This document shows positions 1 to 35,459 of a stretch of 35,459 nt of DNA, piece by piece. Numbering within the stretch: position 1 is the first letter of the stretch; each line of letters starts with the position of its first letter. Source of the DNA: an uncultured Clostridia bacterium (lineage in GTDB: Bacteria; Bacillota; Clostridia; Christensenellales; CAG-1252); contig CAMOTC010000006.1 in the NCBI GenBank assembly GCA_946625545.1, positions 1-35,459 on the forward strand. The letters run 5' to 3'. The notes under the pieces were generated by a model. That model did no database searches and was not told the DNA's origin. It saw only the letters and a list, made by a program, of their open reading frames with translations. The translations under genes and the position numbers were made by a program.

Positions 1-617
1 TCTCCATTATAATACAAGTCGAATATTCCACTTGTGGGAAATGCGTCGTTCGGCTCGTATTCTGCGGGCATCGACCCCTCTCTCACACGTAGTGTGATGT
101 CGGAAAGGGCAAGGACCTTCACCGTAACAGGGACGCGCCATTTGCGATAGGAGACCGTCACAGTCTGCTCTCCCGGAGTAGAAGGGTCGAGCCCCGCGAG
201 CATCGTCGGCAACACCTCTTCGCGGTGAATGAGCCCCGCCTTGGTCGTTGCTTTGATATTAAGCCCCCCGCTATACTCTTCGCCTTCGAGCAATATCACC
301 TCTCCTTCGACCTCAACGCTCTTTACCGGCAAGGTCAGGAAAAGGGCAAGGAAGGTTCCTACCGCGAGGAGCAGGACGACTCCTACGGCTATCGCAGCGC
401 GCGAGTGGCGCGCGATAAATTGCGCGACTACGCTCACCCCTGCGGCGATCGCGACGGCGAGAAAGACAAATATCGCGCCGATCAATTTCCCTACCGAGAC
501 AAAGAAGGCGCCTATGGCACGTCCTGCCTTCACAGAGAAGGCACCGATCTTGCGGAACACCCCCCCGAGCGCACTCCAGATGCGGAGATTTCTAAACTTT
601 TCCCAAAAATTCTTCAT
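1..617 (-). CDS. Membrane-anchored protein with Ig-like repeats (3' end outside window)
   Basis: The ATG at 617-615 overlaps the TAA stop of the upstream lipoprotein gene (TAATG), and the frame stays open for 205 codons to the window edge, so only the N-terminal part is seen. The first ~35 residues are basic and amphipathic. Two hydrophobic stretches follow, about residues 35-60 and 74-96, and then beta-rich sequence begins. Residues ~98-172 look like one bacterial Ig-like domain (end pattern 'GLDPSTPGEQTVTVSY'), and another starts near 172. These resemble the group 3 Ig-like (Big_3) repeats of the upstream lipoprotein. I infer a surface protein held by membrane helices and co-translated with its neighbour, perhaps forming one envelope complex. 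There is no lipobox. An AGAAGG-type ribosome binding site lies just before the start. The function is unknown. Confidence 0.75.
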   Translation of the reverse strand, partial: MKNFWEKFRNLRIWSALGGVFRKIGAFSVKAGRAIGAFFVSVGKLIGAIFVFLAVAIAAGVSVVAQFIARHSRAAIAVGVVLLLAVGTFLALFLTLPVKSVEVEGEVILLEGEEYSGGLNIKATTKAGLIHREEVLPTMLAGLDPSTPGEQTVTVSYRKWRVPVTVKVLALSDITLRVREGSMPAEYEPNDAFPTSGIFDLYYNG

Positions 618-3265
618 TATCCTTCTTCCTGATCCTCCGTCGGTTCTTGCGGCGGAGGCGCCACAACGCTGTAGTGATAACGGATCGTAAGAGATCCATA
701 CGTGATATCGACCGAATACTCTCCTGCCGTTTCAGTGCTAAAGTCGGGGATCATCTCGGGCGTAACGTCGATCAACACACGCCTGACGTTATAGACGGCG
801 ATCACCTTGACATCCGATAATTCGTCTCCCACGACGAATTCATTGCGCGGTTCTCCCGCGAACTCCAAGCCTTGCAGAACGTTATCGCTCATACCCGCAC
901 GGAAGTAGAGCTGTGCCGAGCATTCGAGCGATTGATAGGTGATCCGAATAGACTGCAAGCCCTCTGTCGCGATCGAATACGGCGTGATCTCCACGCCTTC
1001 GGAGGAGAGCGGGATCCTATCGATCCTCGTGCCGTAACCGTAGTTCAAAGTGAGATAATATGCGGAAAAATCGGGCGCAGTGCCCACAATCGAATCGATG
1101 GTGGAGTCCAGCACGCCGATCGACGTCAAACGAGTCTTATCCTCAAGAGGATAAACCGTCACGTTTCGCGCGAGATCAACGTCCGCGCCGTAGCGTAGGA
1201 TGATCTCCGCCGTGCCCGCCTCGGTAAAGGGGCCGCCGATGAGACTCATCTCCTCACTCGAGAGCGAGAGAGGGGCTCTCGAAATGCCGTAGCCGTAGAT
1301 CAGAGTCAAATCGTACGCGCTGCGATCGATCGCCTCGATCGTGTCACCGACAAAGAGAATGGGGTCAAAATCCGAGATCTCAATGGCTGTCACAGTCGCA
1401 GCCTCCTCCTCGGAGATCACACGGTAAGCGACGTCCACCGACGCATCGCCGTAGGAAATAGTCAAAACCTTCTCCCCCTCGGTAGAGGAGTCAAACTCGC
1501 CGAGATCGGGGAAAACTTCCTCCACGCGGTAGCCGCCACCGTACACGACGCGGAGCGTCACCCCATCCGCAGGCGCCTCGGCGCCGACAAGGAAAAGACG
1601 CTTCATACCGTAAACCGAGAGGCTCGTCACGCGCGCCGCATACGCAGGGGATAGCACGCGAAGCGTGCGCGACTCCTCCGCCGTAACGCCGAAACAGGAG
1701 ATCTCGACAGGGAGCTCGACGTAGTCGCCCTCGATCTCGTCGGGGAAATCCACGTTGACCCAGCTCGCCTCACATTTTACCGTCGCGGGAGTTTTGTATC
1801 TGTAATTGATCGTCACCTCCACGCCGCTGACGTTGACCTCGTCGCCGAGTACGATAGAGGGGAAGATGCCCGCGATCGAGATGCTGTCCACCGCAGTCTC
1901 GCTCTCCTCCTCGGAATACACGTGTACGGTGAAATCCACCGTGCGGGTACGGAAAGTAACGTATTGGAGCACGTCGCCCATCTCGGAGGTGGTATACACC
2001 ACTTCCAAGCGATCGGTAGTGATCCTTTGGATCACTTTGCCCGCCGAATCCTCCTCAGTCACGCGCACCGCATCGGGAGAGGAAAGGGGGATGCTCTCAC
2101 GTTGCTCCGATCCGTCCTCGGCATCCTCGTACGCCACGATAAGCTCGCCCAAGCCGTCAAAACGAGTGTTTTGACGAACGGCAGAGGTATAGCCATACAC
2201 CGTCACGCTGAAGATGGAGGGAAGGACGCTGTAGCGATAATCGGTGCTGACCCCTGCCACGGTGACGTTTACCACCTTATCTCCCGCATCGGCGGTGGAG
2301 AAGGAGGGGATCTCCTCGCCCCCCAGAGAAATCGTCTCGGCGGTGCCGTCGTCATAGGTCAAAACCGCCTTGCCCGTAGAGGGAAGGACATCTCCTTTTT
2401 CATACAAATCGGGTAGGGTCCCTTCGACCAAAGTCAGCCTCGAAGGGCGCTTCGCTACAAAGTAGCGATATTCACACTGAAAACCCTTATACTCGACAGT
2501 CGCGACGTGATCGCCGCCGAGAGAGGTGGAAAAGCCATTGACCACGCCCTGAGAAAGCGACGTTTCGGAGAAATCTCCGCTCTCCATAAGCACGCGGATG
2601 ATGACGCCATCAATCAAAAGCGGCTCGTTCACCGCGTACTCGCTCTTTGCGCCCACAAGTTCGATGCCCACGCGTACGTCCTCTTTGATCAAAACGACGA
2701 AGGAGGTGGTAGCGCTGAGATAGGTGACGGTGATATTGTGCTCACCCGCGACCTTGGAATTAAAGCCGCCGAGCATCTTTGCCGTGACGGGGACGCGATC
2801 CAGAGTCTCGCCATTGGACAAAACCACCGACATCGTGACGGTGGAGGGGAAAGGCTTATTTTGGTAGATCACAGTAGGGATGGTCTCCGCATCCAGCGTT
2901 ATGCTATTTGCCTTAGCGGGATGGACCGTCACGGCGACGGAAGCCACAAACTCACCATAGGTGACCTTCGCGATAAAGGTGCCCGCCGTCGAGGTATCGA
3001 AGCCCGAGACCATCTCCTCGGTGATGGGGATCTCGGTATAGGTGCGAGCGTCCGAATACATCTTGAGCGTGCCCTGAACGTCGAGCGCCTCTCCCACGTA
3101 GTAATCGGTGCGGAAATCGTCGCTCACCGCGGCATAGGGACCCGTCGAAGTCGCCTCCTTGCCGCAGGACACCATACAGAATGCGAAAAGCACGAGAAGA
3201 AGGGCGATCATAAGCGATATGATCGTCCGAGACACTCTTTTTCGCGAAATAAAACAACTTTTCAT
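617..3265 (-). CDS. Lipoprotein made of about ten tandem Ig-like domains
   Basis: The product is 882 residues from the ATG at 3265. It has a basic N-terminus, a hydrophobic core and a lipobox ending in V-S-C at Cys34, so it should be exported and lipid-anchored. The rest is about ten repeats of 70-100 residues. Each has the Big_3-like pattern: a 'VGD/VGE' turn, a strand, 'YxxG', then 'F(D/S)(T/S)STAGxxxVxVTYG'. No enzyme domain is visible, so an adhesive or cell-wall spacer role is inferred. A start further upstream in the same frame is open, but a perfect TTGACA-17-TATAAT promoter lies inside it, and its -10 ends 7 nt before the 3265 ATG. That favours this start and a leaderless message. It is followed without a gap by a second Ig-like protein. 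Confidence 0.85.
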   Translation of the reverse strand: MKSCFISRKRVSRTIISLMIALLLVLFAFCMVSCGKEATSTGPYAAVSDDFRTDYYVGEALDVQGTLKMYSDARTYTEIPITEEMVSGFDTSTAGTFIAKVTYGEFVASVAVTVHPAKANSITLDAETIPTVIYQNKPFPSTVTMSVVLSNGETLDRVPVTAKMLGGFNSKVAGEHNITVTYLSATTSFVVLIKEDVRVGIELVGAKSEYAVNEPLLIDGVIIRVLMESGDFSETSLSQGVVNGFSTSLGGDHVATVEYKGFQCEYRYFVAKRPSRLTLVEGTLPDLYEKGDVLPSTGKAVLTYDDGTAETISLGGEEIPSFSTADAGDKVVNVTVAGVSTDYRYSVLPSIFSVTVYGYTSAVRQNTRFDGLGELIVAYEDAEDGSEQRESIPLSSPDAVRVTEEDSAGKVIQRITTDRLEVVYTTSEMGDVLQYVTFRTRTVDFTVHVYSEEESETAVDSISIAGIFPSIVLGDEVNVSGVEVTINYRYKTPATVKCEASWVNVDFPDEIEGDYVELPVEISCFGVTAEESRTLRVLSPAYAARVTSLSVYGMKRLFLVGAEAPADGVTLRVVYGGGYRVEEVFPDLGEFDSSTEGEKVLTISYGDASVDVAYRVISEEEAATVTAIEISDFDPILFVGDTIEAIDRSAYDLTLIYGYGISRAPLSLSSEEMSLIGGPFTEAGTAEIILRYGADVDLARNVTVYPLEDKTRLTSIGVLDSTIDSIVGTAPDFSAYYLTLNYGYGTRIDRIPLSSEGVEITPYSIATEGLQSIRITYQSLECSAQLYFRAGMSDNVLQGLEFAGEPRNEFVVGDELSDVKVIAVYNVRRVLIDVTPEMIPDFSTETAGEYSVDITYGSLTIRYHYSVVAPPPQEPTEDQEEG

Positions 3266-3272
3266 ACCGTTC

Positions 3273-3301
3273 ATTATAGAATATTCGCGCGGGAGTGTCA
3301 A
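3273..3301 (-). promoter_or_regulatory. Sigma-A promoter of the Ig-like lipoprotein operon
   Basis: On the minus strand TTGACA (3301-3296) and TATAAT (3278-3273) are separated by 17 bp, a perfect consensus pair. Seven bases separate the -10 from the ATG at 3265, so the transcript should begin at or next to the start codon. No Shine-Dalgarno sequence is present. Confidence 0.85.
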
Positions 3302-3387
3302 GACCGAGCCGCAGTAAAAACCATCCATTTCACCGAAATTATTGCTTTTTTAGCGCAAAATTGATAAAAGGCAGGAGGTGTGGGAAT

Positions 3388-3412
3388 AAAAAAAGATCGC
3401 AAATGCGATCTT
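3388..3412 (-). terminator. Rho-independent terminator after ftsH and the small membrane protein
   Basis: Arms 3393-3400 and 3405-3412 form a perfect 8-bp stem (AAGATCGC / GCGATCTT) with a 4-nt loop. Read on the minus strand it runs into a T stretch at 3394-3388. It lies just after the stop of the 3434-3841 gene and before the next promoter. Confidence 0.85.
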
Positions 3413-3433
3413 CGCCCGCTTTTGAAAGAGGGT

Positions 3434-3841
3434 CTATTCGCCGCATCTCGCCTGAAGCGCCGCCGCTTGCCGATCCGCAAAAAGGTCGGTCGGGGCGATG
3501 CCGCGCTCCTCGCGGTACCTTTTGATGCGAGGGATACGCACGATGAGTCGAGAGAGCGTGACGACGAATATGTAGAAAGGTCCGTAAACGAGAGAGAGGA
3601 GATAAAAACCATAGGCTTTGCCCGTCGCCTCTCTCGGAAACTCAGCCCGATCCGAGATAAAGGCGAACGTCCCAAGAGAGAAGGTGAAAGAATAGGGGTG
3701 ATATATCACGATCATACCGCGATACTTCAGGACACGCGCCTTGGGCAAAAGCACGAGCGCGATCATCCCGCCGATCACCGTCTGCAGCACGCACCAAGTG
3801 AGCGCCGCGATACAAAGTAAGATGCCTTTCAATTCCTTCAT
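3434..3841 (-). CDS. Small membrane protein downstream of ftsH
   Basis: This 135-residue protein is not recognised. Residues ~5-30 form a long hydrophobic helix. A central stretch, about residues 40-65 with many Tyr and Phe, may be a hairpin across or in the membrane, and a further hydrophobic helix lies near residues 78-100. The last ~30 residues are basic and end in a charged, soluble tail. An AAAAGGA ribosome binding site lies 7 nt before the ATG. It follows ftsH by 85 bp in the same direction and precedes a strong terminator, so it is probably the last gene of the ftsH transcript. A role beside the membrane protease is only a guess from position. The minus-strand frame at 3298-3675 overlaps it but has no ribosome binding site and crosses the terminator. 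Confidence 0.7.
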   Translation of the reverse strand: MKELKGILLCIAALTWCVLQTVIGGMIALVLLPKARVLKYRGMIVIYHPYSFTFSLGTFAFISDRAEFPREATGKAYGFYLLSLVYGPFYIFVVTLSRLIVRIPRIKRYREERGIAPTDLFADRQAAALQARCGE

Positions 3842-3874
3842 TTTCGTCCTTTTCTGCCTCTCAAGGGGCTCTTA

Positions 3875-3898
3875 GGGACTTTCAAGGGAGAAAGTCCC
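3875..3898 (-). repeat. Inverted repeat in the ftsH to membrane-protein gap
   Basis: A perfect 9-bp stem (GGGACTTTC / GAAAGTCCC) with a 6-nt loop lies between the ftsH stop and the next start. It has no T-run on either strand, so it is more likely an RNA processing or stability hairpin than a terminator. Confidence 0.6.
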
Positions 3899-3926
3899 CG
3901 TTATCAACCATTCCTTTCTAGGGAAA

Positions 3927-5849
3927 TCACTCCTCGGTCGGCTTATCTCCTTCCGCCGCGGGGAGAGTCTCCGAGGCCGCCTCGGCAGGTGCCGCGGGAT
4001 GGAGAATGGACTCCACGCTCGCACCCTCAAAGAGGGCATCGACCTCATCTTTGAAGATGGTCTCCTTCTCGTAGAGGAGGCTCACCATCTTTTCCATTAC
4101 GTCGCGATGCTTACCGAGGATCTCCAGAGCGCGGGTGTATGCTTCGTCGATGATCTTCTTGATCTCGCCGTCCACGACCCCCGACATATTCTCGCTGACG
4201 TCGCTGTGCTGACCGTAAGTCTTGCCGATAAAGATCTCGTGATCACTCCCGAGATACATATTGCCGATCACGTCGCTCATACCCCATTCGGTGACCATCG
4301 AGCGGGCGATGGAGGAGGCGCGCTGGATGTCGTTGCTCGCGCCCGTCGAGATGTCTTGGATCACGATCTGCTCCGCAGCCCTGCCGCCGAGCATCATACA
4401 GATATTGTCGAGGAGCTTATTCTTGGTGACGTGACTGTCGTCCGAGTCGGGACGAGTCAAGGTATAGCCTGCCGCCATGCCGCGCGGAATGATGGAGACT
4501 TCCTGCACGTCGTCGCAGTTCTCGAGCACTTTCGCGATGATCGCGTGGCCGCTCTCGTGATAGGCGGTGATGCGCTTATCCGTCTCGGTGACGACGCGGC
4601 TCTTCTTCTGCGGACCCATAATGACCTTATTGATCCCCTCGAGGATATCCTCCATAATGATCACACGGCGGTTTGCCCTCGCGGCGAGGATCGCTGCCTC
4701 GTTGAGAAGGTTCGCGATATCCGCACCCGTAAATCCGATCGTGAGTCTCGCGACGGTCTTGAAGTCGATATCCCCCGAGAGAGGTTTATTGCGCGAATGC
4801 ACGCGGAGGATCTCCTCTCTGCCCTTGACGTCGGGGGCATTCACGTAGATCTGTCTGTCAAATCTGCCCGGACGCAGGAGAGCGGGATCGAGGATATCCG
4901 CGCGGTTTGTCGCCGCCATCACGATGACGCCGTCATTCGCCTCAAATCCGTCCATCTGGACAAGGAGCTGATTGAGCGTCTGCTCCCTTTCGTCGTGTCC
5001 GCCGCCGAGGCCTGCGCCACGCTGACGACCCACCGCGTCGATCTCGTCGATAAAGACGATACAGGGCATATTCTTTTTCGCTTGGATAAAGAGGTCACGC
5101 ACGCGGGAAGCGCCCACGCCCACAAACATCTCCACGAAGTCACTGCCGCTGATCGAGAAGAAGGGGACCTTCGCCTCGCCTGCGACCGCCTTTGCAAAGA
5201 GGGTCTTACCGGTGCCCGGAGGGCCTACCAAAAGGACGCCTTTGGGGATCTTTGCCCCTACGTCGGTAAACTTTTGCGGATCTCTCAAAAACTCCACGAT
5301 CTCTTTGAGCTCTTCCTTCTCCTCCTCTGCACCTGCGACGTCGGTAAAGCGTTCCTTGACGTTGCCCGTGACGCGCGCCTTGGTGGAGCCGAAGCTCATC
5401 GCCTTATTATTCGCCCCCATATTCTGACGATTGAGGATAAAGAGGAAGACGCCGATCAAGACGATCCCCACCACGATGGGAAGGAGAGAGGACCAGATGC
5501 TGTTCTTGGAAGGATCGTTCATCACGATCGCGGGGACAGCGCCCTCGGGAGCCTCCTGATAGATCCTATCAATGGTATAACCATCCGATCTGTGCGGGAT
5601 ATACACGTAGGCGTCGGGATTGCCCGAGATGGAGTTTGAGGTCGTATTGGTGTACAAGATATTCATCTTGTAATTGCCCTCGATATAGATGCTCTTGATC
5701 TCTTTATTGCGGAGCTTTTCAAAAAACTCGTCGTAGGAGATCTCCTCGGGATGTTGCATAAACACCTCGACAAGGATCACGGCGATGACGATACAGACCA
5801 AGATCGCTGCGATGATGCCGATGGTTTTTGATGTTTTGCTCTTAAACAT
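3927..5849 (-). CDS. ftsH: ATP-dependent zinc metalloprotease FtsH
   Basis: This 640-residue protein has the full FtsH plan. An N-terminal membrane helix (~8-30) is followed by an extracytoplasmic domain and a second helix (~122-142). The AAA+ module has Walker A GPPGTGKT, Walker B VFIDEID and the SRH-region sequence [21 protein letters not shown]. The M41 peptidase has the zinc motif HESGH. FtsH is a hexameric membrane protease that removes damaged membrane proteins and short-lived regulators. The last ~25 residues are Ala/Glu rich. The ATG at 5849 is preceded by a GGAGGG ribosome binding site, a hairpin (5862-5879) and an extended -10 promoter. Length and motifs are normal for the family. 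A downstream membrane protein probably shares the transcript. Confidence 0.98.
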
Positions 5850-5861
5850 TCAGCCCTCCAC

Positions 5862-5879
5862 ACGGGCGAAAGCGCCCGT
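5862..5879 (-). promoter_or_regulatory. Hairpin abutting the ftsH ribosome binding site
   Basis: ACGGGCG (5862-5868) and CGCCCGT (5873-5879) form a perfect 7-bp stem with an AAAG loop on the plus strand (CTTT in the RNA). It ends about 3 nt before the GGAGGG Shine-Dalgarno sequence of ftsH. There is no T-run, so it is a leader hairpin rather than a terminator. Confidence 0.6.
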
Positions 5880-5898
5880 CGTTCTTTTTCGTTAGTAT

Positions 5899-5928
5899 AT
5901 TATAACATAATGAGAAATATATAATCAA
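5899..5928 (-). promoter_or_regulatory. Promoter of ftsH
   Basis: On the minus strand TTGATT (5928-5923), an 18-bp spacer and TATAAT (5904-5899) preceded by TGT (extended -10) form a good sigma-A promoter. The leader to the ftsH ATG is about 45 nt and contains the hairpin at 5862-5879. Confidence 0.75.
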
Positions 5929-5939
5929 GAAAAGTTTTC

Positions 5940-6422
5940 TTAAACATAACTGCCCTCGTAACCCACCGCATCGCCGACCGAGAGCGCCGCGTGGATCATC
6001 TCCGCGATGCGACCCGCGAGCGCTTCCACGAAGGAGAAAGGGACGCCGAGAAGCGCCGCATAGACGTCCTTTGGGTCTCTCTCCTCCGCGACGACGCCGA
6101 CGATCCCGAGATCGCCGATACGCTCCCCCTCTCGATCCAGCGCGCCGCCCGCCTTGATCCCGCCCCTTTTGAGACGGATCATACCGACGTCCTCGTTCTT
6201 ACCGAGGGCGGCGTCCACCGCGATGACGCGGCTCTTATTATGCCGACGAGAGATCATCGAGAGGTATTCCTCGAGATTGATCCCGTTCACGCTCTCGCCC
6301 ACCGCGCCGTACACGGGATAGGGGAGATGATACTTCTCCCTGAGACTGCTCCCCACGAGGGGACCCAGCATATCCCCCGATACTTTGTCACTGCCGATAC
6401 AGATCACGATGGTTTCTTTCAT
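5940..6422 (-). CDS. yyaC: YyaC-family (DUF1256) spore protein
   Basis: From the ATG at 6422 the product has 160 residues. It opens with the family signature 'CIGSDKVSGDMLGPLVGS' and continues with 'VYGAVGESVNGINLEEY' and 'VIAVDAALG'. The fold is that of hydrogenase-maturation-type and germination-protease-like peptidases. In Bacillus the homologue belongs to the forespore programme, and its substrate is not established to my knowledge. A longer in-frame start at 6548 is open, but that extension covers the divergent promoter and lacks homology. No Shine-Dalgarno sequence precedes 6422; only CCACGAT separates the ATG from an AATACT sequence. It may therefore be another leaderless start, but no convincing -35 is visible. 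Confidence 0.88.
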   Translation of the reverse strand: MKETIVICIGSDKVSGDMLGPLVGSSLREKYHLPYPVYGAVGESVNGINLEEYLSMISRRHNKSRVIAVDAALGKNEDVGMIRLKRGGIKAGGALDREGERIGDLGIVGVVAEERDPKDVYAALLGVPFSFVEALAGRIAEMIHAALSVGDAVGYEGSYV

Positions 6423-6502
6423 ATCGTGGAGTATTGACCGCTTTTTGGAAAATACCGCCCTGCGGCAAGATTCGACCGAAAAAACCTTTTTCCCTTTTAA
6501 TG

Positions 6503-6532
6503 TTGCATTCCGCCCGCGCAGTAGTATATAAT
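6503..6532 (+). promoter_or_regulatory. Sigma-A promoter of the CvpA-like gene
   Basis: TTGCAT (6503-6508), an 18-bp spacer and TATAAT (6527-6532). Only TGCAGT separates the -10 from the ATG at 6539, so the message should be leaderless. No ribosome binding site is present. Confidence 0.75.
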
Positions 6533-6538
6533 TGCAGT

Positions 6539-7300
6539 ATGGGAACAATGGATTTTGTTATTATAGGCGCGGTGATTTTATTCGCCATCATAGGACTTGT
6601 CAAAGGCGGTGCGAAGATGTTTTTCGGCATCTTTATGCTACTCATCATCATGGTAGGCTCCGCTTTTATCTCATCCGCTCTCTGCCCCCTCTTCCTGAAG
6701 AGTGAGAAAGAGGACGGATCGGTCAGTTATACCGGCATGGCAACGGCGCTGATGGAGCCTCTCGGCGGGGCGCTCCCCTCCGACGGTGACTTCGGCAAAA
6801 TTCTCGACGTCGAGGTGACGAGAGGACCCGACGGCGAGCTCTATATTGAGGGCGTCAAGCTCTACGACGCTGTCAGCGAACAGGTTCCCTACGTCGGTAG
6901 CGGCATCGCCCCCGTCGTGACTGCGGCGGCGCATCCCGGCGAGACTCTCCGCACGACGGCATCCTATCTATTGACTCTGTACATCTACGAGACCGCCCTA
7001 TGGGTGATCCTCGTGATCATACTCGCGATCATACGCAATATCATACGCAAGAAGATCTACGTCTATTTGGACAGCCATTCCGGCCCCAGCAAGATCGACC
7101 GCGTGATCGGGCTCGTCCTCAATCTCGCCATCTTGCTCGTGCTCCTGTGGGGCGTCGGCGCCGTGATCGCTCACTTTGACGACGGCGCGAACTGGGCAAA
7201 CAGCGCGGACAGCTTTATGCTCAAAGGAATGATCGCAAAGCCTCTGATGACCTTTAATCCCTTCTTGAAACTCATAGGTATCACCCTGCCGGTCGCCTAA
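6539..7300 (+). CDS. CvpA-family membrane protein
   Basis: The product is 253 residues from the ATG at 6539. The start 'MGTMDFVIIGAVILFAIIGLVKGG' fits the CvpA family (hydrophobic helix followed by G-x-x-K-G). A second helix spans ~25-45, a soluble loop ~50-140, and further helices lie at ~145-175 and ~195-220. CvpA proteins are small membrane proteins linked to colicin V export and envelope homeostasis; the exact function is unclear. The extra loop between helices 2 and 3 is long for the family, so this is a divergent member. The promoter lies 6 nt before the ATG. A second ATG at 6548 in the same frame also has no ribosome binding site. An acyltransferase-like gene follows 11 bp downstream, so the two are probably co-transcribed. 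Confidence 0.7.
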   Translation: MGTMDFVIIGAVILFAIIGLVKGGAKMFFGIFMLLIIMVGSAFISSALCPLFLKSEKEDGSVSYTGMATALMEPLGGALPSDGDFGKILDVEVTRGPDGELYIEGVKLYDAVSEQVPYVGSGIAPVVTAAAHPGETLRTTASYLLTLYIYETALWVILVIILAIIRNIIRKKIYVYLDSHSGPSKIDRVIGLVLNLAILLVLLWGVGAVIAHFDDGANWANSADSFMLKGMIAKPLMTFNPFLKLIGITLPVA

Positions 7301-7311
7301 TCTCTCCTTTG

Positions 7312-8538
7312 ATGAAAGGCAGATCCTATTCTCTCGACCTATCCGCACTCGCCTACCCGATGATGCGGACGAGACGATCCGAGAGCAATTACCGTTTTAC
7401 AGCACGATTAAACAGCGACGTTGACCCCCGCGCTCTGGCCGAGAGCCTCGCGGAGGTCTTATCGCGTTATCCGATCTTCTCCACCCGCGTCGCGCCGAGC
7501 TTCTTTTGGCACGTGCTCCGTGAGAACACCCTCCCCCTCATCGTCAAAGAGGACGACAGACCCCCTCTCGCACCTCTCCTCAAACAGGACACGAACGGCT
7601 ACCCTTTCCGCCTCGCCTACAAGGAGAAGGAGATCGTGCTCGAAGTCTTTCACGCCGTCACCGACGCGAATATCGCCTCTCTCTTTTTCGCCGATCTCCT
7701 GACACGGTATGCCGAGATCCTTTCCGGGACGAAGGATAGCGAACTCCCGAATAGAGACCTCCTCCCCTTGGACGGCTTTTTGGAACACGGAGAGAAAAAG
7801 AGTCTCTTTGACATCTCCCTGAAGAGTTACAACGGCGAGAAGGTCACGGCACTCGGAGAGAGAGGGGCTTATCGCGAGCATCCCGATCTGATCTCTCTCG
7901 AGCTTCCCCTCGAGACCTTGCGAAAAGACGCGAAAGAATGGGGGCTCACGATCACCGAGTATCTCACCGCCCTCTATATGCGTGCGATCGCAGAAGGGGA
8001 GACCCTCCCGCTGAAAAAGGCGATCTGCATCTTTATCCCCGTCGATCTGCGCCGCTTTTTCCCCACTCGCTCGATGCAGAATTTCGTCTGTTTTGAAAGG
8101 ATCCTTCTCCCAAAGGGAGAAAGCGACATTTCGATAGAGAATATCGCCCGACTCGTTCAGGAGCAGTTTGCCGCCAAGCTCAACCGCGACAATATGCTCT
8201 CCCACGTGAACGACGTGCGTCGGGCGCTGACGCTCCCTGTAGTCAAATACACCCCGCTCTTTCTCAAGCAACCCATCTTTAAGTTTGTAAAACGCGTGAT
8301 GAATAAAGTCAGACAGACCGCGATCTTATCCAATATCGGAACGATCTCTCTGCCCGCGCGCGCAGAAGCGATCGTAAAAGAGGTGCGTTTCTATCTGAAT
8401 ATCGGACCCAACGCCCCCATCAATCTCTCCCTGCTCACCTATAACGGTAAAACCGCGATCAACGTGACAAACGGCATCGAAGGGCGCGCTCTCCCCGAGC
8501 GGCTCTATGATCTCCTCCGCTCTCACGGCAGGAAATAG
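7312..8538 (+). CDS. HxxxD acyltransferase / condensation-like protein
   Basis: This is a 408-residue soluble protein. It carries 'VFHAVTDANI' at about residues 107-116, a match to the HxxxD active-site motif of CoA-dependent acyltransferases. That superfamily includes condensation domains, alcohol acetyltransferases and the PapA type. An early 'LNSDVDPRALAESLAEVLSRYPIFSTRV' segment, a typical N-terminal region of this fold, supports the call. Substrates cannot be read from the sequence, and no carrier protein or synthetase is nearby. It follows the CvpA-like gene by 11 bp, so translation may be coupled; no Shine-Dalgarno sequence precedes the ATG, and a TTG sits directly before it in frame. 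Its last 16 bases overlap the end of uppP on the other strand. Confidence 0.7.
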   Translation: MKGRSYSLDLSALAYPMMRTRRSESNYRFTARLNSDVDPRALAESLAEVLSRYPIFSTRVAPSFFWHVLRENTLPLIVKEDDRPPLAPLLKQDTNGYPFRLAYKEKEIVLEVFHAVTDANIASLFFADLLTRYAEILSGTKDSELPNRDLLPLDGFLEHGEKKSLFDISLKSYNGEKVTALGERGAYREHPDLISLELPLETLRKDAKEWGLTITEYLTALYMRAIAEGETLPLKKAICIFIPVDLRRFFPTRSMQNFVCFERILLPKGESDISIENIARLVQEQFAAKLNRDNMLSHVNDVRRALTLPVVKYTPLFLKQPIFKFVKRVMNKVRQTAILSNIGTISLPARAEAIVKEVRFYLNIGPNAPINLSLLTYNGKTAINVTNGIEGRALPERLYDLLRSHGRK

Positions 8539-9272
8539 CAAAGCACCCCCACGAGAAAGGTATAGGGAACGAAGGGCATCAGCCCTTTTTTCATTTTCCC
8601 GAGCATAAAGCGTATCGCGAAAAGTCCCGAAAGAAAAGCCGCCGTCGATGCGACAACGATCTCCGTGACGTCAGCACCCGCGGCGGAAAAGCCGCTCTCT
8701 ATCCCCTCGACGAGAAAGCCCCCGATGATCACGGGAACGGAGAGAAGGAAGGAAAAGCGCGCCGCTCTCTCGCGCGACAACCCCATATAGCGCGCCGCCG
8801 CGATCGTCGAACCGCTGCGCGATACCCCGGGGAGGACGGCGATCCCCTGAAAGATCCCCGTCAGGATCGAGACTTTACCGTCGAGCATCCTCCCTACGCT
8901 CTCCCTACACAGCTTCTCGGAGGCAAAGAGCAGCACCGAGGTCAGGATAAAGCCGAAGCCGAGCAAACTGCCCGTCAAGAGGTCGGGGAAAAACTCTTTG
9001 AATACAAGAGCGATCCCCACCGTAAAGAGGGAGGAGAGCAGGATATACTTCGCGTCCCCCTTGATGGGATGGCGAAGGAGCTCCCCGATCTCCCGACGCA
9101 TCACGATAATGACGGCGAGAAGGGTCGCGAGATGCAGAGAGAGATTATAAAAGAGCGACGTCGGCATAACGGACAGCTTTGATAGAATGGTCAAATGCCC
9201 GCTGCTCGAGACGGGGAGAAACTCCGTCACCCCCTGCACGAGCCCAACGAGAAGCGCTTTCCAATATTTCAT
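8523..9272 (-). CDS. uppP: Undecaprenyl-diphosphatase UppP (BacA family)
   Basis: This 249-residue integral membrane enzyme removes one phosphate from undecaprenyl diphosphate, recycling the lipid carrier of peptidoglycan and wall polymers. The two signatures are clear: 'GVTEFLPVSSSGHL' near residue 14 (catalytic Glu and the SSSGH motif) and 'LPGVSRSGSTI' near residue 148 (PGxSRSG). Seven or eight hydrophobic segments follow. It is slightly shorter than the usual ~265-275 residues. The ribosome binding site is purine rich (AGGAAGGGG) upstream of the ATG. It stands alone, converges on the acyltransferase-like gene with a 16-bp overlap, and is divergent from ychF. I could not identify its promoter with confidence. 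Confidence 0.96.
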   Translation of the reverse strand: MKYWKALLVGLVQGVTEFLPVSSSGHLTILSKLSVMPTSLFYNLSLHLATLLAVIIVMRREIGELLRHPIKGDAKYILLSSLFTVGIALVFKEFFPDLLTGSLLGFGFILTSVLLFASEKLCRESVGRMLDGKVSILTGIFQGIAVLPGVSRSGSTIAAARYMGLSRERAARFSFLLSVPVIIGGFLVEGIESGFSAAGADVTEIVVASTAAFLSGLFAIRFMLGKMKKGLMPFVPYTFLVGVLCYFLP

Positions 9273-9307
9273 TTTCCACCCCTTCCTCCGACTTTTAGCG
9301 TAATCAG

Positions 9308-9336
9308 TTGATTTCCGCGCGCGGAGATTGTATAAT
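9308..9336 (+). promoter_or_regulatory. Sigma-A promoter of ychF-argS, with a palindrome in the spacer
   Basis: TTGATT (9308-9313), a 17-bp spacer and TATAAT (9331-9336). The spacer holds a perfect 12-bp palindrome, TCCGCGCGCGGA (9314-9325). It may be an operator or part of the recurring GC-rich spacer motif seen at other promoters here. Confidence 0.8.
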
Positions 9337-9387
9337 AACTTTATATTTTACGAAATCTAAGCGGCATTTATGCCAAAGGACGAAACA

Positions 9388-10479
9388 ATGAAACTCGGTA
9401 TCGTAGGTCTCCCCAACGTGGGCAAATCCACCCTTTTCAACGCGATCACTTCCGCCGGTGCGGAATGTCAAAACTATCCTTTCTGCACGATCGAGCCAAA
9501 CGTCGGCGTCGTCCCCGTTCCCGATAAGCGCGTGGACGATCTCGCCGCTCTCTATCATTCGCAGAAGGTCACCCCTGCCGTCCTCGAATTTGTGGATATC
9601 GCGGGTCTCGTCAAGGGCGCATCCCGCGGCGAAGGTCTCGGCAATAAGTTTCTCTCCCATATCCGTGAGGTAGACGCAATCACCCACGTCGTGCGTTGCT
9701 ACGAGGATCCCAACATCACCCACGTCGAGGGTCGCATCTCTCCCAAGGACGATATCGAGATCATCGACACCGAGCTCGTGCTCGCCGACCTCGAGAGCGT
9801 GGAAAAGCGTCTCGCGAAGGTGCGCACCTCCGCAAAGAGCGGCGACAAGAAGTATCTCCCCGAGATCGAGATGCTCGAGAAAATGTATAACCACCTCTCG
9901 GAGGGCAAGTCGGGCAGAAGCATCGACGCCACCGACGAGGAGAGAGAGTACTACGACTCTCTGTATCTCCTGACCACAAAGAAGGTCATCTACGTCGCGA
10001 ATATCGCGGAAAGCGATATCGGCAAGCCCGACAACAGCTTCGTGCGCGAGGTCAGAGAGATCGCCGCGAAGGAGAATGCGAAGGTCATCGTGCTCTCGGC
10101 AAAGGTGGAGGCGGAGCTCTCCGCTCTCGACAAAGAGGATCGCGAGATCTTCCGCGAGGAGCTCGGCATCAAGGAGAGCGGTCTCTCCCTCCTGATCACC
10201 GCAGGATACGAACTGCTCGGCTTGATCTCCTACTTGACCGCGGGAGAAAAGGAAACGCGCGCCTGGACCATCAAGAAAGGCACCAAAGCGCCTCAAGCGG
10301 CAGGCAAGATCCATACCGACTTTGAAAAGGGCTTTATCCGCGCAGAGGTCATCTCCTACGAGGAGCTGATGGAGTGCGGCTCGCTGACCGTCGCGAAGGA
10401 GCACGGCAAGGTCCGCAGTGAAGGCAAAGACTACGTGATGAAGGACGGAGACGTCGTCCTCTTCCGCTTTAACGTGTGA
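9388..10479 (+). CDS. ychF: Ribosome-associated ATPase YchF (OLA1/Obg-like)
   Basis: This 363-residue P-loop protein has GLPNVGKST (Walker A) at residues 7-15, the switch segment '[11 protein letters not shown]', and '[17 protein letters not shown]' (G3). In place of NKxD it has an 'ANIAE' (NxxE-type) motif, which in this family goes with ATP rather than GTP preference. A coiled-coil insert (~125-170) and a C-terminal TGS domain ('[27 protein letters not shown]') complete it. The role is in translation and stress response. The ATG at 9388 has an AAAGGA site 8 nt upstream, whereas the ATG at 9370 in the same frame has none, so 9388 is chosen. argS follows after 2 bp. Confidence 0.97.
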
Positions 10480-10481
10480 TT

Positions 10482-12170
10482 ATGAATAATAACGAACTCA
10501 TCGCATCTCTGATCCATATCGACGGCGTATCGGAGGCTGACATCCTCTCCCTCCTGGCCCAGCCGAAAGATCTCGGCTATGCCGACGTCGCGCTCCCCTG
10601 CTTTCGTTTCGCGAAGGCTCTCCGCAAGTCCCCCGTGGATATCGCGGTAGATCTCGCGGGGAAGATCTCGGCGGATCTCCCCCCTTTCCTCCTCTCCTGC
10701 ACCGCGCTGAACGGATACTTGAACTTTAAGTTTTCCAGAGAGGACATGGCGAAGGAGACCCTCCTCAAAGTCAAGCGCGAGGGGACGTCTTACGGTCACT
10801 CCGACCTCGGCAAAGGCAAGACCATCTGCATCGACTACTCCTCCGTGAATATCGCGAAACCCTTCCATATCGGGCACCTCTCCTCCACCGTGATCGGCGG
10901 GGCGCTCTCGAGGATCTTCCGCACGCTGGGCTATAACGTCGTGGGGATCAATCACCTCGGCGATTGGGGTACGCAGTTCGGCAAGATGATCGTCGCCTAC
11001 AAGAAATGGGGCGGCGGCATGGATATCAAAAAGAGCGGCGTCAGGGAGCTGAATAAACTCTACGTCAGATTTCACGAAGAGGCGGAGAAAGATGAGAGCC
11101 TGAACGACCTCGGCAGAGAATACTTCAAACGCATCGAGGACGGCGACCCCGAGGCGCTCGCCCTCTTTGAGCAGTTCAAGGAGGTCTCACTCCTCGAGGC
11201 GAAGCGGGTCTATGACAGGCTCGGCATCACCTTTGAGAGCTACAACGGCGAGAGTTTCTATAACGACAAAATGCAGCCCGTCCTCGATCTCCTCAGCGAG
11301 AGAGGACTCCTCGTGGAGTCAGAGGGGGCAAAGGTAGTGAACGTGGGCGAGGATATGCCTCCCTGCCTGCTCGTCAGATCGGACGGCGCCACCCTCTACG
11401 CGACGCGCGATCTCGCCGCCGCATATTACCGCAAAAAGACCTACGACTTCTACAAGTGTCTGTACGTCGTGGCGTATCAGCAAAACCTGCATTTCAAGCA
11501 GGTATTTAAGGTAATCGAAATGCTCGGCGAGCCCTGGGCGAAGGATCTCGAGCATATCGCCTTCGGCATGGTCTCCCTCGCCGACGGCACGATGAGCACC
11601 CGCCAAGGTAAGGTGGTATATCTCGAGGACGCCCTCGACGCCGCCGTGCAAAAGGCGAAGGAGATCATCAACGTCAAGAGTCCCGATCTCGAGGGCAAAG
11701 AGGAGATCGCCGAACAGGTCGGCGTAGGCGCCGTGATCTTCGGCGCTCTGCAAAATAACCGCATCAAGGATATCACCTTCAGCTACGACAAGATGCTGAA
11801 TTTCGACGGAGAGACCTGTCCCTACGTCCAGTACACACACGCGCGCGCGAATAGTCTCCTCGAGAAAGCAGGGGACTTTGACCCCACCAAGGCGGACTTT
11901 ACCTCTCTCGAGAACGCGCACGAGCTCGTCAGCGCGATCGCATCCTTCGAGGGCGCGATCAAAGCCGCCGCGGACAAGCGGGAGCCGAGCATCGTGACTC
12001 GCCTCGCGATCGACGTCGCCGAGATGTTTAATAAGTATTATATCGACAATCGCATCTTGAACGCCGACGAAGGGATCAAAGAGGCGCGCCTCCTTTTGAC
12101 CTTTGCGGTAAAGCAGGTCTTGCAAAACGCACTCCTACTTCTCGGGATCGCCGCGCCGAATAAGATGTGA
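10482..12170 (+). CDS. argS: Arginyl-tRNA synthetase
   Basis: This 562-residue class I aminoacyl-tRNA synthetase charges tRNA-Arg. The N-terminal Arg-tRNA-synthetase additional domain covers ~1-100. The catalytic core has the HIGH motif ('FHIGHLSSTVIGG', residues ~125-137) and 'NHLGDWGTQFGK'. The KMSKS-equivalent region reads 'DGTMSTRQGKVV', as is common in ArgS. The DALR anticodon-binding domain is C-terminal. The ATG lies 2 bp after the ychF TGA and has no Shine-Dalgarno sequence, so re-initiation or coupling from ychF is likely. A GTG two codons upstream (10476) overlaps the ychF stop. There is no T-box leader. The last 36 bp overlap a small gene on the minus strand. Confidence 0.97.
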   Translation: MNNNELIASLIHIDGVSEADILSLLAQPKDLGYADVALPCFRFAKALRKSPVDIAVDLAGKISADLPPFLLSCTALNGYLNFKFSREDMAKETLLKVKREGTSYGHSDLGKGKTICIDYSSVNIAKPFHIGHLSSTVIGGALSRIFRTLGYNVVGINHLGDWGTQFGKMIVAYKKWGGGMDIKKSGVRELNKLYVRFHEEAEKDESLNDLGREYFKRIEDGDPEALALFEQFKEVSLLEAKRVYDRLGITFESYNGESFYNDKMQPVLDLLSERGLLVESEGAKVVNVGEDMPPCLLVRSDGATLYATRDLAAAYYRKKTYDFYKCLYVVAYQQNLHFKQVFKVIEMLGEPWAKDLEHIAFGMVSLADGTMSTRQGKVVYLEDALDAAVQKAKEIINVKSPDLEGKEEIAEQVGVGAVIFGALQNNRIKDITFSYDKMLNFDGETCPYVQYTHARANSLLEKAGDFDPTKADFTSLENAHELVSAIASFEGAIKAAADKREPSIVTRLAIDVAEMFNKYYIDNRILNADEGIKEARLLLTFAVKQVLQNALLLLGIAAPNKM

Positions 12171-12359
12171 CGAGGGACTCTCTCGGATCAATGCCACGTA
12201 CTCGGGGACGCGCTCCTCGCGGATGGGCATCGGTCGATGTCCCTCAAAAAAGAGGACGAAGGCGGGAGAGATGCTCCCCCATCGGTCCATTCTCTTAAAA
12301 TCTGTCAGTTTCCCTTCGCGGATCAGACGTCGCAAGACGGCGTGATAATTGTAGTACAT
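12135..12359 (-). CDS. Small conserved-looking protein with a sigma-G-like promoter
   Basis: From the ATG at 12359 the product is 74 residues. It is rich in Arg, Tyr and Phe, starts 'MYYNYHAVLRRLIREGKLTDF' and has a core 'SPAFVLFFEGHRPMPIREERVPEYV'. I believe similar short proteins occur in Clostridia, but I know no name or function. There is no Shine-Dalgarno sequence. The start sits 5 nt after a CATACTG box with GGATA 18 bp further up, an arrangement almost identical to the gerA promoter here. That suggests forespore expression from a leaderless mRNA. Its C-terminal 36 bp overlap the end of argS. A longer frame from 12467 is open but would include the promoter. The protein-like composition and promoter support it; the short length keeps confidence moderate. 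Confidence 0.6.
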   Translation of the reverse strand: MYYNYHAVLRRLIREGKLTDFKRMDRWGSISPAFVLFFEGHRPMPIREERVPEYVALIRESPSSHLIRRGDPEK

Positions 12360-12364
12360 ACTCT

Positions 12365-12394
12365 CAGTATGCATTATTTGCGCGAGGGGTATCC
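12365..12394 (-). promoter_or_regulatory. Sigma-G-like promoter of the 74-residue gene
   Basis: On the minus strand GGATA (12394-12390), an 18-bp spacer and CATACTG (12371-12365), then AGAGT and the ATG. The known forespore sigma-G consensus is roughly GHATR and CATHHTA; there is one mismatch in each box. Confidence 0.5.
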
Positions 12395-12471
12395 GACGCT
12401 TTGTGCGGATATTCGGGGAGATATCCTCGCTCGCCGTCAGAGTCTCCCCCGAGCATCGTTTCCGCAACGCG

Positions 12472-12541
12472 ATAATTGTAAAAAAAATTATTATTTATTT
12501 ATCAAAAAAGTGTTTACAATTATATTATTTATCCATATAAT
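12472..12541 (+). promoter_or_regulatory. Sigma-A promoter of the zinc-ribbon gene with a flanking inverted repeat
   Basis: TTTACA (12513-12518), a 17-bp spacer and TATAAT (12536-12541) make a good promoter in an AT-rich island. The -35 is part of an 11-bp inverted repeat: ATAATTGTAAA at 12472-12482 and TTTACAATTAT at 12513-12523. A further partial copy, ATAATTGTA, lies at 12345-12353 inside the neighbouring small gene. The arrangement resembles an operator. Confidence 0.65.
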
Positions 12542-12580
12542 AATGGAACGAACAAAAACAGCCTGAAAAGGAGGTATCTT

Positions 12581-13066
12581 ATGCCGTCTTATAAACTATG
12601 TCCGCGCTGTCAACTGAATTACATCCCCGAGGACGAGGATTACTGCGAAGTCTGCAGAGAAGAGCTTCGCGGGGTGCATTTTGAGGAAGATGAGGATGAT
12701 AACTACACCAAGACCTGCCCGAGATGCGGCGCGCTCATCCCCGATGACGCAGATTACTGCGAGAACTGCAGACAGGATCTCGAGGATAAGCTCGAGACAG
12801 AAGACGAGGATTGGGATAGCGAGGATCGCGTAGAGGACGGCGAAGGCCTCGATGCCGATGCCGAGGATACCCTCGACGAGGACGTCCTGCCCGACGGCGA
12901 GAGCTTTGGGGACGAGGAAGGCTTCGGTGACGATGACGACTTTGACAAAGAGGAGGAAGAGGAAAGCCCCTCCAATGACGACGACATCTACGGCTTCGAG
13001 ACAAACGTGGACGTGAACGACTACGAAGACGACGAAGACGACGAGAATAAAGATGACGACGAATGA
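12581..13066 (+). CDS. Double zinc-ribbon protein with a long acidic tail
   Basis: The product is 161 residues. Residues 1-65 hold two zinc-ribbon-like modules, CPRC...CEVC and CPRC...CENC, with CxxC pairs about 11 residues apart. From ~residue 68 to the end the protein is almost entirely Asp, Glu, Ser and Gly with no hydrophobic core, so it should be disordered and strongly negative. No membrane helix or signal is present. An AAGGAGGT site is 7 nt upstream of the ATG, and a good promoter and terminator flank the gene, so it is a single-gene unit and probably well expressed. The function is unknown; metal binding by the ribbons is expected. The acidic tail could mimic nucleic acid or bind cations, but that is speculation. 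Confidence 0.85.
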   Translation: MPSYKLCPRCQLNYIPEDEDYCEVCREELRGVHFEEDEDDNYTKTCPRCGALIPDDADYCENCRQDLEDKLETEDEDWDSEDRVEDGEGLDADAEDTLDEDVLPDGESFGDEEGFGDDDDFDKEEEEESPSNDDDIYGFETNVDVNDYEDDEDDENKDDDE

Positions 13067-13070
13067 TGAT

Positions 13071-13097
13071 AAGCAGCAGCGAGAGCCGCTGCTTTTT
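13071..13097 (+). terminator. Terminator of the zinc-ribbon gene
   Basis: AGCAGC (from 13072) pairs with GCTGCT before a run of T at 13093-13097. It lies a few bases after the stop codon. Confidence 0.75.
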
Positions 13098-13112
13098 GAT
13101 TAGGAATAAGAC

Positions 13113-13214
13113 GGCGACGCCGCGTGAAGCAGCCCCCTATGCGACCGTGAAGGACTTCCTGCGGAAGCGTGAAGGACGCGCTCCGCGTGCGTGAAGTGTC
13201 GAGCAATGCTCGAC
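13113..13214. repeat. Array of ~22-bp GTGAAG units with changing hairpins (array 1)
   Basis: GTGAAG occurs at 13124, 13147, 13169 and 13191 (spacing 23, 22, 22). Three units are followed by a small hairpin whose sequence differs from unit to unit: CTTCC-tgc-GGAAG (13155-13167), ACGCG-ctc-CGCGT (13176-13188) and GTCGAGC-aat-GCTCGAC (13198-13214). GGCGACGCC (13113-13121) precedes the array, and the first unit has no good stem. On the minus strand the conserved part reads CTTCAC, as in array 2 at 15826-15912. No gene is seen in 13067-13367. Confidence 0.75.
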
Positions 13215-13242
13215 GCTATGGAATAATTCAATTAAAATCAGG

Positions 13243-13296
13243 AGTAAAGGCTCCCGTAAAACGGCCGGTGAGGGGTCTTCTCCTTCGTCCTTTACT
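13243..13296. repeat. Three-way-junction-like folded intergenic element
   Basis: AGTAAAGG (13243-13250) pairs with CCTTTACT (13289-13296). Inside lie two hairpins: CCGT-aaa-ACGG (13254-13264) and AGGGG-tctt-CTCCT (from 13271, one G-U pair). The sequence resembles degenerate dispersed elements with AAAGGCTCCC and TGAGGGG blocks that I recall from gut Clostridia. That resemblance is from memory. Confidence 0.45.
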
Positions 13297-13321
13297 TGCG
13301 ATCCACCCATTATGATGATAA

Positions 13322-13354
13322 AAAGAGAGCGGCGAATCTCTCGCCGCTCTCTTT
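13322..13354. terminator. Terminator after the 13368-14798 lipoprotein, probably two-way
   Basis: A perfect 14-bp stem (13322-13335 with 13341-13354) has a 5-nt loop. It runs into TTTT on the minus strand just after the lipoprotein stop and into TTT on the plus strand. Confidence 0.8.
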
Positions 13355-13367
13355 ATCGTAGCCGATA

Positions 13368-14798
13368 TTACTTTTCGGAATCGGCCTTTGCCTCGGCTTC
13401 CTCCATCTTCGCCTTATCGTCGGCGGAGAGGAGTCTCACGGGGGTGATCGTCGCATCCTTGCCGGAATGGATATCGACCTCGGAGAGCTTGATGCGCGCC
13501 ATATAGTCGTAGTCGTCATCGAGGATAAAGTAGAAGTATCCGTCGAAATACTCCGCACCGGTGAAAGAGGTCATAAACTTCTCTTCCGTGCTGTATGCCT
13601 TGTAGACGTTGGACTCATTATCCATAGCGAAATACATGAGGATAGAGTCGCTATTCAGGAAGTAGAAGGTGTCATTCTCGATGCAGAGCAGAGTCGAGAG
13701 GTTGAGCGAGCCGTAGCTCTTGACCGCACGACCGTCGGTGTAGTAGATGCGAGCGTTGGAGCCGGTCTTGACCACGCCTTCCGCATAGCTGATGGGATAG
13801 AGCTCACTCAGCTCCTCGGTGGAGAGGCGAACCTCTTTGGACGCGAGGAATGAGAAATTTTTGTCCTGGAACTCATAGGCATAGGTGCCTACCACGGTGC
13901 CGCTCGAAGAGGTGCCGATGTAGGAAGTCTTGGTGTAGTAGATCGCGAGCTTCTCATCGGTCACTGAGGTCGCAACGATGGAGATATTGTAGGTGGTATC
14001 GGAATAGGTCTCCTCGTCGATCAAGGTCTTCTTGTTCTCGCCGCGGGGATCGCAGACGTAGAGGATATTGGAGTACTCGTACTCCTTCTCGGAATTTTTC
14101 GTATAAAGGACGTAATCCGCCACGGAGGTCGCCGCGCCGGGGGTGTACTCCTCATTCTTGGTGAAATAGACCGCGGTGACGTCCTCGTCGATGAGGTCGC
14201 CGGGCTTGTCCTCCTTGAACTTCTTGACAGCGAGATCCTTGCTGTAGAGCTTATTCTCCGAGCTGTCGAGGTAGATGAGAGCAGAGGAAGTGTAATGATA
14301 CTTGACGTCGGTGTCTTCAATATTCAAGATCACCTGCGTACCGGTACCGTCGATCTTGGTACGCATAAACTGCAAGGTGCTCGTCTGCACCGTACCCGAC
14401 CTGTCCTCTTCGGCGCTCGGGCTCACGTAATAGATCCATTCGCCATAGATAGAGAAACCCACGTTCTCGGAGTCAGCCATCACGCTCTTCGGCACGACGA
14501 TGGTGTAGTCGTCGCCGATGGTGCCGTCCTCCGCATAGGATACGCGAACGATCGCGCCCTTCGTGACGTTGCCGAACCAGTTCTGCTTGCCACTATCGGT
14601 CAGATAGCCCGAATAGCCGTTCACGAAATAGAGATAGCCGCCCTGCTTGACCACAAGTCCGCCGTTGCTCTCGACGGTGGCATTCGGATCGCCGCCCGAG
14701 ATAGCGTCGGCTTTATAGCTCTCGCAAGCGAACGTGGCTAAAAGCACGCAGGCGAGCAAGGCGATCGCAACTATTGCTAAAATAACTTTTTTACGCAT
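13368..14798 (-). CDS. Lipoprotein, probable beta-propeller (DUF5050-like)
   Basis: This 476-residue protein has a signal peptide of charged start, hydrophobic core and lipobox ending F-A-C at about residue 25. The body repeats short blocks such as 'GGYLYFVNGYSG', 'GEWIYYVSPS', 'YDGYFYFILDDD' and 'RIYYTDGRAV'. They are spaced roughly 45-60 residues apart and fit the WD-like beta-propeller pattern annotated as DUF5050 in Firmicutes surface proteins. No catalytic motif is visible. It is likely anchored on the outer face of the membrane; the ligand is unknown. The ATG has a GGGAGA site 8 nt upstream and a consensus promoter about 55 nt upstream. A 7-bp inverted repeat in the leader (14802-14808 with 14834-14840) could partly cover the ribosome binding site. 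Confidence 0.8.
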   Translation of the reverse strand: MRKKVILAIVAIALLACVLLATFACESYKADAISGGDPNATVESNGGLVVKQGGYLYFVNGYSGYLTDSGKQNWFGNVTKGAIVRVSYAEDGTIGDDYTIVVPKSVMADSENVGFSIYGEWIYYVSPSAEEDRSGTVQTSTLQFMRTKIDGTGTQVILNIEDTDVKYHYTSSALIYLDSSENKLYSKDLAVKKFKEDKPGDLIDEDVTAVYFTKNEEYTPGAATSVADYVLYTKNSEKEYEYSNILYVCDPRGENKKTLIDEETYSDTTYNISIVATSVTDEKLAIYYTKTSYIGTSSSGTVVGTYAYEFQDKNFSFLASKEVRLSTEELSELYPISYAEGVVKTGSNARIYYTDGRAVKSYGSLNLSTLLCIENDTFYFLNSDSILMYFAMDNESNVYKAYSTEEKFMTSFTGAEYFDGYFYFILDDDYDYMARIKLSEVDIHSGKDATITPVRLLSADDKAKMEEAEAKADSEK

Positions 14799-14854
14799 GA
14801 TATAATCTCCCGATTCTGTCTATACAAAGGAATAGATTATCCCTCTGATAAATA

Positions 14855-14883
14855 ATTATAGTATAAACAATCAAATATTGCAA
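14855..14883 (-). promoter_or_regulatory. Sigma-A promoter of the beta-propeller lipoprotein
   Basis: On the minus strand TTGCAA (14883-14878), a 17-bp spacer and TATAAT (14860-14855), about 55 nt before the ATG at 14798. Confidence 0.8.
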
Positions 14884-14930
14884 TTATTTTGCGCGACAAA
14901 ATCATACCGAGCCCATTTTTCGCGCGTTTT

Positions 14931-14946
14931 ACTCTCCAAGGAGAGT
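14931..14946. promoter_or_regulatory. 16-bp perfect palindrome upstream of the 14969 gene
   Basis: ACTCTCCAAGGAGAGT is a perfect palindrome 22 bp before the ATG. It is a candidate operator, or an RNA hairpin just upstream of the AAGGAGGT site. A 3-codon frame (ATG GGC AGG TAA) starts right after it. Confidence 0.4.
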
Positions 14947-14968
14947 ATGGGCAGGTAAGGAGGTATAT

Positions 14969-15706
14969 ATGCCATTTCGACGAATCTTACTCAAAAATCG
15001 ATCGGGAGTCCCCGTCGCAAGCGTCACCCTCACCGACAGGCGTCCCATCGTCACCCTGCCCGAGGGGATCGCGGCGCTCCTCATTCTAAGCGACGAGATC
15101 ACCCTTCCCGCGAGCGAAAGTACATTCGCCCATCCCGTGGGGAATAAGCCCTTCTCCCTCCTCGCGAGGAAGGATGGAGAGCTCCTCTTCGGCTCTACTC
15201 TCCCCGAGGAGGCTGCCGCCTTCGCGAAATGGAGGCTATTGACCGCCCTCGAGGAGAAAAAACGCACGCCGCTCGCCCCTACAGAGTCCCTTGAAAAGAG
15301 GGAAACGGACGAGGTAGCAGAGCAAGCGGAAAGCGCCGAGGACGCGCTCCGAAAAAGCACCGAAGAGATCCTCCAAAGCGAGCAAAGCTCACCTCTCGAG
15401 GAGAGCGAAACGTCAGACGGCTCGGGAGTCCCGAGCAAACTCGAACGAGCGGAAGCTCTCCTCCGAAAAGGGACGCCCTTCACCCTCTTTGACAGCGTAA
15501 TGCCGGGATCAAGGTGGGCGATCATCAAAGAGGACGCCGCGGAATACCTGATCGGGATCACGGGAGAGGGAGAGGAGAGTCGCATCCTCTTCGGCGTGCC
15601 CGGCGCGCGGGACTTTCCCCCTGACGAAGGGAGACTCTGGTCCTTCTTTCCGAGTGAGGAAAGCGAGGAGATCGGATACTTCCTGACCGAAGCAGAGGAG
15701 ATATAA
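14969..15706 (+). CDS. Uncharacterised protein with a charged middle region
   Basis: This 245-residue protein is not recognised by name. Residues 1-90 look globular and beta-rich ('VPVASVTLTDRRPIVTLPEG'). Residues ~95-150 are a Glu/Ser/Lys-rich linker, probably disordered or helical. Residues ~155-245 are globular again ('PFTLFDSVMPGSRWAIIK', 'YLIGITGEGEESRILFGVPG', 'GYFLTEAEE'). I have seen C-terminal regions of this kind in proteins of sporulating Clostridia, but I cannot attach a function. There is no signal peptide or membrane helix. An AAGGAGGT site 6 nt before the ATG decides strand and start; the 310-residue minus-strand frame over the same DNA is low complexity (Ser/Arg) and has no such site. 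The gene is divergent from the beta-propeller lipoprotein. Confidence 0.75.
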   Translation: MPFRRILLKNRSGVPVASVTLTDRRPIVTLPEGIAALLILSDEITLPASESTFAHPVGNKPFSLLARKDGELLFGSTLPEEAAAFAKWRLLTALEEKKRTPLAPTESLEKRETDEVAEQAESAEDALRKSTEEILQSEQSSPLEESETSDGSGVPSKLERAEALLRKGTPFTLFDSVMPGSRWAIIKEDAAEYLIGITGEGEESRILFGVPGARDFPPDEGRLWSFFPSEESEEIGYFLTEAEEI

Positions 15707-15741
15707 TGGGCGGCAGAGCGGGAAAAAGACGTCTCGGCTCC

Positions 15742-15763
15742 AGCATCACTCAAGGCTGATGCT
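15742..15763 (+). repeat. Inverted repeat after the 14969-15706 gene
   Basis: AGCATCA (15742-15748) and TGATGCT (15757-15763) can pair with an 8-nt loop 36 bp after the stop codon. No T-run follows. The rest of 15707-15825 shows nothing I can call. Confidence 0.45.
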
Positions 15764-15825
15764 CCAAAGTAAAAGCAAATACAAAACGAGCGCTCCCTTC
15801 CTCCCTTTTCTTTACGATCCGTAAC

Positions 15826-15912
15826 TGCGCGGACACGCGCAACTTCAGTTGACAAAGTCAAACTTCACTGTTCCACAGGAACAACCTCACTTTCCCATAG
15901 GGAATACTTCAC
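15826..15912. repeat. Array of ~22-bp CTTCAC units with changing hairpins (array 2)
   Basis: CTTCA(C)-type cores occur at 15843, 15863, 15885 (CCTCAC) and 15907 (spacing 20, 22, 22). The hairpins between them differ in sequence but keep pairing: TGCGCG-gaca-CGCGCA (15826-15841), TTGAC-aaa-GTCAA (15849-15861), TGTTCC-aca-GGAACA (15869-15883) and TTCCC-ata-GGGAA (15892-15904). This is the same design as array 1, in the opposite orientation in the window. Confidence 0.8.
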
Positions 15913-15926
15913 TCTAAAAAAAAGGA

Positions 15927-15958
15927 GGGCAAGCAGCCATTAGCTGCTTGCCCTTTTT
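15927..15958. terminator. Strong two-way terminator between convergent genes
   Basis: A perfect 11-bp stem, 15927-15937 with 15943-15953, has a 5-nt loop and T at 15954-15958 on the plus strand. On the minus strand TCC and then eight T follow. It serves the 14969 gene and the large lipoprotein gene ending at 15988. Confidence 0.9.
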
Positions 15959-15987
15959 GATCTTTTTCCAGCCTTATACAGCAGGAA

Positions 15988-18900
15988 TTACTTGGTCAAG
16001 AACATCTCACCGGCCTGTCCGATCAGCCCGGCAACAGTCTTGTTATTGATGAAATCAACGATCAGCTGCGCGAGCACGTTACCGACGCTCGGTTTGTCCT
16101 CCGCGGGGAAGATCGACTCCTCCTCACCCGTCAGATCGGGAAGGAGACCGGCCTCCTCTTCCGTGCCATCCAGTCTCTCGGCGTAATCAGATCCCCACTT
16201 TCCGTGGAAGTCGGAGAGCCTGACAGTGGTGGAGTTCTCGACGGTGCCTTCGCCATCTGCGATATCGAATTTGGTCTCAACGAACCAGGTCTCACGATCC
16301 TCGCTGCGTACAGCCTTGAAATCAAAGATGTAGGTGCGTCCGGACGCAAGGGTGAGCTTGAAGTTGATATCGAAGGTCCTATCCTGGCTGTCATCGAAGG
16401 TCAGCTCGTAAACCTTGCCATCGTACTTCACGGTGATATACGTGACCTTCGTGGCTACACCCACCTTGTTGCCATCTTCGTCAGTGTCGATCTCGTTGAT
16501 ATACACTTTGACGTACTCGGGATCATTACCGATATTCTTGATCTTCGTCTTGAAGGTCTTATTGATCATATTGATGACCTCATTGACTACATCGGGAGTG
16601 ATCTCCGCGGAGAGAGCGAACTCGGGATCAACGACAGCGTTGATGACCTGACCCTTGAGGTAATTCTCATAGAAATCCTTAATGGTGGAGATGTACTCGC
16701 CGATCTTCTCGGTGCTGATATCTGCACCTGCGGGCGGCTCGGGATCCGCCTCGGGATCCGCCTCGGGGGCGGCATCCGTATTCATCAGGCCCATGATCAT
16801 GGACACGATGAGCTTCACCATATCGTCGCCGAAGATGATCTTTGCGCTCTCGTAGGGCTGAGCCTCGACATAGTAGGTATCTTCGGGAATGGGATCGCCG
16901 ACCGCGAAGCCTTCTTCTGCGAGATCCACTTTGACATACTCGCCATTAACCAGCTTGTAGTAGTCCTTATCCAAGAACGTCTCGGTGGCAGCGAGCTGAT
17001 AGTCGAGGATCACGATCATGCCGTTCTCGACAGCGAGACCGTTCCAGTTATTGTGTTCGGTGTCCATACCGAGCCAGAGCATGAGCTCTTTCTGCATGTT
17101 CTCGAGGGTGCTGACGTGGAAGGTATAGACCTGCTCGCCGTCATCGTCGGGGAGATCAAAGACGGTACCGCTCATCGTGAGGATCTTGGTCGCCTGCTCG
17201 TAGCTGATAGAGAAGAAGTTGGCAGCAGTCTTCTCGTCGTACTCATCGCCCACGGATCTCTTGATCACGAGAGCCGCTCTCGCGGTGCTGTCTTCACCAT
17301 TCGCAACGATCTCGAAGGGGTTGATATCGGTCGCGAGGTCGAAGTGGAAGGTCGCCTCATAGGGATCCTTATCGGTTTCCTCGTGCTTGATATAGAGATT
17401 ACCGCTGAGATCGACGTTCGTCGGGCTGAAGTACTCGGCATTCGTCTTTGCATCCGCGGGAATAACGTTCTGAACGGTGCCCGTCTTCAGGAAAGAGAAG
17501 TCATCCATATAGATGGAGAAGCTGATCGCAGGAATGGGGAGCACTTTCCTTCTCGAATCGCCCTCCGGATAGTTATTCAGCTTGAACTCGCACTTCGGGA
17601 TGTTGACAGAGAGCTCAAAGCCGGTGAGCATACCCGTCGTCTGATCGATCTTGCCACCGATCGTGAGGTGACCGAGGAGGCCGCTGAGGTTCGCGATCTG
17701 GATGTTCATTTCGTCAAGGAGCGGGTGGCTGAGGGTGGGGAAGATCGTCGAGATCTTGCTCACCGCAGCGCCGAGGTTGATATCGATATAGACATTACCT
17801 TCATTCTCGTATGCTTTCGCAACGAGGTTTGCCGCGATCTCGACAACGGTATCGATGCCCTTGCCCTCCTGTCCAAGCGCGGTGAGCAAGCTGGTGAGCC
17901 CATTGACCTCGATCGGAGCATTGGTTTTATCCTTGAAGGTAAGCACGCCGCCATTTGCCTCGGAGAAGGTATTGGGGATCAGACTCTCGATGTAGCCGAG
18001 AATGTCAACGTAGCTGATATATTTGTAGTAGTGGATGACCTGGTTGGAGGCATCGCGCTCGAGCTTGCCATCCGCACCCGTCTTGGAGTACATAATGTAG
18101 AGCTTATTCGCCTCCGCCGTAGCAGCCGCATCGTAGAAGATGCCGAAGATCTCGTCTCCGTCGCCATTCACGACCACGAGACCCACCTCGTTGGACGCCT
18201 TGTTATTATAATCGTATTTGACGACGTCCTTCTGCTGGTCGTCTTTGCCGACGACGGTGCCCTTCTTGGTCAGATCGATATTGCCCTTGATGCGGAGACC
18301 GTACTTCTCACCGCCGACAGACAGACCGATCTCGCCGTCCGCGCCGAACTTACCGGTCACAGAGTTGCCGGTGACTTCGTTGACCATCTTGATGCCTGCC
18401 AAGAGGAGCGGGTCGATCATCTGGAACGCGGTCTTGCTCTCACTGATCCATTCGTCCTGCAGCTTGGTACCTGACCAAGCAGCGTACTCGAGGACCTGCG
18501 CCGCTTTGTTCTGGAAGCTGAAAGAAATGGGCGCCGAGAGTCTCGTATCGGTATAGCTGACCGTGATATTGTAGGCGCCGCCTTCCTCATCGCCCTCAAA
18601 GGTGACTCTGACGTCGGAGTACTTGACCGGCTTTCTCGTGGTAGAGGTGAGATAGAAGACGTCCCTCTGCGCGGAGTTCAAAAGGTCGGTCTTCAAGCTC
18701 TTTTTCTGATCGCTGACCATATGCTCTTCCTGTGCGTTGATCTTGAGCCAGGAATCGATATACGCCTCGATCTTGTCCTTCACGGCCGCCTGGTTGCTCT
18801 CATCAACAGTAAGCTTATCGGACGAGCCGCCGTTACCGCCCGAGCCGCTGCCCGAACCGCTGCCCGAACCGGATCCATTGCTTCCTCCGTCGCCGGTGCC

Positions 18901-18996
18901 GTCGTCCGTGGTGTCTTTATTGCCGCACGCCACGAAGGTAAAGACCAGCACTATGCAGAGAAGGATAGCAATTATGATGCCTATCTTTTTCTTCAT
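15988..18996 (-). CDS. Large lipoprotein of unknown function (1002 residues)
   Basis: Translation from the ATG at 18996 gives a signal peptide with lipobox 'TFVAC' (Cys at ~22), then a Gly/Ser/Asp linker containing an uninterrupted GS repeat, and then ~940 residues of mixed alpha/beta sequence. The linker would hold the folded part away from the membrane. I recognise no catalytic motif. Near the middle there is an acidic 'EADPEADPEPP' repeat. Beta-rich stretches ending in 'YEATFHFDLATDINPFEIVANGED' and 'RTYIFDFKAVRSEDRETWFVETKFDI' suggest a lipid- or ligand-binding shell, but that is only an impression. A GGAGG site lies 7 nt before the ATG, and a consensus promoter just upstream rules out the longer frame from 19200. 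It is divergent from gerA. Confidence 0.85.
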   Translation of the reverse strand: MKKKIGIIIAILLCIVLVFTFVACGNKDTTDDGTGDGGSNGSGSGSGSGSGSGGNGGSSDKLTVDESNQAAVKDKIEAYIDSWLKINAQEEHMVSDQKKSLKTDLLNSAQRDVFYLTSTTRKPVKYSDVRVTFEGDEEGGAYNITVSYTDTRLSAPISFSFQNKAAQVLEYAAWSGTKLQDEWISESKTAFQMIDPLLLAGIKMVNEVTGNSVTGKFGADGEIGLSVGGEKYGLRIKGNIDLTKKGTVVGKDDQQKDVVKYDYNNKASNEVGLVVVNGDGDEIFGIFYDAAATAEANKLYIMYSKTGADGKLERDASNQVIHYYKYISYVDILGYIESLIPNTFSEANGGVLTFKDKTNAPIEVNGLTSLLTALGQEGKGIDTVVEIAANLVAKAYENEGNVYIDINLGAAVSKISTIFPTLSHPLLDEMNIQIANLSGLLGHLTIGGKIDQTTGMLTGFELSVNIPKCEFKLNNYPEGDSRRKVLPIPAISFSIYMDDFSFLKTGTVQNVIPADAKTNAEYFSPTNVDLSGNLYIKHEETDKDPYEATFHFDLATDINPFEIVANGEDSTARAALVIKRSVGDEYDEKTAANFFSISYEQATKILTMSGTVFDLPDDDGEQVYTFHVSTLENMQKELMLWLGMDTEHNNWNGLAVENGMIVILDYQLAATETFLDKDYYKLVNGEYVKVDLAEEGFAVGDPIPEDTYYVEAQPYESAKIIFGDDMVKLIVSMIMGLMNTDAAPEADPEADPEPPAGADISTEKIGEYISTIKDFYENYLKGQVINAVVDPEFALSAEITPDVVNEVINMINKTFKTKIKNIGNDPEYVKVYINEIDTDEDGNKVGVATKVTYITVKYDGKVYELTFDDSQDRTFDINFKLTLASGRTYIFDFKAVRSEDRETWFVETKFDIADGEGTVENSTTVRLSDFHGKWGSDYAERLDGTEEEAGLLPDLTGEEESIFPAEDKPSVGNVLAQLIVDFINNKTVAGLIGQAGEMFLTK
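16741..16765. repeat. In-gene tandem repeat coding an acidic Pro linker
   Basis: GGGATCCGCCTC is present twice in tandem inside the large lipoprotein gene, coding the repeated Glu-Ala-Asp-Pro element. A similar short tandem near 18840-18880 codes the Gly/Ser linker. Confidence 0.6.
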
Positions 18997-19030
18997 AAAT
19001 AAACCTCCAAAAAAAGATTTTTGTATCCCT

Positions 19031-19059
19031 ATAATATCACACGTGCGCACATTTGTCAA
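19031..19059 (-). promoter_or_regulatory. Sigma-A promoter of the large lipoprotein
   Basis: On the minus strand TTGACA (19059-19054), a 17-bp spacer holding GTGCGCAC, and TATTAT (19036-19031), about 35 nt before the ATG. Confidence 0.85.
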
Positions 19060-19175
19060 GACGTATCGCGATTTCAGGGGCGGCAAATCTTGGCAGAGAA
19101 AAGGGGACTTTCGCCCTTTTTCAAGGGGAAAACGGGGAAAGCGGATGTCTCGGGTGAAAAAAATCGTAGAAAAAA

Positions 19176-19204
19176 GGATAATCGCAAAAGCTCGATCCAT
19201 ACTA
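19176..19204 (+). promoter_or_regulatory. Sigma-G-like promoter of the gerA operon
   Basis: GGATA (19176-19180), a 17-bp spacer and CATACTA (19198-19204). The -10 matches the forespore sigma-G pattern CATHHTA exactly and the -35 has one mismatch to GHATR. The ATG follows after only TCTCG. Sigma-G control of gerA-type operons is established in Bacillus. Confidence 0.7.
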
Positions 19205-19209
19205 TCTCG

Positions 19210-20676
19210 ATGAAAGCATCTACTCTGTCAAAAAGGATAAAACACGACTTCGGAGAGAGCTCCGACCTGCTCGTCCGTCCCGCCGTCGTCGGGGGCAAGG
19301 AAGGCTGTTACTTTGCGATCGAGGGGCTGATCGACAAGGAAATGCTCGAGGAAAGGGTCATCAGACCTCTCTCCCTTCCCGACGTCGATCTCGCCGAGAT
19401 AGAGGGGGAGGTCTATCTCTCCTCCCCCGTAAAAAAGGCGCGCACCGCCGAGGAGGCGGAAAAGGCGATCGCAGAAGGGATGACCGCCCTGCTCCTCGAC
19501 GGCGAAAAGGAGATATACCTCTTTTCCGCCAAAAAGTGGGAGCGCCGCTCGGTGGAGGAACCACCCACCTCCAGCGTGATCAAGGGTCCGCGCGAGGGCT
19601 TTACCGAGGACGTCGGTGTGAATGCCGCTTTGCTCCGTCGCCGAATCAAAAATCGCTCCCTCGTGATCCGCGAGATGACGATCGGAAAATACACCTCTTC
19701 CAAGGTCATCGTGTGCTATCTCTCGGACGTCGCGGCGAAAAAGACGGTGGATCTCGTGACCGAAAGACTCGAGCACGTGGACATCGACGGCGTCATCGAC
19801 AGCTCCTATCTGACGAAATTTCTCGAGGACGATCCCTCCTCCCTCTTTCCGCAGGTGGGCTCTTTCGAAAAGCCCGACGTCGTGGCGGCGAAACTGCTCG
19901 AGGGGCGAGTCGCCATCCTCTCGGACGGCAGTCCCATCGCGCTGACCGTACCCCACGTCCTGATCGAGAGCTTTCAGGACAGTCAGGACTATTTCAAGAG
20001 AAACAGCAGGGTGACCGTCACCCGCTTCCTGCGCCTCTTCGGCGCGATCATCGCCCTCTTTCTCCCCGCAGCGTTCGTCGCCGTGCAGGAATTTCAGTAT
20101 CAGGTCCTGCCTTTGAAGTTTCTCATCACCATCATCAACAGCACCAACGGCACACCTCTCTCTCCGACCCTTGAGATGGTGCTCGTTCTATTGATCTTTG
20201 ACATACTGAACGAGGCGAGCGTGCGTATGCCCCGATACGTCGGTATGGCGCTCTCCATCGTGGGCGCTATCGTGCTCGGGGAGACGGCGGTCAGCGCGGG
20301 ACTTCTCAGCTCCCCCGCCGTGCTCGTGACGGCACTCTCCTCGATCGGACTCTATCTCGTCCCCGACGACGTCGGGACGTACAGCCTGCTCCGTCTGGTC
20401 TTTGTCGCCGCGGCGGCGCTCGTGGGACTCCTCGGGATCATCTTTGCCGTGCTGATCCTCACCCACCATCTCGTCACCCTCGAGAGCTTCGGCGCGAACT
20501 ATACGAGTCCCTACGCGCCCCTTATAAACGCCGACCTGAAGGACGGCTTTATCAAGCGTGAGCTCCCCGATATGACGATGCGCCCCGAGACGATAGACAA
20601 CCAAAATCATACCCGCATCGCAAAGGACGCTTTCCTAGAAGCGCATACGGGAGAGGAGGACAGTGATGAAGAGTGA
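19210..20676 (+). CDS. gerA: Spore germinant receptor subunit GerA
   Basis: This 488-residue protein belongs to the GerA/SpoVAF family. A soluble N-terminal region (~1-270) includes 'DSSYLTKFLEDDPSSLFPQVG' and 'KPDVVAAKLLEGRVAILSDGSP'. Four to six membrane helices follow from 'RFLRLFGAIIALFLPAAFVAV' onward, with the family segment 'EASVRMPRYVGMALSIVGAIV'. Together with GerB and GerC it forms the inner-membrane receptor that senses germinants in spores. The start at 19210 is chosen because it sits 5 nt after a sigma-G-like -10; the longer frame from 19021 crosses that promoter and has no family similarity. There is no Shine-Dalgarno sequence. gerB overlaps its last 11 bp, and gerC follows the same way. 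Confidence 0.96.
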   Translation: MKASTLSKRIKHDFGESSDLLVRPAVVGGKEGCYFAIEGLIDKEMLEERVIRPLSLPDVDLAEIEGEVYLSSPVKKARTAEEAEKAIAEGMTALLLDGEKEIYLFSAKKWERRSVEEPPTSSVIKGPREGFTEDVGVNAALLRRRIKNRSLVIREMTIGKYTSSKVIVCYLSDVAAKKTVDLVTERLEHVDIDGVIDSSYLTKFLEDDPSSLFPQVGSFEKPDVVAAKLLEGRVAILSDGSPIALTVPHVLIESFQDSQDYFKRNSRVTVTRFLRLFGAIIALFLPAAFVAVQEFQYQVLPLKFLITIINSTNGTPLSPTLEMVLVLLIFDILNEASVRMPRYVGMALSIVGAIVLGETAVSAGLLSSPAVLVTALSSIGLYLVPDDVGTYSLLRLVFVAAAALVGLLGIIFAVLILTHHLVTLESFGANYTSPYAPLINADLKDGFIKRELPDMTMRPETIDNQNHTRIAKDAFLEAHTGEEDSDEE

Positions 20677-21826
20677 CGTAGCGCTGATCGGACTGAAAGA
20701 GACGAGGAAAGTCTCCTACTCGGAGGGGGCGCTGATCGCGGTGATCCTCGTGATCGCGACGAAGTTCTGCACCCTCCCCTCCGTCCTCGCGGGGATCGCG
20801 GAGAGCAAGGCGGTGTGGGCGGCGGCGATCCTGACCGCGCTCGAGCTCGCGACGGCTTTCTTTGCCATTAAAGCGGCGAAAGGGGGCGGTCTCCCCGCTC
20901 TCGATCTGCCGCAGGGGGTCAAGTATGCCGTTTATCTCTTCTTTGCCCTCTTTTTCACGCTGAAACTCGCATCGTTCACCCGCGAGATCTCCACCTACTA
21001 CGCTCTTTCCCTCTTTGAGAACGTGCCCGTCCTCCCCGTGATGATGATCACACTCGTCGCCTGCGGGATCATCACGCGCAAAGGGTATGCCGCGATCGGC
21101 AGGATGCTCGAGCTCTTTATGTGGCTCTTTGTCTTTGTCTTTTTCTTTATCGTGATCTTTACCCGCACCGAGGGGGATCTCTTCAACGCCCTCGCGATGA
21201 TCAGCCCCGACGCCGAAGGTCTCGGAAAGGGAATCGCGGCGGGCGCGGCGTGGCAGGGAGACAGCGCGATCCTCGCCTTTCTCGATCTCAGAGGCGAGCA
21301 AAGGTTCTCTCCCCACGCGAAGGGAGAGGCGATCCCGCCCGAACGAAAGAAAGCGAAGCGGCGCATCGCCCTTGCCACCGCCCTCTTTTCCCTCCTCGCG
21401 GTCGTCCTCTTTTACGCGGTCTTCACCGCCGCTTACGGAGACGCCGCCAAGATGACGGACTATGCCTTTATCAAGCTGACCGCCTTTCGCGCAAATACCG
21501 ACGAACTCGGCTCTGCGGACTGGCCCGTCATCATCCTATGGTCGGTCGTGACGACGATCTATCTGACTCTCCTCTTGATCTCGGGCAGAGAGTGCCTGTA
21601 CGGACTCATCGGAAAGGAAAAGGATGCGAAAAGATCGGTGATCCCCCTCTTTCTCCTCGGGGGGAGCGCCATCCTCTTTGCGCTATTCTATCTCGGCGAG
21701 GAGGGAGACTATCAGGACTTTATGACGAAGGTCGGCCCCTTTCCCGCCTTTCTCGCGATGGCTACGACGATCGGGCTCGGGATCTACGTGATCGCGCGGC
21801 ACAAAGGAGGCAAAAATGAAGAGTAG
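20666..21826 (+). CDS. gerB: Spore germinant receptor subunit GerB (permease-like)
   Basis: From the ATG at 20666 the product has 386 residues and about ten membrane helices. It fits the spore germination permease family (GerB/GerKB, APC superfamily), which forms the germinant-binding membrane subunit. The N-terminus 'KVSYSEGALIAVILVIATKF' and the segment 'FFTLKLASFTREISTYYALSLFENVPVLPV' are typical. An AGGAGG site lies 6 nt before the ATG, inside the end of gerA, and the two genes overlap by 11 bp. A GTG directly before the ATG is a less likely start. The gene also overlaps gerC by 11 bp, so the three are translationally coupled and probably made in equal amounts. Confidence 0.95.
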   Translation: MKSDVALIGLKETRKVSYSEGALIAVILVIATKFCTLPSVLAGIAESKAVWAAAILTALELATAFFAIKAAKGGGLPALDLPQGVKYAVYLFFALFFTLKLASFTREISTYYALSLFENVPVLPVMMITLVACGIITRKGYAAIGRMLELFMWLFVFVFFFIVIFTRTEGDLFNALAMISPDAEGLGKGIAAGAAWQGDSAILAFLDLRGEQRFSPHAKGEAIPPERKKAKRRIALATALFSLLAVVLFYAVFTAAYGDAAKMTDYAFIKLTAFRANTDELGSADWPVIILWSVVTTIYLTLLLISGRECLYGLIGKEKDAKRSVIPLFLLGGSAILFALFYLGEEGDYQDFMTKVGPFPAFLAMATTIGLGIYVIARHKGGKNEE

Positions 21827-22919
21827 GACAAAGAGGATCATCGCGATCGCGCTCATCACCGTCGCCTGTGCCCTCCTCTCGGGACTCATCGTCTCACAAC
21901 CCGTGCTCAATCGCGGCGTCGTCGTGGGAATGGGGGTGGACGAGACCGAGAGCGGCAACGTCGAGGTCACGATACAGATCGCCGTCGCGGGAGAGAGCTC
22001 GGCGCCCGGCGCCCCAAATCGTTACGCCGTGGTCAGCAGCGAAAGCACCACCCTGATCGGCGCGATGGAGGAGATCTCCCGCATCCTCGCCTATAAACCC
22101 GCCTACTTTCACTGTCATATCCTCGTCATCGGGGAGAGGCTCGTGACGGAAGGAGTGCGCGAGGTCACGACCCAGCTCTTCGCCGAAGACTCGGTCATGG
22201 ACGACGTCGCCATCCTCGCGGCGCAGGGTACGGCGAAGGAGACCCTCGAGAGGAGCGTCTCGGTGCAGGGAGCCGCCTCCATCTATCTCCAACAGCTCAA
22301 TAAGATCAACAGTTCGACGGGCGGGCACCCTACGACCACCCTAAAGAGCTTCGTGACCGCCTTTGAGACAGAGGGGTACACTCCCTTTCTCCCCTGGGTG
22401 GAGGCTGTCCCCGTTCCCCGCGCGATCGGGGGCGCAGATACGGGAGGGGACGAACAAAACTACGCCTTTGACTGTTCAAAAACCGTTCTCTTTGACGAGG
22501 AGGGGCGCGGTAGTGTGGAGAGCGAGGAGGTGACCGTCGCGATCGGGCTCACGGGAGAGGCGGACGGCATCCTGCTCCCCATCACGACGGAGGAAGGATT
22601 TATGGACGTATATATCAAAAAAAGTATGCATCTATGGCACATCGAGAAGGAGGGAAAGATCGTCCTTCGCCCCCTCTACTGCGTCAAGGTCATCGCGACC
22701 GATCTCGAGGAGAGTCCCAAGGATATCCCCGACGAAAAGGTGGAGAGCGAGGTGAAAAAATACGTGGAGAAAGTCATCACGGAGAGCTACGCTCTCGCCG
22801 AGATAAAAGCGCTCGATCCCTTCTCTCTAAAAGGGAAATATCATAAAAAGTACGGGAAAAAGCAGGACGCCGAGATAGATTTTTCCCTCGAGATCAAAGT
22901 CGTCGTCAGCGACGCGTGA
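21816..22919 (+). CDS. gerC: Spore germinant receptor subunit GerC
   Basis: This 367-residue Ger(x)C-family protein has the normal length. The family patterns 'RGVVVGMGVDE', 'HCHILVIGERLVTEG' and the C-terminal 'DPFSLKGKYHKKYG' region are present. GerC proteins are normally lipoproteins with the lipid-bearing Cys just before the mature domain (LxGCW). Here the equivalent place reads 'LLSGLIVSQPVLNRG' with no Cys. The only N-terminal Cys (residue 18, context 'TVAC') lies mid-way in the hydrophobic stretch and is a poor lipobox. The protein may therefore be anchored by an uncleaved helix. The stop codon abuts the stop of the convergent P-type ATPase gene. Confidence 0.93.
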   Translation: MKSRTKRIIAIALITVACALLSGLIVSQPVLNRGVVVGMGVDETESGNVEVTIQIAVAGESSAPGAPNRYAVVSSESTTLIGAMEEISRILAYKPAYFHCHILVIGERLVTEGVREVTTQLFAEDSVMDDVAILAAQGTAKETLERSVSVQGAASIYLQQLNKINSSTGGHPTTTLKSFVTAFETEGYTPFLPWVEAVPVPRAIGGADTGGDEQNYAFDCSKTVLFDEEGRGSVESEEVTVAIGLTGEADGILLPITTEEGFMDVYIKKSMHLWHIEKEGKIVLRPLYCVKVIATDLEESPKDIPDEKVESEVKKYVEKVITESYALAEIKALDPFSLKGKYHKKYGKKQDAEIDFSLEIKVVVSDA

Positions 22920-25307
22920 TCATTCGAGTCCGAGTTTCTTGAGCAGTTTGGGTTTGCCGCGCTTCGCGAGACGGCGCTCCAAATAGATAAAGAGGACAAA
23001 GATCCCCGCGCCGCAACCGCTGAGACCGATCAGGACGTAGAGCATCTTGGGGGTGAGCTCGGTGATCTTCATCATATTGAAGAGATCAGGCATGATCAGC
23101 CAGCCGAGGAGATAGAAAGCGAGCATCGTGAAAAAGATCGCCGCGTGCTTGCCGTCCATCGGGAGACAGGCGCGGAAGAGCACCATAAAGGTAGCGATCG
23201 CGACCATCAGGATGGAGAGCATATCCGCCTCCGCCACCGTGAGAGAGAGGGGGAGTATCAGGATCTGTATCGCGACGATACCCACCACGACGGTGAGCGC
23301 CCCGGGGAGAGCTCGCCGCAAAGCATTATAGATAAAACTGCCCTGCGCCCTTTCGTGATTCGGCTCCAAAGCGAGGAGGAAAGAGGGGATCCCCGTAGCG
23401 GTCACGCTGACGAGGGTCAGGTGAGAGGGCTCGAAGGGATAGGAGCCGATAAATAGGAAGATGATCGCGAGCAAGGTCGCGTAAATGGTCTTGACGAGAT
23501 ACAAACAGGAGGAGCGCTGGAGATTATTGATGGATCTGCGCCCTTCCGCCACGACGTAGGGCATGGAGGCAAAGTTCGAGTCGAGGAGCACGAGGGAGGA
23601 GACGCTCTTTGCGACGTCGCTGCCCGACGCCATCGCGACGGAGCAGTCCGCCTCCTTCAAGGCGAGGATGTCGTTGACTCCGTCTCCGGTCATCGCGACA
23701 GTATGTCCGTCCGCCTTCAGCGCCTTGATGAGACCGAATTTCTGCTCGGGAGTCACCCTGCCGAAGATCTTGTATTCACGCGAAAGCGCGGCATAGTCGG
23801 GAGAGTCGCCCCAGGTCGCGGCATCGGTATATTTGTCTGCGCCGTCGAGACCCACCTTTCTCGCGATCGCTGCGACGGTCACGGGGTTATCGCCCGAGAT
23901 CACGCGGATATCCACCTTTTCTTCCTTAAAAAAGCGCAAGGTGTCCGCCGCCTCGTCGCGTATCTTATCCTCGATCAGGATAAATCCGAGTATTTTCTGC
24001 CCGCGGAGCACTCTGTCCGCGCCGATCTTCTCCGTTCTCGCGACGCAGAGCACGCGCTGACCCGCCGCCTGATACTCCTCGCATTTCTCACGATAGAGGG
24101 GAGCTAGCTCGGGAGCGACAAACTCCAGAGCGCCCATCACAATGCCGCCGTCTTCTCCCGTCACGCCGCTCCATTTGCGGTCGGAGGAGAAGGGGATGGG
24201 CTCGCCCGACGGTAAGACCTCGAGATCTGCGACGTACTCCTTGGCGGCGAGATAGGTGGGGTTATTATCGGGTACGGTCGTCACGATATGCGCGATCGCC
24301 TCCTTGATCTCCCCTTCCTCTCCGTCGATGGGGACGACGCCGGTGCAGATCATGCGCCCTTCCGTGATCGTACCCGTCTTATCTAAGCAGAGCACGTCCA
24401 CGCGGGCGAGGGTCTCGATACTGTATAAGTCCTGCGACAGGGTCTTGTGCCGAGAGAGGCGCACCACCCCGACGGCAAAGACCGTCGTCGAGAGGGCGAT
24501 GAGACCCTGCGGGATCATCGCGAGCACACTGCCCGACATCCTGAGCACCGCTTCCTCCGCGCTATTCTCGGCGACGAGGAGCTGCTTGAGCAAGATGGCG
24601 ACGCCGAGAGGCACCACGATGATACTCATCAGACGAATGATCGCACGGAGAGACTTCAAGATCTCGGAATTTGACTTTTTGATATACCTCGCGCCTGCGG
24701 CGATCTTATTGGCGTAATTATCCTTGCCGACGTGCACGACGCGCGCCGAGCACCTGCCGCTCACGACGAAACTGCCGCTCTTCAGCTCCTCCCCCTCTCG
24801 CTTGGTGATGGGGTCGGACTCTCCCGTGATCATACTCTCGTTGACCTCGATCATCCCGCCCACGATCACGGCGTCGGAAGAGATCTGTCTCCCCGCCTCG
24901 AGGATCATCAGGTCGTCTGTGACGAGCTCCTCCACGGGGATCTCGCGTTCCTCGGCGTCTCGGAGCACCTTTACGCGGGGTGCGGAGATCAAGGAGAGCT
25001 TCTCAATGGTCTTTTTCGCGCGTATTTCCTGAAATATTCCGACGAATAGATTAAAAAAGACGATCCCCATAAAGAGGACGTTTCTCCATTCCCGCCCATC
25101 GCTCATCACGAGGATCAGCACGGCGAGCAAAAAGTTTACCGCATTGAAAAGGGTGCAAAGATTATCGCGCACGATCTTAAAGATGCTCTTGGTCTGCAAG
25201 TCCTGCCTGCCGTTCACTTTGCCGGCGGCAACGCGCGCTTTGACCTCCTCCTCAGTCAGCCAGAGGGCGGTCTGTTCTGCCTCCTGTACCCCTTCCTTCT
25301 CGTTCAT
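22920..25307 (-). CDS. P-type cation-transporting ATPase (CtpE-like)
   Basis: This 795-residue P-type ATPase has the actuator motif 'MITGESDPI', the phosphorylation motif 'DKTGTIT' and the hinge 'TGDGVNDILALKEADCSVAM'. About ten membrane helices are present and there is no N-terminal heavy-metal domain. The sequence around 'LSRHKTLSQDLYSIETLARVDVLCLDKTGT' resembles the CtpE-like group, for which calcium has been reported as substrate in mycobacteria; the substrate here is not proven. In helix 4 the usual PEGL is PQGL, so the cation-binding Glu of calcium pumps (Glu309 in SERCA) is a Gln. An AAAGGA site lies 9 nt upstream. It begins 1 bp after the methyltransferase stop, as the third gene of the mrnC operon. 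Confidence 0.9.
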   Translation of the reverse strand: MNEKEGVQEAEQTALWLTEEEVKARVAAGKVNGRQDLQTKSIFKIVRDNLCTLFNAVNFLLAVLILVMSDGREWRNVLFMGIVFFNLFVGIFQEIRAKKTIEKLSLISAPRVKVLRDAEEREIPVEELVTDDLMILEAGRQISSDAVIVGGMIEVNESMITGESDPITKREGEELKSGSFVVSGRCSARVVHVGKDNYANKIAAGARYIKKSNSEILKSLRAIIRLMSIIVVPLGVAILLKQLLVAENSAEEAVLRMSGSVLAMIPQGLIALSTTVFAVGVVRLSRHKTLSQDLYSIETLARVDVLCLDKTGTITEGRMICTGVVPIDGEEGEIKEAIAHIVTTVPDNNPTYLAAKEYVADLEVLPSGEPIPFSSDRKWSGVTGEDGGIVMGALEFVAPELAPLYREKCEEYQAAGQRVLCVARTEKIGADRVLRGQKILGFILIEDKIRDEAADTLRFFKEEKVDIRVISGDNPVTVAAIARKVGLDGADKYTDAATWGDSPDYAALSREYKIFGRVTPEQKFGLIKALKADGHTVAMTGDGVNDILALKEADCSVAMASGSDVAKSVSSLVLLDSNFASMPYVVAEGRRSINNLQRSSCLYLVKTIYATLLAIIFLFIGSYPFEPSHLTLVSVTATGIPSFLLALEPNHERAQGSFIYNALRRALPGALTVVVGIVAIQILILPLSLTVAEADMLSILMVAIATFMVLFRACLPMDGKHAAIFFTMLAFYLLGWLIMPDLFNMMKITELTPKMLYVLIGLSGCGAGIFVLFIYLERRLAKRGKPKLLKKLGLE

Positions 25308-25308
25308 C

Positions 25309-26019
25309 TCAGTTTTTCCTTTGTCTCGTGTATTCGTACATACCGATACCTGCCGCCACGGAGACGTTCATCGAGGAGATCTCCCCCGTCATCGGGATAC
25401 GCACGGTGGCGTCCGACAGTTTCTTGGTCAATTGTGACACGCCGCTCCCCTCTGCGCCGAGGACGAGCGCGACGTCTCCCTTGAGATCGGCTTTCGAGAT
25501 GTCCTCTCCGTCCATATCCATCGCATAGACCTTAAAGAAGAGATCCTTCAGATCGCGGATCACGTCGTTGATATTGGTCACGCGGGCGACCTTGACGTAC
25601 TCCGCCGCGCCGCAAGAAGTCTTGATCACGGTATCGTTGACTGCGACCGCTCTGTGCTTTCCGATCACGACGCCCGACGCGCCGAGACACTCCGCGCTAC
25701 GCAGGATACTGCCGAGATTGTGCGGGTCCTCCACCCCGTCGAGGATCACGACGAGACGGCTCCCCTCATCTCCCGCGAGGATCTCCTCCATATCGCTGTA
25801 GGAAAAGTCCGTCGTGTAGGCGACGACCCCCTGATGCTTGCCGCTCGGGGAGAGCTTATCGAGGTTTTCCTTAGAGCAAAAGACCGCCTTCGCACCGCGT
25901 TCCTTCGCCGCGATCGCGATGGACTCTGCCATCTTGTCCCCCTTCTGCACGCAGATCTTGTCGATCGTGCGTCCCGCTTTGACCAGTTCTTTTACCGCAT
26001 TTTTCCCTTCTACGATCAT
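25309..26019 (-). CDS. rlmB: TrmH/SpoU-family 23S rRNA 2'-O-methyltransferase (RlmB-like)
   Basis: This 236-residue SPOUT methyltransferase has an N-terminal substrate-binding domain ('VEGKNAVKELVKAGRTIDKICVQKG', residues ~3-75). The catalytic knot domain has the three SPOUT motifs: 'LDGVEDPHNLGSILRSAECLGASGVVI', 'VALVLGAEGSGVSQ' and 'IPMTGEISSMNVSVAAGIGMYE'. Family members methylate a ribose in 23S rRNA (Gm2251 in E. coli) using SAM; other TrmH-type targets are possible. Its ATG overlaps the TGA of mrnC (ATGA), with a GGAG site before it. The mrnC-rlmB order is common in Firmicutes, which supports the RlmB call. Confidence 0.93.
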   Translation of the reverse strand: MIVEGKNAVKELVKAGRTIDKICVQKGDKMAESIAIAAKERGAKAVFCSKENLDKLSPSGKHQGVVAYTTDFSYSDMEEILAGDEGSRLVVILDGVEDPHNLGSILRSAECLGASGVVIGKHRAVAVNDTVIKTSCGAAEYVKVARVTNINDVIRDLKDLFFKVYAMDMDGEDISKADLKGDVALVLGAEGSGVSQLTKKLSDATVRIPMTGEISSMNVSVAAGIGMYEYTRQRKN

Positions 26020-26408
26020 ACTTTCTCCATCATCTCAAAGAGCTCTTGCAAGCGCTCTGTCTCCCCTATGAGATATAAATAGCCGATCACAGCCTCCAGC
26101 CCGCTCGCGCGGCGGTAGTCGGTCACGGAAAAATTCTTCGCGTGGTGGCGGCTCTTGCTGTTTCTCGCACGATGATAGATCTCGCTTTCCTCCTCGGTGA
26201 GGTGAGGAAGGATCCTCTCCGCCTGCTCAGACTGGGCGTGAGCGTTGACCTCCGCCGAAGCCTTCTTATGCAGGGCGCTCGCCTTTTCGCCGCAGGAAAG
26301 GGCGACTTTTGAGCGCACGTAGAGAGTCTCCACGCCGTCGCCCACAAAGGCGAGGACGAGAGGATTCATCTGTTTGACCTTATTTTTCTCTTGGGGTGAG
26401 ATAATCAT
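26016..26408 (-). CDS. mrnC: Mini-ribonuclease III (MrnC)
   Basis: This 130-residue RNase III-type nuclease lacks a double-stranded RNA-binding domain. 'NPLVLAFVGDGVETLYVR' holds the first catalytic Asp, and 'YRRASGLEAVIGYLYL' holds the second acidic site (Glu), as in MrnC. In Bacillus the enzyme matures 23S rRNA ends. The family usually reads GDAVYE at the first motif; here it is GDGVET, a mild variation. The ATG at 26408 has an AGGA site 7 nt upstream and a consensus promoter that gives a leader of only ~14 nt. It is the first gene of an operon with the rRNA methyltransferase and the P-type ATPase. Confidence 0.93.
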   Translation of the reverse strand: MIISPQEKNKVKQMNPLVLAFVGDGVETLYVRSKVALSCGEKASALHKKASAEVNAHAQSEQAERILPHLTEEESEIYHRARNSKSRHHAKNFSVTDYRRASGLEAVIGYLYLIGETERLQELFEMMEKV

Positions 26409-26425
26409 ACTTTTTTCCTACGGTT

Positions 26426-26454
26426 ATTATAGTATATTCTCCGTCGGAAATCAA
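26426..26454 (-). promoter_or_regulatory. Sigma-A promoter of the mrnC operon
   Basis: On the minus strand TTGATT (26454-26449), a 17-bp spacer and TATAAT (26431-26426), with a very short leader to the ATG at 26408. Confidence 0.85.
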
Positions 26455-26572
26455 TGAAATCACCCTACTCTCCCTCCCTCTTTCTCGCGAAAAAGAGGAT
26501 TTCTTAGAGGAAGTGAAAAAAGTGACCGATCCCCCCTTCTCATTTCGCCCTTCGCCGCATATCCTATGAGCG

Positions 26573-26648
26573 TGTGGAAATGTGCACGCCGAGGGGTCGA
26601 TTGTGGATAACTCGGTGGATAAGTGGACTACTTATGCAAAATTTGCAT
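26573..26648 (+). promoter_or_regulatory. DnaA-box-like cluster and palindrome upstream of the amidase gene
   Basis: TGTGGATAA (26602-26610) is the exact complement of the consensus DnaA box TTATCCACA. GGTGGATAA (26614-26622) has one mismatch and TGTGGAAAT (26573-26581) two. An AT-rich palindrome with 7-bp arms (ATGCAAA / TTTGCAT, 26634-26648) follows. No dnaA or other origin gene is near, so a DnaA-controlled promoter is the more likely reading. A hairpin of CCTCTTT / AAAGAGG type lies upstream near 26478-26500. I see no gene in 26409-26695. Confidence 0.45.
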
Positions 26649-26695
26649 TTTTCACGTATAAAAATGCGCTTTTTGTCACAAAGAAGGAGAGAAGT

Positions 26696-27406
26696 ATGTT
26701 CAAAGTGATCAAGCTGAAACGCATCCTCATCGTTCTCGTCGCCCTCGTCCTGGCGGCGGCTGTCATCGTCGCCGTGGTGCTCTCGGTGCGCGGGGGGAGC
26801 GCCGAAAACGCCTTCTCACCTCTCCCCAAAAGAACTATCGTGATCGACGCGGGGCACGGCGGTCAAGACCCCGGCGTCACGGGGATACGCACGGGAGTCA
26901 AGGAGAGCGATCTGAACCTGATGACCGCCCGCGTGCTCAGCGAGATCTTTCTCTCCGCGGGATATCGAGCGGTACAGACCCGCTACGACGAGGAGAGCAC
27001 CGTGGAGGGCGCCTTTGATAAGACGGCGGATATGGCGGCGAGGCGAGAAGTCATCCGCAACGCAGCCCCCGACGCCGTGATCTCCATCCACATGAATAAG
27101 TACGAGGACACCTCCCGCCGCGGCGTGCAGGTCTTCTATACGACGGAGGCGTCACGCGAGCTCGCCTTGAACATTCAAAAGCACCTCAATCAAACGATGA
27201 ATATGCCCACCCTCGGCAAGGAGTTTGACCCCATTCACGGCGACTACTATATCGCGGACAACGGCGATATCCCCTCCGTCATCGTGGAGTGCGCCTTTCT
27301 CTCCAACCCCATCGACGAGTCTCTGATCTTGAGCGCCGACTACAGGCTGCGACTCGCGTCCGAGATCGAGGTCGCGGTGGCGAGACACCTAAAGGCGAGC
27401 GTATAG
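26696..27406 (+). CDS. cwlD: N-acetylmuramoyl-L-alanine amidase, CwlD-like
   Basis: From the ATG at 26696 the product has 236 residues. One N-terminal membrane helix or signal anchor (~9-28) is followed by an Amidase_3 domain. The zinc ligands are visible: His in 'VIDAGHGGQDPG', Glu in 'GVKESDLNL' and His in 'ISIHMN'. The catalytic Glu is in 'VIVECAFLSNPIDE'. These enzymes cut the bond between muramic acid and L-Ala. The small size and single domain fit CwlD, which prepares muramic-delta-lactam in spore cortex, and the window holds other spore genes; a general wall amidase is the alternative. An AAGGAG site is 6 nt upstream of this ATG and none is near the longer starts. A terminator follows. 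Confidence 0.88.
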   Translation: MFKVIKLKRILIVLVALVLAAAVIVAVVLSVRGGSAENAFSPLPKRTIVIDAGHGGQDPGVTGIRTGVKESDLNLMTARVLSEIFLSAGYRAVQTRYDEESTVEGAFDKTADMAARREVIRNAAPDAVISIHMNKYEDTSRRGVQVFYTTEASRELALNIQKHLNQTMNMPTLGKEFDPIHGDYYIADNGDIPSVIVECAFLSNPIDESLILSADYRLRLASEIEVAVARHLKASV

Positions 27407-27430
27407 AGTGGCCGGTTTCTCGATCTATAA

Positions 27431-27464
27431 TAAAAAGGCTCTCTCAAGCGAGAAAGCCTTTTTT
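27431..27464. terminator. Two-way terminator between the amidase and lysine transporter genes
   Basis: AAAAAGGCT...TCTC pairs with GAGA...AGCCTTTTT around an AAGC loop, giving a T-run on both strands between the two convergent genes. Confidence 0.85.
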
Positions 27465-27487
27465 GTTTTGGGATAATCGAGGGGAGA

Positions 27488-29227
27488 TCAGGGCTCTTTC
27501 TTATCGGTCTCCTGCATCTCCTCGATCTCGTCAGTGACGACCGAGCTGCCCTGGACGGTCTCCTCGATCGGACGCTCCTCGGGATGCTTGGACAGCTTAC
27601 CGAAGAAGGCGCTGATCTTGTCGTCGATCTTATCGATGATGCCCTTCTTATTGAGGAAGTAGAGGAGCACCAATACTGCCGCGAGGAGTACTGCGCCGAT
27701 GCCGAGGGTCAAGCCCGCGCTGGCGCCGTAGGACTCACCGAACGGAGTTGCCGCGATGAATCCCATCACGAGATATACGATACCCGAAAGGATCGCGATC
27801 AGCGTCGCATAGGGGAGCTGGGTCTTCACGTGGTCGATATGGTTACACTGCGCGCCCGAGGACGCCATGATCGTGGTATCCGAGATCGGGGACACGTGGT
27901 CGCCGTACACCGCGCCCGCGAGAACTGCAGACATGGTGAGGAAGAAGAGGCCTTGGCTGATATTGACATCGATCACCGCCGTAGCGATGGGGATCAATAC
28001 ACCAAAGGTGCCCCAGGAGGTACCCGTCGCGAAGGATAAGAGGCATGCGATCAGGAAGAAGACGAAGGGGATCACGCCGAGCGCCATCGAATCTGCCGTC
28101 AAATTGTTCTTAACGAAGAGCTTCGCCATCAAGGTGCCTTCGAAATCTTCGAGGGTTTCGCCTTTCGCTCCCATAATTCCGCTCAAGGTCCAAGCGAAAG
28201 TCAAGATCAGGATGGCGGGGACCATGGACTTGAAGCCGTCCACGATGGACTCCATACTTCCCTTGAAGGTGATCGCTTTGGTGCAGAGATAGAAGACGAC
28301 GGTGATCACGAGAGCGACGAAGGAACCCATCGCAAGCGCGGAGCCCGCGTCGCAGTTGCTGAAGGCTTCAAGCACGGTCTCGGACTGGAGGGTCGTGCCG
28401 ATGACTTCCGCATCCCAATCGTAGTAGAAACCGTTGTAGATCATCGCGCCGATACAGCACACGATCAAGGTGACGATGGGGAAGACGAGGTTGATGACCT
28501 TGCCCTTGACATTCTCATCCGCTTCGACGTCCTTGGCAGGGAGATCGGTCTCACCCGCGAGGAGGTCACCGGTGGTCTCTGCGATCTTCTCGTTTCTCTT
28601 CATCTTGAAGAGGTCGAGCTTGAAGATGACGGTCACCACCATAAAGGCGATGGTCAGGAGAGCGTACATATTGAAGGGAATGGTCTTGACAAAGGTCAAG
28701 ATACCGTTCTCACCCTCGACGTTACCCGCAACAGCCGCCGCCCACGAAGAGATAGGAGCGATGATACAGATCGGCGCCGCGGTGGAGTCGATGAGATAGG
28801 CGAGCTTCGCATGGCTGACCTTATGCTTATCGGTCACGGGACGCATCGCGTTACCGACGGTCAAGCAGTTAAAGTAGTCGTCCACGAAGATCAGAGCGCC
28901 GAGACCGATGGTCGCGAGCTGCGCGCCTTTCTTGGTCTTTAGCTTCGTCGTAGCCCACTCGCCGTAAGCCTTTGAGCCGCCCGTCTTCACCATCAAGACG
29001 GCGAAGATGCCGAGGATCACGAGGAAGATCAAGATGCCGCCATTACCGCCGAGCGCAGCCCCCATCTTGATGAAGAGATTACTGATCGCCTCAACGGGAT
29101 TGCCCTTTGCAAGGAACATCGCACCGGTGAAGATGCCCGCGAAGAGGGACAAATACACCTGCTTGGTGATCAATGCGAGTAAGATCGCGATGATTGCGGG
29201 CACGAATGCCCAAAAAGTTGCTTCCAT
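27488..29227 (-). CDS. lysW: NhaC-family antiporter, probable lysine transporter
   Basis: This 579-residue protein has about twelve membrane helices and NhaC signatures: 'LGALIFVDDYFNCLTVGNAMRPVTD', 'ATGTSWGTFGVLIPIA' and 'AGAVYGDHVSPISDTTIMASSGAQCNHIDHVKTQLPYA'. NhaC proteins exchange Na+ for H+ or organic substrates. A lysine riboswitch with its own terminator lies directly upstream, and L-box-controlled NhaC members have been predicted as lysine importers under the name lysW; the role here is inferred from that. The ATG at 29227 has an AAAGGAG site 6 nt upstream. The open frame continues to 29488 only because it runs through the riboswitch. The C-terminal ~45 residues are charged and cytoplasmic. 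Confidence 0.88.
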   Translation of the reverse strand: MEATFWAFVPAIIAILLALITKQVYLSLFAGIFTGAMFLAKGNPVEAISNLFIKMGAALGGNGGILIFLVILGIFAVLMVKTGGSKAYGEWATTKLKTKKGAQLATIGLGALIFVDDYFNCLTVGNAMRPVTDKHKVSHAKLAYLIDSTAAPICIIAPISSWAAAVAGNVEGENGILTFVKTIPFNMYALLTIAFMVVTVIFKLDLFKMKRNEKIAETTGDLLAGETDLPAKDVEADENVKGKVINLVFPIVTLIVCCIGAMIYNGFYYDWDAEVIGTTLQSETVLEAFSNCDAGSALAMGSFVALVITVVFYLCTKAITFKGSMESIVDGFKSMVPAILILTFAWTLSGIMGAKGETLEDFEGTLMAKLFVKNNLTADSMALGVIPFVFFLIACLLSFATGTSWGTFGVLIPIATAVIDVNISQGLFFLTMSAVLAGAVYGDHVSPISDTTIMASSGAQCNHIDHVKTQLPYATLIAILSGIVYLVMGFIAATPFGESYGASAGLTLGIGAVLLAAVLVLLYFLNKKGIIDKIDDKISAFFGKLSKHPEERPIEETVQGSSVVTDEIEEMQETDKKEP

Positions 29228-29241
29228 ATTTTTCTCCTTTC

Positions 29242-29256
29242 GCGCCCTGTGGGCGC
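29242..29256 (-). promoter_or_regulatory. Hairpin abutting the ribosome binding site of the lysine transporter gene
   Basis: GCGCCC (29242-29247) and GGGCGC (29251-29256) form a 6-bp stem with a 3-nt loop one base upstream of AAAGGAG. The position matches the hairpin before ftsH. Confidence 0.55.
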
Positions 29257-29287
29257 ATTGTGATCGAATTGATCGCCTTTCCCGGTA

Positions 29288-29315
29288 AAAAAGAAAAAGC
29301 GGCACGAAGAGCCGC
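29288..29315 (-). terminator. Riboswitch expression-platform terminator
   Basis: On the minus strand GCGGC (29315-29311) pairs with GCCGC (29303-29299), followed by TTTTTCTTTTTT. It lies between the lysine aptamer and the transporter gene, as expected for lysine-dependent termination. Confidence 0.85.
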
Positions 29316-29346
29316 CTAAACGTCAAAAAACAAGAAGTCGTGGGTG

Positions 29347-29499
29347 GATAGCTCTCCGCAATGATGCGACAGTGCGAGGGATATTCTCCCGCGCCCCAGA
29401 ACGCACCGTTACAGGATCGAGCGCATCCTTCGGCGTGACTTCCTTTCCCACCGCAGGCTAGCCTGCCCTGCGGCTTATCATAAGTCACGCGCCTCTATC
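29347..29499 (-). ncRNA. Lysine riboswitch (L-box) aptamer
   Basis: Read on the minus strand, P1 is GATAG (29499-29495) with CTATC (29351-29347). Inside are the hallmarks of the lysine aptamer: GAGGCGCG near the 5' end, the GTGGGAAAGG segment, GCCGAAGGATGCG in the junction, CTGGGGCGC, and the 3' CTGTCGCATCATTGCGGAG before P1 closes. GCGTGACTT / AAGTCACGC (29433-29441 with 29482-29490) forms the long second stem, capped by a hairpin with the palindrome GCAGGCTAGCCTGC. The aptamer binds L-lysine and should promote formation of the downstream terminator, lowering transporter expression when lysine is plentiful. Several conserved blocks agree, so the call is strong. Confidence 0.92.
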
Positions 29500-29509
29500 G
29501 AATGAAAGT

Positions 29510-29538
29510 AGTATATACCTATATGCACCTGTCGTCAA
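29510..29538 (-). promoter_or_regulatory. Sigma-A promoter of the riboswitch transcript
   Basis: On the minus strand TTGACG (29538-29533), a 17-bp spacer and TATACT (29515-29510), ending about 10 nt before the aptamer. Confidence 0.85.
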
Positions 29539-29630
29539 GGATTTTTTTGTATAAACTGCGATTTTTAGTGTATATATGCGTGAATGATGCGCGTAATATT
29601 GGGTTCGCGCGGGCGGAAAAGCATTTCCCT

Positions 29631-29660
29631 TTGACTTTTCGCCCCTTCGGAGGGTATATT
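29631..29660 (+). promoter_or_regulatory. Sigma-A promoter of birA
   Basis: TTGACT (29631-29636), an 18-bp spacer and TATATT (29655-29660). The ATG at 29667 follows after GAGAGT. A GGAGGG in the spacer lies 12 nt before the ATG, so a ribosome binding site from a promoter further upstream cannot be excluded. Confidence 0.65.
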
Positions 29661-29666
29661 GAGAGT

Positions 29667-30422
29667 ATGAAAGATTTTGACGAAAGCAAGCTATCCTCCC
29701 TGTCTCACGCGGTCATACTATCCCGCACCGAAGAGACGGCGTCCACAAACGACGACCTGAAAGCCGCGGCGCGAACAGGCGCTCCCGACTATACTCTCCG
29801 CATCGCGGACAGACAGCTCGCGGGCAAGGGTCGATTGGGCCGCTCCTTCTACAGCGAAGGGGGACTGTATATGAGCATCCTGCTCCCCTGTAGAGAGGAG
29901 ACGATATCCTTTCTCACCCCTGCCGCGGCAGTTGCGGTGGCGAGAGCGATCGAGGAGCTCACGGGCAAAGCCGCCCTCGTCAAATGGGTAAACGACGTCT
30001 ATGTGGACGATAGGAAAGTGTGCGGCATCCTCGCAGAGAGCGTCGTCACGGAGAAGAGTCGCCGCATCGTCCTCGGGATCGGGGTAAATCTCGACACCCC
30101 GACGCAAGCCTTTCCCCCCGATATCCGCACGATCGCGGGATCGATCAGCGCGGATAGGAGCGCCCTCGCCGCGGCTATCCTCCGCCGCCTCTTTGCCCTT
30201 ACGGACAAGGGAGACCTCGCCCTTATACGACGCGAATATCGCGAACTCTGCTTCCTCGTCGGGAGAGAGGTCATCGTACATAAAGAAAACGGCTGCCGCA
30301 AGGCAACCGTCACAGGTCTGACCGACGCACTCTCCCTCTCCGTCCGATACACTACGGGAGAAAGCGAGGATCTCGTCGCAGGAGAGATCAGCGTCCGCCT
30401 ATTCGAGGACGAATCCCGATAG
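29667..30422 (+). CDS. birA: Biotin--[acetyl-CoA-carboxylase] ligase (BirA, no DNA-binding domain)
   Basis: The product is 251 residues. The catalytic domain has 'STNDDLK', 'QLAGKGRLGRSF' (biotinyl-AMP loop, GRGRxGR type), 'VKWVNDVYVDDRKVCGILAE' (KWPND-type motif) and a C-terminal SH3-like domain. It attaches biotin to carboxylase or decarboxylase carrier domains. The helix-turn-helix of repressor-type BirA is absent, so it should be a mono-functional ligase. The frame is open upstream to 29502, but the promoter and family length favour 29667. It is divergent from the lysine riboswitch transcript. Its last 24 bp overlap the end of the next lipoprotein gene on the other strand, and no terminator is seen. 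Confidence 0.95.
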   Translation: MKDFDESKLSSLSHAVILSRTEETASTNDDLKAAARTGAPDYTLRIADRQLAGKGRLGRSFYSEGGLYMSILLPCREETISFLTPAAAVAVARAIEELTGKAALVKWVNDVYVDDRKVCGILAESVVTEKSRRIVLGIGVNLDTPTQAFPPDIRTIAGSISADRSALAAAILRRLFALTDKGDLALIRREYRELCFLVGREVIVHKENGCRKATVTGLTDALSLSVRYTTGESEDLVAGEISVRLFEDESR

Positions 30423-31595
30423 ATCAAGACTCGCCGTATAGTGCGCTCCCCTCGGGTCGACTCGCGCGACGATGGTAAAGACCTTCACGCCGATGATCTT
30501 TCGGACTCTGTATTCCATACTGCCCTCTCCGAGATCAGTTTCGTTCAAGACGGTGCAGGAGCGCATCAAGTTTTCCACCGCGCTCACCCCCTCCGCAGTC
30601 AAATAATTCAATGTAAAAGAGTAGATCTCGCTCTCCTCGTCGAGGACTGTCACCGCGAGGCTTTCTCTCACACCCGGCAATCCCTCCAAAAAGTCGTGCG
30701 CCGCACTCGCATCGGGGATCGCCGCATAGTACACGCATTCCGCCCTGTGCTCCGCCGCCTGCGTTAAGAGGACGCCGCACCTCTCACAGCGCGCGTCTCC
30801 CCCTTCCGTTTCTTCCGAAGGATCGGCGATACCCTCGCCCTGTTTGGGGTCGTTCTCTCCCTCCCCTTCGCCGCTTTCCCCTTGACCTTCAAGGGAGGAG
30901 GTAGGGAGGAGCAGGGTGAGCTCCTCTCGCGTCAGATCGATCTCAACGACGGGGATCTCCGCACGGATATTCACCTCGTGATACTGCTCCGTACACTCGA
31001 AATACACATAGTAGGAGAGATGCTCGTACTCGTTGACCTTGCCCCACAGTTCGAGCCGTCCCTCGACGAGATCCTCCGTCTCGAGATAACCGCCTGCGGT
31101 GATCCGCGCCCTGCCGATTTCCTCACCTAGGACATAGATCGTAAAGTCACGGTCGGAGAGCAAGGAATTCATGCGGATATACCCGTCCTTGATAATGAGC
31201 TCGCCCGTGCCGTCAGAGGAGCCTGCGCCGTCATCATCGCTATGCGTTTCACCCTCCGAGGTCGCGCTGCCGCTCTCCGTCGAAGGGTCGCTCTCCTCGG
31301 TTTGTCCGCTTGTACCCGAGCCTTCCCCTTCGTGCGATTCGGGATCGTCCTGCGCTTTTGTCCCTTCGCCGATGTCGAGATCTACCCCTGCCTCTGTCCC
31401 GTCGGTGAGGCTGTCTCCATTGGACTCATCGCTGACGACGGCATCCGAAAAATCATCCGTCAAGGCGGCGGGCTCGTCCAGCGCGAGATCGGCGCAGGAA
31501 TAGAGACAGAGGAGCGCGATAAGGATCATCGCGACGACCGGGACGACAGTCACCCTGCTTCTACTTTTCCGCAAACGATTCAAAAGGGATTTCAC
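30399..31595 (-). CDS. Lipoprotein with acidic linkers and a C-x2-C / H-x3-C motif
   Basis: From the GTG at 31595 the product is 398 residues. A basic start (VKSLLNRLRKSRSR) and hydrophobic core end in lipobox L-Y-S-C (Cys ~34). A ~95-residue Asp/Glu/Ser/Gly spacer follows, then a beta-rich domain ('LIIKDGYIRMNSLLSDRDFTIYVLG'), a second acidic/Gly linker, and 'CERCGVLLTQAAEHRAEC', which has the spacing of a small C2HC zinc site. The last domain, ~115 residues, is mixed alpha/beta. The function is unknown. The GTG start is preferred because TTGCAT-17-TACTAT ends 7 nt before it; the ATG at 31631 lies inside the -35. Zinc motifs are unusual in exported lipoproteins. It converges on birA with a 24-bp overlap. 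Confidence 0.75.
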   Translation of the reverse strand: MKSLLNRLRKSRSRVTVVPVVAMILIALLCLYSCADLALDEPAALTDDFSDAVVSDESNGDSLTDGTEAGVDLDIGEGTKAQDDPESHEGEGSGTSGQTEESDPSTESGSATSEGETHSDDDGAGSSDGTGELIIKDGYIRMNSLLSDRDFTIYVLGEEIGRARITAGGYLETEDLVEGRLELWGKVNEYEHLSYYVYFECTEQYHEVNIRAEIPVVEIDLTREELTLLLPTSSLEGQGESGEGEGENDPKQGEGIADPSEETEGGDARCERCGVLLTQAAEHRAECVYYAAIPDASAAHDFLEGLPGVRESLAVTVLDEESEIYSFTLNYLTAEGVSAVENLMRSCTVLNETDLGEGSMEYRVRKIIGVKVFTIVARVDPRGAHYTASLDLSGFVLE

Positions 31596-31602
31596 GCACT
31601 TT

Positions 31603-31631
31603 ATAGTAGCATTTCCTGTCGAAAAATGCAA
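31603..31631 (-). promoter_or_regulatory. Sigma-A promoter of the C2HC lipoprotein gene
   Basis: On the minus strand TTGCAT (31631-31626), a 17-bp spacer ending TGC and TACTAT (31608-31603), then 7 nt to a GTG start. No Shine-Dalgarno sequence is present. Confidence 0.7.
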
Positions 31632-31674
31632 TATTTTGTCGCGTTAGACCGCTCCTTTCCCCCATTTTTTCATG

Positions 31675-31696
31675 AAAGCGCTTCGTTAAGCGCTTT
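31675..31696. repeat. Inverted repeat in the divergent lipoprotein / DUF1538 gap
   Basis: AAAGCGCTT (31675-31683) and AAGCGCTTT (31688-31696) form a perfect 9-bp stem with a CGTT loop, followed by TTCTTTTC on the plus strand. It lies upstream of the DUF1538 promoter with no plus-strand gene to terminate nearby, so it may be an operator. Confidence 0.5.
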
Positions 31697-31714
31697 TCTT
31701 TTCGCGCGTGGATA

Positions 31715-31723
31715 TGCTATAAT
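31715..31723 (+). promoter_or_regulatory. Extended -10 promoter of the DUF1538-PII operon
   Basis: TGCTATAAT (31715-31723) is a strong extended -10. The -35 region is weak (TTTTCT type). The leader to the GTG at 31755 is about 25 nt. Confidence 0.65.
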
Positions 31724-31754
31724 GATAAATAAGTTCTTATAGGAGGGGCGGGGC

Positions 31755-33314
31755 GTGGTCCTATCCAAGGTCAAGGAAAGTCTGATATCGGTGCTCCCGA
31801 TCGCGACGATCGTCGTGATACTCTCTCTGACCATGGCTCCCGCATCGGGGAGTGAGATCCTCTCCTTCCTGATCGGCTGTCTCTTTGTGATCGGGGGTAT
31901 GAGCCTCTTCGCCCTCGGCGCGGACGTCGCGATGATCCCCATCGGCGAGATGGTGGGCAGTTCGACGACCAAGACGCGCAATCTGACCGTCATCCTCGTG
32001 GTCTCCTTCCTGATCGGCACCGTGATCACCCTCGCGGAGCCCGACCTCACCGTCCTCGCGTCGGGTCTCGCCGCGAGTATCAATCCTTGGGTGCTGATCG
32101 CGCTCGTCGCGGTGGGCGTAGGCGTCTTTCTCGCCCTGTCCATGCTGAGAGTGATCTTTGGGATCTCTCTGCGTTTATTACTCACGATCTCGTACGGCGT
32201 GGTCTTTCTCCTCGCCTTTATCCTCTCTCTCCTCGGCAAGAGCTCCTTTCTCCCCCTCGCCTTTGACTCGGGCGGCGTGACGACGGGACCCATGACAGTC
32301 CCCTTCATCATCGCGATGGGTCTCGGCGTATCGAGGATCACTTCCCACTCGGAGACGGGAGAGAGCTTCGGCTTTGTCGCCCTCGCCTCCGTCGGTCCCA
32401 TCATCACGGTCATGCTGCTCGGCTTTTTCGTGGACGTCACCGCCCTCCTCCCCACGGTGGAGACGACGGACGGCACGATCGCCGCTTACGGCGCCACCAT
32501 CCTCGAGGAGATGAAGGACACCGCGATCTCGATCGGTCCCATCGCCGCTTTCTTTCTCGTCTATCGTTTCACGGCGCACCGCAATATGCCTGTCAGGACT
32601 TTCTGGCGCATCGTCTTCGGCATCCTATACACCTATATCGGGCTCGTGCTCTTTATGACGGGAGCGCACGCGGGCTTCGGCGCCGCAGGCAGAAAAATCG
32701 GCTACGCCCTCGGCTCCGACTTCCCCTACGTCCTGATCCCGCTCGGCTGCCTGATCGGCTTTATGATCGTTGCGGCGGAGCCTGCCGTCCACGTCCTCAA
32801 CGAGCAGATCGAGAAGATCAGCGGCGGCACGATCAAGAGGACAAAGGTCATGCTGACCCTGATGGTCGGCGTGGCGATCAGCGTGGGACTCGCGATGCTC
32901 CGCGTTCTCTACACTTTCAGCATTTGGTGGCTGATCCTGCCGGGGTACGGCGTCGCCATCCTACTCTCCTTCTTTACCCCGAAGGTCTATACCGCGATCG
33001 CCTTTGACTCGGGCGGCGTGGCGAGCGGTCCGATGACCGCGACCTTCCTCCTCCCCCTCGCGACGGGCGCCTGCATATCGCTCCACGGCGAGGACTACGT
33101 GATGAACTATGCCTACGGACTGGTGGCGATGGTCGCGATGACCCCCCTCCTCGTCCTGCAACTGCTCGGGCTCGTGACCTATCTCAAAGCAAAAGCGGCA
33201 GAGAAGCGCCTCGCAGAGGCGACGCCTCTCCCGACCCCCACCCCGACCTCGCCCTCGCCTGCTCTCGGAGAAGAGAGCGCCGAGAAGGCAGAGATCGAAG
33301 TTATCGACCTATAA
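31755..33314 (+). CDS. DUF1538 membrane protein with two repeated halves
   Basis: This 519-residue protein has roughly 12-14 membrane helices. The signature 'LAFDSGGVTTGPMTVPF' (~172-188) recurs as 'IAFDSGGVASGPMTATF' (~414-430), so two DUF1538 domains are fused in one chain. DUF1538 proteins are presumed transporters of unknown substrate; the duplicated AFDSGGV motif in a helix-break setting looks like a paired substrate or ion site, which is inference. The C-terminal ~35 residues are a Pro/Thr/Ser and acidic tail. The start is a GTG with AGGAGG 9 nt upstream. Two PII-like genes follow in the same operon, which suggests nucleotide- or metabolite-controlled transport, as for AmtB with GlnK. 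Confidence 0.88.
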   Translation: MVLSKVKESLISVLPIATIVVILSLTMAPASGSEILSFLIGCLFVIGGMSLFALGADVAMIPIGEMVGSSTTKTRNLTVILVVSFLIGTVITLAEPDLTVLASGLAASINPWVLIALVAVGVGVFLALSMLRVIFGISLRLLLTISYGVVFLLAFILSLLGKSSFLPLAFDSGGVTTGPMTVPFIIAMGLGVSRITSHSETGESFGFVALASVGPIITVMLLGFFVDVTALLPTVETTDGTIAAYGATILEEMKDTAISIGPIAAFFLVYRFTAHRNMPVRTFWRIVFGILYTYIGLVLFMTGAHAGFGAAGRKIGYALGSDFPYVLIPLGCLIGFMIVAAEPAVHVLNEQIEKISGGTIKRTKVMLTLMVGVAISVGLAMLRVLYTFSIWWLILPGYGVAILLSFFTPKVYTAIAFDSGGVASGPMTATFLLPLATGACISLHGEDYVMNYAYGLVAMVAMTPLLVLQLLGLVTYLKAKAAEKRLAEATPLPTPTPTSPSPALGEESAEKAEIEVIDL

Positions 33315-33327
33315 GGAGGTTTTTCCC

Positions 33328-33669
33328 TTGGAGAAAAAGATCAAGCTTTACCTGCTCATCGTGATCTGTGAATCGGGCAAAGGAGACGCCGTCAGCGCGA
33401 GGCTGTCGCAGGGCGCTCTCGGCTTTGTCTCGCTTTTCGGACACGGCACGGCAAAACAACAATGGCTCAATCTCCTCGGTATCGGCAATATCGAGAAGGA
33501 TCTCGTGGCGATCATGCTCGAGGAGTCCTCTCTCTCCTATGCGCGCGCCGTCCTCGAGGAGGAGTTCAGGATCGGGGCGGGAGGCGGCGTCGCCTTCAGC
33601 CTCAAAGTACAGAGCATCGCGGATAAGCGGGTGCTGCAGTTTTTTACCGATGACACGGAGGTGAACTAA
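33328..33669 (+). CDS. PII-like signalling protein, divergent copy
   Basis: The product is 113 residues, starting at TTG with AAGGAGG 8 nt upstream. A beta-alpha-beta start ('IKLYLLIVICESGKGDAVSARLSQG') and later 'KDLVAIMLEESSLSYARAVLEEEFRI' plus 'GGGVAFSLKVQSI' fit the ferredoxin-like PII fold. In the loop where PII proteins carry the GxGxG-type T-loop, this copy has 'GFVSLFGHGTAKQQWLNLLGIGNIEKD', which is unlike the classical sequence, so its ligand may differ. It lies 13 bp after the DUF1538 gene and directly before a second PII-like gene. The two may form mixed trimers. I infer a role in gating the transporter. Confidence 0.75.
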   Translation: MEKKIKLYLLIVICESGKGDAVSARLSQGALGFVSLFGHGTAKQQWLNLLGIGNIEKDLVAIMLEESSLSYARAVLEEEFRIGAGGGVAFSLKVQSIADKRVLQFFTDDTEVN

Positions 33670-34005
33670 ATGGAAAATACGACAAATACCGCTATGATCG
33701 TAGTGATCGTCAATAAGGGCTTTGCGGGCGAGATCATGGACGTCGCGAGGGCGCACGGCGCCACGGGCGGCACCATCCTCTCGGGCAAAGGCACGGGCGG
33801 CGAAAAGGCAAAGAAATTCTTTGCTATGTCTCTCGAAGAGGAAAAGGAAGTGGTGATGATCCTCGTCAAAGAGGAGCTCCGCGCAGAGATCATGCGCGCC
33901 GTCGCGACAGAGTTCGGACTGGACTCCCCCGGCAGGGGCATCGTCTTCTCCCTCCCCGTGGAGGAGACCATCGGGCTGAGCTTCGTCCCCTTCCAAGAAG
34001 ACTGA
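33670..34005 (+). CDS. PII-family regulatory protein
   Basis: This 111-residue protein is closer to classical PII than its upstream neighbour. It has 'KGFAGEIMDVARAHGATGGTILSGKGTGG' (strand, helix and T-loop base with the GTILSGxGTG signature), 'EKEVVMILV' (beta strand 3) and 'SPGRGIVFSLPVEETIGL' (C-terminal strand). PII trimers bind ATP/ADP and small metabolites and control transporters and enzymes by inserting the T-loop. There is no Tyr at the usual modification position, so uridylylation is unlikely. The ATG directly follows the TAA of the first PII-like gene, with GGAGGTGA upstream. The pair sits behind the DUF1538 gene, which is the obvious partner. Confidence 0.88.
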   Translation: MENTTNTAMIVVIVNKGFAGEIMDVARAHGATGGTILSGKGTGGEKAKKFFAMSLEEEKEVVMILVKEELRAEIMRAVATEFGLDSPGRGIVFSLPVEETIGLSFVPFQED

Positions 34006-34016
34006 GGCGAAAACGT

Positions 34017-34045
34017 TTGTCTATCCGCGCGAGATGTGTTACTAT
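34017..34045 (+). promoter_or_regulatory. Sigma-A promoter of asnS
   Basis: TTGTCT (34017-34022), a 17-bp spacer and TACTAT (34040-34045). The leader is about 30 nt, too short for a T-box. Confidence 0.75.
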
Positions 34046-34081
34046 ATTCTCACGTTCTTTTAGAGAAAAAGGAGACCACCT

Positions 34082-35459
<1,378 letters not shown>

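Follow-up and report, generated by a model that had tools for sequence, protein, structure and literature searches.

We lean, though not strongly, towards reading the two intergenic hairpin arrays of the window (the whole stretch of 35,459 nucleotides analysed here) as copies of a dispersed, non-coding, REP/MITE-like repeat of Clostridia, whose maintained form would be folded DNA and which a putative factor would spread. What the analysis shows of the repeat is a patchy high copy number, a sharp left edge, presence or absence at equivalent sites, gain and loss of whole units, stems that change with their pairing kept, and tolerated mismatches that favour neither strand.

Anatomy and surroundings of the two arrays

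Each unit is made of a constant linker and a hairpin, with a stem of about 3–8 bp and a loop of 3–4 nt. In array 1, GTGAAG starts at 13124, 13147, 13169 and 13191, a spacing of 23, 22 and 22 nt. The first spacer, 13130–13146, is degenerate and has no clean hairpin; the good hairpins are CTTCC-TGC-GGAAG (13153–13168), CGCG-CTC-CGCG (13175–13190) and GTCGAGC-AAT-GCTCGAC (13197–13217), followed by the tail GCTATGGAATAATT. The same sub-type was also found at two other loci, L040:3383-3452 and L317.

Array 2 carries GTGAAG on the minus strand, CTTCAC on the plus strand. Of its four cores, the first and third are GTGAAG, while the second, GTGAGG, and the fourth, CTGAAG, are degenerate. The hairpins are TTCCC-TAT-GGGAA, TGTTCC-TGT-GGAACA, TTGAC-TTT-GTCAA and TGCGCG-TGTC-CGCGCA. 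The final hairpin, TTGCGCGTGTCCGCGCAGTT, is common to the locus L046:71-156. Direct re-reading returned the coordinates and anatomy that the earlier note had given for both arrays.

Table 1 Features of the window around the two arrays.
Feature	Position	Strand	Remarks
Gene, 161 aa double-zinc-ribbon protein	12581..13066	+	acidic tail; Pfam DZR 6.5e-9
Intrinsic terminator of the zinc-ribbon gene	13070..13098	+	upstream of array 1; arms AAGCAGCAGC/GCCGCTGCTT, then T-run
Small hairpin GGC-GAC-GCC	13113..13121	+	ahead of the first core of array 1; direct reading
Array 1, sub-type B	13124..13217	+	four GTGAAG cores; linker CGTGAAGGA
Gene, 476 aa	13368..14798	-	convergent with the zinc-ribbon gene; conserved across the GTDB family; no Pfam family above cut-off
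Gene, 245 aa	14969..15706	+	fast-evolving; no Pfam family
Array 2, sub-type A	15826..15912	-	linker GTGAAGT; four hairpins, loops of 3–4 nt
Terminator hairpin	15926..15960	-	AGGGCAAGCAGC/GCTGCTTGCCCT and T-run; on the minus strand, 15 nt separate its end from array 2's first core
Gene, 1070 aa	15988..19200	-	convergent with the 245 aa gene; no Pfam family

Array 1 folds with z = −3.9 on the plus strand and −3.3 on the minus strand; array 2 with z = −4.4 on the plus strand and only −1.2 on the minus strand. Single GTGAAG words are not enriched in the window (19 versus 15 expected), and properly spaced pairs occur 3 times versus 0.02 expected.

Convergent genes flank each of the two arrays. Gene context was taken from codon-scored gene calls, calls from open reading frames only being dominated by spurious ones. 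An assignment of the 161 aa product as RNA polymerase delta, suggested by its acidic tail, was rejected because Pfam shows a zinc ribbon.

Both arrays do lie beside terminators, as the earlier note said, but this does not extend into a rule: a same-strand terminator stands at most 60 bp upstream in 12 of 107 arrays, against 5–10 for the other sides and strands. With no clear excess of adjoining terminators, terminator-targeted insertion of sub-type A was rejected. The array hairpins themselves were likewise rejected as intrinsic terminators, for a linker without a T-run comes after each of them.

Pairing is kept while the stems change

That the arms differ while pairing is kept proved to hold far beyond chance. 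In the re-dealt-arm test, Watson-Crick pairing across the 152 unique spacers of sub-type A was 0.890 versus 0.612 (sd 0.015); the corresponding values were 0.864 versus 0.620 for type C and 0.824 versus 0.416 for the Gut-1 type. Hairpins with an identical stem and a different loop form 196 pairs. Selection of the folded form, as proposed in the earlier note, hung on an excess of paired spacers and on further arrays in relatives; since both are present, the proposal came through this test.

Among 2407 stem pairs, single non-Watson-Crick pairs are G·U in 18 cases and A·C in 19, a small count. As the two are equal, no strand preference is seen; an RNA constraint acting on one strand should favour G·U there. 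Terminators as a control for this mismatch test are ambiguous, because many of them act in both directions.

Copy number, distribution and sites

A scan of this and related genomes, as the earlier note had advised, found GTGAAG-hairpin-GTGAAG 40 times in this draft genome versus once for a reversed-pattern control. The copy number is 121, 75 and 55 in relatives, 121 being the highest among congeners, and 0 in other congeners. In a scan of public genomes, 81 loci carry clostridial titles and the spacer is paired at 74 of them, versus 2 of 37 other loci; arrays plus pairing are confined to Clostridia in that scan. The linkers seen, GTGAAG(T), CGTGAAGGA, TGAAT, TGAAAT, GTGATAT and TTGATAT, are invariant and lineage-specific, and the architecture is fixed across hundreds of copies.

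In 35 copies in the relative G014, information stays near 0 through every base that precedes the first GTGAAG: the left edge is sharp. Shared words are not in excess in their flanks, and no target-site duplication, as expected of a MITE from a DDE-type element, was detected, though duplications shorter than about 5 bp would escape; movement was not observed. At one orthologous site this genome (G000) has an array, G012 and G004 only a terminator, and G005 other repeats. At another, this genome again has an array, G005 one on the opposite strand and G003 one with the TTGATAT linker; G012 and G009 have none.

Arrays occur between convergent, tandem and divergent genes, in both orientations. The role at RNA 3' ends put forward in the earlier note is thus unsupported as a general rule; of its three options (a bound protein, such an RNA role or a mobile ssDNA element), it is dispersal or mobility that is strengthened most, by the sharp left edge, the orthologous presence and absence, and the patchy copies. 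At tandem-gene sites the GTGAAG strand is antisense in 39 cases versus 17, by ad hoc gene calls and with linked copies included; this bias could reflect transcription and speaks against our preferred reading.

Neighbouring arrays in many Clostridia form 41 convergent inverted pairs versus 1 divergent. This frequent arrangement was missed in the earlier note, as was the existence of a relative in Rfam, Gut-1. A larger repeat of about 480 bp has no plasmid relative and no Rfam match above cut-off. Literature searches by core sequence and by intergenic repeat or hairpin returned nothing relevant.

Relation to Gut-1

Gut-1 RNA (Rfam RF01706) was catalogued in 2010 by Weinberg et al., proposed as an expressed non-coding RNA and described as human-gut-only (PMC2864571). 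Array 2 matches it at 15837–15914 on the minus strand with 35.4 bits (E 1.7e-5), below the gathering cut-off of 50 bits, and yet aligns over all 77 positions of the model (1–77), with three hairpins and short conserved linkers. Another copy in this genome (G000:C28:2397-2478) scores 52.0 bits, above the cut-off, which many copies in relatives also exceed, those at the locus L191 with 52 and 51 bits; array 1 has no match at E ≤ 5. Gut-1 hairpins are joined by a (G)UGAAAU linker, where array 2 has GTGAAGT and array 1 CGTGAAGGA; Gut-1 matches themselves include GTGATAT linkers. The window arrays are relatives of Gut-1, which in our preferred reading is one linker-type of the same superfamily.

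Gut-1 itself is dispersed, with 20 or more matching places in eight genomes of the order (about 22 candidates scored), and it is multi-copy elsewhere across the class too. A unique hairpin of 8–18 bp abuts 59% of sampled Gut-1 copies versus 3% in the control. Comparison of orthologous Gut-1 copies shows the gain or loss of one entire unit, or compensated changes in two pairs. Described as a human-gut-only RNA, it occurs here as multi-copy, often inverted repeats across Clostridia, and its branch now resembles a dispersed repeat of the REP type more closely than one gene for a small RNA.

Search for a mobiliser

The Y1 transposase domain (PF01797) has 0 matches in G000, G005, G012 and G014, of which G014 is 100% complete and the others 75–81%. 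It is not commoner in Gut-1-rich genomes (3 of 13) than in Gut-1-free ones (5 of 13). Mobilisation by IS200/IS605 or RAYT was rejected on this absence from the high-copy genomes tested and this lack of association.

Reverse transcriptase (RVT_1, PF00078) is absent from the carriers G014, G016, G017, G028, G136, G148, G079, G074, G161 and G112, and shows no association (3 of 13 Gut-1-rich versus 2 of 13 Gut-1-free genomes). An origin from a retron, a DGR or a group II intron derivative was rejected on these grounds. A CRISPR array was rejected as well: the repeat is only 6–8 bp and the spacers are palindromic, where repeats of 24–48 bp and non-self spacers are expected.

Discussion

REP, BIME and REPIN repeats are high-copy extragenic palindromes with inverted doublets (PMC3733652, PMC3116915). 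The arrays share with them the high copy number, the inverted pairs, the patchiness between related genomes and a constant unpaired tag at the hairpin foot, here GTGA... However, the tags are GTGAAG, TGAAT, GTGATAT, TTGATAT and TGAAAT instead of GTAG or CGTC, an array holds several different hairpins instead of one conserved palindrome, and no Y1/RAYT gene accompanies them in the high-copy genomes tested.

In our preferred reading, the recognised form would be a folded single DNA strand, on the lagging strand or in a cruciform. A putative factor, possible in view of the constant linker, would read the linker beside the hairpin foot and spread the repeat, by analogy with RAYT for REPs. If only the shape is read, the stem sequence would be free to drift, and stems may be kept perfect partly by template switching, in which one arm serves as the template for its partner. 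Counting against this reading are the negative searches for a mobiliser among Y1 transposases and reverse transcriptases, the target-site duplications and movement that were not seen, and the strand bias at tandem-gene sites; the mismatch evidence, too, comes from few pairs and has an ambiguous terminator control.

In a mostly mutational origin, hairpins would be created and made perfect by quasi-palindrome correction and template switching, and their folding would be under little selection. Such an origin would fit the nearly perfect stems, the rare and symmetric non-Watson-Crick states and the long unique leading hairpins. Published work describes how template switching can give perfect stems, renewed with compensated changes (PMC8794818), but it covers RNA genes and a mutation process, whereas here the repeat is dispersed and has a fixed linker. 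Invariant lineage-specific linkers and an architecture fixed in hundreds of copies are left unexplained, and we judge this origin very improbable. Quite improbable, too, is a BIME-like role, in which a DNA-binding protein (gyrase, a nucleoid or a segregation factor) would bind sites set periodically along the duplex, with cruciforms absorbing supercoiling between convergent genes. Convergent genes do surround both window arrays, and REPs have been tied to supercoiling (PMC3733652); however, stems of 3 to 8 bp vary the phasing of the linkers, many copies lie between tandem genes and many relatives have no arrays.

A structured non-coding RNA, whose single-stranded linkers titrate an RNA-binding protein or which protects mRNA 3' ends, is unlikely, albeit the better of these alternatives. 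Sponge RNAs have regular single-stranded linkers between their hairpins, which a transcript of the arrays may resemble. The strong covariation, the strand bias at tandem-gene sites and the original proposal for Gut-1 (PMC2864571) also argue for it. Against it stand the dozens of copies scattered in either orientation through every gene context, G·U not in excess over A·C, sharp-edged copies, empty orthologous sites, and convergent pairs, which would place both linker strands in one transcript, able to pair together.

The dispersed DNA repeat that we prefer can be taken further, if only tentatively and on a reading that we rather doubt as a whole. The arrays may form a mobile superfamily in which nothing is recognised but the shape and the linker of the lineage (GTGAAGT, CGTGAAGGA, TGAAAT, TGAAT, GTGATAT or TTGATAT). 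The full element would consist of two inverted, convergent arrays, with its start flush at a unique long hairpin, and could refold with the linkers of its two arms pairing. The class of enzyme moving it would be something other than a Y1 transposase or a reverse transcriptase, and Gut-1, on this view, a DNA element.

If true, an orphan Rfam 'sRNA' family, 16 years without a function, would be re-filed as a dispersed DNA repeat, and its annotation and testing would change. The variety of linkers hints at a recognising factor with repeatedly changed specificity, and co-occurrence could trace a candidate. With hundreds of hairpins in one lineage that keep their pairing despite turnover, the repeat offers a natural case that helps to tell selection for folding apart from correction by template switching.

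Two hairpin arrays related to Gut-1

The two arrays of the window are real and not due to chance, and they are related to a catalogued, unexplained family, Gut-1 (Rfam RF01706). Direct reading confirmed both at the positions claimed in the earlier note, with their GTGAAG/CTTCAC cores. The lone GTGAAG core is not enriched within the window; core pairs at the array spacing are (3 versus 0.02 expected). The spaced pair also recurs beyond chance across the draft genome G000 (1.45 Mb, 81% complete), where GTGAAGN{13,19}GTGAAG has 40 matches and its reversed-pattern control 1. In canonical form the unit reads GTGAAGT-[T..A stem]; array 1 represents a sub-type with linker CGTGAAGGA, further examples of which lie at L040 and L317.

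Locations of the arrays and neighbouring features (G000, the genome of the window; other G numbers, related genomes; L numbers, individual loci)
Feature	Location	Strand	Description
Array 1	window 13113-13217	+	four GTGAAG cores, spacing 23/22/22 nt
Array 2	window 15826-15912	GTGAAG on -	four cores, two degenerate; four clean hairpins, loops 3-4 nt
Lysine riboswitch	window 29341-29505	-	78.9 bits
Site 1			gap between zinc-ribbon gene (161 aa, Pfam DZR) and 476 aa gene
Site 2			gap after 245 aa gene
TTGATAT-linker arrays	L331 (G003:C182), L450-L455
Type-C double element	L374, L377, L379 and others (G008)		pair of arrays with TGAAT linker, converging on TTATGGAT-N6-ATCCGCAA
~480 bp dispersed repeat	L313 about 1000-1480 (G012)		holds hairpin array; ends near GGGGGAATCGCAACCCCCACC...AAAAGAAAAGTGCC
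Convergent array pairs	L102, 3845-4055 and 7848-8042		two complete pairs; IMG/VR contig classed viral
TPP riboswitch	L438:1218-1307 (G014)		two tandem arrays lie ~85 nt upstream of it

Using a permissive Rfam scan, array 2 matches RF01706 over the full model at 35.4 bits (cut-off 50), and array 1 gives no match. Another copy in G000, outside the window and with linker GTGATAT, reaches 52.0 bits, above the cut-off, as do two elements of a goat MAG (52 and 51 bits). Gut-1 was first reported as a non-coding RNA candidate, from human-gut sequences only (PMC2864571). We found it in 48 of 200 genomes of the order, with one E. coli control matching below cut-off, and in 61 of 391 genomes sampled across the class, where zero control genomes matched at a stricter limit. 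In each of eight genomes of the order at least 20 places match Gut-1, copy numbers being lower bounds with ~22 or ~11 candidates scored per genome; many matches form +/- pairs ~100 bp apart.

Pairing is kept while sequence changes

As a control, right arms were dealt out again to left arms of the same length, a shuffle that breaks the true pairs but preserves composition and shared sequence. The earlier note's reading that pairing persists despite changing arms is borne out in 152 unique spacers of sub-type A (linker GTGAAGT, that of array 2) from five genomes: Watson-Crick pairs make up 89.0% of positions versus 61.2% when re-dealt (sd 1.5, maximum 65.4%), and 68% of stems are fully paired versus 21%. 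Pairing likewise exceeds the re-dealt value in type C (linker TGAAT; 0.864 versus 0.620) and in Gut-1-type arrays (0.824 versus 0.416). The note had also proposed a scan for further arrays in relatives, and these occur at up to 121 matches per genome.

The loop is the most variable part: 196 hairpin pairs have a common stem and differ in the loop alone, whereas in 45 pairs a single change creates a mismatch and in 26 the difference is a compensated pair. Single internal non-Watson-Crick states are infrequent, with 18 G·U and 19 A·C among 2407 pairs. An A·C mismatch reads as G·T on the complementary strand, so this equality gives no preferred strand. RNA helices as a rule tolerate G·U and reject A·C, yet the two are equal here; on this moderate evidence, with small numbers and a terminator control that is not clean, the stem constraint looks DNA-level or templated, and not that of a one-strand RNA.

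Turnover is shown directly by two orthologous Gut-1 pairs: in L467/L470 one whole unit has been gained or lost, and in L474/L478 the leading stem differs by two compensated pairs. At site 1, G000 has an array, G012 and G004 have just a terminator in a short spacer, and G005 has other repeats. Site 2 holds array 2 in G000, an opposite-strand array with different hairpins in G005 and an array with TTGATAT linker in G003; no array is present there in G012 or G009. The same gaps have thus gained, or lost, arrays independently. Among 20 genomes of the family, the TTGATAT type occurs in G003 only and the TGAATTG type in 17.

Dispersal and orientation

Copy number is patchy, from 0 to 121 matches per genome within the GTDB genus; most genomes compared are draft MAGs, whose assemblies repeats break. 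G012 shares an identical 2.2 kb stretch with the public record 'Christensenella sp. UBA3770' (Christensenellales), which puts G000 in the same neighbourhood. The 100% complete relative G014 has 75 matches in ~35 arrays of a single four-hairpin design. When 35 of its copies are aligned on the first core, upstream information is near zero right to the last base before it, which indicates that one array design, sharply bounded on its left, has copies at unrelated locations; the downstream signal stops ~16 nt past the tail GTTGYGG. No target-site duplication of about 5 bp or longer was detected in these 35 copies. Some arrays of G005, G012 and G000 are enclosed in the ~480 bp repeat, which has other copies at L319, L308, L323, L315, L034, L295, L292, L291 and L305; no plasmid relative of it was found. 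Short ATTCCGC or TTAGGAA runs adjoin many arrays (L294, L044, L041, L043, L372-L374) and are a second tandem-repeat habit of array-bearing genomes.

Where two GTGAAG arrays of a public Clostridia genome are neighbours at most 300 bp apart, they are convergent in 41 cases, divergent in 1 and same-strand in 3. The GTGAAG and CTTCAC linkers of convergent pairs are able to pair across arms, and the predicted fold of one whole goat-MAG element adopts this pairing. The type-C double element of G008, ~250 bp long, has several near-identical copies. Paired spacers track taxonomy, being present at 74 of 81 loci whose titles are clostridial versus 2 of 37 others. The two array pairs of L102 are oppositely oriented, ~3.8 kb apart, and this contig could be prophage or host DNA. 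In tandem-gene contexts of G000, G005, G012 and G014, called from codon-scored ORFs, the GTGAAG strand is antisense to co-directional flanking genes 39 times and sense 17 times; these counts include linked copies and the excess is only a hint.

A long, site-unique hairpin usually lies flush with the start of the Gut-1 element: taking the best copy per sampled genome, the stem score is at least 8 in 59% versus 2.9% of control positions, and the signal is lost once the test point is moved at least 12 nt upstream. These Gut-1 stems are often 13-18 bp and perfect, and take in the element's first C or CA, partnered by G or TG. A T-run of at least 4 is present in 7 of 16 Gut-1 leading hairpins, so some are possibly terminators and others not. 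Sub-type A of G014 has a weaker trend (23% versus 1%), which is absent from G000, G005 and G012. The leading hairpin may reflect a preferred target or may belong to the element itself.

A possible mode of spread

The arrays are dispersed, begin at a sharp left edge, maintain their fold, turn over by units and carry lineage-specific linkers. By analogy with RAYT acting on REPs (PMC3116915, PMC3733652), a factor would recognise the linker beside the hairpin foot in single-stranded DNA, and template switching may assist the renewal of perfect stems (PMC8794818). The likeness to REP/RAYT is functional only, the array tag being neither GTAG nor CGTC. We rejected Y1_Tnp as mobiliser: the high-copy genomes G000, G005, G012 and G014 lack it, and it is no commoner in Gut-1-rich (3/13) than in Gut-1-free genomes (5/13). 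Reverse transcriptase (3/13 versus 2/13) was likewise rejected. The mobiliser may be extinct or carried elsewhere. As far as the literature searched shows, it is new that Gut-1, filed as an RNA, and the sister linker types act like DNA repeats that are dispersed and often inverted.
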